Shown here one piece after another: positions 1 to 64,000 of a DNA stretch of 64,000 bases. The stretch spans positions 248,001 through 312,000 of the forward strand of contig NZ_LYVJ01000003.1 in assembly GCF_001676385.1 (NCBI RefSeq), read 5' to 3'. A program made the translations under genes and the position numbers. The first letter of the stretch is position 1. Each line of letters opens with the position of its first letter. Under the pieces are notes generated by a model that was not told where the DNA came from, made no database searches, and saw nothing but the letters and a program-made list of their open reading frames with translations. Source of the DNA: Stenotrophomonas maltophilia. Lineage in GTDB: Bacteria > Pseudomonadota > Gammaproteobacteria > Xanthomonadales > Xanthomonadaceae.

Positions 1-2
1 TA

Positions 3-1073
3 TCGCTGTACGCGCTGGGCGTGGCGGTCGGCGCTCCGGTGCTGACCGCGCTGACCGGCCGCGTTCCGCGCAAGACCCTGCTGGTAGCGCTGATGGTGTT
101 GTTCACCCTCGGCAACGTCATCGCCTTCCTCGCACCGGGTTACACCTCACTGATCATCGCCCGCATCCTCACCGGCCTCGCCCACGGCGTGTTCTTCTCC
201 ATCGGCTCGATCATCGCCACTGCAGTAGTGCCGAAGGAAAAGGCGGCCAGCGCGATCGCCATCATGTTCACTGGCCTGACCGTCGCGCTGGTGACGGGCG
301 TGCCGCTGGGCACCTTCATCGGGCAGCATCTGGGCTGGCGCGCCACCTTCCTGGCAGTGGCCGGCCTCGGCGTGATCGCCCTGCTCGGTGCGCTGCTGGC
401 CGTGCCGCGCAAGCTGCCGCAGAGCGCGCCAGCCAGCTTCCGCCAGCAGCTGGCCGTACTGGGCCAGCCGCGGCTGCTGCTGGTCTACGCGATGACCGCG
501 CTGGGCTACGGCGGCACCTTCCTCGCCTTTACCTACCTGGCACCGATCCTGCAGGACGTCACCGGTTTCTCCGCCAATGCGGTCAGCCTGGTGCTGCTGG
601 TGTACGGCGTCTCGGTCGCGATCGGCAACCTGTGGGGCGGCCGACTGGCCGACCGCATGGGCCCGGTGCCCGCACTGAAGCGCATCTTCGCCCTGCTTGC
701 CCTCGTGCTGTTCGCGCTCACCTTCACCGCCAGCAACCCCTGGCTGATGCTGCTGACCGTGCTGGCGCTGGGTGCGGTGGCATTCGGCAACGTGCCTGGC
801 CTGCAGGTATACGTGGTCAAGCAGGCGCAGCGTTACGCCCCGCAGGCCGCGGACGTGGCCTCGGGCCTGAACATCGCGGCGTTCAACATCGGCATTGCGC
901 TGGGCGCCTCGCTCGGTGGGCTGGTGGTGGAGCACATCGGCCTGATGCACACGCCGTGGCTGGGCGCGCTGGTGGTGGCGGGCGCGTACGCGCTGACCGC
1001 ACTCAGCGGCCGCCTCGATCGCCGCGACGGCATCGACGCGCGTGCCGACGGGATCACCGCAGCCACCCATTGA
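3..1073 (+). CDS. MFS transporter, drug/sugar efflux type (5' end outside window)
   Basis: This is an inner-membrane major facilitator exporter, probably of the drug:H+ antiporter (AraJ/YdhP-like) group. The reading frame is open from the first bases of the window, so the true start, TM1 and part of TM2 lie upstream; the GTG at 21 is only the first internal start-like codon. What remains is about 350 residues of hydrophobic helices. The TM2-3 loop carries a motif A remnant (TGRVPRK), and the duplicated loop between TM8 and TM9 has GGRLADRMG. The substrate cannot be read from the sequence. It ends 84 bp before the aldo-keto reductase on the same strand, so the two could be cotranscribed. Confidence 0.85.
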   Translation, partial: SLYALGVAVGAPVLTALTGRVPRKTLLVALMVLFTLGNVIAFLAPGYTSLIIARILTGLAHGVFFSIGSIIATAVVPKEKAASAIAIMFTGLTVALVTGVPLGTFIGQHLGWRATFLAVAGLGVIALLGALLAVPRKLPQSAPASFRQQLAVLGQPRLLLVYAMTALGYGGTFLAFTYLAPILQDVTGFSANAVSLVLLVYGVSVAIGNLWGGRLADRMGPVPALKRIFALLALVLFALTFTASNPWLMLLTVLALGAVAFGNVPGLQVYVVKQAQRYAPQAADVASGLNIAAFNIGIALGASLGGLVVEHIGLMHTPWLGALVVAGAYALTALSGRLDRRDGIDARADGITAATH

Positions 1074-1157
1074 TCCATGCAATGCACCGTTGCCGGCACG
1101 CATACGGTGCCTGCCCTACCCTTTCCCCATCTTTCCCCCTCCCCCCTGGAGCTTCCC

Positions 1158-1967
1158 ATGACTGTCCCCGCCTTCGGTCTCGGCACCTTCCGCCTGCAAG
1201 ACCAGACCGTGATCGACTCGGTGCGCAACGCGCTGGAGGTCGGCTACCGCGCCATCGACACTGCGCAGATCTACGGCAACGAAGCCGAGGTCGGCCAGGC
1301 CATCGCCGATTCGGGCGTGCCACGCGATGAGATCTACCTGACCACCAAGGTCTGGATCACCGAGTTCAAGCGCGACGCGCTGCTGGCCAGCCTGCGCACC
1401 AGCCTTGAAAAGCTGCGCACCGACCGCGTCGACCTGGCACTGATCCACTGGCCGTCGCCGAATGACAAGGTTGACGTGCCGATGGAGGAATACCTGCCGG
1501 CGCTGGCCGAGGCCAAGGCCCAGGGCCTGGCCAGGGAGATCGGCATCTCCAACTTCACCATCGCGCAGACCCGCAAGGCGATCGAGATCCTGGGCGCCGA
1601 CGCCATCGCCACCAACCAGATCGAAATCCATCCCTATCTGCAGAACCGCCTGCTGGTGAAGTTCCTGCAGGACAAGGGCATCCACATCACTGCCTACATG
1701 AGCCTGGCCTATGGTGAAGTACTGAAGGATCCGGTGATCCAGGCCATCGCCGGCCGCCACCAGGCGACCCCGGCGCAGATCGCGTTGGCGTGGGCGCTGC
1801 AGCAGGGCTACTCCGTCATTCCCTCGTCGACCCGGCGCGAGAACCTGTCGAGCAATCTGGAAGCGGCCGCCATCCGCCTGACCGGCGAAGACATGGCGCA
1901 GATCGCCAAGCTCGACCGCGGCCATCGCCTGGCGAACCCGGAAGGTATTGCGCCGGCCTGGGATTGA
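1158..1967 (+). CDS. dkgB: Aldo/keto reductase, 2,5-diketo-D-gluconate reductase B-like
   Basis: A cytosolic NADPH-dependent carbonyl reductase of 269 residues, the usual length for DkgB. The catalytic tetrad is visible: Asp34 and Tyr39 (AIDTAQIYG), Lys64 (TTKVW) and His97 (LIHWP). The (beta/alpha)8 family landmarks GISNF and the cofactor segment VIPSSTR near the C-terminus are also present. The start ATG at 1158 is chosen because CTGGAG lies just upstream and the protein begins like DkgB; an in-frame ATG at 1077 would add an unlikely proline-rich leader. Physiological substrates of this family are methylglyoxal and other aldehydes as well as diketogluconate, so the precise role is inferred. 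Confidence 0.88.
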
Positions 1968-1979
1968 GGCGATGTTGTT

Positions 1980-2039
1980 GTAGAGCCGAACCCCTGCTCG
2001 GCTGCTGCCTCGCTGGAGCCGAGCACGGCTCGGCTCTAC
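1980..2039. repeat. SMAG-type GTAG stem-loop repeat (dimeric)
   Basis: The block begins GTAGAGCCGA and ends TCGGCTCTAC, with two GCTCGGC-type stems inside. This is the inverted dimer layout of the short GTAG-ended palindromes known from Stenotrophomonas maltophilia. It lies 13 bp past the aldo-keto reductase stop and could fold in the transcript. Confidence 0.75.
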
Positions 2040-2046
2040 AGGCAGA

Positions 2047-2110
2047 TGCCGACCTTGGTCGGCACTGACCTCTGATCGATCATTGAAGCACCCTGCGGAC
2101 CAAGGTCCGC
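2047..2110. repeat. Two short palindromes of the TGCCGACC...GGTCGGCA type
   Basis: Positions 2047-2064 form TGCCGACC-TT-GGTCGGCA, and 2095-2110 form GCGGACC-AA-GGTCCGC. The first stem recurs with small changes at 16124 and 58599 in this window, so it is a dispersed repeat family. It sits between the convergent aldo-keto reductase and hydrolase genes. Confidence 0.65.
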
Positions 2111-2132
2111 ACCCACCAGACGCGGTTTTCGG

Positions 2133-2834
2133 CTACGCCTGCAACAACCACCCACGCATCGCCGCACTGACCTCGTCCGGCTTCTCCATCGGTGCCAGGT
2201 GCCCACAATCGGGCACCACCACCAGCTGCGAATGCGGCACCATCGCATGCATTTCCTCGCTTACCGCCAGCGGGGTGATGCGATCGTTGGCGCCGCAGAC
2301 GATCAGCAGCGGATCGCGGTAACCCGCCAACACATCATGACCGTCGCGACGCTCCAGCGCGCTCTGGCGCAGGAAGACGCCTGCGCCCAGGCGGGCAGTC
2401 ATGTCGCGCACGCGCTGCACCAGCACGTAGTCGTCCAGCCGCGAAGCATCGATGTAGCTGCGCATCAGCACGTCACCGAAACCATGGAACTTTCCGGGCA
2501 GGCGCACGCTGGCGCGCTGGCTGCGGCGCTGCTCGGCCCGCTCGGGTGAATCGGCATGGATCGAGGTATCGATCAGCGCCAGCTGCAATACCCGTTCTGG
2601 AGCGATGCGCAGGATCTGCTGGGCGACGAAGCCGCCGAGCGAGAATCCGGCCAGCGCAAAGCGCTCCGGTGCCTGCGCCAGCACGTCATCGGCCACCGCC
2701 TGCAGAGTTTCGCCACGGGTCTGGTCGCCCACGGTGCAGTCGGCGATATCGGCCAGGTCGGCCAGCTGCGCGCGCCACAGCTCGGCGTCGTTGAGCAGGC
2801 CGGGCAGCAGGAGCAGGGGGATGCGGTCGGTCAT
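2133..2834 (-). CDS. Alpha/beta-fold hydrolase
   Basis: A cytosolic esterase/lipase-fold hydrolase of 233 residues. The nucleophile elbow GFSLGG places Ser65, the acid is probably Asp184 in VCGAND, and the base is His212 in CGHLAPMEKP. The N-terminal LLLLPGLLND segment supplies the oxyanion-hole region (the HG-type motif is replaced by PG). The start is ATG 2834, beginning MTDRIPLLL; the frame stays open farther upstream, but that part is arginine-rich and not family-like. The substrate is unknown. It is transcribed toward the repeats at 2.0-2.1 kb and is the last ordinary core-type gene before the lower-GC island. Confidence 0.85.
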   Translation of the reverse strand: MTDRIPLLLLPGLLNDAELWRAQLADLADIADCTVGDQTRGETLQAVADDVLAQAPERFALAGFSLGGFVAQQILRIAPERVLQLALIDTSIHADSPERAEQRRSQRASVRLPGKFHGFGDVLMRSYIDASRLDDYVLVQRVRDMTARLGAGVFLRQSALERRDGHDVLAGYRDPLLIVCGANDRITPLAVSEEMHAMVPHSQLVVVPDCGHLAPMEKPDEVSAAMRGWLLQA

Positions 2835-2962
2835 GGGCGTATTGTCGCGCCGGTGCGGTGGCGGCGCCATGCCAGCGACCGCGCCAAGCGCGGCGACGTG
2901 CCGCCGGATGAGCCAGGCGCGCCGGACCCGCGCCCGCTTCTGGATACCCTGTGGGACGCCAG

Positions 2963-5089
2963 TCAGACCGATGCCGCGACGCATTCCTCGGCGTCGGAAG
3001 CAGGCGCCGTCGACGCCCCACGCTGGGGCCGCACCTCCTGGACGATCCGCCCCTGCTCCATCACGAGCACGCGGTCGGTGCTGTTTATGGTCTCCGGCCT
3101 ATGGGCCACGATCACCTTGGTCAGCTCCATACGCTGCACGGCTTCGTTGACCAAGCGCTCGCGCATGACATCAAGATGGCTGGTGGCCTCATCTAGAAAC
3201 AGAATCCGTGGCCGGCGATAGAGGGCGCGGGCCAGAATCACTCGCTGCTTCTGACCGCCTGAGAGCGAGTTGCCCATGTCGCCGATAAGACCGTGGTAAC
3301 CCATCGCCATCCCCGCGATGTCATCATGCACCGCGGCCATTCGAGCAGCTTCCTCAATGCGCTGTTCATCGAAGCTACTGTCGAAGCCGCTGATGTTGTC
3401 GGCAATGCTTCCTGCAAACAACTGGTCATCTTGCATGACTGCTCCCACCATGGAGCGAGTGCCGCGTGGACCGTGCTGCTGGATATCCACGCCGCCGATG
3501 CTTACGCTTCCTTCACTGGGCTTGAGCAATCCGAGCAGTAGTTTCATCAGGGTCGACTTGCCACAGCCGGATGCGCCCACGATGGCCACCGCTTCACCTT
3601 GTTCTACGCGGAAGGAACAATTGCGGATGATCCAGGGTTCGCCTTCGGCATAACGGAAGGAAAGATCCTTGACCTCAATGGAGAACGCGATCGGTACCAC
3701 CGTCTCGATTCGATCGAAATCCTGGTCAGGTGCACTGAGAACGACATCAGCCAATCGCTCCCCATGCAGCCTAAGCATCCTGAACTCGACAGCCTTGTCG
3801 ATCAGTCCCGCCATTCGCAGCGCGAACTGATCCTTGTACGCAAGATAGGCCACCAGCATGCCGACCGAGAACACATTGTTCATGGCCAGCATTGCACCAA
3901 TCCAGATAACAGCAATTCTCTCGATGCCGAAGATCAACTGACTGGTACTGGTAAACCCGAGCCTCAGCTTCGAAAGCCTGACTTCCTCATTGACCGTACT
4001 GACCATCAGGTTCTCGTAGGTTGCCGTCCGCATCGACTCCTGGCCGGCGACCTTGATGCTCTGCATGCCGCGGATCGACTCGAGCAGATGCGATTGCTGC
4101 TTTGCACTGGCAACGAGCTGGCGCTCGGTACGATTGCGAACTGGCGCGTACGCGGTGGCGCGGACCAAGGTGTACAGCACCACCGCCGCCAGCGTCACCA
4201 ACGCCAGCTTCCAGCTGTAGAGAACCATGACTCCTAGCGTGACGATCGCCATCAGGCCATCGATGAGCGCTTCGACGAAACTGGTCGTCAACGTCTTCTG
4301 GATGGATTGCACCGACGAGACCCGAGAGGTGATATCGCCCAGATGTCGCTTCTCGAAGAAGTCCAACGGCAATCGCAGCAGATGCCCGATAACATTCCCC
4401 ATCCATCTCAAGCCCAGAGTGGAGGAGAGATAGATGACAGAACAACCGCGCAACAGTCCGATGGCCACCTGCAACAGCATTGCAAGCCCGAAGCTTATTC
4501 CCAGTACCGTAAGCAGATCCCGATCTGCCGAGACCAGTGCCTGATCAACCACCCACTGGGTAAAGAACGGCGCAAGGACTACGAAGACCTGGAGCGCGAG
4601 CGAGAGAAGCAGGACCAGCGCCAATGAGGGCCACAGGCCGTTGATCTCTCCCGTCAGCTGCCGCAGCGAGATCGAAGCTGGTCTGGCCTCCTTCTGGAAC
4701 TCCGCCGTGGGGGCCAGCTCAAGTGCCACGCCTGTGAAATGCTCGGACACTTCCTCCATCGGAAGCACCCGCTCCCCGATGGCGGGGTCAAGAATCCTTA
4801 CATTGCTGCGGCCAACCTTTGCCAGCACCACGTAGTGGTTCAGATCCCAATGCAGGATACAAGGCAGTTTGAGCTGGGAAAGATGCTCCATCTCAAGCCG
4901 CAAGGGCCGCGAAGACAACCCCAGTTGCTGGCCAATGTGGATGAGCTGGCCCAACTTGGCACCCTTGAGCGACAACGGATAGCGTCGGCGGATCTCGCTC
5001 AAGCCGATCCTCTTTCCGTGGAAATCGGCGATCATCGCGATCGACGCCAGCCCACACTCCGTTGCCTCCGACTGAAGTATCGCTTTCAT
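2963..5089 (-). CDS. C39 peptidase-containing ABC exporter (colicin V/CvaB type)
   Basis: A 708-residue inner-membrane exporter that should cut double-glycine-type leaders and export the mature peptide. The C39 peptidase domain comes first, with Gln6, Cys12 (SEATECGLAS), His85 (LNHYVVL) and Asp101 (ILDPAIG), so the protease looks active. An ABC membrane domain with about six helices follows (roughly 150-440). The nucleotide-binding domain has Walker A GASGCGKST at 505-513, signature LSGGQ near 609, Walker B ILFLDE at 629-634 and the H-loop His663. It is last in the operon after the fusion protein, two peptide genes and a small membrane protein. ATG 5089 is the only start codon before an upstream in-frame stop. 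Its natural partners in the window are the two peptides at 5.5-5.9 kb. Confidence 0.93.
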   Translation of the reverse strand: MKAILQSEATECGLASIAMIADFHGKRIGLSEIRRRYPLSLKGAKLGQLIHIGQQLGLSSRPLRLEMEHLSQLKLPCILHWDLNHYVVLAKVGRSNVRILDPAIGERVLPMEEVSEHFTGVALELAPTAEFQKEARPASISLRQLTGEINGLWPSLALVLLLSLALQVFVVLAPFFTQWVVDQALVSADRDLLTVLGISFGLAMLLQVAIGLLRGCSVIYLSSTLGLRWMGNVIGHLLRLPLDFFEKRHLGDITSRVSSVQSIQKTLTTSFVEALIDGLMAIVTLGVMVLYSWKLALVTLAAVVLYTLVRATAYAPVRNRTERQLVASAKQQSHLLESIRGMQSIKVAGQESMRTATYENLMVSTVNEEVRLSKLRLGFTSTSQLIFGIERIAVIWIGAMLAMNNVFSVGMLVAYLAYKDQFALRMAGLIDKAVEFRMLRLHGERLADVVLSAPDQDFDRIETVVPIAFSIEVKDLSFRYAEGEPWIIRNCSFRVEQGEAVAIVGASGCGKSTLMKLLLGLLKPSEGSVSIGGVDIQQHGPRGTRSMVGAVMQDDQLFAGSIADNISGFDSSFDEQRIEEAARMAAVHDDIAGMAMGYHGLIGDMGNSLSGGQKQRVILARALYRRPRILFLDEATSHLDVMRERLVNEAVQRMELTKVIVAHRPETINSTDRVLVMEQGRIVQEVRPQRGASTAPASDAEECVAASV

Positions 5090-5216
5090 TCCGATGACAA
5101 GCCCAAGATCCCAGTCAATTTGAAACAGAAGTCCTTGGCACGATCATCGGTGCCGATAGCCTTTACTGAGCACGCCGCATGAACTGGGCGGCGTGAATGC
5201 ACCCCCGCACAGCGGT

Positions 5217-5399
5217 TCAATTCGATGTGTGTTCTCTCTGAATCCGCTTGCGCCTTGCATCCGCGAATCTGGCGATGGCAACCACCACCGCACCAACGCA
5301 CAGAAGTGGCCAAATCCAGCGGTCTGAAGATGCCGCGACCACGGCCAGGGAGCACACACAGATGGCGAATGTCTTTTCGTCGATACCCGGAAACTTCAT
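5217..5399 (-). CDS. Small two-helix membrane protein, candidate immunity protein
   Basis: A 60-residue protein beginning MKFPGIDEKTF. Two hydrophobic stretches (about 14-23 and 26-43) surround SSDRW, and the tail RRKRIQREHTSN is strongly basic. A good ribosome site (GAGGAG) precedes ATG 5399, which favours this start over a longer frame from 5492. No family is recognised. Because it sits between the two microcin-like peptide genes and their exporter gene, has the size and topology of many bacteriocin immunity proteins, and has no leader motif, an immunity function is the best inference. It could instead be an export accessory protein. Confidence 0.6.
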   Translation of the reverse strand: MKFPGIDEKTFAICVCSLAVVAASSDRWIWPLLCVGAVVVAIARFADARRKRIQREHTSN

Positions 5400-5488
5400 G
5401 ATCCGCTCTCCTCGTGCCAGCATTTTCCGAAACCAATGGCTCCAAACAGATCGCGCAGGGGCGCGCGAGCACCCCTGCGCGACACCCA

Positions 5489-5677
5489 TCACATCAGGTA
5501 GTGACCCACGATCGCACCGTGAACGCCACCACTGACGGCGCCGGCGAACGCGCCCACCGGGCCGCCCACCAAGAACCCGATTGCAGCACCGGCAACCACG
5601 CCACCGGCAAAGCCGTTCGAAGCGCCTTCACCCGCGCCATCGACATTGGCAACTTCGGCATTGTTGAGTTCACGCAT
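5489..5677 (-). CDS. Microcin-like precursor peptide B (colicin V-type leader)
   Basis: A 62-residue peptide. The leader MRELNNAEVANVDGA matches the CvaC leader pattern (MRxL...E-hydrophobic..V.G-small), so the C39 exporter should cut after Gly-Ala at residue 15. The mature part is about 47 residues, very rich in Gly, Ala and Val, with repeated small-xxx-small spacing (GGVVAGAAIG, VGGPVGAFAG), and ends HYLM. This resembles hydrophobic, membrane-active microcins and class II two-peptide bacteriocins. Its twin lies 51 bp upstream in the same operon and shares the VGGP core and the YLM end. Target organism and activity are unknown. Confidence 0.75.
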   Translation of the reverse strand: MRELNNAEVANVDGAGEGASNGFAGGVVAGAAIGFLVGGPVGAFAGAVSGGVHGAIVGHYLM

Positions 5678-5728
5678 GATGATTCCCCCTATTTGAATAC
5701 GATTGTTTGAGTTTCAGAGAAGATGTAC

Positions 5729-5905
5729 TTACATCAGGTAAAGCGCAACGGAAATTCCACCGCCGATGAGCGCACCGGCAGCGGACCCGGCCGGGCCGCC
5801 GACGAGTGCACCGGCAAAACCACCTGCACCGGCACCGTTGAGAAAGGCGCCCATCGCACCTTCACCCTCGACTTCGATAACTTCATCCATGGTCAGTTCA
5901 CGCAC
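5729..5905 (-). CDS. Microcin-like precursor peptide A (colicin V-type leader)
   Basis: A 58-residue peptide read from GTG 5905, preceded by AGGAG at seven bases; an in-frame ATG at 5965 gives an unlikely extension. The leader VRELTMDEVIEVEGE aligns position by position with that of peptide B, but the cut site would be Gly-Glu instead of Gly-Gly or Gly-Ala, which is unusual. An alternative is cleavage two residues later after Gly-Ala. The mature part (AMGAFLNGAG... ending ALYLM) is Gly/Ala-rich with GGxxG-type spacing and an LVGGP core shared with B. The pair is best read as two components of one bacteriocin, or as two paralogous microcins. Confidence 0.72.
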   Translation of the reverse strand: MRELTMDEVIEVEGEGAMGAFLNGAGAGGFAGALVGGPAGSAAGALIGGGISVALYLM

Positions 5906-5987
5906 AATCGATCTCCTGAAATTGGCACACGTCCAGTGTGCATGGGCTGGCTCAGCCAGCGACACGCTGTCTCATCCAATGCTGCAG

Positions 5988-7235
5988 TCATTGTCCGAAC
6001 ACAGTTCCCTTGATTGAGTAGATCGGCTCAAGGACCCACTCAAAAAACGATCTCGTCTCACCCAGAACATCCGCATCCACCAGCATTCCGGGTTTAAGCG
6101 TCTCGGGCTTGCCGTATGCGCTTACGGTTTGCGCTGCGAGAGCGACGGTGATTCGGTACATCGGCTCTGTCGCGCCGCCATTCTGCGAGGCACCCAGTGT
6201 GCTTCGACTGATCCGCGAAACCCGCCCTTCATGATGTCCAAACTTCTGGTAAGGATATGCCTGGTATCTGAGCAGGACCTTGTCGTCGGGCTCTATGAAG
6301 CCAACTGCGCGGCTGGGAACCAGCAGTTCCGCCTCCAAACGGCCATCCCCAGGCAGTATGCTCATGATCGGCTGGCCGCTCTGCACGGCTTGGCCGGCCT
6401 TGATCTGCTGGGTGGCTACAACTCCAGACACCGGGGCGACAATGGCCAGCCGCCCACGCGCGGTATTCTCCACACGTTCCTGCTCAAGCAATGCAAGTTC
6501 CTGCTGGAATGTCGCCTCCGCAGCCTCATTTTCTCCAGGCAGTTCATTGAGCGCCTGCGTGATCTGCTCGATCATTCTGTGCGTGGCGATCGCCTGCCGC
6601 TGCAATGCCTGCATCTCGCCCTTCTGCGTGAGCGCCGCGGATTCCTGCTGCTTGATCTGGAGGATGCTAACGTAACGATCGTCCTCAAGGAGCCGGAGGC
6701 GTTTCAGCGTTTCCTGTGCAATCCTGATCTGATCCTTCCTCGTCAGCACTTCCGCGTCGATCTGCGCCAACTCCCGCTGCGCGTTGGAAAGCTGGCTACG
6801 CAATCCCTCCTGCTGTGCGCCTAGCCGCATCCTCTTGGCAGTCTGTACCGCCTCAAGGCTGGACGTCCTGCGCTCGAAGCGGGATTCCATCGCGGCCAGC
6901 GTATCTCCATCAGTGGTGGTGGCTCGCGGAACACTCAGGACCGCAACTACCTCACCCGCTTCGACGTGCTCACCTTCGGCACTTCTGACTTCCGACATGA
7001 ACCCATTGGCTGGCGCCATGACCTGCGCGATTCCATTGACTGGCACAAGCTGTCCACCCACGTGCGAACGGTGGGTATAGGTGCCAAATGTAAGCAGCAG
7101 CACTACTACTAGTGCGGTGGAAGAAGCTACGATGGCAAGAACCCAGAGCCTGATCGGTTGCGTGATGGAAATCGATCCCAACCAACCAGCGCGCTTTCCT
7201 TGCAGAACTTCTCTGCGAAACAGATCTGAAGACAC
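5988..7235 (-). CDS. HlyD/CvaA-family membrane fusion protein
   Basis: A 415-residue periplasmic adaptor that would link the C39 ABC exporter to an outer-membrane TolC channel. It has a cytosolic N-terminus (REVLQGKRAGWLG), one transmembrane helix at about 30-50, a split biotinyl/lipoyl-like domain (APANGFMSEVRSAEGEHV and, after the hairpin, APVSGVV), a coiled coil rich in Gln, Glu, Leu and Arg over about 115-250, and a C-terminal beta-barrel region. The start is GTG 7235. It is first in the operon, 82 bp ahead of peptide A. No TolC gene occurs in the window, so a chromosomal TolC elsewhere is assumed. Confidence 0.9.
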   Translation of the reverse strand: MSSDLFRREVLQGKRAGWLGSISITQPIRLWVLAIVASSTALVVVLLLTFGTYTHRSHVGGQLVPVNGIAQVMAPANGFMSEVRSAEGEHVEAGEVVAVLSVPRATTTDGDTLAAMESRFERRTSSLEAVQTAKRMRLGAQQEGLRSQLSNAQRELAQIDAEVLTRKDQIRIAQETLKRLRLLEDDRYVSILQIKQQESAALTQKGEMQALQRQAIATHRMIEQITQALNELPGENEAAEATFQQELALLEQERVENTARGRLAIVAPVSGVVATQQIKAGQAVQSGQPIMSILPGDGRLEAELLVPSRAVGFIEPDDKVLLRYQAYPYQKFGHHEGRVSRISRSTLGASQNGGATEPMYRITVALAAQTVSAYGKPETLKPGMLVDADVLGETRSFFEWVLEPIYSIKGTVFGQ

Positions 7236-7546
7236 TCTTCGAAAGTAATTTTGCCCGCGTTGATTGGATGATAGCGAGGCCTCTTCGCAGAGTTAAAGAG
7301 CGAGATGCGTCAGCTCTCCTCTCATGCAGTGACCATGATTCATTCATCATTATCTGAGAGATGCACCAACTACTCAGCGCACCGACGCGCAGGGGCCATC
7401 CGCGCGCCGTCCAGGATGGCATACGCCGTCGTCGTAGTCCGCGTTCAGCCATCAGAACAACCGGCGTCAACGCTCTGATCGGCACGCGTTACGCCACCAC
7501 CCAGCATGATGACCGGGCGACGTTGTAGATACCGTCTCGCCCTCGC
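7236..7546. other. Gap upstream of the microcin operon; no gene seen
   Basis: This stretch should carry the promoter of the minus-strand microcin operon next to 7236 and the outer end of the IS110 fragment near 7500-7546. A short stem CGCCCT...AGGGCG lies at about 7539-7559 around the end of that fragment. I could not place a convincing -35/-10 pair, and no family-like open frame is present. Confidence 0.5.
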
Positions 7547-7860
7547 CTAGGCAAGGGCGGCGTCAGGCTCAAACGGTCGGCCACTTCTCAGTACGCCCCA
7601 AACCAGATGGATGAGCTTGCGCATCACCGCACACATCACGACCTTGAAGGGCTTCCCTTTCGCGCTGGGCCGGTCTGCAAAGGACTTCAGCCTGGGGTTG
7701 TAGGTCTTCCCGGTCAACGCCGGCATGTACAGCTTTTTGCGGAAATTGGCGTCGCAAACGCGTGATATCCGGCATTTGCCTTCGTAGTTTCCTGATTGAC
7801 GCTGGGCCGGATTCAAGCCTGCGTGGGCAACCACTTGGCGCACGTCGCTGTATTTGCTTA
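7547..7860 (-). pseudogene. IS110-family transposase, C-terminal fragment
   Basis: About 104 residues of the IS110 C-terminal (transposase 20) domain: VAHAGLNP, then an ISRVCDANFRKKLYMPAL stretch and GKPFKVVMCAVMRKLIHLVW. These are hallmark segments of that family. The frame is open upstream through residues SKYSD until it meets the left end of the IS5-family element at 7861. The N-terminal catalytic half is not found on the other side of that element, so the gene is a truncated remnant and not just an interrupted one. Confidence 0.82.
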
Positions 7861-8717
7861 GAGCGTGTTATGAACTTTGAAGTAGCGTTGCCGCGTTGCC
7901 CAACATCAGGATGCTGAAGACAACAAAGTGCAGCCCTGCCAAGGTTTCCGGCAATCGCTCGTAATCACGGGCTAGACGCCTGAAACGGTTGAGCCAGCCG
8001 AAGCTGCGCTCGACCACCCAGCGGCGCGGCAGCAATACGAAGCCCTTCTTTGCTTCGGGTAGCTTCACAACATGGAGCTCAATACCTTCCTCTCTGGCGG
8101 CTTCGGCTGGATCCTTGCCTGTATACCCCTGATCCACGTACGCCAGTTTTACCGTCTCGCCAGTCACGTCCTGGACCTCCTGGGCAAGCGCACGAACCTG
8201 TGCGCGCTCCTGCTCGTTGGCAGGCGTGACCTGTACCGCCAGAAGGTGACCCAGTGTATCCACGGCCATATGCACCTTGCTGCCTTTCTTGCGCTTGTAT
8301 CCGTCATATCCGGCTCGCGGGCCGCTTTCGCAGGTTGACTGCAACGTCCGGCCATCCAGAATGACCGCACTGGGTTGTCCCTGTTTGCCCTGAGCAGTGC
8401 GCAGCACAGAGCGCAGATCGTTGACCATGGCTTCAAAACACCCAGCCTGCAGCCACCGTTGGGTCTGCTGATAGACCGCCTCCCAAGGCGGGAATTCATG
8501 TGGCATCAAGCGCCAAGGAGCACCTGCACGTGCCATCCATCGCAATGCATTGAACATCTGCCGCAGGTCGTACTTGCGCTGCCGCGCATCAGGATCCATC
8601 AGCATCAGGTAGGGGGCAGCGAATGCCCACTCTTCATCGGTAACGTCTGCCGGGTACGGGCGCCGTGCTGTCATCCCGCTACGGTAGCGGGATCGATGCA
8701 GAGTCCATAACACGCTC
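7861..8717 (-). mobile_element. IS5-family insertion sequence, complete, 857 bp
   Basis: The two ends form imperfect inverted repeats: the left end reads GAGCGTGTTATGAACTTT, and the complement of the right end reads GAGCGTGTTATGGACTCT. The element is flanked by TA on both sides (7859-7860 and 8718-8719), which fits a 2-bp target duplication as in the IS427-like part of the family. It holds one intact transposase gene and has landed at the edge of the IS110 fragment. Confidence 0.85.
7868..8674 (-). CDS. IS5-family transposase
   Basis: A DDE transposase of 268 residues from ATG 8674; a GTG at 8713 lies inside the terminal repeat. The N-terminal DUF4096-like region reads VTDEEWAF and MFNALRWMARAGAPWR. 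Catalytic residues are suggested by VILDGRTLQST (Asp), LAYVDQGYTG (Asp) and the C-terminal signature RRWVVERSFGWLNRFRRLARDYE (Glu, with the Y-R-E-type spacing). The gene is uninterrupted, so the element may still move. It carries no accessory gene. Confidence 0.92.
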   Translation of the reverse strand: MTARRPYPADVTDEEWAFAAPYLMLMDPDARQRKYDLRQMFNALRWMARAGAPWRLMPHEFPPWEAVYQQTQRWLQAGCFEAMVNDLRSVLRTAQGKQGQPSAVILDGRTLQSTCESGPRAGYDGYKRKKGSKVHMAVDTLGHLLAVQVTPANEQERAQVRALAQEVQDVTGETVKLAYVDQGYTGKDPAEAAREEGIELHVVKLPEAKKGFVLLPRRWVVERSFGWLNRFRRLARDYERLPETLAGLHFVVFSILMLGNAATLLQSS

Positions 8718-8732
8718 TATAGATACAGAACG

Positions 8733-9110
8733 CTAGTCATCCCTCTCGACCTGGACATCGACCTTATCCCGAAAAATAACTGAAATGAAAGACAAAAGCA
8801 GAGCTGGAAGCCCCAAAAGCAGCACGAAAGACAAAGGCGCACCAAACGACCATAGAGCTGCAGAAAATACAACAGCCTAAACCCCAAGCAGCAGGAACGA
8901 GCACTTAACTTTCTTTATTAATAGGTAACTTGCCGTCGAACACAGCAGCGAGAAAGCGGCAACGAAAACCCCGACCACCTGAGGAACCTGCAAAGGCTCA
9001 GCACCCCTCAGCGCTGCCACCAGCATCAGCGCTGAGGCAGACGCCATTGCTACCAGGGAAATAAAATAGAACTTGCCATGTCGCCCATCAAATCCATCAG
9101 TAATCTTCAC
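8733..9110 (-). pseudogene. Four-helix membrane protein interrupted by an in-frame TAG; candidate old immunity gene
   Basis: From GTG 9110 (preceded by GAGG) the frame encodes two membrane helices and stops at TAG 8877-8879 after KVKCSFLLLGV. The same frame continues at once with AVVFSAALWSFGAPLSF, two more helices and a charged tail VQVERDD before a second TAG at 8733-8735. The hydrophobic pattern and the charged ending suggest one original gene of about 125 codons broken by a nonsense change (or read through by an amber suppressor). Another GTG at 9143 is possible. It directly follows the third microcin-like peptide, where an immunity gene would be expected. No family is recognised. Confidence 0.55.
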
Positions 9111-9161
9111 ATCAACCCTCAAGGGATCGCAGGGCGAAATCACTGCGATCCGGCCAATTAT

Positions 9162-9317
9162 TTACCAAGCCATCCGATCGAGCTGATCGCCCGCATAACC
9201 AGCACCAGCAATAGCAATAGCAACACCAGCGACAAAACCTTTACCAAACGCAGTTCCAATCCCAACGACGACCGGCACAGCTGCACCGTCGACGCTCTCA
9301 ACTTCAAGAATGGTCAA
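9162..9317 (-). pseudogene. Third microcin-like peptide with damaged leader
   Basis: Read from TTG 9317 the frame gives LTILEVESVDGA, then a hydrophobic Gly/Ala/Val peptide (VVVGIGTAFG, AGVAIAIAGAGYAG) ending DRMAW. LTILEVESVDGA is a close match to the CvaC-type leader and to peptides A and B. In the leader alignment, the codon just before is TAA where MREL would have Glu, and the codon at the start position is TGT. There is no ribosome site, so the gene is probably dead. Translation from TTG would lack the first three leader residues. It ends 52 bp before the interrupted membrane gene. Confidence 0.6.
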
Positions 9318-9455
9318 TTAGCGACAGTCAGCACCGAGAGTGCGGCAAGCAGAGGGAACGCCAAAAGCCCCTGGGATTGGGAGAGCATAATGCCCCCCCA
9401 ACCAGCTGCTTCGCTTTGCATCCAAGACTGGGTGTCTAAGCGACGAATCCGACAT
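9318..9455 (-). pseudogene. Remnant of a second HlyD/CvaA-like gene (5' end only)
   Basis: ATG 9455, preceded by GGAGA, starts MSDSSLRHPVLDAKRSSWLGG. This aligns without gaps to the start of the intact fusion protein at 7235 (MSSDLFRREVLQGKRAGWLG). A run of seven G (C7 at 9393-9399 on the plus strand) then breaks the frame. If one G is removed, the reading continues into a membrane-anchor-like segment (IMLSQSQGLLAFPLLAALSV), the position of the anchor in the intact protein. Homology ends near 9325, where the third leader peptide begins. So most of the gene has been deleted and its start joined to a microcin gene. Confidence 0.6.
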
Positions 9456-9823
9456 CCCGTCTCCGAGCGCTGTTGGCGGGCGTATCACCCTAGCGCGTAC
9501 TAAACCGTAGCGTGACTTTCCACAGCGATCAAATAGGCATTTGCGACACCAATGTAGCCATCGTCTTTGTTCTATCCAACTGAGAATTCGACTTCACCCC
9601 AAGACTCGTAATGAATACCTGATGTTGGGGGTGTTCTGAACAACTCCCTGCGAATGCGGGATGGAGATCGCTCGGCTCGTCTGTCGGCCCATATCCGCAG
9701 ATCCATGCTCGTCAGTCCCTCCACCCCGGCTCCTACATACCGCGTAGGCGCTGGGAGGAACATACAAGGAACATACAAGCCCATGCTCGGCTGCCTCTGG
9801 AACAGCCGAGCGTAGCCTCGGTT
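9456..9823. other. Gap between island remnant and acetyltransferase gene; includes a repeat
   Basis: No family-like frame is seen. The part next to 9456 should have been the promoter of the lost second export operon. The region from 9784 holds a GTAG-type repeat (separate entry). Base composition returns from AT-richer to GC-rich across about 9600-9800, so the island edge probably lies here. No tRNA gene or direct-repeat attachment site could be recognised. Confidence 0.45.
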
Positions 9824-9827
9824 CTAC
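9784..9827. repeat. SMAG-type stem-loop repeat
   Basis: GCTCGGCTG at 9785-9793 pairs with CAGCCGAGC at 9803-9811, followed by CCTCGGTTCTAC. It resembles the GTAG-ended repeats at 1980, 52304 and 57885. It overlaps the end of the acetyltransferase gene by a few bases. Confidence 0.6.
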
Positions 9828-12544
9828 ATCGGAGTTTGCGGCACCTCGACCTGCTGCACCGGCAGCGTCACCACCATCACGGTCGGGTCGTCCGGGTCCA
9901 GCCTGGTCTTGAAGCCCAGGCTCTGGCACATCGCCAGCATGGTGCTGTTCTCGCGCAGTACCTGGCCTTCGACCACGTCCAGGCCCAGCCACTTGGCGTA
10001 TTCGATCATGATCGCCATCAGGCGCCAGCCGATGCCGTGCCCCTTCAGGTCCGAGCGGATCAGGATGCCGTACTCGCCACGATGGTAATCGGCGTCGGCG
10101 TGCAGGCGCACCGCACCGAGCATTTCGCCGCTGCGTGGTTCGATCGCCACCAGCGCGATCGAGCGTGCGTAGTCGAGCTGGGTCAGGCGCGCGATGAACT
10201 CGTGGCTGAAGTGCTTCACCGACTGGAAGAAGCGCAGGCGCAGGTCCTCGTCGCTGACGCGGGCGAAGAACGCACGGAACAGCGCATCGTCTTCCGGCCG
10301 CACCGGACGCACGAAAGCGCGCCCGCCATCGGACAGTTCAATGGTGCGCTCCCACTCCTTCGGATAGGGGAACACCGAGAAGCGCGGATGGCCGCGGCCC
10401 TTGTGCAGGATGCGCGACGGCGCCACCGCCACGCGTGCGTCGAGGGCGAGGATGCCCTTGCCGTCGACCAGCAACGGATTGATGTCCAGCGTGCGCACTT
10501 CGGGAATGTCAGCGGCCAGCTGCGCCAGCTTGACCAGCCCCAGCGCCAGCGCGCGCTCGTCGGCGGCAGGCACATCGCCGTAGGCCTTGAGGATGCGCGA
10601 GGCGCGGGTCTGGCCGATCAGCTCGTGGGCCAGGCGCAGGTCCAGCGGCGGCAATGCCAGCGCCTTGTCATTGATCACTTCGACGGCGGTGCCGCCACGA
10701 CCGACCACGATCACGGGGCCGAAGGTCGCGTCATCGGCGATGCCGACGATCAGTTCGCGCGCCTTCGGGCGGACGATGGTCGGCTGTACCAGCAGGCCGT
10801 CGATGCGCGCATCCGGCCGCAGCTGGCGCGCGCGCGACAGGATCGCGTTGGCCGCGCTCTGTACCGCCGGCAGCGTGGACAGGCTGAGGCGTACCCCATC
10901 CACTTCCGACTTGTGCGGAATATCCGGCGAAAGAATCTTCAGCGCGACCGTGGCCCCCCGTTCCAGCAGGGGCTGCGCCAGGTCCATCGCCTCGTGGGCA
11001 TCGCGCGCGTGCATGACCGGTGCCGACGGAATGCCATAGGCCTTGAGCAGTTCATGCGTGGCCAGCGGGTCCAGCCACTGCTGGCCGTTGGCCAGTGCGG
11101 CATCGACCAGCGTGCGCGCGGCTGCCGCATCGACGTTGAAGTCCTGCGGCAGGCTGGGCGGCGTTTCCATCAACGCGTTCTGCGCCTCGCGGTAACGCAC
11201 CAGATGCTGGAAGCCACGCACGGCCTCGGCCTCGGTCGGATAGGTCGGCACCCGTGCCGCGTTGAGCGTGGCGGTGGCCTGGTCATCGTTGCCCAGCCAC
11301 ACCGCAAACACCGGCTTGTCGCGATGATGGCGCGGACGCAGGCCGAGCGTGCGGGTAAGTGCCTGCGCTGCATCGGCCGACGAGGTGAACGCGGTCGGCA
11401 CATTGACCACCATCACCGCGTCGTTCTCGTTGTCGGCCAGCAGCGCCTCGATGGCGGCGGCATAACGGTCACCGTCGGCATCGACCACGATGTCCACCGG
11501 ATTGCCGCGCGACCAGCCCTGCGGCAGCACCGCGTCGAGCTTCTCGATCGTGCTGTCGGACAGGTTGGCCAGCGTGCCACGCAAGGCGATGAGCTGGTCC
11601 ACGGCGAGACGGCCAACGCCACCGCCGTTGCTGAGGATGGCCAGGCGACGGCCGGGGAACGTGCCCAGCCGACCGAGCGTTTCGGCGGCGGTGAACAGTT
11701 CGTCCAGCGCGCCCACGCGCAGCAGGCCTGCTCGGTTGAACGCCGCACCGTACACATCGTCGGCACGGGCCAGGGCCTGCACATGGGTATCGCGGCTGCC
11801 CGGCTGCACGCGCTCGGCGCGACCGGACTTCACCACCACCACCGGCTTGGCACGGGCGGCGGCACGGGCGGCCGACATGAACTTGCGCGCGTCCTTGATC
11901 TGCTCGACGTAGAGCAGGATGGCGCGGGTGCGGTAGTCCGTAGCGAAGTAGTCGAGCAGGTCGCCGAAGTCGACGTCCATCGCGTCGCCCAGCGAAACCA
12001 CTGCGGAGAAACCCACCGAGCGCGCCACGCCCCACTCCACCAGCGCGGCGGCAATGGCCGAGGATTCGGAGACCAGCGCGAGGTCGCCGGCCTGCGGGAA
12101 GTGCGCGGCGATGCTGGCGTTGAGCCGTGCATGCGGTGCGATCACGCCCAGGCAATGCGGGCCGAGGATGCGCAGTCCATGCTTGCGCGCTACCGCCTCT
12201 ACCTGCGCCGACAACGAGCCTGGGCCTTCGCCCAGGTGCGCGGTCAGGATGATGGCCGCCTGCACGCCGCGCTCGGCGGCCGTGCGCACGACCTGCGGCA
12301 GGATCGCCGCGGGGGCGGTAATCACCACCAGGTCCGGCACCCAGTCCAGGTCCTTCAGCCGCTTGACCGTGCGGATGCCGTCGATCTCGGCGTGCCGCGG
12401 GTTGATCCACGCCACCTTGCCGGGGAAGCCGGTGCCCCGCAGGTTGCGCATCACTGCGCGGCCGGCCGAGCGTTCACGCGGGCTGCCGCCGATCACCGCA
12501 ACCGACTGCGGGCGGAACACAGACTGCAGGTGATAGGTACTCAT
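9824..12544 (-). CDS. patZ: Bifunctional ADP-forming acyl-CoA synthetase-like/GNAT protein (protein lysine acetyltransferase)
   Basis: A 906-residue cytosolic enzyme with the E. coli PatZ/YfiQ layout. A CoA-binding domain comes first (SVAVIGGSPRERSAGRAV near 20), then a succinyl-CoA-ligase-like domain, an ATP-grasp domain (about 480-690), and a C-terminal GNAT domain (about 725-890) whose acetyl-CoA loop is LKGHGIGWRL. Enzymes of this family acetylate protein lysines, classically acetyl-CoA synthetase. The start is ATG 12544 (MSTYHLQSVFRPQ); a longer frame begins at 12598 inside the palindrome and is not credible. The gene stands alone, with a large palindrome just upstream. Confidence 0.9.
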   Translation of the reverse strand: MSTYHLQSVFRPQSVAVIGGSPRERSAGRAVMRNLRGTGFPGKVAWINPRHAEIDGIRTVKRLKDLDWVPDLVVITAPAAILPQVVRTAAERGVQAAIILTAHLGEGPGSLSAQVEAVARKHGLRILGPHCLGVIAPHARLNASIAAHFPQAGDLALVSESSAIAAALVEWGVARSVGFSAVVSLGDAMDVDFGDLLDYFATDYRTRAILLYVEQIKDARKFMSAARAAARAKPVVVVKSGRAERVQPGSRDTHVQALARADDVYGAAFNRAGLLRVGALDELFTAAETLGRLGTFPGRRLAILSNGGGVGRLAVDQLIALRGTLANLSDSTIEKLDAVLPQGWSRGNPVDIVVDADGDRYAAAIEALLADNENDAVMVVNVPTAFTSSADAAQALTRTLGLRPRHHRDKPVFAVWLGNDDQATATLNAARVPTYPTEAEAVRGFQHLVRYREAQNALMETPPSLPQDFNVDAAAARTLVDAALANGQQWLDPLATHELLKAYGIPSAPVMHARDAHEAMDLAQPLLERGATVALKILSPDIPHKSEVDGVRLSLSTLPAVQSAANAILSRARQLRPDARIDGLLVQPTIVRPKARELIVGIADDATFGPVIVVGRGGTAVEVINDKALALPPLDLRLAHELIGQTRASRILKAYGDVPAADERALALGLVKLAQLAADIPEVRTLDINPLLVDGKGILALDARVAVAPSRILHKGRGHPRFSVFPYPKEWERTIELSDGGRAFVRPVRPEDDALFRAFFARVSDEDLRLRFFQSVKHFSHEFIARLTQLDYARSIALVAIEPRSGEMLGAVRLHADADYHRGEYGILIRSDLKGHGIGWRLMAIMIEYAKWLGLDVVEGQVLRENSTMLAMCQSLGFKTRLDPDDPTVMVVTLPVQQVEVPQTPM

Positions 12545-12562
12545 GCGCCTACGGTACCCAAA

Positions 12563-12624
12563 AAAGGGGACGGAGGGGATTAAGTCGTTTGTGCACAAAC
12601 GACTTAATCCCCTCCGTCCCCTTT
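12563..12624. repeat. 62-bp perfect palindrome
   Basis: Each arm is 31 bases, starts AAAGGGGACGGAGGGGATTA and meets the other at GTGCAC (12591-12596). There is no spacer and no mismatch. It lies between the start of the acetyltransferase gene and the stop of mgtE. Because its ends are A- and T-runs it could act as a terminator for mgtE, but the precise arms also fit a dispersed repeat of the group. Confidence 0.8.
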
Positions 12625-12628
12625 CTTG

Positions 12629-13999
12629 TTACAGCAGCGTGCCGTGCAGGATCAGTGCCGCAATGCTGAAATAGATCACCAGCCCGGTCACGTCCACCAG
12701 GGTGGCCACGAACGGCGCCGAGGCGCTGGCCGGGTCAAAGCCCAGCCGCTTGAGGATGAAGGGCAGCATCGAGCCGGACAGCGAACCGAAGGTAACGATG
12801 CCGACCAGCGCCGCACCGATGGTGACGGCCAGCAGGATCCAGTGCTCGCCGTAGTCGTGCAGTCCCCCCAGCTGCCAGATCACGATCCGCACGACGGCGA
12901 GGCCGCCGAGGATGCCACCCAGCACCATGCCGGTCGGGATCTCGCGCAGGGCGACCTTCCACCAGTCGCGCAGGCGCAGCTCGCGCAGGGCCAGGCTGCG
13001 GATCAACAGGGACGTGGCCTGCGAGCCGGAGTTGCCGCCGGAGCTCATGATCAGCGGGATGAACAGGGTCAGTACCACCGCCCGCGCCAGCTCGTCCTCG
13101 TAGTGCTGCATCGCACTGGCGGTCAGCATCTCGCCCAGGAACAGCACGCTCAACCAGCCGGCGCGCTTGCGCAGCATCTCGAAGAACCCGATCTGCATGT
13201 ACGGCTTGTCCAGCGCCTCCATGCCGCCGAACTTGTGCGCATCCTCGGTCGATTCCTCAATCAGCGCATCGAGCACATCGTCGACGGTGACAATGCCGAG
13301 CAGCTGCCGTTGCGCGTCGACCACCGGAATTGCCAGCAGATCGTGGCGACGGATCAGCCGCGCCACTTCTTCCTGGTCCATCAGCGCATCCACCGTCACC
13401 GGCGGGTTGACCTGGGCCACGTCGAGGATCGATTCCTCCGGCAGGCCGGTGATCAGCCTGCGCATGGTCACCACCTGCTGGAGCTGCTGGCTGGACGGGT
13501 CGAGCACGTAGATCGCGTACACGGTCTCGCGGGTGCGCTCGACCTGGCGGATGTGCTGCAGCGTCTGCGCCACCGTCCAGCTGGCAGGCACCGCCACATA
13601 TTCGGTGGTCATCAGCGCGCCGGCGGTGTTTGGCGGGTAGCTGAGCAGCTTCTGGATCGCCTGGCGCGCGTCAGCGCCGAGCAGCGGGATCAATCGTTCG
13701 CGCTCGTCCTCGTCCAGTTCGTGGACGATGTCGGTAGCGCGGTCGTCAGCCATCAGCCCGAGCAGGGCGGCGGCGCGCGCCGGCGGCAGCGCGGCCACCA
13801 GCTGGCCGCTACGGTGCAGTTCCGGCGCTTCGAGCATCTTCACCGCGCGCGGCAGTGGCAGCGCGGCCAGCGTTTCGGCTGCACGCGCCAGATCCAGCGT
13901 GTTGAGGAATTCCACCGCGTCGGCGGTGTTGTAGCTGGCCAGCGGTGCAGCCAGGGCGGCGGCATCGGCCACCGGGCGCAGCAGTTGCTTCTGGTTCAT
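12629..13999 (-). CDS. mgtE: Magnesium transporter MgtE
   Basis: A 456-residue inner-membrane Mg2+ channel. In order it has a superhelical N-domain (about 20-130), two CBS domains (about 140-260; ALMTTEYVAVP, IPVVDAQRQLLGIVTVDDVLDAL) and five C-terminal helices with the family segment SSGGNSGSQATSLL. In this family Mg2+ binding between the N and CBS domains closes the pore. ATG 13999 is preceded by AAGGC; an upstream TTG at 14038 in frame is less likely. It is transcribed away from the KefB/C gene. I looked for an M-box or other Mg2+ leader upstream and saw none. Confidence 0.93.
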   Translation of the reverse strand: MNQKQLLRPVADAAALAAPLASYNTADAVEFLNTLDLARAAETLAALPLPRAVKMLEAPELHRSGQLVAALPPARAAALLGLMADDRATDIVHELDEDERERLIPLLGADARQAIQKLLSYPPNTAGALMTTEYVAVPASWTVAQTLQHIRQVERTRETVYAIYVLDPSSQQLQQVVTMRRLITGLPEESILDVAQVNPPVTVDALMDQEEVARLIRRHDLLAIPVVDAQRQLLGIVTVDDVLDALIEESTEDAHKFGGMEALDKPYMQIGFFEMLRKRAGWLSVLFLGEMLTASAMQHYEDELARAVVLTLFIPLIMSSGGNSGSQATSLLIRSLALRELRLRDWWKVALREIPTGMVLGGILGGLAVVRIVIWQLGGLHDYGEHWILLAVTIGAALVGIVTFGSLSGSMLPFILKRLGFDPASASAPFVATLVDVTGLVIYFSIAALILHGTLL

Positions 14000-14342
14000 C
14001 GGTTTGCCTTGTGGGGGTGCGACCTCGCGCAACGCCAACGCAGGCAGACCGTCCCGGTGTCAGGCGGTGGCCATCGCTGGCGTCGAACGAGGTCGGCTTC
14101 TACTGTCGCTGGACATGGGGTGTGGACTCCGGGGTGCGTATGCTGGCGGACGCGCCGCCAGCGGCGGGCAGTCTGGACCTGCGGGCCATGCAGGTCAACC
14201 CGGGCGACGCCACGCGTGCCCAGGTCCTTCAGGGGTTCTCGTGCGTACGCGGGCCGGCGCGCATAATGTGCAGGTGGCGTTCGCCACGCCCTCTCCACCC
14301 GGACGGACGCACGGCGGGCTCGCCCGATGACCAGGAAATCCC
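14000..14342. other. Divergent intergenic region mgtE / kefC
   Basis: 343 bp that must hold promoters for both genes. It is GC-rich, with several small stems (for example GCGCCGCCAGCGGCGGGC near 14150) but no recognisable riboswitch core. AGGAAA lies six bases before the kefC start. Nothing else can be supported. Confidence 0.5.
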
Positions 14343-16121
14343 ATGCATAGCGGCGGTCTGGAACTGGCCCTGGTGTTGTTGCTGGCGGCAGTCATCGCGG
14401 TGCCGGTGTTCAAGAAGTTCGGTTTCGGCGCGGTGCTGGGCTACCTGGCGGCGGGCGTGGTGCTGGGACCGGATGGGCTGGGTTTCGTGCAGGACGCCGA
14501 CCGCATCCTCGGCGCGGCCGAGATCGGCGTGGTGATGTTGCTGTTCGTGATCGGGCTGGAGCTGTCACCCGCGCGCCTGAAGGTAATGCGGCGCTCGGTG
14601 TTCGGCGCCGGTGCGGCGCAGGTCGCGCTGTCCGGGCTGGTGCTGGGCGGCCTGCTGCTGTTCGATCACTTCCAGTGGAAAAGCGCGCTGGTGGTGGGCG
14701 TGGCACTGGCATTGTCGTCAACAGCGGTCGGGCTGCAGCTGCTGTCCGAGCACAAGGCGATCAACAGCGACCATGGCCGGCTGGGCTTTGCCATCCTGCT
14801 GTTCCAGGACCTGATCGCGATCCCCCTGCTGGCAGCCATCCCGCTGCTGGGCGGAGCGAAGAACCAGACCCTGCGCTGGGAGGACGCCGCCGTCGCGCTG
14901 GGTGCACTGGCGGTGGTGATCCTGTGCGGACGGCCGGTGTTGCGCAGGGTGTTCGGCATCATCGCGCGCACGCGCAGCCCGGAAGTATTCACCGCCACCG
15001 CACTGCTGGTGGTACTGGGCACGGCCTGGTTCATGCAGGAAGCCGGCCTCAGCCCCAGCCTCGGCGCGTTCCTGGCCGGCGTGCTGCTGTCCGACTCGGA
15101 ATTCCGCCACGAGCTGGAATCGCAGATCGAGCCCTTCAAGGGCCTGCTGCTGGGCCTGTTCTTCATCGCGGTAGGCATGGGCATCGACCTCGACCGCATC
15201 GCTGCAGAGCCGTGGATGATTGCCGGTGGCGTCGGCATCCTGCTGGTGGTCAAGTTCAGCCTGCTGTACGCGGTCGGTCGCGTCGCCCGGCTCAGCGCGC
15301 GGCAGTCGCTGCTGCTGGGCAGCGTGCTGTGGCTGGGCGGTGAGTTTGCCTTCGTGGTGTTCAACGAAGCACAGCGCGCGCACCTGCTGGGCTCTGCCAA
15401 CCATGACCGGCTGGTGGCGATCGTTGGCCTGTCGATGGCCATCACCCCGCTGCTGATGATTGCACTGCTGAAGCTGCTCGGCCAGGAGAAGGCCGCGCCG
15501 CGCGAGGCGGCCGACGCCGACAAGGTAGCGCCGGACAACCAGCCGAAAGTGCTGATCGCCGGCATGGGCCGCTTCGGCCAGGTGATCGCGCGCCTGCTGA
15601 CTGCACAGAAGGTGCCATTCGTGGCGCTGGAGGCCAACCCGGATACCGTCGCCGACCTGCGCCGCTTCGGCAACCTGCTGTACTACGGTGACCCGACCCG
15701 GCCGGAAATGCTGCGCGCGGCCGGTGGCGAGCACATCGATGTATTCGTGATCACCGTGGACGATCCGGACACCAATCTGCGCGTGACGCGCATGGTACGC
15801 CGCCTGTACCCCGAAGCGACGGTGCTGGCGCGTGCGCGCAACCGCCAGCATGCGTGGCGCCTGATGGACATGTCGGCCGAGCCGTTCCGAGAAGTATTCG
15901 GCACCAGCCTGGAGATGAGCGGCCGCGTGCTGACCGCCCTCGGGGTGGCTCCGGGCGTGGCCGCACGCCATGTGCAGCGCTTCCGCGAGCATGATGAGCA
16001 ACTGCTGCGCGACCAGTACCTGGTCTACGACGACGAAGCAGCCGTGATCCAGACGTCGCGCGATGCCCGCAACGACCTGATGCACCTGTTCGAGGCCGAC
16101 GCGGAAAGCGACGGCGAGTAG
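14343..16121 (+). CDS. kefC: KefB/KefC-type K+/H+ antiporter with RCK domain
   Basis: A 592-residue CPA2 antiporter. The first 380 residues form about twelve helices, with the family motifs FVIGLELSP and FQDLIAIPLL. A cytosolic KTN/RCK domain follows, beginning near residue 400 (VLIAGMGRFGQVIARLL, a GxGxxG nucleotide fold with an acidic residue after strand 2). In E. coli such systems are gated by glutathione adducts and expel K+ with acidification during electrophile stress; whether this copy needs a KefF/G partner is unknown, and none is next to it. The start follows AGGAAA. KefB and KefC cannot be told apart from sequence alone. Confidence 0.88.
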   Translation: MHSGGLELALVLLLAAVIAVPVFKKFGFGAVLGYLAAGVVLGPDGLGFVQDADRILGAAEIGVVMLLFVIGLELSPARLKVMRRSVFGAGAAQVALSGLVLGGLLLFDHFQWKSALVVGVALALSSTAVGLQLLSEHKAINSDHGRLGFAILLFQDLIAIPLLAAIPLLGGAKNQTLRWEDAAVALGALAVVILCGRPVLRRVFGIIARTRSPEVFTATALLVVLGTAWFMQEAGLSPSLGAFLAGVLLSDSEFRHELESQIEPFKGLLLGLFFIAVGMGIDLDRIAAEPWMIAGGVGILLVVKFSLLYAVGRVARLSARQSLLLGSVLWLGGEFAFVVFNEAQRAHLLGSANHDRLVAIVGLSMAITPLLMIALLKLLGQEKAAPREAADADKVAPDNQPKVLIAGMGRFGQVIARLLTAQKVPFVALEANPDTVADLRRFGNLLYYGDPTRPEMLRAAGGEHIDVFVITVDDPDTNLRVTRMVRRLYPEATVLARARNRQHAWRLMDMSAEPFREVFGTSLEMSGRVLTALGVAPGVAARHVQRFREHDEQLLRDQYLVYDDEAAVIQTSRDARNDLMHLFEADAESDGE

Positions 16122-16123
16122 GT

Positions 16124-16144
16124 GTGCCGACCAACGGTCGGCAC
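16124..16144. repeat. Short palindrome GTGCCGACC-AAC-GGTCGGCAC
   Basis: Nine-base arms around AAC, just past the kefC stop and between convergent genes. The identical 21-bp unit recurs at 58599-58619, and a similar stem occurs at 2047. Confidence 0.75.
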
Positions 16145-16178
16145 CCACCCGATCAATGGCACTACCCTTTTCCAGCGA

Positions 16179-19100
16179 TCAGCCGTTGTCGCGCAGGAAC
16201 CGTGCCATCGAGGAAACGCCCGGCACGCGCGGTTCAAACTCGCCCGCGACGTCGATGAAGCCGCGCATCACGGCAATCTCGCGCGGGCTGCGGTTCAGGC
16301 TGTCGCGTGCTTCCGGGTCGGCGCCGGCGCGCAACAGGTGCTGCACCAGCAGCGGCAGGCCGTGCAGGGCCGCCAGGTGCAGCGGGCCAAACCCGCGCGG
16401 ATCACGCACGTCCAGGCTCACCCCCTCGTCCAGCAGGCGCTCCACCGCCGCCATCACCACCTGCTCGTCGCAGGCGGTGCCGGGCTCGGCACGCGCGCCC
16501 AGCAACAGCAGCAGCGGCGTGACCGAATCCGCGGCAGGCTGGTCCGGTTCCGCACCGGCCAGCAGCAGGGTATCGAGCAGGGCCAGCAGGCGCGAGCGGT
16601 CGCGGGCACCAAAACCATACAGCGCGGCACAGTGCAACGGGCCCAGCTGCTGCGCGTCTCCCGCCTGCACATCGGCACCCGCAGTGAGCAGGCGCGCGAC
16701 GATGTCCGGCAGGCCCAGCGCCGAGGCCAGCATCAGCACGGTCACCCCGCCGGGCAGGCGGTGTTCCAGCCTGGCACCGGCATCAAGCAGGGCCGAGACG
16801 ATGTCGACCTGGCGCATGCTGACGGCCGCCGACAGCGGAGTCGCGCCACTGGCAGCGGCGTGCTGTGGATCGGCACCCCGCGCCAGCAACAGGTCGGTCA
16901 CGGCCAGATGGCCACCGCCAGCCGCACGCAGCAACGCGGTACAGCCCTGTGCGTCGACCGCATCGACGGCGAATCCCAGATCGATGAGACGGCGCACCGC
17001 ATCGACATCGCCGGCCATCGCAGCGGCCGGCAGGTCGGCTTCGCGCAGGGTGCGGCGCGGCAATGGCCACACCCGCCAGTCAAGCCAGTCGGCCAGGTCA
17101 CGGCGGCCGATCGACAACGCCACGCCCAACGGCGTCTGGCCGTCGGCGGCACGCGCTTCCGGTGATGCGCCGTGCTGCACCAGCAGCTTCAGCGCGCCTT
17201 CGCGGGCCAGCGCAGTGGCCAGGTGCAGCGCAGTCATGCCGTGGCTGTCGCGTGCTTCGCGATCGACACCCGCCTTGAGCAGGGCCTGCTGCAGGCGCAA
17301 CCAGCCCAGGCGGACCGCCAGCGACAGCGGCGGGTCGCCGGCCGGCGAGGCCGCGAACGGGTCCGCGCCACGCTCCAGCAGTTCCAACGCCAGCTGTTCC
17401 AGGCCACGTGCGGCCTGGTCGTGCTGCGCGCAGGCCGCGAGGAAGCGTGCCAGGCCGCCGCGCCCAGCCGGCGACAGGCCACGCTGCAGCATCACCTGCA
17501 GCGTGGGCACCGCGTCGATGCCGCGCGACAGCAGGGCGAACATCGGCGTGTCCGAGCAGGCGTCGCGCACATAGGGATCGGCGCCATGGGCCAGCAGCCA
17601 GTCGACCGCACGTGGCTCCAGCGCCAGTTCCGGGTCGAGCAGCAGCCCGCCCAGTTCTTCCGGCTGGCACAACCGGGCCAGCGCCGCGATGCCTTCGGTG
17701 TTGCCGAAGCCCAGGGCTTCGCGCAGCAGGGTCAACGGCGGGCGATCCGGCAGCAGGCCGCTGGCCGTGGACGCTTCGCCACGGTCGGCCAGGCCATCAC
17801 TGACCGCAGCGGGCAACGGGTAGGTCGGGTCGAGCAGCGCAACGATCGCCCAGCGGCCAGCCTCGGCGGCGTAGTCCACCGCGCGGCGGCCCACCGGATC
17901 GGTGGCGTCGGCGGGAATGCCGAGTTCGACCAGGCGCTTGATCAGCAGTGGCGAAACATCCTCGGCCATCGCAGCCAGCTGCACTGCATTGCGCCCTTCG
18001 CCATCCACGGCGACCAGATCGGGCTTGTGCGGCAGCAGATGTTCGATCACGGCAGCGCGGCCAGCACGCGCCGCTTCCAGCCAGGGCGTACGGCCGAGCG
18101 CATCGCGTGCTTCGAGGTTTGCACCGGCGTTGAGCAGCACGCCGATGATGTCCACGTGGCCGGCCAGCGCCGCCTCATGCAGCGCACTGCGGCGCTGGCG
18201 ATCGCGGGCATCGGCCCGCGCCTTGTGCTTGAGCAGCAGCTGCACGCCGGCCGGATCGTCGTCTTCGGTGGCAGCAGCGGCCAGCAGCACCGGGGTACCC
18301 TCGGCCGGTTCGCTGCGTGCGCCGCGTTCGAGCAGGAAGCGCGCCAGGCGCCAGTTGCCGACCTGGCAAGCCACGGCCAGGGGTGACCATCCCTCGCGGT
18401 TCAGCGCGTCGACTTCGGCCGCAGCATCGCGCAACAGCGCGGCCACGCCGGGGTCGGAGCTGCGCGCTGCATGGTGCAGCGGGGTGTTGCCATCGCTGTC
18501 GGTGGCGCGTGAATCGGCCCCGTTGGCGAGCAGCGTCATCACCGCTTCAGGACGGCCGTGCCAGCTGTCGCGGGTGGCGGCCAGCAGCGGCGTCATGCCC
18601 CGGTGCGGCGCATTCACATCGACGCCGCGCCCGATCAGTTCGCGCAGCAGGCGCAGGTCCGGCAGCACCGCGGCGAGCACCGCCAGGCTGCGCTGGTCAC
18701 GCCAGCCCGGGTCCGGCAGTGCATGCGGATCGGCACCGGCCTGCAGCAGTTGCAGGGCGCGGTCGACGCGGCCATGACGCGCGGCCTCGTACAGCGCCGG
18801 GGTCAGTTCCTGCGGAGCCATCGCCTCCAACGGCGCGGTTTCGGCCGCGGCCGGGTACATCGCTTCGTGCTCGCGGCCGGCCGTGGCCAGCGGGCCCGGA
18901 TGCAGCGATACCAGTGGAGCCGGCACCACCCGTTGCAGCAGCAGGTGCAGCACCGGTGACAGCAACGCCACGCCCAGCACCACCGGCCCATGCACCCCGT
19001 CGGGCAACAGGCCTGGCCAGGCCGGCAGGACCACCAGCGCGGCCAACGCCATCACCAGCGTGGCGACACCGAGGCCGCGCCAGGCAGTCAGGTCGCGCCC

Positions 19101-19517
19101 GGCCAGCGCGTGCCAGTGCCGGGCAAGGCCTCCGTCCAGGCGTTCGACATCATTCCACAACGGCCAGGTGCGCCAGGCCGCCAGCAGGCCGGCACTGACC
19201 AGAACGCTCAGGCCCAGCACCGCCGCCAGGCTGCCGCTGTCACGCAACGCCGCCAGCGGCCAGGCCAGCAGCAACGCCAGCAACAGCGGGGCGACCGCCC
19301 ACAGCGCCAGCAGCGCAGCCAGATCCTGGCGTGCAAGCTCTTTCAGCGGGTGCACCGCACGGGTGCGCCGCCACCACGACACGCCCAGCGCAAATGCGGG
19401 TTGTGAAAGCGCAGCCAGAATGGCCCCTGGCAAGCCACCCACCGCAGCGCTCAATGCCAGCAACAGGCCGACGGCGAAGGCGATCGACACCGCGCGCGGA
19501 CGGGAGGCGTCAGTCAT
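16179..19517 (-). CDS. Large membrane-anchored ankyrin-repeat protein
   Basis: A 1112-residue protein. About 200 N-terminal residues contain several hydrophobic helices ([67 protein letters not shown]). From about 240 to the end, many ankyrin repeats follow with the consensus G.TPL..A, often ..GAD.......G. Examples are [30 protein letters not shown] and [10 protein letters not shown]. The repeats should be a cytosolic protein-binding surface held at the membrane. The partner is unknown. It overlaps the upstream YcgL gene by eight bases, so the two are translationally coupled. Confidence 0.85.
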
Positions 19518-19770
19518 AGTGCCGCGGCATCAGGCTGGCCACCGACGGTGGCACCTGCAGGTAGAAACCGCGCTCGCTCATTTCGCTGCGGACCTTTTCG
19601 GGATCGGCCTGGGCCAGGCGGCGCTGGGCATCCAGGGCCACGTCCAGGACGAAAGTGAGCCTCCCCAGCGAAGCAAGCAGCGGTGCAGGCAGCACGCTGA
19701 AATCATCGCGTCGGGGAACGTAGACGTAGGTGTCCGGCTTGAGTTGGCTTTTATAGACGTAGGCGTGCAT
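19510..19770 (-). CDS. ycgL: YcgL-domain protein
   Basis: An 86-residue cytosolic protein matching the YcgL family throughout: Y.S....TY.YV....DFS.LP at the start, LDA.R.LA..D...V in the middle, and GFYLQVPP near the end. The biochemical role of the family is not established. It overlaps the ankyrin-repeat gene. Confidence 0.85.
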
Positions 19771-19930
19771 GTCCGCGGGACGATAACCCGGGAAGAGCCA
19801 TGATTGTGTCGGAAAGCCGACACCGGGGAAAGCCGTCAGCCGACGATGGCAGCGTGATCGACGGCGTTTCCCGGGTGGGGTTCAGCATTGTGGCGGCGGC
19901 GTTCAGCCAGCGCCGCCGCCGCGCGGGCGC

Positions 19931-20371
19931 TTACCTGACCTTGGCGTAGGTGCCCTTCAGCGCAACGCCAGCCAGGATGGTACCGGCGTAGCATTCGTAG
20001 TTGGTGCTGCTCCTGAACTCGTTCTTCTTGTAGTAGCTGACGATGTCGACCACGGCGTTGGCGCCGCGCGACTTGGCGCCGTCCTGCAGGGCACGCAACG
20101 CCGACAGGGCCACCCAACGGCAGGCTTCGGCGTCGCTCTTGTTGGCGGCGTTGGTCTTCTTGTTGGTCACGTCTTCGCCCAGGCGCTGCTGCACGCTGAC
20201 CGGCTGGCCGGCCAGGTAGAAGCGCACGCTGCCGTCGATGCCGGCCTCGCGGGCCGCCTGCGAATTGACCAGTTCCTGCAGGGACTGCTCGACGCGGGTC
20301 TCGCGGGCAGAGGCGGTGGAGGCCAGGGCCAGCAGCGCGGTGGCAGTGGCGATCATCAGGGTACGGCGCAT
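19931..20371 (-). CDS. Secreted small protein, YbjQ-like; end of the aryl-polyene operon
   Basis: A 146-residue protein with a signal peptide (MRRTLMIATATALLALASTASA, cut before RET). The mature part ends with a segment (SRGANAVVDIVSYYKK, later GTILAGVALKGTYAKV) resembling the YbjQ-type heavy-metal-associated fold; such proteins are often misnamed excinuclease subunits. AGGAGA precedes ATG 20371; a longer frame from 20425 has no such site. It lies 50 bp after the last ketosynthase gene in the same direction, so it may belong to the pigment operon. Its function there is unknown. Confidence 0.65.
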   Translation of the reverse strand: MRRTLMIATATALLALASTASARETRVEQSLQELVNSQAAREAGIDGSVRFYLAGQPVSVQQRLGEDVTNKKTNAANKSDAEACRWVALSALRALQDGAKSRGANAVVDIVSYYKKNEFRSSTNYECYAGTILAGVALKGTYAKVR

Positions 20372-20421
20372 GGGGAACTTCTCCTTGTCGAGGGTGCAGG
20401 TGGGTTGTGTGAAGCGGTGGA

Positions 20422-21660
20422 TCACTCGCGCCAGCGGCGGAACACCAGTGAGGTGTTGATGCCACCGAAGGCGAAGTTGTTGCTCATCACGTACTCGGCC
20501 TGCAGGTCGCGGCCCTGGCCCGTGATGAAGTCCAGCTGGCCGCAGCGCGGGTCGACCTCGGCCAGGTTGAGGGTGGGTGCGAACCAGCCGGCGCGCATCA
20601 TCTCGATGCTCAGCCAGGCCTCGAACGCGCCGCAGGCGCCCAGCATGTGGCCGACGTAGCTCTTCAGCGAGCTGATCGGCACGCGGTTGCCGAACACCTG
20701 CGCGGTGGCCTGGGTCTCGGCAATGTCGCCGTGGTCGGTGGCGGTGCCGTGGGCGTTGACGTAGTCGATCTGCGCCGGGGCCAGGCCGGCATCCTCCAGC
20801 GCCAGGCGCATGGCCTGCGCCATGGTATCCGCGCTGGGCTGGGTGACGTGCTGGCCGTCGCTGTTGGTGCCATAGCCGACCACCTCGGCGAGGATGGTGG
20901 CACCGCGCGCCTGTGCGTGCTCCAGGTCCTCCAGGATCAGCGTGCAGGCCCCTTCGCCCAGCACCAGGCCGTCACGGCCGGCGTCGAACGGGCGCGGGGT
21001 GGTCTGCGGCGCATCGTTGCGCACGCTGGTGGCGAACAGGGTGTCGAACACCGCCGCAGCGGTGGCGTCGAGCTGCTCGGCACCGCCGGCCACCATCACG
21101 GTCTGCTTGCCGCTGCGGATCGCTTCATAGGCCGCGCCCACGCCCTGGCTGCCCGATGTGCAGGCACTGGACGTGGTATAGACGCGCCCGGACAGGCCGA
21201 AGAACACGCCGATATTGACCGGCGCGGTATGGCTCATCATCTTCAGGTAGGTGGTGGCGCTGATGCCGTCGGTGGTGAACTCGTTGAGCATGCGCCCGAA
21301 CTCGCCGGTGGCCTCGTGGCTGCCGGACGAGGAGCCGTAGGCCACGCCGGTACGGCCGCTGCGCAGCACCGGATGCTCGTGCAGGCCGGCGTCGCGCAGC
21401 GCCACCTCGGTGGCGCGCACCGACATGATCGCGACCTTGCCCATCGAGCGGGTGGTCTTGCGGTTGTAGTTCGGTGGCAGCTCGAAGTCCTGCGCCGGTG
21501 CGGCCAGCTTGGTGTTCAGCCCGGCATAGACATCCCACTCGGGCATCGCGCGCACCGCATTGCGGCAACTGCGCAGGTGCGCCTCGATGGTCGGCCAGTC
21601 GTGGCCGAGCGGGCTGATGGCGGCGGCGCCGGTGACCACCACGCGACGATCGGCGGCCAT
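20422..21660 (-). CDS. Beta-ketoacyl-ACP synthase (ApeR-like)
   Basis: A 412-residue FabF-type ketosynthase. The Cys-His-His triad is visible: Cys in SSACTSGSQG, His in NAHGTATDHGD and His in YVGHMLGACGAFE. It should extend or prime the polyene chain on an acyl carrier protein. Its start codon shares one base with the stop of the reductase gene before it, so the two are coupled. By position it equals the last ketosynthase of the E. coli aryl-polyene cluster (recalled naming). Confidence 0.88.
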   Translation of the reverse strand: MAADRRVVVTGAAAISPLGHDWPTIEAHLRSCRNAVRAMPEWDVYAGLNTKLAAPAQDFELPPNYNRKTTRSMGKVAIMSVRATEVALRDAGLHEHPVLRSGRTGVAYGSSSGSHEATGEFGRMLNEFTTDGISATTYLKMMSHTAPVNIGVFFGLSGRVYTTSSACTSGSQGVGAAYEAIRSGKQTVMVAGGAEQLDATAAAVFDTLFATSVRNDAPQTTPRPFDAGRDGLVLGEGACTLILEDLEHAQARGATILAEVVGYGTNSDGQHVTQPSADTMAQAMRLALEDAGLAPAQIDYVNAHGTATDHGDIAETQATAQVFGNRVPISSLKSYVGHMLGACGAFEAWLSIEMMRAGWFAPTLNLAEVDPRCGQLDFITGQGRDLQAEYVMSNNFAFGGINTSLVFRRWRE

Positions 21661-22391
21661 CAGAGCATGCCCCCATTCACCGAGATCACCTGGCGGGTGA
21701 TGTAGCCGGCCGGTTCGGACAGCAGGAACGCCACCGTGGCCGCCACTTCGTCGGGACGGCCGACACGGCCGGCGGGAATCAGCTTGAGTGCGTGTTCAAC
21801 CACTTCGTCGTTGAGCATTTCGGTCTCGATCAGGCCCGGGGCCACGCAGTTGACGGTGATCTGGCGGCTGGCCAGTTCCAGCGCCAGCGCCTTGGTGGCA
21901 CCGATGATGCCGGCCTTGGCAGCACTGTAGTTGACCTGGCCGCGGTTGCCGGCCAGCCCGGATACCGACGACAGGGTGACGATGCGCCCCGGCCTGCGCC
22001 GCCGCACCATCGGCATGATCAGCGGATGCAGCACGTTGTAGAAGCCATCCAGGTTGGTGTGGATGACCTGGTCCCAATCGTCCGCTGACAGCGCCGGGAA
22101 GGCACCATCACGGGCGATGCCGGCATTGCAGACCACGCCGTAATACGCGCCATGCGCCTCGACATCGGCCTCCAGCACGGCGCGTGCCTGCTCGCGGTCA
22201 GCCACGTCGAACATCAGCACGCGGGCCTGCTGGCCCAGTGCGTGGATCTCGGCCATCACGGCCTGTGCCTCTTCCAGGCGGCTGCGGCAATGCACCACCA
22301 CGTCGAAGCCATCGCGCGCGATGCGCAGCGCAATGGCCCGGCCGATGCCCCGGCTGGCGCCGGTCACCAGCACGCTTCGATTCCCTGTCAT
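21660..22391 (-). CDS. 3-ketoacyl-ACP reductase, FabG-like (ApeQ-like)
   Basis: A 243-residue short-chain dehydrogenase. The cofactor motif TGASRGIGRA, the NAG segment CNAGIARDG, Ser in SSVSG, and YSAAK (Tyr/Lys) give a complete catalytic set; the VNGGML end is typical. It should reduce the beta-keto group in each round of polyene extension; two dehydratases in the operon would then create the conjugated double bonds. It overlaps its upstream neighbour by four bases. ATG 22391 is preferred over an in-frame ATG at 22460. Confidence 0.9.
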   Translation of the reverse strand: MTGNRSVLVTGASRGIGRAIALRIARDGFDVVVHCRSRLEEAQAVMAEIHALGQQARVLMFDVADREQARAVLEADVEAHGAYYGVVCNAGIARDGAFPALSADDWDQVIHTNLDGFYNVLHPLIMPMVRRRRPGRIVTLSSVSGLAGNRGQVNYSAAKAGIIGATKALALELASRQITVNCVAPGLIETEMLNDEVVEHALKLIPAGRVGRPDEVAATVAFLLSEPAGYITRQVISVNGGML

Positions 22392-22843
22392 GCCTGTCCA
22401 CTCTCCAGATAGGCCATCGCGTCGGCCGGTTCGAACACCGACACGTTGGCTGTCGCCCATTCTTCATCACCTGCCAGGATGCGGCAGGCGAACATCCCCA
22501 ATCCATTGTCACCCAACAGCTCGCAGCGCGCCTGTACGCGCAGCCGCGACCCGCTGGGGAAGCTGCTGCGCGGGCTGCTGTAGCGGCGGCTGCCAAGCAG
22601 GAAGCCCAGCTGCGGCGGCCGGCCGGCCGTGCGCGCGCGGCAACCGGCCCAGGCCGCGATGGCCTGTGCCATGTATTCGATGCCGACCCAGGCGGGCACG
22701 CCGCCATCTTCCACGAACAGCCCGGCCCCGGGCACCACCAGTTCGGCTTCGATGGTGTCCTGGTCCCAGTGCGTGATGCGCTCCAGCAGGCACATGTCCT
22801 GGCGGTGCGGCACCACGTCTTCGATCGCGTACAGCGTATTCAT
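22388..22843 (-). CDS. 3-hydroxyacyl-ACP dehydratase, hotdog fold (ApeP-like)
   Basis: A 151-residue single-domain hotdog protein. MNTLYAIEDVVPHRQDMCLLERI carries the FabA/FabZ-like PHR segment with the likely catalytic His, and WVGIEYMAQAIAAWAG is the central helix. It should remove water from the 3-hydroxyacyl intermediate. A second dehydratase-like domain is fused to the ligase at 32505-34202. It overlaps both neighbours by four bases. Confidence 0.85.
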   Translation of the reverse strand: MNTLYAIEDVVPHRQDMCLLERITHWDQDTIEAELVVPGAGLFVEDGGVPAWVGIEYMAQAIAAWAGCRARTAGRPPQLGFLLGSRRYSSPRSSFPSGSRLRVQARCELLGDNGLGMFACRILAGDEEWATANVSVFEPADAMAYLESGQA

Positions 22844-24024
22844 CGGCGCTCCAGTGCCAGCACGGCATTGCTGCCGCCGAACGCGAACGAATTGCTCAGC
22901 ACCCGTTGCGGCGGCTGCGCCATGCGGGTGCCCGGCGCCACCAGCGGCAGTACCGGCAGCGCCGGGTCGGCGATGCCGTCCCACCAGTGCGGCGGCAATT
23001 GCTGCTGCGGGTTTTCGGCCAGCAGGATCCAGCACAGCGCCGCTTCGATCGCTCCCGAAGCGCCCAGCGTGTGGCCGGTCAATGGCTTGGTCGAACTGGC
23101 CGGCACGCCGTTGCCCAGCACCTGCGCGACCGCCAGGCCTTCCATCGCGTCGTTGTGGCCGGTGGCGGTGCCATGCAGGTTCACATAATCCACCTCGCCG
23201 GGTCGCCAGCCGGCGCGCTGCAAGGCCTGCTGCATTGCATCGATGGCCCCCAGGCCCTGCGGGTCGGGCGCCGACATGTGATGGGCGTCGGCCGATTCGC
23301 CCCAACCGGCCAGGCACACCGGGCCGGGTTCACGGGTGAGCAGGAACAGTGCGGCGCCCTCGCCGATGTTGATGCCGGCGCGGTGCTGCGAGAACGGATT
23401 GCAACGCAGGGCCGACACCGATTCCAGCGCGCTGAAGCCGGCCACGGTGAAGCGGCACAGCGAATCGGCGCCGCCGGCGATCACCGCATCGACAATGCCG
23501 GCGCGCAGCATGCGCGCGGCCGACATCAGTGCCTTGGCACTGGACGAGCAGGCAGTGGACAGGGTCCACGCGGGTCCCTGCGCGCCACTGCGATGGCGCA
23601 CGAACTGCGCGGCCGTTCCCATTTCCTGCTGCGCGTAATCGAACCCGGGCGGCCACTGGCCCTGTTCGGCGTGGGCACGCAGTGCCTGCTCGGATTCGCC
23701 GATGCCCGAGGTGCTGGTCCCCAGCACCACCGCCACGCGTTCAGCGCCATGGCGGGCAATGGCTGCACTCACCGCCGGGGCGATCTGCGCGAGTGCCACG
23801 TCCAACAGAGCGTTGTTGCGCCCACGCAGGGCCACCGGCAGGTCATCCAGCGTGGGCAGCGGCGTGCGCACTTCGCCCAGGGCCAAGGTGCGCCCCGGCA
23901 GCAGGCTGTCGTTGTCGCTGAGCCCGCCCGGCGCATCGGCGAACAGCGCCGACGCTACTGCGGCACGGCCATCGCCCAGTGCGCAGACCACGCCCATGTC
24001 GTTCAGGTAGATCGGTGCACTCAT
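22840..24024 (-). CDS. Beta-ketoacyl-ACP synthase (ApeO-like)
   Basis: A 394-residue ketosynthase with the active-site Cys in LSTACSSSAKAL and the two His in NLHGTATGHND and LTGHTLGASG. In the E. coli aryl-polyene system the equivalent ketosynthase pairs with the chain-length-factor-like protein; here that partner would be the product of 36075-36818. ATG 24024 overlaps the lipoprotein gene by four bases; the frame is open farther upstream, but that part is not family-like. Confidence 0.88.
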   Translation of the reverse strand: MSAPIYLNDMGVVCALGDGRAAVASALFADAPGGLSDNDSLLPGRTLALGEVRTPLPTLDDLPVALRGRNNALLDVALAQIAPAVSAAIARHGAERVAVVLGTSTSGIGESEQALRAHAEQGQWPPGFDYAQQEMGTAAQFVRHRSGAQGPAWTLSTACSSSAKALMSAARMLRAGIVDAVIAGGADSLCRFTVAGFSALESVSALRCNPFSQHRAGINIGEGAALFLLTREPGPVCLAGWGESADAHHMSAPDPQGLGAIDAMQQALQRAGWRPGEVDYVNLHGTATGHNDAMEGLAVAQVLGNGVPASSTKPLTGHTLGASGAIEAALCWILLAENPQQQLPPHWWDGIADPALPVLPLVAPGTRMAQPPQRVLSNSFAFGGSNAVLALERR

Positions 24025-24578
24025 CGGTCCGGCCCGGCCATGTCGATCGAGTCGATGCGCAGCGCATAGCCTTCGGCGCGGTTGTCCAGCTGCACGCTGC
24101 CATCGTCCAGGCGCCGCAGCTGCAGCCACACCGTGCCAGCGCGCGACAGGCTGCGCTGCTGGCCGTCATCACTGACCTGCCAGCCGGCCGGCAGCGCGGC
24201 GGCAATGGCCGAGGTCGGCCACAGCGCGAACTGCAGGTCATCCAGCACGCGTTCGGCGCGCACTTGCGGCGGCAGCCATGGCGCGCGCTGCTGGGTCAGC
24301 TGCTGGCCGTCCCATTGCAGGCGCACGCCGGTCTGGCCCATCGCCTGCACCGCCAGCTGAACCTGCTGCGCATCGGCCTCCAGCAGTGCGTCGAGGTCGC
24401 GCTCATGCGTGCCGAAGCGGAAATGCAGCTGCTGCTGCAGCGCCAGCGGCGCCGGCAGGCTGGCCGGTGACAGGCGCAGCGGCGGCAGTTCCACCAACGG
24501 CTTCGGCATGCGGCCGGCACAGGCAGCCAGCAGCAGGCACAGCAGCAGCGCAGGCGCATGGGCAATCAGGCGCCGCAC
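24021..24578 (-). CDS. DUF3261 lipoprotein (ApeN-like)
   Basis: A 185-residue predicted outer-membrane lipoprotein: signal helix LLLCLLLAAC with the lipobox Cys at 20, then CAGRMPKPLVELPPL. The body matches the DUF3261 layout found in aryl-polyene clusters. It probably helps place the pigment in the outer membrane together with the LolA-like protein and the MMPL exporter. It overlaps the flavoprotein gene by 13 bases. Confidence 0.8.
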   Translation of the reverse strand: MRRLIAHAPALLLCLLLAACAGRMPKPLVELPPLRLSPASLPAPLALQQQLHFRFGTHERDLDALLEADAQQVQLAVQAMGQTGVRLQWDGQQLTQQRAPWLPPQVRAERVLDDLQFALWPTSAIAAALPAGWQVSDDGQQRSLSRAGTVWLQLRRLDDGSVQLDNRAEGYALRIDSIDMAGPDR

Positions 24579-25816
24579 AGCTGCTCCAGCACGCGCATGC
24601 GGCGGCCGCTGTCGTCGGCCACGTAGGGGTTGTTGGTGTCCCAGGCGTAACCGGCCAGGATGGAACTGATCATGTCGCGGACTTCCGGCTGCTGCTGGGG
24701 ATGGTAGATGATCTTCTGGAAGCCGCCTTCGTACCAGCTTTCGACGAAGCGGCGGAAGGTCTTCACGCCGGCGCGCAGCGGAATCGAGAACTCGGCCTCC
24801 CAGTCGACCGCTTCACCCGCGTAACGGCGCTTGAGGCATTCGCTGGCCAGCTGCGCGGACTTGAATGCAATGGTGACGCCGGATGAGAACACCGGATCGA
24901 GGAACTCGCCGGCGTTGCCCAGCAGGGCATAGCCGGGACCCCACAGCGAACGGACGTTGGCCGAATAGCCGGTGATGCGCCGCACCGGCAGCACCGCCCA
25001 TTCGGCGTTGGCCAGCAACCGGGTCAAGTTGGGGTCCTCGCCGACGATGGCCTGCAGCTTCTGCAGGTCGTCGCCCTCATAGCGTTCGAAGAATAACGGC
25101 TCGGCAACCACGCCCAGCGAGCAGCAGCCGTTGGAGAACGGGATCGTCCAGTACCAGACGTCGATGTGTTCGGGGTGGGTGGTGATCAGGATCTTGTTGC
25201 GGTCGAAGTCCGCCTCGGCCGGGATGTTGTCGCGCACGTGGCAGAAGATCGCCCCGCGCACCGGGAAGTTGGATGGTGACTCCAGGTCCAGCAGGCGCGG
25301 CAGCAGCCGCGCGAAGCCCGAAGCGTCGAGGATGAAATCGGCCTCGATGCGGTATTCGCTGCCATCCGGGCGGCGCACCGTCACCGCCGGCTGCTCGCCC
25401 GGCTCGACCGCAAGCACTTCATCACCGAAACGCAGCGTGGTACCCATGCGTTCGGCACCCCGGGCCAGCACATTGTCGAAGTCGGCGCGCTGCACCTGGT
25501 AGGTGGTGCCCCAGCCCGGCGAGAACTTCTTCCGGAAATCAAACGCGGTGCGGGCGTTGCCATGCACGAACGCGGCGCCGTTCTTGTACTGGAACCTGGC
25601 TTCGACCACATCCTGCAGCAGGCCGGCGGCTTCGATGTACTCCATGCTTTGCGGCAGCAGGCTTTCGCCGATGGAGAAGCGCGGGAACGCCTGGCGCTCC
25701 AGCATCAGCACCTGGCGGCCCTGCTGGCGCAGCATCGCCGCGGCCACGGAGCCGGCAGGGCCGGCGCCGATGATCAGGATCTCGGTACGTTCGACAGCAT
25801 CCACAGCAGTATTCAT
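24566..25816 (-). CDS. FAD-dependent halogenase-like oxidoreductase
   Basis: A 416-residue flavoprotein. The FAD motif GAGPAG lies at 17-22, and the second FAD segment GYALLGNAGEFLDPVFSSG lies near 300. The flavin-halogenase signature WxWxIP is present as WYWTIP at 221-226, and Lys78 in QYKNGAAF sits where the catalytic Lys of such halogenases is expected. Xanthomonadins are brominated aryl polyenes, so halogenation of the aryl head is a reasonable inference; a non-halogenating oxidoreductase cannot be excluded. It is an addition relative to the E. coli aryl-polyene cluster. Confidence 0.8.
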   Translation of the reverse strand: MNTAVDAVERTEILIIGAGPAGSVAAAMLRQQGRQVLMLERQAFPRFSIGESLLPQSMEYIEAAGLLQDVVEARFQYKNGAAFVHGNARTAFDFRKKFSPGWGTTYQVQRADFDNVLARGAERMGTTLRFGDEVLAVEPGEQPAVTVRRPDGSEYRIEADFILDASGFARLLPRLLDLESPSNFPVRGAIFCHVRDNIPAEADFDRNKILITTHPEHIDVWYWTIPFSNGCCSLGVVAEPLFFERYEGDDLQKLQAIVGEDPNLTRLLANAEWAVLPVRRITGYSANVRSLWGPGYALLGNAGEFLDPVFSSGVTIAFKSAQLASECLKRRYAGEAVDWEAEFSIPLRAGVKTFRRFVESWYEGGFQKIIYHPQQQPEVRDMISSILAGYAWDTNNPYVADDSGRRMRVLEQLCGA

Positions 25817-25870
25817 CGGTGCGTCCTTGTTGCTCGATCAAGTGGAAGAAGGAAAGTGGGAAAACAGGGG

Positions 25871-28225
25871 TCAGGCCGGCGGCAGATCGTGCGGCGCCGG
25901 CCGGAACAACGGCGAGATCAGCCACACCAGGCCGATGCCGAACAGCAGGGTCAGGCCGAAGGCGCGCAGTGCCGGCGTCTGCGACAGGCCCAGCAGGCCG
26001 AACGACAGCCAGGTGCTGGCCGCGCCCACGCATACCGCGAGCCACGCGCTGGCATCGCCACGATGCTCGATCAGGAAGATGCCGTAATCGATGCCCATGC
26101 CCAGCAGCAGCATCAGCGCCAGCACATTGAACAGCTGCAGCGGCTGGCCCAGCAGGCCGAGGATGCCCAGGGTCAATGCGCTGGCGATCAGGGTCGGTGC
26201 GAACACGCGCCAGGCCTGGCGTCGGTAGCGCAGCCACAGTGCGCCGAATACCAGCACGATGCCGACCAGCAGCAGCCCACCCATCAACTTGCGGTAGTGG
26301 CCCAGCAGCTTGGAGAAATCGGCGGTGCGATCCACCCAGCGCACGCCCGGCAGGCCTTCGGCGGCCCCTCGCAGGGTCACCAGCGCATCGGCTTGCGACA
26401 GGTCATCGACCATCACCACGCTGATCATCTGCCCACCGACGCCGCCCACCCACAGGTGACGGAACGGCCGCGAAGCCGGCGAGGCAAGGAATGCTTCGGC
26501 GGTCAACGGCGTGGCGGCGAACGCCGGGCGTGGCAGCGGTTCGCCGACTGCATCGGACACCGCCTGCAGCACGCCGGGTTCCACCTTCGCAGTCAGCGCG
26601 GCATCGGCCTGCTGGCGCGCCGGCGACGGCAACCAGTCGCTGATCGCGCGGTAACCCCCGATGCGCTGGTCGTGGGCCAGTGCCCGCAGTCGTTCGGTCA
26701 GGGCCTCCTCACGCTGCAGCAACTGCGCCGCATCGGCGCCCTGCACCAGGTAGAACTGCGCTGGGCTGGGCATGCCCAGCAGCTGGCTCAGGCGGATCTG
26801 CTGGGCCATCAGCGCCGGCGGTGAGGACTGCAGGCTGCGCAGGTCATCATTGCTGTGCAGGCGGGCAATGCCGATGGCGGAGATCGCCAACGCCACCAGC
26901 ATGAAGGCCGCCAGTGGACGGCGGCCCTGCAGGCGCGGGAAGCGATCGAGCGTGTTGCCCAGCCACCGCGAGAAGCGGGTCTGCCGGATCTCGCCACCAT
27001 CCAGCCAGGGAAACCAGAAAATCACCGTGAGGAAGGCGGCCGCCAGGCCAACCACCGAGAACAGCGCCATCTGGCGCAGGCCCGGGAACGGCGCCAAGCC
27101 CAGCGCCAGGTAGGCCAGCGCGCTGGTCAGCAGTGCCAGCCACAGGCCGGGCAGCAGGTGCCGCAGCAGCGTCCAGCGGCGATCGGCCGGCGCGGCCTGG
27201 CGCGAGGCGAACCAGTGGATGCCATAGTCCTCGGCCACGCCCACCAGCGACGCGCCGAACACCAGGGTCAGCACGTGCACCTTGCCGAACACCAGCACGG
27301 TCACCGCCAGCGCCACGCCACAGCCGATCAGCAGCGACGCAGCGACCAGCAGGATCGGCCGCAGCGACCGGAAGGCCAGCCATACCAGCAGCAGCACTGC
27401 GGCCAGCGAACCCCAGCCGATGGTGTTGATCTCCCTGTTGGCCTGCACCGCTGCCGCCTCGGCATGCAGCGGCACGCCGGCATGCAGGATTTCCAGCTCC
27501 GGCGCGGTCCTCCTGGCGGCCTGCCCGGCACGCTCCAGCAGGCCATCCAGATGGCGCTCGCCGTCAAGCTGGAACGCCGAGCCCGGCGTATCGAACTGCA
27601 GCACCGCCCAGTGCCTGCCCTCGGCTTCGAGCAGGCCGTCATCACCCAGCCGCAATCCCGAACCCTGCGCCTGCTGCTGCCACCACTGCGGCCACAGCGA
27701 CAAGGGGTCCTGCCGCCAGTCGGTCAAGCGCGGCGCGCCCATCGGCCCGTACAGGGCTGCCAGTGCCTGCGCGGCCAGCTCGGCGGGTTGCGCCTGCTGC
27801 AGTTGCTCGCGCTGGGCCGGGGTCAACAGGCGGTCGCGGTACGGCGCGTAGAACGCGCGCGCCTCATCGAACCAGCCTTCAATCGAGCCGCTGGGAACCA
27901 GCAACGCGTGATCGGCGTCGTTGGCCATGGCCGCAGCAAAAGCCGCCTGCGCGCGCTTGGCGGCGGTGCCGTCCCTGCTGCCAAGCAGCACCACCACCTG
28001 CCGCGAACTGCCGTCGGCGATACGCCGGGTCACGTCGCTCAACAGGCGGTCGTGCGCATCCTGCGGCAACAGCGCGAGGATGTCGGTGTCAATCCGCGAT
28101 GCCTGGCTCCACAGGTGCCACTGCTGCGCACCCAGTACCACCAGCAGCACCAGCCAGGCGATGCCCAGCCAGTGCCACCAACGCCGCAGCCGGTCCGGTG
28201 CGCTCGCTGCCACGGCCTTACTCAA
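25871..28225 (-). CDS. MMPL/RND-family exporter (ApeM-like)
   Basis: A 784-residue inner-membrane protein: one N-terminal helix (LGIAWLVLLVVLG), a large periplasmic domain, a block of helices at about 250-400 (WGSLAAVLLLVWLAF, GVALAVTVLVFGK, LLPGLWLALLTSALAYLALG), a second periplasmic domain, and a final helix block (GGLLLVGIVLVFGALW; LMLLLGMGIDYGIF). The GVAEDYGIHW and GMGIDYGIF segments are typical of the family. It should move lipid-linked aryl polyene out of the inner membrane. It overlaps the LolA-like gene by eight bases. Confidence 0.88.
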   Translation of the reverse strand: MSKAVAASAPDRLRRWWHWLGIAWLVLLVVLGAQQWHLWSQASRIDTDILALLPQDAHDRLLSDVTRRIADGSSRQVVVLLGSRDGTAAKRAQAAFAAAMANDADHALLVPSGSIEGWFDEARAFYAPYRDRLLTPAQREQLQQAQPAELAAQALAALYGPMGAPRLTDWRQDPLSLWPQWWQQQAQGSGLRLGDDGLLEAEGRHWAVLQFDTPGSAFQLDGERHLDGLLERAGQAARRTAPELEILHAGVPLHAEAAAVQANREINTIGWGSLAAVLLLVWLAFRSLRPILLVAASLLIGCGVALAVTVLVFGKVHVLTLVFGASLVGVAEDYGIHWFASRQAAPADRRWTLLRHLLPGLWLALLTSALAYLALGLAPFPGLRQMALFSVVGLAAAFLTVIFWFPWLDGGEIRQTRFSRWLGNTLDRFPRLQGRRPLAAFMLVALAISAIGIARLHSNDDLRSLQSSPPALMAQQIRLSQLLGMPSPAQFYLVQGADAAQLLQREEALTERLRALAHDQRIGGYRAISDWLPSPARQQADAALTAKVEPGVLQAVSDAVGEPLPRPAFAATPLTAEAFLASPASRPFRHLWVGGVGGQMISVVMVDDLSQADALVTLRGAAEGLPGVRWVDRTADFSKLLGHYRKLMGGLLLVGIVLVFGALWLRYRRQAWRVFAPTLIASALTLGILGLLGQPLQLFNVLALMLLLGMGIDYGIFLIEHRGDASAWLAVCVGAASTWLSFGLLGLSQTPALRAFGLTLLFGIGLVWLISPLFRPAPHDLPPA

Positions 28226-28847
28226 AGCGGCGTGCCTCGTCGGCGCTGAGCGTGGCCGGCGCTTCGCTCATAGCGCTGAACTGGATCTGCGTGCGGTCAT
28301 TGTTGGCCTCGACGATCTCGACCTGGCGCACGTAGCGGTCGCCCCGCAGGGTCAGCGACTGGAAGGCCTTGGCCAGCACCGCGGACTTCGGCGTCAGGCG
28401 CAGCCGCCAGCCCTGCCCTTCACGGTTGGCGGCGACGTTGAACTGGCTGGACAGCGCCTGCACGTCGCCACTCATCAACGCGAACATGATCGCGTTGACC
28501 GACCGCATCGCCGGCTGCTGCCGTGCATCGAGCTCGACGCGGGTGCTGCCGTCGCGCTGGCGGCTGAGGATGCGGTCGGCAGTGACCACCACCTCGGAGG
28601 GGAAGGGCTTGAGCGTGGTCCAGATCACGCCATGCCGGTGCGCGACCACGAACTGGCCCTGCGAGCGCAGTGGGTTCCTGAAGCCACTGACCTGCTTTTC
28701 CTGGCTGAACTGGCCACGCAGCACGTCCGGCCGCGCTACGGCCTGGGTGACCGCATCGACGGCGGGGTCGGCTGCCTGCACCAGGGGTGCGGCAACGAGC
28801 AGCAGCGCGCACAGCAGCGCGCGCGGAAGACGGGCAGGCAGATTCAT
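28218..28847 (-). CDS. LolA-like outer-membrane lipoprotein carrier (ApeL-like)
   Basis: A 209-residue periplasmic protein with signal peptide MNLPARLPRALLCALLLVAA, cut near VQA. The body follows the LolA pattern: LRGQFSQEKQVSGF, then GQFVVAHRHGVIW and TADRIL. Likely role: shuttle the hydrophobic product across the periplasm between the MMPL exporter and the outer membrane. ATG 28847 overlaps the thioesterase stop by four bases. Confidence 0.85.
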   Translation of the reverse strand: MNLPARLPRALLCALLLVAAPLVQAADPAVDAVTQAVARPDVLRGQFSQEKQVSGFRNPLRSQGQFVVAHRHGVIWTTLKPFPSEVVVTADRILSRQRDGSTRVELDARQQPAMRSVNAIMFALMSGDVQALSSQFNVAANREGQGWRLRLTPKSAVLAKAFQSLTLRGDRYVRQVEIVEANNDRTQIQFSAMSEAPATLSADEARRFE

Positions 28848-29275
28848 GGCGCGGGCACTCCCAGGCGTTCCCACAGCACCGGTGGGCACTGGTACTGCAT
28901 TTCCTTGCTGGCAGCGTCCACCGCGACCTGGATGGTCATTGCGCGGGTCAGCACCTGGCCGCTCTGTGCATCGAGGATTTCGTACTCGATCTTCAGCCGG
29001 TTCTCCCATTCGACGATGCGCGCGACCACGCGCAGCGCCTGGTTGAACAGCAGCGGGCGCACGTATTTCACCCGCGCATCCACCACCGGCCACAGGTAGC
29101 CCGATTCGAGCATCTGCGGGTAGTCGTAGTTGTAACGGCCGAGCAGCGCGCAGCGCGCGATCTCGAAGTACTTGAAGTAGTTGCCATGCCAGACCACGTT
29201 CATCGGATCGCAGTCATGGAAGGCGGGGGTCAGCGCAATCTCGCCGACCCGTTCGATGGCCTCATTCACCGGCAT
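28844..29275 (-). CDS. 4-hydroxybenzoyl-CoA thioesterase-like protein (ApeK-like)
   Basis: A 143-residue hotdog thioesterase. The catalytic loop HDCDPMNVVWHGNYFKYFE, with its Asp, is the 4HBT signature. It may release the finished chain from its carrier or edit misprimed intermediates. It overlaps the ammonia-lyase gene by 14 bases. Confidence 0.87.
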   Translation of the reverse strand: MPVNEAIERVGEIALTPAFHDCDPMNVVWHGNYFKYFEIARCALLGRYNYDYPQMLESGYLWPVVDARVKYVRPLLFNQALRVVARIVEWENRLKIEYEILDAQSGQVLTRAMTIQVAVDAASKEMQYQCPPVLWERLGVPAP

Positions 29276-30812
29276 ACAGCTCCCAACGTTGCGCGCGGAT
29301 CTCCACCAGCAGTTCCCGCAGTTCGCGATCCAGCGCGCGGTCTTCTTCGACCAGGGCGATGCGCTGCCCCAGGTCGGCGTACATGTCGGCCAGACTGCCA
29401 TGCAGCTGCGCGTTCAGGCCAACCCGTTCGCGCAGCGCCAGGCCCTGGCGGGCAGCGATCAACATGGCCGCCACCACCTGTTCAGTCAGCTCGATCACGC
29501 GCAGGCAATCGCGCGCGGCAATGGTGCCCATGCTGACCTTGTCCTGGTTGTGGCATTCGGTGGAACGCGAGAACACGCTGGCCGGCATAGTCTGCTTCAG
29601 TGCTTCTGCGGTCCACGCCGACACGCTGATCTGCAACGCCTTCAGCCCATGGTTGATGGCCGCGCGCGGGCCGGTGGCCGCCGACAGGTTGGCCGGCAGG
29701 CCATGGTTGTAGCGGGCGTCGACCACCAGCGCCAGCTGCCGGTCGAGCAGGTCGGCCACGTTGGCCACGGTGTTCTTCAGGGTGTCCATCGCAAGCGCGA
29801 TATGGCCGCCGTAGAAATGGCCCCCATGCAGGATGCGCTCGCCATCGGCGTCGATCAGCGGATTGTCGTTGGCACTGTTCAGTTCAGTTTCGATCAGCTG
29901 GCGCAGGAACGGCAGGCTGTCTTCCAGCACGCCGATCACATGCGGCGCACAGCGCAGCGAGTAGCGGTCCTGCAGGCGCTGTTCATTGCGCGGCGGGCGC
30001 TCGCTGTGCAGGTCGCTGCGCAGGCGTGCAGCGATGCGACCCTGGCCAGGATGCGGCTTGGCCGCGAACAGCGTTTCATCGAAATGATGCGCGTTGCCAT
30101 CGCTGGCCAGCACGTTGAACGCGGTCAGGCGCGTGGCCATGCGGGCCAGGTAATCGGCGCGCTGCCAGGCCAGGCAGGCCAGGCCGGTCATCACGGCAGT
30201 GCCATTCATGATCGCCAGGCCTTCCTTCGGCCGCAGCCTCAGCGGGGTCATGCCGATCTTGGCCAGCACCCCGGCAGCCGGCTGCACGCGGCCGTCGTGC
30301 AGCACCTCGCGCTCGCCGCACAGCACCGCCGCCACGTACGACAGCGGCGTCAGGTCGCCGCTGGCGCCGACCGAGCCTTCGGCCGGGATCAGCGGCAGCA
30401 CATCGTGCTGCAACAACGTGGCCAGGCCCTCCAGCAACGGCACGCTGACACCGGACATGCCCTGCACCAGCGAGGCCAGGCGGGCAGCCAGCACCGCGCG
30501 GGTCTCGACTGGATCCAGGTAACGGCCCAGGCCGCAGCCGTGGTAGGTGTAAAGATGGTGCGGCAGCTCGGCCACCAGCGCCGGCGGAATGTTCACCGTG
30601 CACGAGTCGCCGTAGCCGGTGGTCACGCCGTAGATCACGCCGTCCTCGCGCAGCAGGCGGTCCAGGAAGCCGGCACCGCGCTGGATGTGTGCGCGGAACG
30701 CCGGCGCTTCGCTCAGTGCGGCCTGGCGCTGGCGCTGGGCCAGCGCCACTACGTCTTCGATGGTCAACGGTGCTTCGCCGAAGCGGCACACGGGTACGGT
30801 GTCAGTCGTCAT
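29262..30812 (-). CDS. Aromatic amino acid ammonia-lyase, tyrosine type by key residues
   Basis: A 516-residue MIO enzyme. The self-cyclising Ala-Ser-Gly is at 150-152 (GSVGASGDLTP), and the catalytic Tyr62 lies in YGVTTGYG. At the substrate-selectivity position the protein has His85-His86-Leu87, like tyrosine ammonia-lyases (HHL) and unlike histidine lyases (SH) or plant phenylalanine lyases (FL). It is therefore predicted to make p-coumarate from tyrosine as an aryl starter. Databases commonly label such genes histidine ammonia-lyase. It overlaps both neighbours. Confidence 0.85.
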   Translation of the reverse strand: MTTDTVPVCRFGEAPLTIEDVVALAQRQRQAALSEAPAFRAHIQRGAGFLDRLLREDGVIYGVTTGYGDSCTVNIPPALVAELPHHLYTYHGCGLGRYLDPVETRAVLAARLASLVQGMSGVSVPLLEGLATLLQHDVLPLIPAEGSVGASGDLTPLSYVAAVLCGEREVLHDGRVQPAAGVLAKIGMTPLRLRPKEGLAIMNGTAVMTGLACLAWQRADYLARMATRLTAFNVLASDGNAHHFDETLFAAKPHPGQGRIAARLRSDLHSERPPRNEQRLQDRYSLRCAPHVIGVLEDSLPFLRQLIETELNSANDNPLIDADGERILHGGHFYGGHIALAMDTLKNTVANVADLLDRQLALVVDARYNHGLPANLSAATGPRAAINHGLKALQISVSAWTAEALKQTMPASVFSRSTECHNQDKVSMGTIAARDCLRVIELTEQVVAAMLIAARQGLALRERVGLNAQLHGSLADMYADLGQRIALVEEDRALDRELRELLVEIRAQRWELYAGE

Positions 30813-31743
30813 GCGGGGCCTGATCCCAGAAGGGGAAGAAATTGAACCAGTCCAGCGGGGACTGGATGACCTGGCGTTCCAGCCAGCGCGCGAAGCGCTG
30901 TGCCTGCTCGCCCAATGCGGCATCGCGCGAACCGCGCGGCAGCACGATACGCTCGGCGAACTGCTCGAACGCCACGCGGTAGCCGTCGCCCTCATGCAGG
31001 CAGGCCATGGTGTAGACCGGGCAGCCCAGCGCAGCGGCCAGCACGTAGGCGCCGATCGGGAAGGGCGCGCGATGGCCGAGGAAGTCGGCATCAACGCTGC
31101 GGCCGCCGTGCACCGGCGTTCGATCGCCGACGATGGCGACGAAGCCGCCGCTGGCCACGCGCTCGGCCAGCTTCACTGCGGTGGCCGGGCCCATTCCGGT
31201 GACCTGTACCAGCTCCACCGCAGCCAACGGATCCAGCCGCTGCAGCAGGCGGTTGAAGCGCTGCGCGTGCGCGGTATGCACCAGCACGGTGATGCGGAAG
31301 CCCGGCACCTGCTCGGCCAGCACCTGGCACAGTTCCAGGCAGCCGATGTGCGCGGTGAGGATCAGCCCGCCTTCGCGGCGCGCGATCTTTTCCAGCATGA
31401 GGTCGCGCTGCAGCTGGATGCGTCCGGCCGGATAGCGCCCGCCCAGCCCGAGGATCTTGTCCAGCATCGTGTCGGCGAAGGCGAAGAAGTGGCGCAGGCT
31501 GTCGCGGCGGGTCGGCGCGCGCCCGAGCACGCCGCTGTGTGCCTGCAGCCGTTGCAGGTACTGCAGGGACGCCTGGCGGCCGACGCGGTTGCCCAGCCAG
31601 TGGCAGGCCACCACCGGCCACGCGCACAGGCGGAACGGCCAGCGCCCGAACCAGCGGTGCACCCAGCACAGGAACAACACGCCGGCCACCGAGGTGGATT
31701 CGCCGATCTCTGCCCAATGCGGAGCGTGCTGCGCGCGCGCCAT
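30802..31743 (-). CDS. LpxL/HtrB-like lipid acyltransferase
   Basis: A 313-residue membrane-associated acyltransferase. TAHIGCLELCQVL contains the HX4E catalytic motif of the lauroyl acyltransferase family, and FVAIVGDRTPV is the second conserved block. In E. coli the equivalent domain is, as I recall, fused behind a glycosyltransferase; here it is a separate gene, one base after the glycosyltransferase gene. It probably attaches a chain to the lipid head group. The start ATG 31743 is chosen over a longer Cys-rich frame. Confidence 0.83.
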   Translation of the reverse strand: MARAQHAPHWAEIGESTSVAGVLFLCWVHRWFGRWPFRLCAWPVVACHWLGNRVGRQASLQYLQRLQAHSGVLGRAPTRRDSLRHFFAFADTMLDKILGLGGRYPAGRIQLQRDLMLEKIARREGGLILTAHIGCLELCQVLAEQVPGFRITVLVHTAHAQRFNRLLQRLDPLAAVELVQVTGMGPATAVKLAERVASGGFVAIVGDRTPVHGGRSVDADFLGHRAPFPIGAYVLAAALGCPVYTMACLHEGDGYRVAFEQFAERIVLPRGSRDAALGEQAQRFARWLERQVIQSPLDWFNFFPFWDQAPHDD

Positions 31744-31744
31744 C

Positions 31745-32515
31745 TCAGCGCTGCCCCTGCAGCCGGTTCCACAGCAGGCGCGGTGCGCGCCGAAGCATGC
31801 CGAAGAACAGGCGCGTGTGCATGCGGCTGATGCGCACGTTGTCGCGCCACACATCGAAGTGCGACACACCGTCGGAGGGATAGGTCACCCGCGTGGCCAG
31901 ATGTTCGACCGGCAGTTGCCGCCAGTACAGGCGCACCATGATCTCGGTATCGAAATCCATGCGCCGGCCGATGGTCTCTTCGCCGGCCAGGCGCAGCACG
32001 GGAGGCAGTGGATACACCCGGAAACCACACATGGTGTCGCGCAGGTGCAGCGACAGCGTGTTGATCCAGACCCAGATGTGGGTGGCGTAACGACCGTACA
32101 GGCGCGCCTTGGGCACGCTCGCGTCGTAGGCCGGGATGCCACAGATCACCGCGTCCGGATGGGCACGGGCCGCCTCGATGAAGCGTGGCAGGTCACGGGT
32201 GTCATGCTGGCCGTCGGCATCGATCTGCAGCACGTGGCTGTAGCCGCGCGCGCCGGCCTCGGCAAAGCCGGCCAGCATCGCCCCACCCTTGCCCTGGTTG
32301 ATCTCCAGGCGCAGCAGGTCGACCCCCTGGCGCTGTGCCAGCGAACGCAGTACCGCCGCGCAGGAGCCACGTGAGCCATCGTCGACCAGCAGGCAGGGCA
32401 GGCCAGCCGCCTGCACGCCATCGACCACTGCTGCGATGGCGTGCTCGTGGTCGTAGACGGGAATCACCACCAGCGGCGCGAATGCGGCACCGGCAGCCGC
32501 CGGGTCAGTCCGCAT
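31745..32515 (-). CDS. Family 2 glycosyltransferase (ApeJ N-half-like)
   Basis: A 256-residue GT-A fold transferase. VVIPVYDHE opens the fold, LLVDDGSRG is the nucleotide-sugar site and QIDADGQHD is the DxD-type metal site. CGFRVYPL lies in the acceptor part. It probably builds the glycolipid head that anchors the aryl polyene. It overlaps the ligase/dehydratase gene by 11 bases. Confidence 0.85.
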   Translation of the reverse strand: MRTDPAAAGAAFAPLVVIPVYDHEHAIAAVVDGVQAAGLPCLLVDDGSRGSCAAVLRSLAQRQGVDLLRLEINQGKGGAMLAGFAEAGARGYSHVLQIDADGQHDTRDLPRFIEAARAHPDAVICGIPAYDASVPKARLYGRYATHIWVWINTLSLHLRDTMCGFRVYPLPPVLRLAGEETIGRRMDFDTEIMVRLYWRQLPVEHLATRVTYPSDGVSHFDVWRDNVRISRMHTRLFFGMLRRAPRLLWNRLQGQR

Positions 32516-34202
32516 CGGCAAACACCACCCTGCCGCTGGCATGCACGCCGTGGCGGGAGGTATAGCGGAACGACAGCACGTTGCGCGTCGCGTCCCAGTC
32601 CAGCTGCAGCGTCAGTTCATCGCCCGGTCGGGCCACATGCTGGAACTTCACTGCGTCCATGCGCAGGAAGGCGGCCGGCATCGTGAACGCCTGGCGACCG
32701 AACCGCACTGCCCAATCCAGCTGGGCCACGCCCGGCAGGATCGCCGCCTGCGGGAAATGGCCCTGGAACGGCCGCAGTGCCGGGTCGAGGGTCATGCGCA
32801 AGGTGGCGCTGGCGGCATCGCGGCGATCCCATTCCGGTACCGGCATCAGGGGTTGGAACAGGGCGGCCAGTGCGGCCTGGGTGACCTTGCCCTGTGCATT
32901 GATCGGCAGCGCCTGCACCAGTCGCCAGCGGCGCGGCCGGGTCACCGCATCATGGCCCTGTGCCAGGCGCGCGCCCAGGCGCTGGCCCAGCGCGCGGCGC
33001 GCGGCGTCACCCGCGTCCAGCAGCGCCGGATCGGCCGGCACCACCACCGCCGCCAGCTGCTCGCGCTGGCCGGGCAGCACCAGCACGCGCGCATCCTCCA
33101 CTTCGGCGTCTTCGCGCAGCGCGCGCTCCAGCGCATCCAGCGAGACCCGGCGTTCTTCGATCTTGACGATGCGGTCGGCGCGGCCCAGCAGGCGGAAGCA
33201 ACCATCGGCCAACGCCTCGACCCGGTCCTGGGTGCGCCACCAGCCAGGGCATTCCAGATGCGGCGAGGCCACGGCCAGGCAGCCGTCCTCGATCCGCCAC
33301 TGCACGCCCGGCAGCGGTTGCCAGGGCGGTAGATCGCTATCCCAGCGGCGCCAGGCAATGCCACCGGTCTCACTGCTGCCGTAGACCTCGGTCGGTGCCA
33401 CGCCCAGCCACTGCCGCACCTGGCGCGCCGCCGCTTCCGGCAGCGCCCCCCCGGAGGAGAACACCGCCCGCAGGCGGCCATGCAGGCTGGCCCAGTCGAG
33501 CTGCTCGGGCAGGCGCTTGAGGTGGGCCGGCGTGGCCACCAGTACCGTATCGGCGCCGGACAATGCCCCCACCAGGTCCTCGTGGAAGAACCGGCGTGGC
33601 TGGATCAGGCGGCCTGCAGCCAGTGGCCACAGCACCCGGAACAGCAGGCCATAGATGTGCTGGTGCGAGACCGTGCCGTGGACCTGCACGCCGTCCAGCT
33701 GCGCGCCGAAGGCCGCCTGCAGCGCATCGATCTCGCGCGCGAGCTGGTCCATGCGCTTGTTGATCGCACTCGGCTGGCCGGTGCTGCCGGAGGTGAACAC
33801 GCACAGCTCACAGCTGCGCTCGTCCAGCACCTGCAGCGCACCGTCCACCTCCGGGGCCGCAGGCGGGGCCGCCAGCGGGCGGTAATCGGCCGGAACATCG
33901 CCGGCGAAGCCGCTGACCTGGGACTGCAGCAGCTGCAACGTGGCGGGCAGGTTGTCCGCAGCCAGGAACACACGCTTGCCGGCATGCCAGGCGCCGAACA
34001 GCGCCGCAGCGAACGCCACGGCGTCATCGAAATACAGGGCCCAGTCGCGGCCTTCGGCTGCGGCGAAGGCGTTGCGCCAGGCCAGGGCCCGCTGCCGGAA
34101 CCGGGCATGATCGACTTCCTCGCCGTCACAGATGCCAACGCTGCGCTGCGGCCGTGCGTCCAGCAGCAACCGGTCCAGGGCGATCCACTCAGCCATGGGC
34201 AT
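32505..34202 (-). CDS. Fused acyl-AMP ligase and FabZ-like dehydratase (ApeH + ApeI)
   Basis: A 565-residue two-domain protein. Residues 1 to about 455 form an AMP-forming ligase with the P-loop TSGSTGQPSAINKR, VYGSSETGGIAWR and the C-terminal hinge RADRIVKIEERRVSL; the final catalytic Lys is probably in NAQGKVTQ. After about 465 a hotdog domain begins (FQGHFPQAAILPGVAQLDW), as in FabZ-like ApeI. The ligase should activate the aryl acid and load it on a carrier protein. ATG 34202 has GAAGG six bases before it; ATG 34196 is also possible. Confidence 0.87.
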   Translation of the reverse strand: MPMAEWIALDRLLLDARPQRSVGICDGEEVDHARFRQRALAWRNAFAAAEGRDWALYFDDAVAFAAALFGAWHAGKRVFLAADNLPATLQLLQSQVSGFAGDVPADYRPLAAPPAAPEVDGALQVLDERSCELCVFTSGSTGQPSAINKRMDQLAREIDALQAAFGAQLDGVQVHGTVSHQHIYGLLFRVLWPLAAGRLIQPRRFFHEDLVGALSGADTVLVATPAHLKRLPEQLDWASLHGRLRAVFSSGGALPEAAARQVRQWLGVAPTEVYGSSETGGIAWRRWDSDLPPWQPLPGVQWRIEDGCLAVASPHLECPGWWRTQDRVEALADGCFRLLGRADRIVKIEERRVSLDALERALREDAEVEDARVLVLPGQREQLAAVVVPADPALLDAGDAARRALGQRLGARLAQGHDAVTRPRRWRLVQALPINAQGKVTQAALAALFQPLMPVPEWDRRDAASATLRMTLDPALRPFQGHFPQAAILPGVAQLDWAVRFGRQAFTMPAAFLRMDAVKFQHVARPGDELTLQLDWDATRNVLSFRYTSRHGVHASGRVVFADAD

Positions 34203-34740
34203 GCGCCGCCTTCACCCGCCGCCGTACCAGCCACTCACCTGCAAACAACACACCCATCATCACGTATGCCAACAATCCGTTGTAGAGCATCCAGACCCGG
34301 TCCGACGCGTACAGCGCGGTGAGCAGGGCCAGGCCACCGTTGAGAACGAAGAAACCGCACCAGACCTGGGTAACGCGGCGGGTATAGGCCAGTGCAAAGG
34401 CGGGCAACTCCGGCTCCTGCAGCCGCGCCAGGCGTTCCACCAACGGCGGGCCGAAGCGCAGGCTGGTGCCGAAGACAACCAGCATCACCGCGTTGACCAG
34501 CGCCGGGTACAGCTTCAACGGCAACGCCTGGTTGAGCACCGTGGCCAGCACCGCCAGCAGGCCGGTGCCGGCGGCAGCGGCCCACCACAGCGGCTGGCGC
34601 GTACTCAGCGCACGCAGCAGGGCCAGGGTGAACAGCAGCAGCGAGAGCCAGCGGGGCTCGAAACGCCCCATCGCCAGGTACACCAGCAGCGGGTAGGCCA
34701 GCGAAAGCGCTGCCACCACGACCGTGCGTGCGCGTGCCAT
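34189..34740 (-). CDS. COG4648-type membrane protein (ApeG-like)
   Basis: A 183-residue inner-membrane protein with about five helices (VVAALSLAYPLLVYLAMG, WLSLLLFTLALLRAL, and later WMLYNGLLAYVMMGVLFAG) and a basic C-terminus. Proteins of this kind are constant in aryl-polyene clusters, but the function is unknown. It overlaps the ligase gene by 14 bases. Confidence 0.75.
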   Translation of the reverse strand: MARARTVVVAALSLAYPLLVYLAMGRFEPRWLSLLLFTLALLRALSTRQPLWWAAAAGTGLLAVLATVLNQALPLKLYPALVNAVMLVVFGTSLRFGPPLVERLARLQEPELPAFALAYTRRVTQVWCGFFVLNGGLALLTALYASDRVWMLYNGLLAYVMMGVLFAGEWLVRRRVKAAHAHG

Positions 34741-34765
34741 GGTGGCGCTGCGACCGGCGCTGGGG

Positions 34766-35023
34766 TCAGGCCGCGGCCTGATCCGGCAGCAGGCCGTGCA
34801 CGACATCAACGATGTCCTGCACTGTGCGCACGGCCTTGAAGGCCTCCGGCTGCAGGTTGCGACCGAGCAACGGCTTGAGCTGTACGATCAGGTCGACCGC
34901 ATCGATGCTGTCGATGTCCAGGTCGTCATACAGGCGGGCCTCCGGGGTGATCCGGGCGGTTTCAATCTCGAAGCTCTCGGTCAGGATGCTGACGATGCGC
35001 TCGAACAGTTCATTCTTGGTCAT
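34766..35023 (-). CDS. Acyl carrier protein 2 (ApeF-like)
   Basis: An 85-residue acidic helical protein. The phosphopantetheine Ser is in DLDIDSIDAVDL. Two carrier proteins in one aryl-polyene operon fit separate roles as starter carrier and extender carrier. The gene is 25 bp from the next gene and 17 bp from carrier protein 1. Confidence 0.9.
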   Translation of the reverse strand: MTKNELFERIVSILTESFEIETARITPEARLYDDLDIDSIDAVDLIVQLKPLLGRNLQPEAFKAVRTVQDIVDVVHGLLPDQAAA

Positions 35024-35040
35024 GGCTATTCCTGGCGCCG

Positions 35041-35298
35041 TTACGACTGGCGGGCGGCGACGAACTCGCCGAGCGCGCGCACGCTGGAGAAATGGCGACG
35101 GGTTTCTTCCGAATCGGCCGAGAGGCTGACACCGTACTTCTTCTGCAACGCCAGGCCCAGCTCCAGCGCGTCGATCGAATCCAGGCCGAGGCCCTCGACG
35201 AACAGCGGCGCGGTCGGATCGATGTCCTCCGGCGTGATGTCCTCCAGCGAAAGGGAGGAAATGATCAATTCCTTGATCTCGTGCTCAAGTGCTTGCAC
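35041..35298 (-). CDS. Acyl carrier protein 1 (ApeE-like)
   Basis: An 85-residue carrier protein with attachment Ser in GLGLDSIDALEL. The start is GTG 35298 (VQALEHEIKELI), with GGAG upstream; the frame is open far upstream, but only as out-of-family sequence over the acyltransferase gene. It is the probable substrate of the acyl-AMP ligase. Confidence 0.88.
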   Translation of the reverse strand: MQALEHEIKELIISSLSLEDITPEDIDPTAPLFVEGLGLDSIDALELGLALQKKYGVSLSADSEETRRHFSSVRALGEFVAARQS

Positions 35299-36118
35299 GG
35301 GGCGGATCTCCAGACAGGTCGAAATAACGAGAAAGGTGCTCGGTGACGCGGCGCGCCGCCAAGGCATCCCCCCTTGGCGAGTCGTCATCGGCCAGGAAGG
35401 GCGCGATCGGGATATCTTCGCCGATCTGCAGCCGAACGTGAAAGCGACGTGAGGGTACACGATACCACTTCTGGCCCTTGGTCAACGTGGGCGGGGTACA
35501 GGTAATGCGTACCGGGGTGATGTCCAGGCGGCCGCGCACCGCGATGTTGGCCGCCCCGCGCTGCAGCCGAGGCGGCTGGCCCGGCACGCTGCGGGTGCCC
35601 TCCGGGAAGATCACCAGGGTGCCGCCGGCGCGTACCGCCGCCACGCAGTCATCGACCAGGCCGGCGCCGTCGTCGTTGGCGATGTAGCCGGCCGCCCGCA
35701 CCGGGCCGCGCATGAATGGGTTGCAGGCCACTGCCCGCTTGACCACGCAGTCGGCGTTGGGCAGCAGCGAGATCAGGCAGACCACGTCGATCAGGGTCGG
35801 ATGATTGGCCAGGACCAGCAGGCCGTCGCGCCGGAGGCGCTCGCCGCCCTCGATCTCCAGGGTCATCACGCCCAGGGTGCGCATCAGCCACAGGTGGCTG
35901 GCGAACGCGGCCTGCACCACGCGGCGGGCACGGCGGCGGCGGGCCACGGGGTCACGCATCAGCAGCAGCATCGGCATCACCAGCACGCCCAGCAGCAACC
36001 CGCCCACGCCGAATGCGGCGAAGCTCAGCCCGGTACCCAGCACCCGCCAGGCAAGATCGAGGCGGCGCAGCGCCTCACCCACGGCGCCCCCAGCGCCAGC
36101 GCTGGCCCTGGGTGACAT
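35285..36118 (-). CDS. 1-acylglycerol-3-phosphate acyltransferase-like protein (ApeD-like)
   Basis: A 277-residue membrane-bound PlsC-type acyltransferase. NHPTLID is the NHX4D catalytic motif and PEGTR the second. A hydrophobic segment at about 30-55 precedes the domain. Likely role: acyl transfer in lipid-head synthesis. It overlaps the chain-length-factor-like gene by 44 bases and the carrier-protein gene by 14. Confidence 0.86.
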   Translation of the reverse strand: MSPRASAGAGGAVGEALRRLDLAWRVLGTGLSFAAFGVGGLLLGVLVMPMLLLMRDPVARRRRARRVVQAAFASHLWLMRTLGVMTLEIEGGERLRRDGLLVLANHPTLIDVVCLISLLPNADCVVKRAVACNPFMRGPVRAAGYIANDDGAGLVDDCVAAVRAGGTLVIFPEGTRSVPGQPPRLQRGAANIAVRGRLDITPVRITCTPPTLTKGQKWYRVPSRRFHVRLQIGEDIPIAPFLADDDSPRGDALAARRVTEHLSRYFDLSGDPPRAST

Positions 36119-36818
36119 GCTCGAGCGCCGAGGCGCCGGACAACAGGAAGCGGTGCAGGTCCAGTGCGTGCGGCAGGCTGGCCGGCGCAGTGCCGGCCTC
36201 GACTTCGGCCGGCTGCCACTGCAGCGACAGGGTCGGCCGGCCCTCGCTGGGCGCGGTCAATCGCCAGCACCATGCGAAGAACGGGTCGGGTTCGTCGGCG
36301 AACGTCTCGTAAATCTTCGGAAGCGGCGACTCGTAAACAACCACCCGCACCTCGCGGGCGCCGTCGGCCAGCAGGCCCGCAGCCTCCAGGCAGGCGCTCT
36401 CCACCGTGGCCTGGCCGGCGGCCAGGGCCAGGTAATTGCCGCGGTGGCCGCGGGCAATCGAGTACAGCGCGGCGATCGCATTGTGCACCGACAGGCCGAA
36501 TCCGGTCGGCGACAGTGGCTGGTCGTCAACCAGCGCACCCAGCAGTTCCATCGACCGGGCCACGTCCCCGTGGCGACTGGCGAACACCAGTGGCACCGCA
36601 CTGTCGGCGCCCTGCCCGTCCTCGCACCAGCACGCGGCCTGGATCGCCATCCGGCCCAGCCGCTCGATGCGGCGGCGCTGCATCGCCGGCACCTCGGCCA
36701 ACGCCGGGGTGTCCACGCCCTGCGGGAGGTAGGGTGCGTCGGCCCAGCCCAGCCACTGGCTGCGCTCGCTGAGGCCGGGCGCCCAGGCCGCCCAGTCGAC
36801 GATGGAGAATTCGATCAT
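36075..36818 (-). CDS. Ketosynthase-like chain-length factor, active Cys replaced (ApeC-like)
   Basis: A 247-residue protein equal to the N-terminal half of a ketosynthase. Where ketosynthases have the nucleophile Cys, this one reads LAAGQATVESA, that is Gln, the same replacement seen in chain-length factors of type II polyketide systems. It should pair with the ketosynthase at 22840-24024 as a non-catalytic subunit. It is the first gene of the operon, so the promoter should lie in 36819-37035. ATG 36818 is chosen because the protein begins MIEFSIVDWAAWAP. Confidence 0.83.
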   Translation of the reverse strand: MIEFSIVDWAAWAPGLSERSQWLGWADAPYLPQGVDTPALAEVPAMQRRRIERLGRMAIQAACWCEDGQGADSAVPLVFASRHGDVARSMELLGALVDDQPLSPTGFGLSVHNAIAALYSIARGHRGNYLALAAGQATVESACLEAAGLLADGAREVRVVVYESPLPKIYETFADEPDPFFAWCWRLTAPSEGRPTLSLQWQPAEVEAGTAPASLPHALDLHRFLLSGASALEHVTQGQRWRWGRRG

Positions 36819-37035
36819 TTGGCGATGGTGCTTCAATGGGAGAACGATAGGCACGAGCCGTTACGGCGACGCGCGGCGGCCCCCCATTCCTGCAGCCGTG
36901 CGTCCGTCCAGGACGTCGCCGGCTGCCCCCTGGCCGCCGGAAAGGAGCGCACGCTAGCACGTCCTGCACGGGGTGTGCAGGTTTCACATTCCTCAACGCG
37001 GCCCTGTCGCAGCAGTGGGCCTGCCGCCGCCGCGA
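36819..37035. promoter_or_regulatory. Intergenic region that should carry the aryl-polyene operon promoter
   Basis: 217 bp between the cydB stop and the first pigment gene, both on the minus strand. The stem CCTGCACGGGGTGTGCAGG near 36963-36982 could weakly end cydAB transcription but lacks a T-run. No clear -35/-10 boxes were identified, so promoter placement is inference from layout. Confidence 0.4.
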
Positions 37036-38049
37036 TCAGTGGTAACCGGTGTCGGCGCGCACCTTGCCGCGGAACACGCGGTACGACCATGCCGTGTAGC
37101 CGAGGATGACCGGCAGCAGAATGGCCAGCCCGGCCAGGGTGAAGCCGAGCGAGGAAGCCGGCGCGGCGGCCTGCCACAGTGTCATCGAAGGCGGCAGAAG
37201 GTAAGGCCACATGCCCAGCACCAGGCCGAGGAAGCCGAGCACGAACAGGGCCAGGCTGAGCAGGAACGGCGGCAGGTCGCGGCGCGGATGGGTGGCACTG
37301 CGCCACAGCGCGGCGGCTACCGCCAGGGTCAGCAGCGGAACCGGCGACAGCCACCAGAAGTTGCCGTCGCTGAACCAGCGGTCCATCAGCCGCGAATCGA
37401 GGAACGGCAGCCAGCTGCTGACCAGGCCCATGGCCGCGATCACCGCCACCACCAATGGCCGGGTCAGCTGCCGCGCCAATGCCTGCACGCGCCCTTCCGT
37501 CTTCAGGATCAGCCAGGTGCTGCCCAGCAACGCGTAGCCGGCCACCAGCGCAGCACCGGTCAGCATCGCGAACGGGCTGAACCAGGCGAACGCGCCGCCG
37601 TGGTAGGCGCCGTCCACCAGGGGGATGCCCTGCACCAGCGTGCCCAGGATCACGCCCTGGGCGAAGGTCGCCAGCAGCGAACCGAGCCCGAATGCCACGC
37701 TCCACAGCCGGCGCGAACGATGCGCCTTGAACCGGAACTCGAAGGCCACGCCGCGGAACACCAGCGCTACCACCAGCAGCAGCACGGGCAGGTACAGCGC
37801 CGACAACAGCACCGCGTAGGCCTTGGGGAAGGCCGCCAACAGGCCAGCACCGCCCAGTACCAGCCAGGTCTCGTTGCCGTCCCAGATCGGCGCGGCAGTG
37901 TTCATCATCAGGTCCAGCTGTTCCTCGTCCTCGGCGAACGGGGCGAGGATGCCGATGCCGAGCACGAAGCCGTCCAGCACCACGTACATCAGCACGCCGA
38001 AACCGATCACCGCGAACCACGCCACCGGCAGCCAGGTCATCAGGTCCAT
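37036..38049 (-). CDS. cydB: Cytochrome bd-type ubiquinol oxidase subunit II
   Basis: A 337-residue inner-membrane protein with about nine helices. The start MDLMTWLPVAWFAVIGFGVL and the DGFVLGIGIL and WDGNETWLVLGG segments are CydB hallmarks. With CydA it forms the quinol-oxidising, O2-reducing terminal oxidase used at low oxygen or under cyanide. It starts one base after the cydA stop. No CydX-like small gene was found behind it. Confidence 0.95.
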   Translation of the reverse strand: MDLMTWLPVAWFAVIGFGVLMYVVLDGFVLGIGILAPFAEDEEQLDLMMNTAAPIWDGNETWLVLGGAGLLAAFPKAYAVLLSALYLPVLLLVVALVFRGVAFEFRFKAHRSRRLWSVAFGLGSLLATFAQGVILGTLVQGIPLVDGAYHGGAFAWFSPFAMLTGAALVAGYALLGSTWLILKTEGRVQALARQLTRPLVVAVIAAMGLVSSWLPFLDSRLMDRWFSDGNFWWLSPVPLLTLAVAAALWRSATHPRRDLPPFLLSLALFVLGFLGLVLGMWPYLLPPSMTLWQAAAPASSLGFTLAGLAILLPVILGYTAWSYRVFRGKVRADTGYH

Positions 38050-38050
38050 C

Positions 38051-39448
38051 TCAGCGCTCCTCCAGCGGTTCGTCGGCGGCCGACAACGGACGTGCCGGGG
38101 TGTGGCTGCCATGGTCCAGCGACGGCCCCTCGGCATACGGCTGCGGCCCATGGCGCAGGATCTTCACCAGGTACCAGATGCCCCAACCAAACACGAAGGC
38201 GTAGCCGGTCACGTACACAGCCAGTGACAGCGCGGTCATCCACGCGCTCTGCGGGCCGACCGCGTCGGCAGTGCGCAGCACCCCATACACCACCCACGGC
38301 TGGCGCCCCATCTCGGTGACGAACCAGCCCGACAGCAGCGCGATGAAGCCACTGGGCAGCATCCAGTTCCAGCCGCGCAGCAGCCATGGCGAGTCCAGCA
38401 ACCTTTTCCGCCACAGCTGGAAGGCCGACACCCACGCCAGCAACAGCATCAGCGTGCCCAGCCCGACCATGATGCGGAAGGCGAAGAACACCGGCGTCAC
38501 CGGTGGACGCTCGCTGGCCGGTACCGAGGTCAGCGGATCGAACGTGCCGTCCAGCGAATGGGTGAGGATCACGCTGCCGAGCTTCGGGATGGCCACTTCG
38601 AAATCGTTGCGTTCTTCCTTTTCGTTGGGCAGCGCGAACACCACCAGCGGCACGCCCTCGCCTTCCTGGGTTTGATGCCAGTGCGCTTCCACCGCCGCGA
38701 TCTTCATCGGCTGGTGCTTGAGCGTGTTCAGGCCATGCATGTCGCCGACGAAGATCTGCACCGGCACGGTCAGCGCAGCGAATGCCACGGCGGCGACCAG
38801 CATGCGCCGGCCCGCTTCCACGTGCGTGCCCTTGCGCAGGTACCACGCACCGACGCCACCGATCACGAAACAGGTGGTGATGAACGAGCCCAGCGCCATG
38901 TGCGCCAGCCGGTACGGGAACGAGGGGTTGAACACCACCTGCCACCAGTCCACCGGATGCACGATGCCGTTCACCATCTCGTAGCCGGCCGGCGTGTGCA
39001 GCCAGCTGTTGGACGACAGGATCCAGAACGTGGAGAACAGCGTGCCCAGCGCCACCATGCAGGTGGAGAGGAAATGCAGGCGCGGCGAAACCCGGCCCCA
39101 GCCGAACATCATCACGCCGAGGAAACTGGCTTCGAGGAAGAACGCGGTCAGCACTTCATAGGTCAGCAGCGGGCCGATGACCGTACCGGCGACCTCGCTC
39201 AGGCGTGGCCAGTGGGTACCGAACTGGAACGCCATGACGATGCCGCTGACCACGCCCATGCCGAACGACACGGCGAAGATCTTCTGCCAGAAGAAATACA
39301 GTTCGCGCCACACGGGCAGCTTCGTGCGCAGCCAGCGCCATTCGATGAAGGCCAGCCAGCTGGCCGTACCGATGGTGAAGGCGGGGAACAGCACGTGGAA
39401 ACTGATGACGAATCCGAACTGGATCCGGGACAACAACAACGCGTCCAA
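38051..39448 (-). CDS. cydA: Cytochrome bd-type ubiquinol oxidase subunit I (CioA-like length)
   Basis: A 465-residue heme-binding subunit. The proximal His near residue 19 is in ISFHVLFPAFTIG, and FGWGRVSP, GWFVTEMGRQPW and FVFGWGIWYLVK are conserved. The protein is shorter than E. coli CydA and nearer to cyanide-insensitive CioA, which implies a short quinol loop. The start is TTG 39448: it is preceded by a perfect AGGAGG six bases away, and the protein then begins LDALLLSRIQFGF as in the family. The frame stays open upstream to 40048, but that part is not protein-like. Confidence 0.93.
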   Translation of the reverse strand: MDALLLSRIQFGFVISFHVLFPAFTIGTASWLAFIEWRWLRTKLPVWRELYFFWQKIFAVSFGMGVVSGIVMAFQFGTHWPRLSEVAGTVIGPLLTYEVLTAFFLEASFLGVMMFGWGRVSPRLHFLSTCMVALGTLFSTFWILSSNSWLHTPAGYEMVNGIVHPVDWWQVVFNPSFPYRLAHMALGSFITTCFVIGGVGAWYLRKGTHVEAGRRMLVAAVAFAALTVPVQIFVGDMHGLNTLKHQPMKIAAVEAHWHQTQEGEGVPLVVFALPNEKEERNDFEVAIPKLGSVILTHSLDGTFDPLTSVPASERPPVTPVFFAFRIMVGLGTLMLLLAWVSAFQLWRKRLLDSPWLLRGWNWMLPSGFIALLSGWFVTEMGRQPWVVYGVLRTADAVGPQSAWMTALSLAVYVTGYAFVFGWGIWYLVKILRHGPQPYAEGPSLDHGSHTPARPLSAADEPLEER

Positions 39449-39782
39449 GGGACGCCTCCTGCCTGCGACCGGTGGGATACCGGACCACTTTAGGAGGATT
39501 TCGTTAAGCGGGGATGCGACCGGGTGACGCGCTGCTTCACTTTGTCGCAGTCGGCAATCGCCACGCTGGGCGCCGTGAGGTGCTGCACGCCTGGACAGAT
39601 CCTGTCGTCCCGGCTGTACCTGCCGGCTGCATCCGAACGGAATGGCGATCAGGCGGTACATGCCGTCGCAGAGGCCCGGGCGGTGCCATTTTGCCGATTC
39701 CGCCGCCATGACCTGTGGCCCCTGCCCCGGGCCGGGGTGGCTGCTACCCTTGCCCGGTTTCCTCTTCTGGTGCCGTCCGCCC
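39449..39782. other. Divergent intergenic region cydAB / S9 peptidase
   Basis: 334 bp without a believable gene. It must hold the promoters of cydAB (leftward) and the peptidase (rightward). I could not identify an FNR- or ANR-type site (TTGAT....ATCAA) by eye. GC-rich stems occur near 39720-39735. Confidence 0.45.
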
Positions 39783-42152
39783 ATGTCCCGAGTGCTGCCC
39801 CTGTCCCTCCTGCTGTCGGCCGTGCTGGCCGTACCGGCCGCGCACGCCGCGCCGACGCCGATCACCATCGAACAGGCGATGGCCGACCCGGACTGGATCG
39901 GTCCGCCGGTCGAGAAGGCCTGGTGGTCGTGGAACAGCCAGCAGGTGGAATACCAGCTCAAGCGCAACGGCAGCCCGGTGCGAGACACCTTCCGCCAGCC
40001 AGTCGCCGGCGGCGTGGCCGCGCAGGTGGCCGATGACCAGCGCGGCACCCTGGACGTGGCCGACCCGGTCTACGATCGCGGCCGCAGCCGCAGCGCCTTC
40101 GTCCGCAATGGCGATGTGTTCGTGCGCGACCTGCGCAGTGGCGCGCTGACGCAGCTGACCCGCAGCAACGAGCGCGCGGGCAACGTGAACTTCGCCGCCG
40201 ACAACGGTGTGATCTGGCGCGTCGGCCAGAACTGGTTCCACTGGACCGCCGCCGGCGGCGTGCAGCAGGTGGCGAGCCTGAAGGCCGAAAAGGACCCGCG
40301 TACGCCGCCGAAGGCCGACGTACTGCGCGACCAGCAGCTGCGCACGCTGGAAACCCTGCGCCGCGACCGCGACCAGCGTGAGGCACTGAAGGACCAGGAC
40401 CAGCGCTGGCGCCAGGCCGACCCCACCCGCGCACCGGGCCCGGTCTACCTGGGCGACGACGTGGAGATCGCTGACAGCGTGCTGTCGCCGGACCTGACCC
40501 ACCTGATCGTGGTGACCCAGCCGAAGGACTTCGACGACGGCCGCACCAGCAAGATGCCGCTGTACGTGACGGAGTCGGGCTACGAGGAAACCGAGGACAC
40601 CCGTACCCGCGTCGGTCGCAACGGCTTCGAACCGCACACCCTGTGGTACGTGGACGTGCGCACCGGCAAGGCGGAAAAGGTAGCGCTGGCCAGTCTGCCG
40701 GGCATCGGCACCGATCCGCTGGCCGAGCTGCGCCGCAAGGCCGGCAAGGATCCGCTGAAGGGCGAGCGCAGCGTGCAGGTGATGAGCGACTTCATGGGCG
40801 GCGGCATCCGCTGGAGCGCCGACGGCCAGCAGGCCGCGGTGATGCTGCGTGCCAACGACAACAAGGATCGCTGGATCATCAGCGTCAACGCCGCCGACGG
40901 CCGTGTGCAGAATCGCCATCGGCTGACCGACAACGCCTGGATCAACTGGGGCTTCAACGATTTCGGCTGGATGGCCGATGGCCGCACGCTGTGGCTGCTG
41001 TCCGAGGAATCGGGCTTCTCGCACCTCTACACCCAGGCCGGCACCGCCAGGCCGCAGGCGCTGACCAGCGGCAAGTGGGAAACCTCGGCGCCGGTGCCGT
41101 CGGCCGATGGCAAGGGCTTCTACTTCCTGTGCAACCAGCAGGCGCCGCATGACTACGAAGTCTGCGCCGTGGACACCGGCAGCCGCCAAGTCCGCGAGCT
41201 GACCAGCCTCAACGGCGTGGAAGACTTCTCGCTGTCGCCGGATGGCCAGCAGCTGCTGGTGCGCTACTCCGGTGCCTACCTGCCGCCGCAGCTGGCGGTG
41301 TTGCCCAGTACCGGTGGCCAGGCACGCGTGCTGACCGACACCCGCACCGCCGACTACAAGGCGCGCGAGTGGATCCAGCCGAAGCTGGTGGCGGTGCCGT
41401 CCAGGCACGGTGCCGGCGTGGTCTGGGCCAAGTACTACGAGCCGGAGCACAAGGAGCCGGGCCGCAAGTACCCGATCGTGATGTTCGTGCATGGCGCCGG
41501 CTACCTGCAGAACGTGCACCAGCGCTACCCGGCCTACTTCCGCGAGCAGATGTTCCACAACCTGCTGGTGCAGAAGGGCTACATCGTGCTGGACATGGAC
41601 TACCGCGGCAGCGAGGGCTATGGCCGCGACTGGCGTACGGCGATCTACCGCAACATGGGCCACCCGGAACTGGAAGACTACAAGGACGGCCTGGACTGGC
41701 TGGTCGAAACCCAGCAGGGTGACCGCGACCACGCCGGCATCTATGGCGGTTCCTACGGCGGCTTCATGACCTTCATGGCGCTGTTCCGTGCACCGGGCAC
41801 CTTCAAGGCCGGCGCCGCACTGCGCCCGGTGGTGGACTGGCACAACTACAACCACGGCTACACCAGCAACATCCTCAACACCCCGGACATCGATCCGGAG
41901 GCGTACCGCGTCTCCTCGCCGATCGAGTACGCGCAGAACCTGCAGGACAACCTGCTGATCGCCCACGGCATGATGGATGACAACGTGTTCTTCCAGGACT
42001 CGGTGCACCTGACCCAGCGCCTGATCGAACTGCACAAGGACAACTGGTCGATCGCACCCTACCCGCTGGAACGCCACGGCTACGTGCGCGCCGATTCCTG
42101 GCTGGACCAGTACAAGCGCATCCTCAAGCTGTTCGAGCAGAACCTGAAGTGA
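39783..42152 (+). CDS. S9 family prolyl oligopeptidase / dipeptidyl peptidase IV-like, exported
   Basis: A 789-residue periplasmic serine peptidase. The signal peptide MSRVLPLSLLLSAVLAVPA ends at AHA. A beta-propeller N-domain follows (about 40-530), then the hydrolase domain with Ser657 in YGGSYGGFM, Asp in HGMMDDNV and His in ERHGYVR. Such enzymes remove X-Pro or other dipeptides from peptides. ATG 39783 is chosen because it begins the signal peptide; an earlier ATG at 39642 would place 47 unrelated residues in front. The Nudix gene overlaps its stop by four bases. Confidence 0.92.
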   Translation: MSRVLPLSLLLSAVLAVPAAHAAPTPITIEQAMADPDWIGPPVEKAWWSWNSQQVEYQLKRNGSPVRDTFRQPVAGGVAAQVADDQRGTLDVADPVYDRGRSRSAFVRNGDVFVRDLRSGALTQLTRSNERAGNVNFAADNGVIWRVGQNWFHWTAAGGVQQVASLKAEKDPRTPPKADVLRDQQLRTLETLRRDRDQREALKDQDQRWRQADPTRAPGPVYLGDDVEIADSVLSPDLTHLIVVTQPKDFDDGRTSKMPLYVTESGYEETEDTRTRVGRNGFEPHTLWYVDVRTGKAEKVALASLPGIGTDPLAELRRKAGKDPLKGERSVQVMSDFMGGGIRWSADGQQAAVMLRANDNKDRWIISVNAADGRVQNRHRLTDNAWINWGFNDFGWMADGRTLWLLSEESGFSHLYTQAGTARPQALTSGKWETSAPVPSADGKGFYFLCNQQAPHDYEVCAVDTGSRQVRELTSLNGVEDFSLSPDGQQLLVRYSGAYLPPQLAVLPSTGGQARVLTDTRTADYKAREWIQPKLVAVPSRHGAGVVWAKYYEPEHKEPGRKYPIVMFVHGAGYLQNVHQRYPAYFREQMFHNLLVQKGYIVLDMDYRGSEGYGRDWRTAIYRNMGHPELEDYKDGLDWLVETQQGDRDHAGIYGGSYGGFMTFMALFRAPGTFKAGAALRPVVDWHNYNHGYTSNILNTPDIDPEAYRVSSPIEYAQNLQDNLLIAHGMMDDNVFFQDSVHLTQRLIELHKDNWSIAPYPLERHGYVRADSWLDQYKRILKLFEQNLK

Positions 42153-42568
42153 GCAGCGCCGCAGCCACGATCCGGATCGTGGCTGCGGTCATCCTGGATG
42201 ACCGCAGCCGGGCGCTGGTGGTGCGCAAGCACGGCGCCCGCCGCTTCATCCAGCCCGGTGGCAAGCCCGAACCCGGCGAGGCGCCGCTGCAGGCGCTGGC
42301 CCGCGAACTGGACGAAGAACTCGGTGTCAAGCTGCGCGCCGGGACCGCCATTGCGCTGGGCACGTTCGAGGACTGGGCGGTGAACGAGCCCGGCCACCGC
42401 GTGCAGGCGCAGGCCTGGTGGGTGCAGGTGGATGGAGCACCGCAGCCGCGCGCGGAGATCGCCGAACTGGCCTGGGTGCCGCTGCGGCCACCGCATGGCC
42501 TGCCCTTGGCACCCTTGAGCGAACACCATATCCTGCCGGCCGTCGCCACCCGGGTGACGGCCCGCTGA
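42149..42568 (+). CDS. Nudix hydrolase
   Basis: A 139-residue cytosolic pyrophosphohydrolase. The Nudix box is complete: GGKPEPGEAPLQALARELDE followed by ELGV (GX5EX7REUXEEXGU). It starts at GTG 42149, overlapping the peptidase stop. The substrate (nucleotide, sugar nucleotide or cofactor) cannot be deduced. Confidence 0.9.
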   Translation: MSSAAATIRIVAAVILDDRSRALVVRKHGARRFIQPGGKPEPGEAPLQALARELDEELGVKLRAGTAIALGTFEDWAVNEPGHRVQAQAWWVQVDGAPQPRAEIAELAWVPLRPPHGLPLAPLSEHHILPAVATRVTAR

Positions 42569-42598
42569 GCAGGCGGGCGCCGACTGCAAGGACATCGG

Positions 42599-43159
42599 AT
42601 GTCAATGTCGATCCCGTCGATCCCCTCGCCGCCTTCCCCGGCCTATCACGCCTGGGTGCGCCCGCTGGCGCAGGCTTCGTTCTGGCTGTCACTGCTGCTG
42701 ACGCTCTACTTCGTGCTGCAGGGACTGGTGCTGTGGCCGCTGCACAACCTCGCGCTGTGGCGCCTGGTGGAAGGCGAAGTGCGGCACCAGCAGCTGCACA
42801 GCCTGATCTGGCTGCTGGCGCACCCGGTGGCCGCGTCGATGGTCGTCGCGCTGTTGTGCCTGGCCTCGACCGTGTCCAGCTGGGGCCTGCTGCGCGAACG
42901 TTGCTGGGGCCTGTGGAGCTTCGTGGTGCTGCTGCTGCTGAGTGGCTTGAGCAACTTCGCGGCCGCCTGGTGGCTGGACGTGTTCATGCGCGACCTCATC
43001 CCGTTGCTGGCCGATGACCCGGCCCTGCTGCCGGAGCTGCAGTTGAAACGCTGGCTGATCACGTTGACCGTGGTCGGCATGTCGTTCGTGCTCCTCGGCC
43101 TGCAGGGCTGGCTGGCCTGGCGCCTGCTGCGGCCGGACGTGCGCGCGCGCTTCCGCTGA
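42599..43159 (+). CDS. Uncharacterised four-helix membrane protein
   Basis: A 186-residue protein with four hydrophobic helices (FWLSLLLTLYFVLQGLVLW; VAASMVVALLCLAST; LWSFVVLLLLSGLSNFAAAW; TLTVVGMSFVLLGLQGWLAW) and an Arg-rich end. No family is recognised. It is 30 bp after the Nudix gene and probably cotranscribed with it. Confidence 0.7.
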   Translation: MSMSIPSIPSPPSPAYHAWVRPLAQASFWLSLLLTLYFVLQGLVLWPLHNLALWRLVEGEVRHQQLHSLIWLLAHPVAASMVVALLCLASTVSSWGLLRERCWGLWSFVVLLLLSGLSNFAAAWWLDVFMRDLIPLLADDPALLPELQLKRWLITLTVVGMSFVLLGLQGWLAWRLLRPDVRARFR

Positions 43160-43301
43160 GCTCTCGACCCCGGCATTTTTGACGCGAACGGCCCGCCCGG
43201 CGCAGACGCCGTGACCGCAGCACAGGCATTCCAGCGGGATTGATTGCGGATCGGCGGGGGCTGGCTATCGTGGCCCGCGTCTTTCTGCCCTGGCCCCCGA
43301 A

Positions 43302-44948
43302 ATGTCTGCTTTTGCCCCACGCCACCTGATTCCGGCCTTCATTGCCTTGTTGCTGCTGCCCTGGGCCCAGCAGGCGGCCGCAACCGGTCTGCCACGCTGC
43401 GGCGTATTCGAGGCCGAGGGCGGTGGCAACCAGCTGCGCGTGGATGGGCCTGACCGCGGGGTAGCGAAGAACACGCACATCTCTGATCGGCCCTTCGTTG
43501 TCCAAGAGATCGAGGGCGAGCTGAGCCTCGTCAACCTCACCTTCGGAGTTGCATCTGGACTGAACGTCCAGCGTGGCGGTCGCGTCCTGCAGCAGGGCAA
43601 CACGCGCTACCGCCTGATCCGAGGGGCGGCGTGCCTGCCCCCGGTCGAGCACGCGCCAGGCAGCTGCCTGGCAGATGCCCAGCGCTGCCTTGACAGGCAT
43701 CATCGTGAGCTGAGCCTGCCGGAGCTGGAATCGGCCTGTGCCGAAGGGGTTCCGTTTCTGTGCCAGCTCTTGCCCGAGCGCTATCGCGAGGCTGACCAGG
43801 CCTCCGACAGCGATACACCGACCGAAGCACAGATCGCAGTGATACAGGCCACGATGGAAAAGGCCATGACCGAGATGGATTTCCCCCGCCAGTGTCGCGA
43901 CGATGATCCTGCGGCCGACGCCGAGGCCTGCATGGCCATCCTGGAAGAGCGGCCGGAGCTGGTCGAGGCCGTCGCCACTGCCATCCGCACGGCCTCGATG
44001 GCGGCCAAGATGGTTGAAGTGTTCTCGCCTGCAACCAAACCTGCGCTGTCCGACGCGCGATTGCAGCGCCTGCAGGACCTATGCACGCAGGTCGGTGAAA
44101 GTGACTTCTGCAAGGAGGTCGCTACGCTGCAGTGGACCGCCGGCAATCTGCAGGACGGCAGGGTGGCGTTGCAGATGGCCTGCGAAGGCCGCGACGAGAC
44201 CTCCTGCCGGCAGGCGGCTGCATTGCGGGCGCTGGATGGGGAGCTGTTGCCGCAGGCCGCCAGCGCCGTGCCCTGTGGCCACTACGTGGCCTCCGGCGGG
44301 CTGTTGGACGAACTGACGTTCGGCGATGGTGGACTGGTGGAGGTCGGCTACGGTTCGCGGGTGCGTGCACGCGTGCAGGACGGCCAGATCCGCATGCGCC
44401 ACGAGCTGGGGGGTGACTACGTGCTGCAACCCTTGGCCAACGGTGACCTGCTGGGGCTGGACGATTCGATGCGTTTTGAGCGCTTCCAGCGACAGCCGGG
44501 AAGTGCCCAGTGCAGCGCACCGCTGGTGTTCGACGAAATCCCATTCCCGCAGGATTGCCCGCGCGCGTCGGTCGACGGCGAAGCAGAAGCCTGCTGCGCG
44601 GCCGGCAGGATGCAGGGCTGCAATGTGCTGGGCAGCCGCGCCGCGATGGGCAGGAAGTGGGTCGAGGCCAGCGAGCACTACCAGAAGGTCTGCCAGGCCG
44701 GCATCCGCGAAGGCTGTGAAAACCTGGTCAGCGTGATGGAGAACAGCAGCAGTGTGGACGTCCGCCCAATGCTTGAAGCCGTCTGCGAGGCCGATGGCAG
44801 TGGCCGCCACGTGGCGTGTGACGTGCTGGCGACGCGCAACTGGAGCTTGCTGGGTTTCGGCCAGGCCTTGCAGCGTGCTGTCCAGGAGCAGTCGGCGGAC
44901 GAGGATCAGACCGGACCGACGCCACGCACCCCCAACCACAAGCAGTAA
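43302..44948 (+). CDS. Uncharacterised exported Cys-rich protein
   Basis: A 548-residue protein with a signal peptide (IPAFIALLLLPWAQQAAA). The mature part has many Cys (for example CLADAQRCLDRHH, CQLLPERY, EACCAAGRMQGCNVLG, CQAGIREGCENL), consistent with disulfides in the periplasm. The tail contains short helical units with paired Cys (AACAEG/CCAAGRMQGC-like) that resemble Sel1-type repeats, but weakly. Function unknown. It is followed 39 bp later by hemF. Confidence 0.7.
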   Translation: MSAFAPRHLIPAFIALLLLPWAQQAAATGLPRCGVFEAEGGGNQLRVDGPDRGVAKNTHISDRPFVVQEIEGELSLVNLTFGVASGLNVQRGGRVLQQGNTRYRLIRGAACLPPVEHAPGSCLADAQRCLDRHHRELSLPELESACAEGVPFLCQLLPERYREADQASDSDTPTEAQIAVIQATMEKAMTEMDFPRQCRDDDPAADAEACMAILEERPELVEAVATAIRTASMAAKMVEVFSPATKPALSDARLQRLQDLCTQVGESDFCKEVATLQWTAGNLQDGRVALQMACEGRDETSCRQAAALRALDGELLPQAASAVPCGHYVASGGLLDELTFGDGGLVEVGYGSRVRARVQDGQIRMRHELGGDYVLQPLANGDLLGLDDSMRFERFQRQPGSAQCSAPLVFDEIPFPQDCPRASVDGEAEACCAAGRMQGCNVLGSRAAMGRKWVEASEHYQKVCQAGIREGCENLVSVMENSSSVDVRPMLEAVCEADGSGRHVACDVLATRNWSLLGFGQALQRAVQEQSADEDQTGPTPRTPNHKQ

Positions 44949-45884
<936 letters not shown>

Positions 45885-45968
45885 TGAGTATCGTCGCGCT
45901 GGGCATGGGCCCGGCGGGCAGGCGATACCCGCTAAGGGGCGGCCGAGCGTGGACTCGGCGCTGCCAGG

Positions 45969-46448
45969 TCAGGTGTTCTTCCGCGGAATGATGGTGATGT
46001 GACCGGTCGTCTCCAGCAGCGCGATCTGTACGTCTTCGATCCGCAGCCCGCCCTGTTGGCGCAGCGCGGCTTCGAAATCGGCGCGGCTGATCAGTTCGCG
46101 GCGCAGAACACCGTCGAAAAGCCGGCCATCACGTGCGATCACAGTGGGTTCTCCCTCGATCATGCGCTCCATGCGCCGGCTCCGTGTGGTCACCCAGCCC
46201 ACCCCGTAGTTCAGCAGGATCAGGGTGGCGGCGAGCAATAGTCCCCCACCCAGGGAAGTGTCCGTACCCAGCAGCGCGTTCTGCACCGCGTTGCCCAGCA
46301 GCACGATCAGCAGCACGTCAAACGGCGTGATCTGCCCCAGAGCCCGCTTGCCGCCCAGCCGGACCATGCCCAGCACCACGACGTAGACCACCACCGCGCG
46401 CAGGATGAATTCCCACCACGGCATGGCCAGGGCGAACAGGTCGGGCAT
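45969..46448 (-). CDS. DUF421 (YetF-like) membrane protein
   Basis: A 159-residue protein: two or three helices at the N-terminus (FILRAVVVYVVVLGMVRLGGKR, DVLLIVLLGNAVQNALLG, LLLAATLILLNYGVGW), then a cytosolic DUF421 domain (RMIEGEPTVIARDGRLFDGVLRRE cut into the PTVIxxDG pattern; LRIEDVQIALLETTGHITI). Function of the family is not settled. ATG 46448 is preferred over a start at 46484. Confidence 0.85.
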   Translation of the reverse strand: MPDLFALAMPWWEFILRAVVVYVVVLGMVRLGGKRALGQITPFDVLLIVLLGNAVQNALLGTDTSLGGGLLLAATLILLNYGVGWVTTRSRRMERMIEGEPTVIARDGRLFDGVLRRELISRADFEAALRQQGGLRIEDVQIALLETTGHITIIPRKNT

Positions 46449-46535
46449 GGTCTTCCCCTGCAGAACGGTGGCCCAGCCTAGCACCTGGGGTCAGATCCCT
46501 TTGCCCCATCAGCGCCTGGGGTATTCCATCGGCAC
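46449..46535. repeat. Spacer with a GGGTCAGATCCCTTT half-repeat
   Basis: The sequence GGGGTCAGATCCCTTT (about 46487-46502) is half of the palindrome family seen complete near 49975 and 52703. Otherwise nothing is seen. Confidence 0.5.
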
Positions 46536-46665
46536 AAATAAAAAGCCCCGCTGACCAGGGGGAGGTCAACGGGGCCGGGGAACGGGCACTTGGGGAGGAG
46601 TCCCCGTTCCGAGATCTGCTCCAGGGGATGGGAGAGATCCACAACAGGCATTGCGCCTGTCGAGG
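46536..46665 (-). ncRNA. sX13-like small RNA with C-rich loops, downstream of polA
   Basis: On the minus strand four hairpins follow one another. ACAGGC/GCCTGT at 46644-46660; GATCT/AGATC at 46613-46639 with a CCCATCCCC loop; GGAACGGG/CCCGTTCC at 46579-46610 with a CTCCTCCCC loop; and a GC-rich stem GCCCCG...CGGGGC at 46545-46575 with a TCCCCC loop, followed by TTTTTATTT. The last is a classical intrinsic terminator. Three exposed C-runs, a terminator and a place just behind polA match what is known of Xanthomonas sX13, whose C-rich loops pair with GGGG motifs in mRNAs, and parallel Spot 42 next to polA in enterics. The exact 5' end (46650-46700) is uncertain. Confidence 0.75.
46538..46577 (-). 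terminator. Intrinsic terminator of the small RNA
   Basis: The stem pairs GCCCCGTTGACC with GGTCAGCGGGGC apart from one bulged or mismatched base; the loop is C-rich and the T-run TTTTTATTT follows on the minus strand. It may also end polA transcripts. Confidence 0.85.
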
Positions 46666-46802
46666 GCTATGGAAGCACCCCGAACACTAACGGTTCGTGA
46701 AGGGCCCCAATTTAATGAACCTCAATCAGGGAAACATTCATGATCGAGTCAGAAACCTCCAGCGAATGAACAAATTCACGTCGCTTTCGGCCTGAAACGC
46801 GT

Positions 46803-49577
46803 TCAGTGAGCTTCGTCCCAGTTGCTGCCAACACCGGTATCGACCACCAATGGCACCCGCAGTGTGGCCGCTTGCGACATGCGCTCGACCACCTGCAATC
46901 GCAAGTCTTCAACAAAACTGCTTTCGGTTTCGAAAACCAGTTCGTCGTGCACCTGCAGGATCATCCGCGCGGGCGCTCCGCTCTCGCGCAGCCACCGGTC
47001 CAGATCCACCATCGCCCGCTTGATGATGTCCGCAGCGGTGCCTTGCATCGGTGCATTGATGGCCGCGCGTTCGGCGCCGGCCCGCAGCCCCTGGTTGCGC
47101 GCATGAATGTCGTTCAGGTACAGGCGGCGGCCAAACAGGGTCTCCACGTACCCCTGGTCACGCGCCTGCTGGCGCATCCGTTCCATGAAGTCGCGCACGC
47201 CCGGATAGCGGCTGAAGTACAAGGCCACGTAGTCCTGCGCCTGGCCACGGTCGATGCCCAGGTTGCGGGCCAGGCCGAACGCGCTCATGCCGTACATCAG
47301 GCCGAAGTTGATCGCCTTGGCGGCCCGGCGCTCGTTCGGGGTCACCTCCTCCAGCGTACGCCCGAACACCTCGGCGGCGGTGGCACGGTGGACGTCGGCG
47401 CCCTGCTCGAAGGCACGCACCAGGCCCGGGTCCTGGGACAGGTGGGCCATGATCCGCAGCTCGATCTGCGAATAGTCGGCCGCCAGCAGCTGGCAGCCCT
47501 CCGGCGCGATGAACGCGCGGCGGATGCGGCGGCCATCCTCGGTGCGGATCGGGATGTTCTGCAGGTTCGGGTCCGACGAGGACAGGCGGCCGGTGGCGGC
47601 GCCGGACTGGTGGTAGCTGGTGTGCACCCGGCCGGTGTCCGGATTGACCATCTCCGGCAGCTTGTCGGTATAGGTGCTGCGCAGCTTGGCCAGGCCCCGG
47701 TAATCGAGGATCACCCGCGGCAGCTCGTGCTGGTCGGCAATCGCCTCCAGCGCTTCCTCATTGGTGCTGGGCTGGCCCTTGGGGGTCTTCACCACCGCCG
47801 GCAGCTTCAGCTCGTCGAACAGCACCGCCTGCAGCTGCTTGGGCGAATCCAGGTTGAAGCTGCGCCCGGCCAGTTCAGTGGCCTTCTGCTGCGCGGCCAG
47901 CATGCGCGAGGAGAGGTCCTGGCTCTGCCGGCGGAGTTCATCGGTATCGATCCGCACGCCATTGGCCTCGATCGAGGCCAGCACCGGTACCAGCGGCATC
48001 TCGATGTCGCGGTACACGCTGTCCAGCGCCGGCTCGGCCAGCAACTGCGGCTGCAGTGCATGGTGCAGGCGCAGGGTGATGTCGGCGTCCTCGGCCGCAT
48101 AGCGGCTGGCTTCATCGATACCCACCTGCGAGAACGGAATCTGCTTGGCACCCTTGCCGGCCACATCCTCGAATTTGATCGTGCTGTACCCCAGGTAGCG
48201 CAGCGCCAGCGAATCCATGTCATGGCGGGTCGCGGTGGAGTTGAGCACGAAGCTCTCGAGCATGGTGTCGTCGTGATAGCCCTGCACGTCCACGCCGTGT
48301 CGGCGCAGCACGTGCAGGTCATACTTGCCGTGCTGGCCCAGCTTCTTCTTTGCGGGGTCCTGCAGCATGGGTCGCAGCGCGTCCAGCACCTGCGGCAACG
48401 GCAGCTGTGCCGGCGCTCCCGGATAGTCGTGGCCGACCGGAATGTACGCCGCCCTGCCCGGCTCGACCGCCAGGCTGATGCCGACCAGGCGCGCGCGCAT
48501 GGCGTCCAGGGCGTCGGTTTCGGTGTCGAAGCTGATCAGCTCGGCCTGCTGCAGGCGCCCGACCCAAGCCTGGAGCTGTTCGACGGTGAGCACGGTCTCG
48601 TATTCGCCGGCTGCGGACAGCGCCGGATCCAGGGTTGCCGCGGCCGGTGCCTCTGCGCTGCCGCGGGCAAAGCCGGCCGCAGTGCCACGCAGGCTCGGGG
48701 TCGCCTCGCTGGCGGCCGCCGGTGCCGGCACCGGCGCCCCCAGCTCCTTCAACGCCTGGGTAAAGCCATAGCGCGTATACAGTTCGGTCAGCGCCGGTAC
48801 GTCCTGCTCGCGCAGGGCCAGCGTGGTCGGGCGGGCGTCCAGCACGATGTCGGTGCGGATGGTCACCAGCTCGCGGTTCAGCGGCAGGCGTTCGAGCGCG
48901 GCGCGCAGGTTCTCGCCGATCTTGCCCTTGATGCCCGGCGCGGCGGCCATCACCCCATCCAGGTGCTGGTATTCGGCCAACCACTTGGCAGCGGTCTTCG
49001 GCCCGCACTTCTCCACCCCCGGCACGTTGTCGACCGCGTCGCCCATCAGCGCCAGCAGATCGACGATCTGGTCGGCGCGCACGCCGAACTTGTCCATCAC
49101 CGTGGCATCCGAATCCATGCGGCTGCCGGTCATGGTGTTGACCAGTTCGATGCCCGGCCGCACCAGCTGGGCGAAGTCCTTGTCACCGGTGGAGATGGTC
49201 ACCTTCAGGTCCTGCGCCAGGCCTTGCAGGGCCAGCGTGCCGATCACATCGTCGGCCTCCACGCCGGGAATGCGCAGGATACTGATGCCCAATGCCTCGA
49301 CGATGCGGCACATCGGCTCGACCTGGCTGCGCAGTTCATCGGGCATCGGCGGCCGGTTGGCCTTGTACTGGTCGTACAGGTCGTCACGGAAGGTCCTGCC
49401 GGGTGCATCGACCACGAACGCCACGTAGGCGGGGCGCTCCTTCAGGGTCGAGCGCAGCATGTTGACCACGCCGAACAGCGCGCCGGTGGGTTCTCCCTGT
49501 GCGTTGGACAGGGGCGGCAGCGCGTGGAACGCGCGGTACAGGTAACTGGACCCGTCGATCAGGACTAATCTGCTCAT
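46803..49577 (-). CDS. polA: DNA polymerase I
   Basis: A 924-residue enzyme for Okazaki-fragment maturation and repair. The 5'-3' exonuclease domain comes first (LVLIDGSSYLYRAFHA), then a 3'-5' exonuclease domain with the Asp/Glu motif SFDTETDALD, so proofreading residues are kept. The polymerase domain has motif A AADYSQIELRIMAHLS, motif B RRAAKAINFGLMYGMSAFG and motif C QVHDELVFE. The length is normal. The small RNA lies about 140 bp behind its stop; the lipoprotein gene is divergent. Confidence 0.97.
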   Translation of the reverse strand: MSRLVLIDGSSYLYRAFHALPPLSNAQGEPTGALFGVVNMLRSTLKERPAYVAFVVDAPGRTFRDDLYDQYKANRPPMPDELRSQVEPMCRIVEALGISILRIPGVEADDVIGTLALQGLAQDLKVTISTGDKDFAQLVRPGIELVNTMTGSRMDSDATVMDKFGVRADQIVDLLALMGDAVDNVPGVEKCGPKTAAKWLAEYQHLDGVMAAAPGIKGKIGENLRAALERLPLNRELVTIRTDIVLDARPTTLALREQDVPALTELYTRYGFTQALKELGAPVPAPAAASEATPSLRGTAAGFARGSAEAPAAATLDPALSAAGEYETVLTVEQLQAWVGRLQQAELISFDTETDALDAMRARLVGISLAVEPGRAAYIPVGHDYPGAPAQLPLPQVLDALRPMLQDPAKKKLGQHGKYDLHVLRRHGVDVQGYHDDTMLESFVLNSTATRHDMDSLALRYLGYSTIKFEDVAGKGAKQIPFSQVGIDEASRYAAEDADITLRLHHALQPQLLAEPALDSVYRDIEMPLVPVLASIEANGVRIDTDELRRQSQDLSSRMLAAQQKATELAGRSFNLDSPKQLQAVLFDELKLPAVVKTPKGQPSTNEEALEAIADQHELPRVILDYRGLAKLRSTYTDKLPEMVNPDTGRVHTSYHQSGAATGRLSSSDPNLQNIPIRTEDGRRIRRAFIAPEGCQLLAADYSQIELRIMAHLSQDPGLVRAFEQGADVHRATAAEVFGRTLEEVTPNERRAAKAINFGLMYGMSAFGLARNLGIDRGQAQDYVALYFSRYPGVRDFMERMRQQARDQGYVETLFGRRLYLNDIHARNQGLRAGAERAAINAPMQGTAADIIKRAMVDLDRWLRESGAPARMILQVHDELVFETESSFVEDLRLQVVERMSQAATLRVPLVVDTGVGSNWDEAH

Positions 49578-49675
49578 GGGTCGATTCTACGCGCCCATGC
49601 CCGCACCGCGGCGACACGGCGCGCACGCAGCGATGGGGCATAATCAAGGCTCATTCCAGGCAAAGGCCCCCGCCG

Positions 49676-49966
49676 ATGAAGACCCTGATGCTGGCTTCCC
49701 TGCTCCTGCTCCTGCTCGCTGGCTGCGCCAGCATGGGTGGCGCGGGTGCTCCCCCGGTGGACGTCAAGGGTGCGGATGTATCCAGGCGCACCATGGACAA
49801 CGGCGATGTCATCGAGGAATACCGCGTGTCCGGCCAGCTGCGAATGGTCAAGGTAACCCCGTCGCGCGGCGCGCCGTTCTACATGTATGACAAGAATGGC
49901 GACGGCCGTTTCGACAACGACAAGGACGGCGTCTCGCCGGTGTACTGGAAGCTGTACAGCTGGTGA
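49676..49966 (+). CDS. DUF2782 lipoprotein
   Basis: A 96-residue lipoprotein: signal helix MKTLMLASLLLLLLAGCASM with lipobox Cys17. The body has DNGDVIEEYRVSGQLRMVKV and PFYMYDKNGDG, the DUF2782 pattern. This family often sits beside polA in Xanthomonads and pseudomonads; its function is unknown. The acidic DKNGDGRFDNDKD part could bind Ca2+ (inference). The frame continues upstream to 49499, but the signal peptide fixes the start. Confidence 0.8.
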   Translation: MKTLMLASLLLLLLAGCASMGGAGAPPVDVKGADVSRRTMDNGDVIEEYRVSGQLRMVKVTPSRGAPFYMYDKNGDGRFDNDKDGVSPVYWKLYSW

Positions 49967-49974
49967 TGTGACGC

Positions 49975-50014
49975 GGGGTCAGGGCCCTTTCCTGCGGAAA
50001 GGGATCCGCCCCCC
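49975..50014. repeat. Imperfect palindrome of the GGGTCAG...CCCTTT family
   Basis: GGGTCAGGGCCCTTTCC faces GGAAAGGGATCCGCCCC around TGC. The same family occurs near 52703 and as a half-copy at 46487. It lies nine bases past the lipoprotein stop. Confidence 0.65.
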
Positions 50015-50030
50015 TCGATCCCGGCCCCAC

Positions 50031-50066
50031 AAAAAAACAACGCCGGCGCGCATCCTGCGGCCGGCG
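50031..50066 (-). terminator. Intrinsic terminator of the universal stress gene
   Basis: On the minus strand CGCCGGC pairs with GCCGGCG across a 12-base loop, followed by TTGTTTTTTT. It is 43 bp behind the stop of the universal stress gene. Confidence 0.85.
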
Positions 50067-50108
50067 TCGGGTTCCCTCCCCGGGAACGCTTGAATCCGTG
50101 GGTATGGA

Positions 50109-50555
50109 TCAGCGGATGACCAGCACCGGCAGCTTACTGCGCGCCAGCACTTCAGCGGTCTGGCTGCCCAGCAGTACACGGGTCACGCCACGGCGGCCAT
50201 GCGAGGTCATCACGATCAGGTCGCTGTTGCGCTCGGCTGCGGTCTCGATGATGCCGTCGGCCGCGTACCGGTCCAGCACGTGCACCGGATTGGCGCTGAT
50301 GCCCTGCTCGGCGGCCTTGGCCAGCGCCGGCTGCAGCACCTTCTGCGCGCCTTCCTCGCGGTCGGCCTTGTATTCCGGGCTGTTCATGTAGCCCACGCTC
50401 CAGCCCATGGCGTCGTACATGCCGACCGCCCACGGCTCGGAGACGGTCACGATATCGACCTCGGCATTGAGGTCCTTGGCCAGCTCCAGGCCCTTGGCCA
50501 GGCCCTTGTCGGCCAGCTCGGACCCGTCGGTGGCAATCAGGATGCGCTTGTACAT
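50109..50555 (-). CDS. Universal stress protein UspA family
   Basis: A 148-residue single-domain protein. It begins YKRILIATDGSELADKGL and ends with the ATP-binding type loop TSHGRRGVTRVLLGSQTAEVL...PVLVI, so it belongs to the ATP-binding branch. Roles in this family are broad (starvation and redox stress); nothing more specific is visible. ATG 50555 is preferred to 50597. Confidence 0.92.
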   Translation of the reverse strand: MYKRILIATDGSELADKGLAKGLELAKDLNAEVDIVTVSEPWAVGMYDAMGWSVGYMNSPEYKADREEGAQKVLQPALAKAAEQGISANPVHVLDRYAADGIIETAAERNSDLIVMTSHGRRGVTRVLLGSQTAEVLARSKLPVLVIR

Positions 50556-50682
50556 GGTGGGGCTCCGTGGCGGTCTGCCAGATGGGAACGACACCATTGC
50601 ACACCGGATGTGGAGGCCGCGCCTTGAGCAGGATCAATCCGGGATGCACGGCCGCAGGCACGCGCCATGGCATGATCGGCCG

Positions 50683-51507
50683 ATGCGACGCCTCCGCCTG
50701 CCCTGCCTGCTGCTGGCTCTGCTGCCCCTGCCGGTCGACGCGGCCGACGCCATCCTGGTGTTCAGCCGTACCGAGGGATTCCGCCATGCCTCCATTCCCG
50801 CCGCTGTTGCCGCGCTGCGCGACCTTGCCGCCGAGCAGGGCTGGCAGGTCACGCACAGCGAAGACCCCGCGCAGTTCACCCCGTCGCGCCTTGCAGGCTT
50901 CCGCGCCGTGGTGTTCGCCAGCACCACGGGGAACGTGCTGGACGCCGCACAGCAGGCTGCGTTGCAGGCCTACATCGAAGGCGGCGGCGGCTTCATGGGC
51001 GTGCACGCCGCGGCCGATACCGAATACGACTGGCCCTGGTACGGTGAACTGGTGGGTGCCCGATTCGCCAACCATCCCTCCGGCCTGCAACGCACCCGGG
51101 TGCAGCAGGTCGATGGACACTCATGGCCGGTCACCGACGAGCTGTACAACTTCCGGCGTAACCCGAGGCCGTGGGTGCGGGTACTCGCGACCGTGGATGA
51201 AGGCCGATACAGCGGCGGCACGATGGGCGAGGACCATCCCATCACCTGGTGCCGTCCCCAGGGCAAGGGGCGCAGCTGGTACACCGGGCTGGGCCATGAC
51301 GCGGCGGTGTACGCCGACCGGAACATGCGCGCGATGCTGAAGCGGGGCCTGGCGTATGCCGGCGGTGCGTCGGCAGAATGCTGGCAGACCCCTGTGGAGC
51401 CGGGCCCGCGCCCAGCCTCCGTTGCATGGGCGGGGCAAGCGCGGCATGCTGTCCGCGTCGGTTTGGCCGCACCGGAGATGTCGCATGCAGAATCGCAAGC
51501 CCGGTAG
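50683..51507 (+). CDS. Exported ThuA-like protein
   Basis: A 274-residue protein with a signal peptide (LPCLLLALLPLPVDAADA). The ThuA-like glutamine-amidotransferase fold follows: LVFSRTEGFRHASI, GGGGFMGVHAAADTEYDWPWYGELVG and HPITWC..GKGRSWYTGLGHD. ThuA proteins take part in sugar (disaccharide) use in other bacteria. The classical Cys triad of amidotransferases is not visible. The role here is unknown. Confidence 0.82.
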   Translation: MRRLRLPCLLLALLPLPVDAADAILVFSRTEGFRHASIPAAVAALRDLAAEQGWQVTHSEDPAQFTPSRLAGFRAVVFASTTGNVLDAAQQAALQAYIEGGGGFMGVHAAADTEYDWPWYGELVGARFANHPSGLQRTRVQQVDGHSWPVTDELYNFRRNPRPWVRVLATVDEGRYSGGTMGEDHPITWCRPQGKGRSWYTGLGHDAAVYADRNMRAMLKRGLAYAGGASAECWQTPVEPGPRPASVAWAGQARHAVRVGLAAPEMSHAESQAR

Positions 51508-51637
51508 ATGGAGTCTCCGCAGGAGCATGCTGGTTGTCTGCATCGCGGTGCTGGCCCTGGCGCTGTTCTACGGGGGCTACCAGCTGGGCAGGGACATGGC
51601 CCTGCGTGACAATGCCCGGCAGGCTGCGGGCCGGTAA
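51485..51637 (+). CDS. Small single-helix membrane protein
   Basis: A 50-residue peptide: basic start MQNRKPGRWSLRRS, one helix MLVVCIAVLALALFYGGYQLG, and a charged tail RDMALRDNARQAAGR. It overlaps the 3' end of the ThuA-like gene by 23 bases and has GGAG seven bases before ATG 51485. Positive-inside topology and the ribosome site make it credible. Function unknown. Confidence 0.55.
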   Translation: MQNRKPGRWSLRRSMLVVCIAVLALALFYGGYQLGRDMALRDNARQAAGR

Positions 51638-51682
51638 CGCTCTTCAGCAGGGCCCCAGGGCCTGGCCTGGCTCCGGATGGAT

Positions 51683-51704
51683 GAGCCGAGCATGGGCTCG
51701 GCTC
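51683..51704. repeat. SMAG-type stem GAGCCGAGC...GCTCGGCTC
   Basis: A nine-base stem with a four-base loop lying between convergent genes; a monomer of the family at 1980 and 57885. Confidence 0.65.
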
Positions 51705-51718
51705 TGCAACAATGTCAC

Positions 51719-52273
51719 TCAGGCGATCTGCACGATGCGCGCGTTCTGGCACAGCGGATAGCTGGCCACGAATTCGTCAATCGCATCGCGCATCGCCGCG
51801 AACGACTGGCCGTACATGTACAGCGCGGTCTCGGTCGGGCCCTGCCACCAGCTGCAGATCTCGCCCAGGCCATCAATGCGCTCGGACAGCTGCTCGAACA
51901 CGTGGTTGGAGTCGCACTGTTCGTAGACCTCGTCGGGCAGGTTCAGGCCATCGAGGTAGATGCCCAGGCCCTCGGTCACGCCGAAACTACGGTCGGCATC
52001 GCCCGCGCCCTGGACCTTCGAGCCCTTCGGCGCACCCAGCTGCTCCAGCAGATCGATCAGCTTCGGTACGCCGGCCGCATCGACCAGCGCCACTTCGATA
52101 TCGCCGTACTCGACCTCACCGAGGTCGGACATCGCGGTGCCGCCGCCAGTCAGCTCGCCCACCTGGGCCGCCTGCAGCAGCGCGTCGAGCGGATCCTCGA
52201 ACAGTTCGTGGCGATGCTCCGGCTGCAGCCGGGCGTTCAACTTCACGGTGACGTGCAGCGTGGGTTCGGTCAT
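51719..52273 (-). CDS. Conserved-looking cytosolic protein of unknown function
   Basis: A 184-residue acidic protein (MTEPTLHVTVKLNARLQP...). Segments such as RHELFEDPLDALL, GGTAMSDLGEVEYGDIEVAL and GLGIYLDGLNLPDEVY suggest an ordered alpha/beta fold. No signal or helix. I do not recognise the family. It is the only gene between two repeats. Confidence 0.65.
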   Translation of the reverse strand: MTEPTLHVTVKLNARLQPEHRHELFEDPLDALLQAAQVGELTGGGTAMSDLGEVEYGDIEVALVDAAGVPKLIDLLEQLGAPKGSKVQGAGDADRSFGVTEGLGIYLDGLNLPDEVYEQCDSNHVFEQLSERIDGLGEICSWWQGPTETALYMYGQSFAAMRDAIDEFVASYPLCQNARIVQIA

Positions 52274-52303
52274 GGGGCGTTCCTGGAAGACGTGCCGCCC
52301 ATT

Positions 52304-52347
52304 GTAGAGCCGAAGGTAGCGGCAGGAGCCGCTGCCTTCGGCTCTAC
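52304..52347. repeat. SMAG-type palindrome
   Basis: GTAGAGCCGAAGGTAGCGGC faces GCCGCTGCCTTCGGCTCTAC with few mismatches; both outer ends carry the GTAG/CTAC mark. It separates two minus-strand genes. Confidence 0.8.
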
Positions 52348-52357
52348 AACAGTGCAG

Positions 52358-52684
52358 TCAACGCAGGAACGGCGTCACCTTGCGCTTCAGCAGCTCCACC
52401 AGCACCGGGTCCATGTAGTCGTAGTCATCCGGAATATCCAGGCAGATCACCCGCTTGCCGTTCAGCCATGCCTTGTAGCGGCTGGACAGCCGGTTGCGAT
52501 GGGCCCTTTCCATCACGAACACCAGGTCGGCCCACTGCAGCAGCTCAGGGCTGAGCACTTCCTCGGCATCGGCCAGCAGCCCGGCCGAGGCGGTCTCGAT
52601 GCCCGGCCAATCGGCGAATACCTGCTCGGCCGTCGGACTGCGCAGGCGGTTCTGGCTGCAGAGGAAGAGCACGTTGCGGGTCAT
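52358..52684 (-). CDS. Low-molecular-weight protein-tyrosine-phosphatase-like protein
   Basis: A 108-residue protein beginning MTRNVLFLCSQNRLRSPTAEQ. CSQNRLR is the CX5R phosphatase loop, and a C-terminal IPDDYDYMDP supplies an acid DP pair. It is shorter than the usual 145-160 residues of the family, like small family members seen in Xanthomonads. Target unknown. ATG 52684 is preferred to a start at 52789, which lies inside uvrD. Confidence 0.72.
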   Translation of the reverse strand: MTRNVLFLCSQNRLRSPTAEQVFADWPGIETASAGLLADAEEVLSPELLQWADLVFVMERAHRNRLSSRYKAWLNGKRVICLDIPDDYDYMDPVLVELLKRKVTPFLR

Positions 52685-52699
52685 GAGCGCAGCCTGATC

Positions 52700-52740
52700 G
52701 GGGTCGGATCCCTTTTCCAACGGAAAGGGATCCGACTCCT
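52700..52740. repeat. Palindrome of the GGGTCGGATCCCTTT family
   Basis: GTCGGATCCCTTT (52703-52715) pairs exactly with AAAGGGATCCGAC (52724-52736) across eight bases. Same family as 49975. It lies between uvrD and the phosphatase-like gene. Confidence 0.75.
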
Positions 52741-52749
52741 CGGCGGTGA

Positions 52750-54942
52750 TCAGATCACTGTGAGGTTGGCATACGCCATCACCAGCCACTTGCTGCCGGC
52801 GTCGGCGAATTCGACCTGCACGCGGGCGTGTGCGCCGCTGCCTTCGTAGTCGGTCACCATGCCTTCGCCGAACTTGGGATGGGTGACCAGCGCGCCGAGC
52901 TTGATCGGCGGTGCCTCGATCGAGGCGTGGCCCATCACGCGGCTGGCGCCCATCGAGGCTGGCCGCGAGACCTGCACCTTCGGGCGCACTTCGTGCAGCA
53001 GCTCACGCGGGATTTCGCGCAGGAAGCGCGACGGCAGGCTGTAGTTGTCCTGGCCGTGGATGCGGCGCGATTCGGCGTAGCTCAGCACCAGCTTCTGGCG
53101 CGCGCGGGTAATGCCCACATAGGCCAGGCGACGCTCCTCCTCCAACCGTCCACTTTCCTCCAGCGAACGTGCGCTGGGGAACAGGCCCTCTTCCAGGCCG
53201 GCCAGGAACACCAGCGGGAACTCCAGGCCCTTGGCCGAATGCAGGGTCATCAGCTGCACGCCTTCTTCGCCGGCCTGCGCCTGCCCCTCACCGGCCTCCA
53301 GCGCGGCATAGGCCAGGAACGCGACCAGCTCGTCCATGTCCTCGCCCACTTCCTCGATGTCATCGGCACGGCGCACGAAACGCGAGGCGACCGAGACCAG
53401 TTCGTCGAGGTTGTCGGTACGCGACTCCGAATCCAGCGAATTGCGGCTTTCCTTGCTCCAGTGCTCGCGCAGCTGCGAGCGGGCCAGCACGTGGTCCACG
53501 CGCTCGGCCAGGGTCATGTGCACGGTCTGCGCCTGCAGCTCGTTGACCAGCCCCAGGAAGCCCGCCAGCGCATTGCGCGCACGTGCGGCCAGCGCACTGC
53601 CCTGGGTGACCAGCATCGTCGCTTCCCACAGCGAGATGCCCTGCGCGCGCGCCTCGCGGCGTACTTCGTCCAGGGTGCGGTCACCAATGCCACGGGTGGG
53701 CGTGTTGACCGCGCGCTCGAAGGCGGCGTCATCGTTGCGGTTGGACAGCAGGCGCAGGTAGGCCAGCGCGTCCTTGATTTCGGCGCGCTCGAAGAAGCGC
53801 ATGCCACCGTACACGCGGTACGGCACCTGCTCGCTCAGCAGCGCCTCTTCCAGCGCACGCGACTGCGCGTTGCTGCGGTAGAGCACGGCCACTTCGGTGT
53901 AGCTGCCACCGTCGCGCACCCACTGGCGGGCGCGCTCGACGATGTAGCGCGCCTCGTCCATCTCGTTGTACGCCGCGTACAGGTCGATCGGCTCGCCGTC
54001 GCCGCTGTCGGTCCACAGCTGCTTGCCGATGCGGTCGGGATTGTGCGCGATCACCGCGTTGGCGGCGCCGAGGATGTTGGCGGTGGAACGGTAGTTCTGC
54101 TCCAGGCGGATGGTCTGCGCACCCGGGAAGTCGCGCAGGAAACCCTGCACGTTCTCGACCTTGGCACCGCGCCAGCCGTAGATGGCCTGGTCATCGTCGC
54201 CGACCACGAACACGTGCCCGGAATCGCCGGCCAGCACGCGCACGAAGGCGTACTGGATGGCGTTGGTGTCCTGGAACTCGTCCACCAGGATCTCGCGGAA
54301 GCGGGCACGGTAGTGCGCCAGCAGCGCCGGGTTGTCGCGCAGCAGCTCATGCGCGCGCAGCAGCAGCTCGGCGAAGTCGACCAGGCCGGCGCGGTCGCAG
54401 CGCGCCTGGTACTCGATATAGGCCTGGCGCATGGTTTCCAGCCATGCATCGTGCGGCTCGGGCTGGATGTGCTGCGGGCGGCGGCCCTCATCCTTCTGCG
54501 CGTTGATCCACCAGGCGATCTGCTTGGGCGGATATTTGCCGTCGTCCAGTTCCAGCGCCTGCACCACGCGCTTGACCAGCCGCAGCTGGTCGTCCGAATC
54601 CATCACCTGGAAGCCTTCGGGCAGCTTCGCGTCCTGCCAGTGCAGGCGCAGCAGGCGGTTGGCCAGGCCGTGGAAGGTGCCGATCCACATGCCACGGCTG
54701 CCATGCGGCAGCTGTGCGTCGATGCGGTGGCGCATCTCGCCGGCGGCCTTGTTGGTGAAGGTCACCGCGAAGATGCCGTGGGTCGGAACGCCGAAGACCT
54801 CATGCAGCCAGGCGATGCGGTGGGTAAGTACGCGGGTCTTGCCGGAACCGGCACCGGCCAGCACCAGGTGGTGGCCGGGGGGAGCGGAGACAGCGTCGCG
54901 CTGGGCCGGGTTCAGGCCGTCAAGCAGGTGGGAGACATCCAT
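52750..54942 (-). CDS. uvrD: DNA helicase II, UvrD/Rep family
   Basis: A 730-residue superfamily 1A helicase for excision and mismatch repair. Motif I is GAGSGKTRVL, motif Ia AVTFTNKAAGEM, motif II LVDEFQDTN, motif III VGDDDQAIYGWRGA, motif IV LEQNYRS, motif V LMTLHSAKGLEF and motif VI VGITRARQKL. The C-terminal tail has the HPKFGEG Tudor-like segment of UvrD that binds RNA polymerase in E. coli. Length is normal. Confidence 0.94.
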   Translation of the reverse strand: MDVSHLLDGLNPAQRDAVSAPPGHHLVLAGAGSGKTRVLTHRIAWLHEVFGVPTHGIFAVTFTNKAAGEMRHRIDAQLPHGSRGMWIGTFHGLANRLLRLHWQDAKLPEGFQVMDSDDQLRLVKRVVQALELDDGKYPPKQIAWWINAQKDEGRRPQHIQPEPHDAWLETMRQAYIEYQARCDRAGLVDFAELLLRAHELLRDNPALLAHYRARFREILVDEFQDTNAIQYAFVRVLAGDSGHVFVVGDDDQAIYGWRGAKVENVQGFLRDFPGAQTIRLEQNYRSTANILGAANAVIAHNPDRIGKQLWTDSGDGEPIDLYAAYNEMDEARYIVERARQWVRDGGSYTEVAVLYRSNAQSRALEEALLSEQVPYRVYGGMRFFERAEIKDALAYLRLLSNRNDDAAFERAVNTPTRGIGDRTLDEVRREARAQGISLWEATMLVTQGSALAARARNALAGFLGLVNELQAQTVHMTLAERVDHVLARSQLREHWSKESRNSLDSESRTDNLDELVSVASRFVRRADDIEEVGEDMDELVAFLAYAALEAGEGQAQAGEEGVQLMTLHSAKGLEFPLVFLAGLEEGLFPSARSLEESGRLEEERRLAYVGITRARQKLVLSYAESRRIHGQDNYSLPSRFLREIPRELLHEVRPKVQVSRPASMGASRVMGHASIEAPPIKLGALVTHPKFGEGMVTDYEGSGAHARVQVEFADAGSKWLVMAYANLTVI

Positions 54943-54951
54943 GCGCCCATT

Positions 54952-56355
54952 TTACGGTATTGCCGTCGCGGCTCCTGCGACCACCCGGGTCGCCAGCGCC
55001 TGCGCCTGCTGACGCAGTTCAGGCACCGCCAGGCTCTCCCACAGGTTGCCGATACGCAGGCTGCCGAGCACGCCCAGTCGCGCCTGCGGCTGGCCGCCCG
55101 CAGCCAGCAGGCGATCGCCGGGCACCGTGCTGTCCAGGCCCAGACCGTGCGGTCCGGGGCGCGCCAGCCCATCAGCCTGCAGCTGTTGCAGCAACGGATT
55201 GCGCAGCGCGCCGGCGCGGGTTTCCACGCCGGTGGCGTTGACCACGCCGGCAATGGCCCAGTGCTGTTCGTTGCCGCCGGCATCGTGGCCGGAGAGCTGC
55301 AGGGCGTTGCCTTCGCGCCAGACGCGTTGCAGGCGGGACCGGTGGATGCGCAGCTGGCCGCTGTCGCGCAGCGCCTTCAGCTGCGCGTCGACCTCTTCGG
55401 CAATGCGATGGCGATGCACGTCCCAATAGCGCACCCCATGGCGCAGGAAGCGGCGCTGGTCGGCCGCGTCGAGGCTGCACCACAGCGCCTGCCCGTGCGG
55501 ACGGATGCGGTCCATCACGCCCTGCCACGGCAGGCCGTCGGCCTGTGCCTGGCGCGCAAACCCGCGCAACGCACGCAGGCGCTGGCGCAGGTTCATCGGC
55601 AACAGCGTGGCCGGGTCGAACGTGGGCAGGCCGCCATGCGCGTGTGGCAGCGGCAGCAGGCCATGGCGCGAGATCACGTGCAGCGGGCCGGTGTGGCCGG
55701 CGGCGACCAGTGCCAGCACAGTGTCGGCCATGCTCAGGCCAGACCCGACGATGGCCACGGCCTGCTCGCCGGCCAGGGTACGCACGCCGTCGTAGTCCCA
55801 GGCCTCGATCACATCATCGGCGGGCAGTGCCTCGGCACCGGCCACCGGCAGCGGCCGCATGCTGTTGCCGGTGGCGAGCACCGCCTGCGCGGCATGCAGC
55901 GCCTGGCCATCGCCCAGTGGCAAGCGGTAGCCATGGTCATCCGGCTGCAGGCCCAGCACCGGCTGCGCGATCACCCGCAGCTGCGCCGGGCTGGCCGCGG
56001 CGGCCTCCCGCAGGCGCTGCTGCAGGTAGGCGGCATAGTAGTGGCGGCACACGTAGCGCTCGCCCAGCACCTCGCGCGCCTCGCCCGGGTAGGCGTTGGC
56101 GGCCATCAGGTAGTCGAGGAAATCGCCAGGCTGGTCGGCAAACGCACTCATCTTCGCCGCCGGCACGTTCAGCAGATGCTCCGGCCACGGCGTGGCATAG
56201 GCGATGCCCTGCGCCAGCTGCGAGGCGGGTTCGAAGATGGCAATCGCCAGCGGCGCCTGGGCCTGGCGCAACACCTGGATCGCCACCAGCACCCCGGCCG
56301 CACCACCACCGATGATTGCCAGGTCCAGTTCGCCATTACGCGGTGAATCAGTCAT
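54952..56355 (-). CDS. FAD/NAD(P)-binding protein (NAD_binding_9 type)
   Basis: A 467-residue flavoprotein. The FAD motif IIGGGAAGVLVA lies at about 15, followed by FEPASQLAQGIAYATPWPEHLLNVPA and a second nucleotide motif AIVGSGLSMADTVLAL. A family-typical C-terminal GSLRIGNLWES lies near residue 440. The substrate is unknown; such proteins are monooxygenase-like or link to siderophore and amino-acid N-hydroxylases. It is 10 bases downstream of uvrD's start side and on the same strand. Confidence 0.8.
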   Translation of the reverse strand: MTDSPRNGELDLAIIGGGAAGVLVAIQVLRQAQAPLAIAIFEPASQLAQGIAYATPWPEHLLNVPAAKMSAFADQPGDFLDYLMAANAYPGEAREVLGERYVCRHYYAAYLQQRLREAAAASPAQLRVIAQPVLGLQPDDHGYRLPLGDGQALHAAQAVLATGNSMRPLPVAGAEALPADDVIEAWDYDGVRTLAGEQAVAIVGSGLSMADTVLALVAAGHTGPLHVISRHGLLPLPHAHGGLPTFDPATLLPMNLRQRLRALRGFARQAQADGLPWQGVMDRIRPHGQALWCSLDAADQRRFLRHGVRYWDVHRHRIAEEVDAQLKALRDSGQLRIHRSRLQRVWREGNALQLSGHDAGGNEQHWAIAGVVNATGVETRAGALRNPLLQQLQADGLARPGPHGLGLDSTVPGDRLLAAGGQPQARLGVLGSLRIGNLWESLAVPELRQQAQALATRVVAGAATAIP

Positions 56356-56418
56356 GCGCCGATTGTAGGCCATCGGCAATGACGGGCCGGAGTGCCGGAT
56401 CGGGCGGCCCGCACTGCC

Positions 56419-57837
56419 TCACATCAATGCATCGGCCAGCCGCGCGATGCCCTCGCGGCTGCGCCGCCAGGCGGGCCGCTTGCGCCACTGTTTCAGATCC
56501 AGCTGCCGCGACTCGCGCAGGTAGCCGTCCTCGATCGCGCACAGCTGCTGGACCAGCGCGCGGTCGTAGCAGATCAGGCCGATTTCGGCATTCAGCGCGA
56601 ACGAGCGGATATCCATGTTGATCGAGCCGAGCACGGCGATGTCCTCGTCCACGCTCATGTGCTTGGCATGCAGGAACTGCGGTTCGTACAGCGCAATGCG
56701 CACGCCACAGCGCAGCAGCTCGTCGTAGTACGCCTCCTGCGCCCACGAAGTCAGCCGCTGGTTGTTGCTGGCCGAGAGGATCAGCTGCACCTCCACGCCG
56801 GACAACGCGGCAATGCGCAGCGCACTGAGCGTGGCTTCGTCGGGCACGAAGTACGGGGTGACCATCACCAGCCGGCGCCGTGCCAGATGGATCAGCGCCG
56901 CCACCGCATCGCGTGCGTTGCTGTAGGGATAGGCCGGACCGCTGGGCAGCAGCTGGGTGGCGATGTCGTCGCTGCACTCGGGCACATCGGCGATCACGTC
57001 CAGGCGCTGGCCGGTTTCCATGTACCAGTCGCTGGCGAACACCGCCTCCAGATGCGCCACCGCGGGGCCACGCACGCGCGCTACCAGCTCACGGTTCGGG
57101 TGGCCGGGCACGAACTGCGGGCGCGCCAGGTTCTGCGAGCCGACATAGGCCACTTCGTTGTCGATCACCGCGATCTTGCGGTGGTTGCGCAGGTCCATGC
57201 GGCCGCTGCGGCGCCAGCGCAGGCCACCGGGCAGCATCGCGCGCACTTCGATGTCGCGCGCCTGCAGGCGCTTGCGATAGGCGCGCAGGCCGCGCTTGGC
57301 GCCCACCGCGTCCAGCAGCACGCGGCACTGCACGCCACGCGCGGCGGCGCGCTGCAACGCCTCCACCATGGCCTCGCCCACCGCGTCATCGAACATCAGG
57401 TAGTACAGCAGGTGCACGCGATCTTCGGCCTGGTCGATGTCGGCGATCAGCGTGTGCAGTGATTCGTCGTAGTCGGTCAGCAGGTCGACCGCGTTGCCGT
57501 GCACCGGCATGAAGTCGCCCTGGCGCTGCACCAGCGGCACGATCTCGGCGCTGGCGGTGTCCGGCTGCGGAGTCCAGCGCAGGCGATGCTGCAGTGCCTG
57601 TTCCTCGCGGATGACCTGCGAGGCCTCGGCCTGGCGGCGGATGCGCTCACGCGACAGCCACGGGTGGCCGAACAGCAGGTACAGCGGCAGGCCCAGCAGC
57701 GGCACGAAGCCGACCAGCAGCAGCCAGCTGCGCGCCGCCCCCGGCGTGGTGCGGGTGGGGATCCAGCACAGCGCGACCAGCCGGATCAGCCAGTCGATCA
57801 GCAGCAGGTAGGACCCCAGCAACCACTCGAACAGCAT
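56419..57837 (-). CDS. cls: Cardiolipin synthase, phospholipase D family
   Basis: A 472-residue inner-membrane enzyme joining two phosphatidylglycerols into cardiolipin. Two N-terminal helices (MLFEWLLGSYLLLIDWLIRL; SWLLLVGFVPLLGLPLYLLFG) precede two HKD motifs: HRKIAVID near 216 and HAKHMSVD near 400. The start at 57837 gives the usual length; ATG 57867 (MAHHLPTGDT) is an alternative. Confidence 0.9.
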   Translation of the reverse strand: MLFEWLLGSYLLLIDWLIRLVALCWIPTRTTPGAARSWLLLVGFVPLLGLPLYLLFGHPWLSRERIRRQAEASQVIREEQALQHRLRWTPQPDTASAEIVPLVQRQGDFMPVHGNAVDLLTDYDESLHTLIADIDQAEDRVHLLYYLMFDDAVGEAMVEALQRAAARGVQCRVLLDAVGAKRGLRAYRKRLQARDIEVRAMLPGGLRWRRSGRMDLRNHRKIAVIDNEVAYVGSQNLARPQFVPGHPNRELVARVRGPAVAHLEAVFASDWYMETGQRLDVIADVPECSDDIATQLLPSGPAYPYSNARDAVAALIHLARRRLVMVTPYFVPDEATLSALRIAALSGVEVQLILSASNNQRLTSWAQEAYYDELLRCGVRIALYEPQFLHAKHMSVDEDIAVLGSINMDIRSFALNAEIGLICYDRALVQQLCAIEDGYLRESRQLDLKQWRKRPAWRRSREGIARLADALM

Positions 57838-57884
57838 CGTGTCGCCCGTCGGGAGGTGATGGGCCATTCTGCCCAGCACGATTT

Positions 57885-57953
57885 GTAGAGTCGAGCCATG
57901 CTCGACTGCCTTTCGGCCGACAGCGGAGCAGCCGAGCGTGGGCTCGGCTCTAC
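57885..57953. repeat. SMAG-type repeat, dimeric
   Basis: GTAGAGTCGAGC at the left and GCTCGGCTCTAC at the right enclose two stem-loops (CGAGC.ATGCTCG and GCCGAGCGTGGGCTCGGC). It lies between cls and the next minus-strand gene. Confidence 0.75.
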
Positions 57954-57961
57954 AGGATGGC

Positions 57962-58216
57962 TCAATGCCGCACTGGCACCTCGCATAGCTTCCGCACCGA
58001 TTCGGCGTGACGGCGGCCGTTGAGCGCCATGCAGGCAATGGCCTGTGCGGCCCGCTCCAGCTGCGCCTCCGGCAGCGGCGACGGCGACGGCGCACCGTTG
58101 GCCAGTGCCAGATGGTGGTCGCACAGCAGCAGCGCCATGCCCTCGATGCCTTGCAGCATGCGCTGCAGGCGCAGCCAGCCCAGTTCCAGGTCCTGCCGGT
58201 GTGACGGGGTGTTCAT
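57962..58216 (-). CDS. Small uncharacterised cytosolic protein
   Basis: An 84-residue protein (MNTPSHRQDLELGWLRLQRML...) with helical character and several His and Cys (LLCDHHLALANG, KLCEVPVRH). It has an excellent ribosome site (AAGGAGGT) before ATG 58216. I do not recognise the family. No membrane segment or signal. Confidence 0.65.
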   Translation of the reverse strand: MNTPSHRQDLELGWLRLQRMLQGIEGMALLLCDHHLALANGAPSPSPLPEAQLERAAQAIACMALNGRRHAESVRKLCEVPVRH

Positions 58217-58359
58217 GCAACCTCCTTCAACGGATCTGGCCACCGTGAAGGTGGCGGACGATGCGTGGTTGCAATACCGGGAAGCAATCAATCAGCAAAC
58301 GAACCGGCGGGCACAAGGCCCCCTCGCACCGTCCGCCATAGAGGCAGATAGGTCACCAA

Positions 58360-58387
58360 CCGTCGCCGGAGGGATCTCCGGCGACGG
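58360..58387. repeat. Perfect 11-bp stem-loop
   Basis: CCGTCGCCGGA pairs with TCCGGCGACGG across GGGATC. No T-run follows, so a plain intrinsic terminator is unlikely. Confidence 0.7.
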
Positions 58388-58598
58388 CAGGCGAGTCTAC
58401 TGATGATTGACTTCACGGGATTGCAAGCCCGACCGCTGCAACCGCAGCGGCCAGCCATCATGGACACGGCGGGGCCCGTCGTTCCAATCGATTTGAACCG
58501 TGCGAGGCGCCGGAACCGGTAGGAACAATCACTTATCGCATTCGGCCCTTTGCTTCAGGCAGGGTGCCATTGGCGACAGCGTGCGCAGGGACTGCCCA

Positions 58599-58656
58599 GT
58601 GCCGACCAACGGTCGGCACCCACCAAAAGGGGAATGCCCGAACGGTCGGCACCCAC
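58599..58656. repeat. Palindrome GTGCCGACC-AAC-GGTCGGCAC and a partial second copy
   Basis: The complete unit at 58599-58619 is identical to the one at 16124-16144; a half-unit GAACGGTCGGCACCCAC follows at 58640-58656. Confidence 0.75.
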
Positions 58657-58673
58657 ATCTGGATGCCGGGCAA

Positions 58674-58702
58674 GAAAAAACCCGCCACAAGGGCGGGTTT
58701 CT
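58674..58702 (-). terminator. Intrinsic terminator of rpmB-rpmG
   Basis: On the minus strand AACCCGCC pairs with GGCGGGTT across CTTGT, followed by TTTTC. It is 27 bp behind the rpmG stop. Confidence 0.9.
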
Positions 58703-58728
58703 TCGCGGGGACCAGCAATCCGTGCGGA

Positions 58729-58893
58729 TTACTTGATCTTGCCTTCCTTGTACAGGACGTGCTTGCGCACGACCGGATCGTACTTCAGGAATTCCATCTT
58801 CCCCGGGGTGTTCTTCTTGTTCTTGTCCGTGGTGTAGAAGTGGCCGGTACCGGCCGAGGAAATCATACGGACCTTATCGCGCTTGCCTGCCAT
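58729..58893 (-). CDS. rpmG: 50S ribosomal protein L33
   Basis: A 54-residue ribosomal protein, [20 protein letters not shown] at the start and [12 protein letters not shown] at the end. There are no CxxC pairs, so it is the zinc-independent form. It follows rpmB by 13 bases, the usual operon in gammaproteobacteria. Confidence 0.96.
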
Positions 58894-58906
58894 GATGCTT
58901 TACTCC

Positions 58907-59143
58907 TCAGACCTTTTCGCCGCGCGCACGCAGCTCAGCCAGAACGGAATCGATGCCGTTCTTGTCGATGGTGCGCAGTGCATGCGCGGAAACACGAAGC
59001 TTGACCCAGCGGTTCTCGCTGGCCACCCAGAAACGGCGCTCGTGCAGATTCGGCAGGAAACGACGACGGGTCTTGTTGTTGGCGTGCGAGACGTTGTTAC
59101 CCGTCTGCACTCGCTTGCCGGAAACCTGGCATACGCGGGACAT
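58907..59143 (-). CDS. rpmB: 50S ribosomal protein L28
   Basis: A 78-residue ribosomal protein starting [20 protein letters not shown] and containing [17 protein letters not shown]. First gene of the rpmB-rpmG operon; the promoter should lie in 59144-59300, where I could not fix the boxes. Confidence 0.97.
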
Positions 59144-59357
59144 TGCGCACCTCGATAGTAGTAGTTGTCAGCCCGTAGCCCGGGCGACGGCGGCCTCGAT
59201 GGTTACCCACCACACGTCAAGAGAATCAAAGGGTTACGCTGGCGTTGGGCGGCCGGGGACGTGCTTCCGGGGGCGCCGCCCGATGGAAAACCGGACACAG
59301 CGAGCCGCGCATTATGCATGGGTTCAAGCACTTGCGCAAGTTACCCACAGGCAAGGA

Positions 59358-60809
59358 TCAGGGCCGGGCGATGAACAACCCGCCAGAGCCGGGTGCCCGC
59401 TGCAGCACATCGGGCGCCAGCCGCGCCCGCGCCGTGGTGATGAACAAGCGGCCGTCCGGCGCGAAGCACAGCGCGCCCACGTGCGGTGCCGGCACCGCCA
59501 ACCGCCGCTGCACCGCGCCGTTGGCCGCCAGTTCCAGCACGCAGGCGCCGCCCCACATTGCCACCCACAGGGTGCCCTGCGGCGACAGCGCCAGCCCATC
59601 AGGCTTGCCCGCTTCGCCGAGGAAATCGGTGACCACCTTCGGCTCCCCCAAGGTGCCTGCGGCCACATCGGCTGGATAGGCCAGCAGCGTGCGGGCCAGG
59701 GTGTCGATCACATACAGGGTGTCGCCCGCAGGGCTGAACACCATGCCGTTGGCCACCCCCAGGCCTTCGGCCACCCGCCGTGCCGGCGCATCCACCGATG
59801 CCGCATGGAACAGCGCGCCGCGCCCAGCCAACAGGCCCCGGTGCATCGACCCGGCCCACAGGCCACCCCGCGCGTCCACGGTCATGTCGTTCAGGCGGCA
59901 ACCGGGGCCCACCTCGATCGTCGGCCCCGGCTGCAGGCCGCCATCTGCGGCAATCCGCACGAAATGGGTCTCACCGTTGCCGACCAGCCCCTGCGGCGCC
60001 AGCGCCAGCGACCACACCGGCTCGGACAGCGGCGTGCGCGAGCAGGTCTGGCCATCCCAGTGCAGCAGCGCCGGCGCGGTCGGCTCTACCCACGCCACGC
60101 GGCCATCCTCCCGCACCACGGGCGACTCGCCCACCAGCGTTCCAGCGTCGCAGGCCAGGTGCACGCCACTGGCCGGTACTGCCTGCAGGGCCTGCAGCCA
60201 GTGCTGCGCGCGCCGTCCCACGTCATCGGCGGGACGGCCGGGGCGGTACAGATCGGTGCCGATGCCCACCGCGCGCACGCCGGCCTGCCACAGCGCGGGC
60301 AGCGCATCGGTGGTGAACCCGCCCACCGCCACCAGCCGCGCCTGTGCCGGCAGCACCGCCGACAGCGCCGCCAGCCGCGGCGCGGAGTCATGCGCCGGAA
60401 ACGCCTTCAGGTAGCGGGCCCCCGCAGCCAGCGCGGCAAAGGCCTCGGTCGGCGTGCTGAAGCCGGGCATCGGTTCCATGCCGTGCGCGCGGGCCGCCGC
60501 AATCACCTCAGGGTTGGTGTTGGGCGACACACAGAAGCAGCAGCCGGTGGCGGCCAGCGCCTCCACCTGGGCCACGTCCAGCACGGTCCCCGCGCCCACC
60601 CGCAGACGGTCGCCGAAATGCGCGGCCAGCAGGGCGATGGTGGCCAGCGGATCCGGCGAGTTGAGCGGGACTTCGGCCAATCGCACGCCGGCGTCCACCA
60701 GCGCCTGGCCGACGGCCAGCGCCTCGGCCCCGGTCAGCCCGCGCAGGATGGCAACCAACGGCGCCTGTTCAATGGCCGCGTCGAAGGCGGCGTCATTCCT
60801 GGTAGTCAT
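59358..60809 (-). CDS. dgoA: Fused 2-dehydro-3-deoxy-6-phosphogalactonate aldolase and SMP-30/gluconolactonase
   Basis: A 483-residue two-domain protein. Residues 1-205 are a KDPG/KDPGal aldolase with the Schiff-base Lys in ARYLKAFPA and LVAILRGLT, AGTVLD and GTDLYRPG segments. Residues from about 215 form an SMP-30 lactonase beta-propeller with metal ligands Glu (AWVEPT), Asn (CRLNDMTVD) and Asp (KPDGLALS). One polypeptide thus would open the galactonolactone ring and cleave KDPGal, two non-adjacent steps of one pathway. ATG 60809 overlaps the kinase gene by four bases; the frame is open farther upstream but over the kinase. The fusion is uninterrupted. Confidence 0.88.
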   Translation of the reverse strand: MTTRNDAAFDAAIEQAPLVAILRGLTGAEALAVGQALVDAGVRLAEVPLNSPDPLATIALLAAHFGDRLRVGAGTVLDVAQVEALAATGCCFCVSPNTNPEVIAAARAHGMEPMPGFSTPTEAFAALAAGARYLKAFPAHDSAPRLAALSAVLPAQARLVAVGGFTTDALPALWQAGVRAVGIGTDLYRPGRPADDVGRRAQHWLQALQAVPASGVHLACDAGTLVGESPVVREDGRVAWVEPTAPALLHWDGQTCSRTPLSEPVWSLALAPQGLVGNGETHFVRIAADGGLQPGPTIEVGPGCRLNDMTVDARGGLWAGSMHRGLLAGRGALFHAASVDAPARRVAEGLGVANGMVFSPAGDTLYVIDTLARTLLAYPADVAAGTLGEPKVVTDFLGEAGKPDGLALSPQGTLWVAMWGGACVLELAANGAVQRRLAVPAPHVGALCFAPDGRLFITTARARLAPDVLQRAPGSGGLFIARP

Positions 60810-61738
60810 GACATTGTCCGTGCGGCCCGGTGCAGGGCGAGGAAGCCGCGGGTCACTGCATCGTGGGACAGCAGGGTGCGTGCGCTGCCACCAAGGGCGT
60901 GCACGGCAGCGGCGTACAGCGCGCAGACCGGGGCCGCGCCGACCATCGGCAGCGGGGCCTGCAGCGCGGCGGGCCACAACTGCCGCACGTCGGCCAGTTC
61001 GGCGCCGATCAGCACGCCGCGCAGCCACGAAGCACCGTCCACGCGCGGCAGCTCGCCACGGATCACCCGCGCGCGCGCGCCGAACAACAGGCTGCCCAGG
61101 CCCAGCCCGCCATCGTGGCCCTGCCGCAGCCCATCGAAGAACGCCGCGCCCTCCACCGCCGGACCGTCCACCACCGAGGCCAGCAGCCCGGCGGCAGTGA
61201 GGCGGTCGAAGATCTCGCCGGACATCGCAGTGAGGAAGGACACCACGGCGCCGTCCTGCAGCTGCACCCACTTGCTGTGCGTGCCCGGCAGTGCCACCAG
61301 CCCATCCAGCGGCAGCGCGCCGCCGGCCAGCAGGCCGAGCAGCTCGGTCTCCTCACCGCGCATGATGTCCGGTGCATCGTCCTGCGCGCGCCGGCAGGCC
61401 AGCCCGGGTACGATGGCCACCGGCACCTGGCCGATGCGGGTGTGGTGCAACTGCGCGGCCAACCGCTGCGGCGTCGCCGGGCAATCGGCATAGCCGGCAT
61501 CGCTCCAGCCGATGTTCGACCCCACCATGCCACAGGCATACACCGCTGCCGCACCGGGCCAGGCGGCCACGGTCGGTTCCAGCAGCGCCTGCATCTGCAT
61601 GCGGTCCAGCCCGGCGATGCCGCGCGGCTGTTCTGCGCTGTCCAGCACCCGTCCATCGGCGGCGATGAGGAAGGCGCGGAAATTGCTGCTGCCCCAGTTG
61701 ATGCCGATGATCGGTGCGTCGGTGTCATGCGTGCTCAT
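60806..61738 (-). CDS. dgoK: 2-dehydro-3-deoxygalactonokinase
   Basis: A 310-residue kinase that phosphorylates KDGal to KDPGal. Family landmarks are INWGSSNFRAFL at the start, CGMVGSNIGW, and PGTHSKWV. It overlaps the aldolase gene and the upstream dehydrogenase gene by four bases each. Confidence 0.9.
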   Translation of the reverse strand: MSTHDTDAPIIGINWGSSNFRAFLIAADGRVLDSAEQPRGIAGLDRMQMQALLEPTVAAWPGAAAVYACGMVGSNIGWSDAGYADCPATPQRLAAQLHHTRIGQVPVAIVPGLACRRAQDDAPDIMRGEETELLGLLAGGALPLDGLVALPGTHSKWVQLQDGAVVSFLTAMSGEIFDRLTAAGLLASVVDGPAVEGAAFFDGLRQGHDGGLGLGSLLFGARARVIRGELPRVDGASWLRGVLIGAELADVRQLWPAALQAPLPMVGAAPVCALYAAAVHALGGSARTLLSHDAVTRGFLALHRAARTMS

Positions 61739-62481
61739 CGACGCGTCACCCCGGCGCCGCCATCCAGCGGGACCACTGCGCCGGTCATCCAGCCGCTGCG
61801 CGGCGAGGCCAGGAACAGTGCGAGCTCGGCAGCATCGGCCGCGGTGCCCAGGCGCTGCAGCGGGTGGCGCTGCACGTTGCGTGCGCGGGCCACCTCGGGC
61901 TCATCGCTGCGCGCGAACGAACCCTGCAGCATCGGCGTATCAACCGATGCCGGTGCGATCACGTTGACCCGGATGTGCTCGTCGGCCAGTTCCAGCGCTG
62001 CGGTGCGTGCCAGCGATTCCAGCGCCGCCTTCGAGGCGGCGTAGGCGGCCAGCCCGGGCGTGGCGTAGCGGGCGTTGATCGAGGACAGCAGCACGATGCT
62101 GCCGCCCCCCTTCGCGCGCAGGCCGGCCAGCGCATGCCGCATCAACCGGCGCGCGCCCAGCACATTCACTGCATGCACCTGCTGCCACAGCGCGTCATCG
62201 TCATCCCAGGTGCCGGCCGGCGGGCACCAGCCGGCGCAGTGGATCAGGGCATCCAGCGGCTGGCCCAGATGCGGCGCCAGCGCGGCATCGACCGCGCCGG
62301 CATCGGCCAGGTCGGCTACTGCCTGCGTGGTTGCCGCCGGCACCGGCATCCGGTCCAACGCCAGCACCGTGGCACCCTGCGCCTGCAGCTGGGTCAGTAC
62401 CGCCGCGCCGATGCCACTGGCTGCACCGCTGACCCAGACGTGGCGGCCCTGCCATTCGCCCTGCATTGCGTCGTTGCCCAT
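61735..62481 (-). CDS. Short-chain dehydrogenase, probable D-galactose dehydrogenase
   Basis: A 248-residue SDR oxidoreductase: cofactor motif SGAASGIGAAV, CAGWCPPAG in the NAG position, Ser in LLSSINA and YAASKAAL with Tyr/Lys. The general fold is certain. The substrate is inferred from the operon: the first step of the De Ley-Doudoroff path is oxidation of galactose to galactonolactone by an SDR. An L-fucose or other sugar dehydrogenase is an alternative. Confidence 0.78.
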   Translation of the reverse strand: MGNDAMQGEWQGRHVWVSGAASGIGAAVLTQLQAQGATVLALDRMPVPAATTQAVADLADAGAVDAALAPHLGQPLDALIHCAGWCPPAGTWDDDDALWQQVHAVNVLGARRLMRHALAGLRAKGGGSIVLLSSINARYATPGLAAYAASKAALESLARTAALELADEHIRVNVIAPASVDTPMLQGSFARSDEPEVARARNVQRHPLQRLGTAADAAELALFLASPRSGWMTGAVVPLDGGAGVTRR

Positions 62482-62483
62482 GC

Positions 62484-64000
62484 TCAGAACCGGTAGGTGA
62501 GGCTGGCCTTGTACGAGCGGCCGAACACCACATTGGTGCGCAGGCCCTCATCGTAGCCGTCGAAGGTGCGCTGCTCGCTGTCCAGCAGGTTGTTGGCTTC
62601 CACCTTCAACGACAGGCGGTCGCTGAAATCGTAGCTCATCGACGCCGACAGGTCCTTGTAGGTGTCGTTGAAGATGCCGGTGGCGGCGCTGGACAGGCCG
62701 ACCAGGTACTCATCCCGCCAGTTGTAGGCCACGCGGATCCCGAACGGGCCGTTTTCGTAGTATCCGATCAGGTTGGCGTTGTTCTTCGACAGCCCCGGGA
62801 AGGTCATCGCGTTGCCGTTGATGTCGGTGATCGGGGTCTCCGAGTCGATCCAGGTGTAAGTGGCCACCACCCCGAAGCCCTCGAGCATGCCGCTGAACGG
62901 CACCTGCGCCAGCAGCTCCACGCCTTTCACCTTGGCCTTGTCGCCGTTGATCTTGCGCAGTACCAGGTAGTTGACGTTGTTGTAGGTTTCCGCGCTCTGC
63001 CGCTGCACGATGAAGGTCGATACGTCCTTGTAGAACAGGCCGGCCGAGAGCAGGCCCTGGCCGCCGTAGTACCACTCCAGCGACAGGTCGTACTGGGTGG
63101 CCTTGAAGGGATCCAGGTCCGGGGCGCCACCGCTGCCGGTGCCCGGCGAGGTCTGCACGCCGTTCGCATCGAATACGGCGTTGTTGTTGAGGGTCACGCC
63201 ATTGTTGAGGTCTTCGGTATTCGGGAAGGCGACCACCTTGGCCGCGCCGCCGCGCAGCACCAGGCTGTCGGTGATCTGCAGCTTGGCCACGGCCGAGGGC
63301 AGTACTTCCCGGTCGTCACGGTCGAAGGTGGACGGAGTAAGCGTGCCGGTGCCGCTGATCAGGTTGCCGCGCGAGGTCATGTCCCGGCCAACGAAGCGCA
63401 CGCCGATGTTGCCGCCCAGTGCCATGCCGCCGACATCGGTATCCCAGTTGAGCTTGGCATAGGCTTCCAGCAGGTCTTCGTCCACCCGGAAGGTGGCCGC
63501 ATGGGCCTGCGTGGTGTTGCGCGGATCCAGGCACTGCGCGTTCTGCGCGATCTGCGGCACCGCGCTGAAGCTTTCGCAGCCACCGAAGGTGCTGCGGAAC
63601 GCCCCCAGGTAGCTGCGTGGCAGGCCGCTGAATTCGCCGGGCAGGAAGTCGTTGTTGCGGTAGACGCGGATGTACTGTCCCATCTGCGTAACCGGAATAC
63701 CGCCGGCGGGACGGATGTCGGCCCGCAGCGGGTCCTGCACGCTCTCCAGCCGGCTGAAGCGCGCGCCGAAATCCAGCGAGCGCAGCGGGCCGTCATCGAA
63801 GGCCAGGCTCCAGTCGCTGCGCAGCGCACGCGAGTCGGTCCTGGCGCGCCAGTCGTTGTCGAACATGATCGTCATGCGCCACTGCGCCGGATCGGTCACG
63901 TCCACGCCGCTGACGTTGAAGCTGCCGAAGTTGCCGCTGCGCAGGTCGAAATCGGTCACCGAGGTCAGCCCCGCCATCGGTGCCAGGCGCATGTAGCGCT
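62484..64000 (-). CDS. TonB-dependent outer-membrane receptor, C-terminal part
   Basis: About 505 residues of a beta-barrel receptor, open to the window edge. Repeated amphipathic strands (LEWYYGGQGLLSAGLFYKDV, RVAYNWRDEYLVGL, SLKVEANNLLDSEQ) and the final aromatic residue of SYKASLTYRF are TonB-receptor features. It lacks the plug domain and TonB box, which lie outside. Two bases separate its stop from the dehydrogenase start, so the operon starts with this receptor, which probably imports the galactoside or a galactonate source. The receptor resembles the CUT-type receptors of Xanthomonas in size, but the ligand is not proven. Confidence 0.85.
   Translation of the reverse strand, partial: RYMRLAPMAGLTSVTDFDLRSGNFGSFNVSGVDVTDPAQWRMTIMFDNDWRARTDSRALRSDWSLAFDDGPLRSLDFGARFSRLESVQDPLRADIRPAGGIPVTQMGQYIRVYRNNDFLPGEFSGLPRSYLGAFRSTFGGCESFSAVPQIAQNAQCLDPRNTTQAHAATFRVDEDLLEAYAKLNWDTDVGGMALGGNIGVRFVGRDMTSRGNLISGTGTLTPSTFDRDDREVLPSAVAKLQITDSLVLRGGAAKVVAFPNTEDLNNGVTLNNNAVFDANGVQTSPGTGSGGAPDLDPFKATQYDLSLEWYYGGQGLLSAGLFYKDVSTFIVQRQSAETYNNVNYLVLRKINGDKAKVKGVELLAQVPFSGMLEGFGVVATYTWIDSETPITDINGNAMTFPGLSKNNANLIGYYENGPFGIRVAYNWRDEYLVGLSSAATGIFNDTYKDLSASMSYDFSDRLSLKVEANNLLDSEQRTFDGYDEGLRTNVVFGRSYKASLTYRF

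Follow-up and report, generated by a model that had tools for sequence, protein, structure and literature searches.

What is the broken stretch of DNA that lies next to a seemingly working set of genes for peptide production and export in Stenotrophomonas maltophilia? The stretch (9455-8733, minus strand) is part of a window of 64,000 nucleotides, the whole piece of DNA analysed here, which lies within contig 3 of the 4.12 Mb genome G000. The earlier note had read it as the fossil of a second export/microcin module. Three elements can be read in order, i.e. the start of a HlyD-type fusion protein (MFP), a double-glycine peptide and a membrane protein, and each of them is broken (Table 1). We conclude with high confidence that a second class II microcin-like cassette was wrecked here, one whose type is intact in another genome of the genus (G004), with the history proposed below. 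The genus was represented by 91 Stenotrophomonas genomes, G000 included.

Table 1. Features of the fossil region, of the adjoining intact module and of the insertion elements, in window coordinates
Feature	Position	Strand	Basis or remarks
Start of fossil MFP, read in its first frame as far as the G7 run (residues 1-21)	9393..9455	-	HMM and N-terminus comparison
Continuation of fossil MFP in a different frame (about residues 22-44), reaching into the first membrane helix	9326..9392	-	fixed-register test
Fossil double-glycine peptide	9162..9323	-	start codon of leader lost; leader stop at 9320-9318; open mature part reaches 9162
Fossil membrane protein, putative immunity protein	8733..9110	-	GTG start at 9110; in-frame TAG at 8879-8877
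IS5-family element, between fossil and intact module	7859..8722	-	gene 7868-8713; NF033580 195.6 bits (cut-off 110)
IS110-family transposase gene, last part	7547..7858	-	Transposase_20 42.3 bits (cut-off 21.3); NF033542 matched from position 251 of 343
Intact MFP, HlyD family	5988..7235	-	HlyD_3 69.8 bits (cut-off 22.2)
Intact double-glycine peptide 1	5729..5905	-	leader motif
Intact double-glycine peptide 2	5489..5677	-	leader motif; MccV 21.4 bits (below cut-off 27)
Small membrane protein of intact module, 60 residues	5217..5399	-	one hydrophobic peak
C39-peptidase ABC exporter of intact module	2963..5089	-	Peptidase_C39, ABC_membrane and ABC_tran above cut-off

The fossil peptide has lost its start codon, and its leader carries the TAA that had been reported for a third leader peptide. 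The leader motif ends in VDGA, in keeping with the GG or GA leader of class II microcin precursors. A scan for this motif in 3.40 million codons (112 sequences, a few loci being present twice) gave 34 matches, three of them in the window, namely both intact peptides and the fossil, which alone among the 34 has an internal stop. The fossil peptide has no MccV or Bacteriocin_IIc match in Pfam at E <= 1, and neither the peptide nor the first piece of the fossil membrane protein matches a Pfam or NCBIfam family above its cut-off. Three clusters of relatives (from 4 candidates) were found in the protein database and all of them start at the residue just after the window's leader stop, which shows how gene calling conceals such relics.

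For the membrane protein (125 residues) the database holds 15 clusters, 13 of them full length, the named relatives being from S. maltophilia, S. geniculata, S. hibiscicola and a Stenotrophomonas sp. The in-frame stop noticed earlier in this gene was confirmed, and relatives without that stop exist. One database relative (P0004) shows four hydrophobic peaks, the G004 relative three, not four, above the same cut-off, and the predicted structure of the protein consists of four helices in a poor model (pLDDT 56). In plasmids, the membrane protein found no match, and the DNA of the fossil region matched in the IS5 stretch only among the matches listed (best 8 of 13 records); scans of genome contigs and viruses with the membrane-protein alignment confirmed nothing. 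A second copy of the fossil was not found in its own genome, where there is a single DNA match.

The intact counterpart in G004 (L037:6113-11001) consists of open genes for an MFP, two peptides, a 135-residue membrane protein and an ABC exporter, in this order. When the second G004 peptide was searched over the 91 genomes, the fossil peptide was the best match after the query itself (E 2.2e-5 per genome, one stop inside), as compared with E 0.006 for its own sister peptide and 0.035 for the next genome. In BLASTP the fossil peptide and its G004 counterpart are 43% identical over 28 residues. The G004 membrane protein had matches in 5 of 91 genomes at E <= 0.001, i.e. itself, G013, G080, G064 and the fossil, the latter with one stop inside and an E of 4.9e-4 per genome, which becomes about 0.045 when multiplied by 91 genomes; G005, which is discussed below, was not among these matches. 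Searches over 113 loci likewise pointed to G004. With the membrane-protein HMM, G004 was the only MFP-linked locus matched (E 1.6e-5, the next value being 1.2), and with the fossil peptide the G004 locus was the best match (E 1.7e-4, next 0.46). A profile comparison of the two membrane proteins gave 92% probability and 27% identity over 117 columns. The two cassettes are thus alike in the order of MFP, double-glycine peptides and membrane protein, with the second peptide and the membrane protein homologous, and they differ in that the G004 genes are open, that the ABC gene stands last, that there are two peptides, and in the low identity of the membrane proteins. Since the G004 searches reach both fossil genes across their stops, we regard the stretch as what is left of a second cassette, of class II microcin-like type, which supports the earlier note in its main point. 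A near-identical, undeleted copy was not found, and a search with the first 60 residues of a Pseudoxanthomonas MFP (62 proteins from 199 candidates) found no N-terminus near-identical to that of the fossil.

No remnant of an ABC gene was detected between 7236 and 9823 at a useful E (best E 3.0), which leaves the fossil module without an exporter gene. This would be expected if the second cassette never had one, its MFP, peptide and immunity gene having been added to a single shared exporter. Such an arrangement is a variant of our explanation that does not exclude it, and we consider it possible, if somewhat doubtful. It gains from genome G005, where the site holds a different wreck: an exporter remnant of 155 residues, the end of the protein and 97% identical to the intact exporter of the window, lies about 450 bases from a membrane gene that shares 90% DNA identity over 452 bases with the window's. 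Against it, the G004 cassette ends in an ABC gene of its own, behind the membrane protein, at the place where the window has IS DNA. Further right in G005 there is a remnant of the small membrane protein (L006:10155-10372, residues 12-60, 57% identical) about 20 bases from the stretch that lies upstream of the intact MFP, the same spacing in the window being about 1.9 kb. The MFP and the peptides are thus gone from between them, i.e. this is a second deletion scar; no MFP was found anywhere in the G005 genome, and at the site neither an MFP nor a peptide was detected. The G005 membrane gene is without the window's TAG and has frame changes elsewhere in the gene, and the two wrecks thus differ in their lesions.

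The MFP start opens at 9455, and 21 residues can be followed in one frame until the G7 run at 9393-9399 breaks it, as had been proposed for the start of a fusion-protein gene. Only the first 44 codons or so of the protein are left. An HMM of residues 1-21, built from 18 genus sequences, was searched against 14,736 six-frame segments (window and 34 loci, 540 kb). The fossil scored 20.3 bits (E 2.2e-4) and ranked directly under 23 real MFP starts, with the next segment at only 11.3 bits (E 0.15); the HMM missed five more distant MFPs in the set (L056, L059-L062). Against 107 MFP N-termini (27 locus-derived and 80 named, a few genomes being in twice) the mean score of these residues was 42.9, that of shuffled sequences was 17.3 +/- 1.7, and none of 500 shuffles reached the fossil's value. 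The stretch after the G7 run scored 17.1 in a fixed register (85 of the 107 N-termini usable) while shuffles averaged -7.9 +/- 6.9 and none of 1000 reached it; the score of its first seven residues was reached by 4 of 1000. In free alignment this stretch is weak (reached by 20 of 500 shuffles), and it was not among the best 45 in a free HMM search for MFP residues 20-45. Just 21 residues are thus significant without a fixed register, and it could be argued that the peptide and the membrane protein are real relics, and the MFP-like start a chance resemblance in upstream DNA. We consider this very unlikely, given that a match of such an E value in 540 kb falls on the strand and in the place where G004 has its MFP, and that the continuation fits in register. 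The same similarities rule out that 9318-9455 is an ordinary non-coding leader, the outcome on which the earlier note had said that its reading would fall. The MFP gives way to the double-glycine leader within about a dozen bases, which places the abrupt junction, previously put near 9325, at about 9335-9324. A deletion joining the first membrane helix of the MFP to the peptide leader would account for it.

The relation of the fossil to its intact neighbour is a different matter. The peptides of the intact module stay under the family cut-offs (peptide 1, MccV 13.7 bits; peptide 2, Bacteriocin_IIc 22.4 of 27.1 bits, besides the MccV score in Table 1), and for its 60-residue membrane protein neither Pfam nor NCBIfam gave a family above cut-off. 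As the earlier note had stated, the fossil does repeat the order of MFP, peptide and small membrane protein, and there is a second cassette of the same architecture, one now decayed. What did not stand is that the two are related as copies of each other, as their small membrane proteins are not homologous. When searched against the adjoining 2.6 kb, the intact peptides match the fossil leader only, weakly (E 0.19), and past the leader there is no similarity. Alike as the gene kinds and their order are, a tandem duplication that left the fossil as a decayed copy of the intact module is the least credible of the explanations and was rejected, in view of the unrelated membrane proteins (hhalign probability 0.6%), of peptides that match at the leader at most, and of the closest relatives of the fossil sitting in G004. 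The fossil is thus a second cassette of another lineage.

We now return to the membrane protein. Its place, size and hydropathy agree with what the available part of PMC9746304 says of microcin immunity proteins, and by this analogy it is rather likely to be an immunity protein. The role is not certain, because G013, G064 and G080 carry homologues without a cassette, with an autotransporter gene as neighbour. These stand-alone homologues are open and 41-51% identical (L072:7533-8054, L073:7502-8137 and L074:6875-7336 in G080, G013 and G064, respectively), and the adjoining gene in L072 and L073 (G080 and G013) codes for a large serine-protease autotransporter. There is also a gene nearby that we take to be an AMP nucleosidase. 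The stand-alone homologues may be orphan immunity genes or something else.

Between the window and G005, the membrane gene shows 22 synonymous and 15 non-synonymous changes, i.e. a dN/dS of about 0.21 by simple counting over 133 of 137 codons, the first 11 of which are upstream of the conserved start. This value, together with the full length of the protein in most database clusters, suggests that the membrane protein probably outlived the peptide. The simplest history is then one in which the peptide and the adaptor of the exporter were the first to be lost, the membrane gene remaining under selection and being broken afterwards, separately in each lineage. In the living cassette, a C39 ABC exporter would have cut the leader after the VDG-A site, the peptide would have passed via the fusion protein and a TolC-type channel, and the four-helix membrane protein would have shielded the producer's inner membrane. 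A deletion could then have ended both genes by fusing the first membrane helix of the MFP to the peptide leader at about its second codon. As orphan immunity the membrane protein probably persisted for a while under selection, and its gene would have been broken later, independently in the window lineage and in G005. Short genes are under-called, and intact peptides may lie beside some of the 13 full-length membrane-protein clusters.

The genes flanking the site are both present in all 91 genomes, on the same contig in 88. In 81 of the 88 the gap between them does not exceed 1 kb; in the rest it is 6.9 kb in the window, 2.5 kb in G005, 6.4 kb in G086, 35.9 kb in G107 and 1.2-1.7 kb in the other three. 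By our reading of the open reading frames, the G086 gap appears to be filled by large RHS-like genes. The IS5-family element in the window is the single copy in its genome; we read TA on either side of it, and it sits in or beside the cut IS110-family gene. We speculate, as a tentative proposal that falls somewhat short of an even chance, that the site is a turnover spot where cassettes are gained and then wrecked by deletions which remove adaptor and toxin and spare the small membrane (immunity) gene, the latter being selected as an orphan and then dying independently in each lineage. If this is true, the chromosome here records that the toxin was lost before the immunity. Because the broken toxin still adjoins the membrane gene, a strain-by-strain test of the order of losses is possible.

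Damaged cassettes occur elsewhere in the genus (loci L042, L057 and L066 in G020, G061 and G095). The MFP is split over two frames in G020, the MFP start and the ABC end remain in G061, and the MFP end and the ABC start remain in G095. Three loci (L038:4609-7401, L039:4602-7394 and L041:3318-6167) contain a gene of 930-949 residues between MFP and ABC, presumably an M16-type zinc peptidase, and the peptide scan found no double-glycine peptide in them. Finally, two contigs titled Paenibacillus dendritiformis and Bacillus subtilis (L092 and L126) carry loci of Xanthomonas-family type, which are probably contaminations of those assemblies.

The present analysis documents microcin-like cassettes, alive and dead, in Stenotrophomonas. 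Among the literature matches listed, no title or abstract start dealt with class II microcin cassettes in this genus, and the one paper among them on antibacterial effectors of Stenotrophomonas (PMC8262851) concerned, in the text available, a type IV secretion system. In PMC13174018, as far as its accessible part tells, the candidates screened came from Pantoea, Erwinia and Xanthomonas.

It is useful to compare the fossil with known systems, and the case is ordinary in kind. With the class II microcin clusters (MccV and others), as described in the accessible text of PMC9746304, the modules of the window share the C39 ABC exporter (in the intact module), the MFP, the GG or GA leader and a small membrane protein near the peptide. 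They differ in that the peptides here are below the cut-offs or unmatched, and the fossil is dead. The mcbABCI locus of Moraxella catarrhalis likewise unites an MFP-type accessory gene, an exporter, a bacteriocin and an immunity gene; according to the part of PMC2761928 at hand, the gene for its exporter stands before that for the peptide and McbI is 74 residues long, whereas here the exporter is last and the membrane protein has 125. The orphan immunity genes of E. coli bacteriocins, in the available portion of PMC12546727, resemble our case in that a (here putative) protection gene is retained while the toxin is missing or truncated. Whether such orphans originate by toxin loss or by immunity gain is described there as unsettled, with the authors finding support for gain. 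The E. coli genes are on plasmids, whereas the present one is chromosomal, with the wreck of the toxin still adjoining, and thus provides a chromosomal case for the question of how orphan immunity genes arise.
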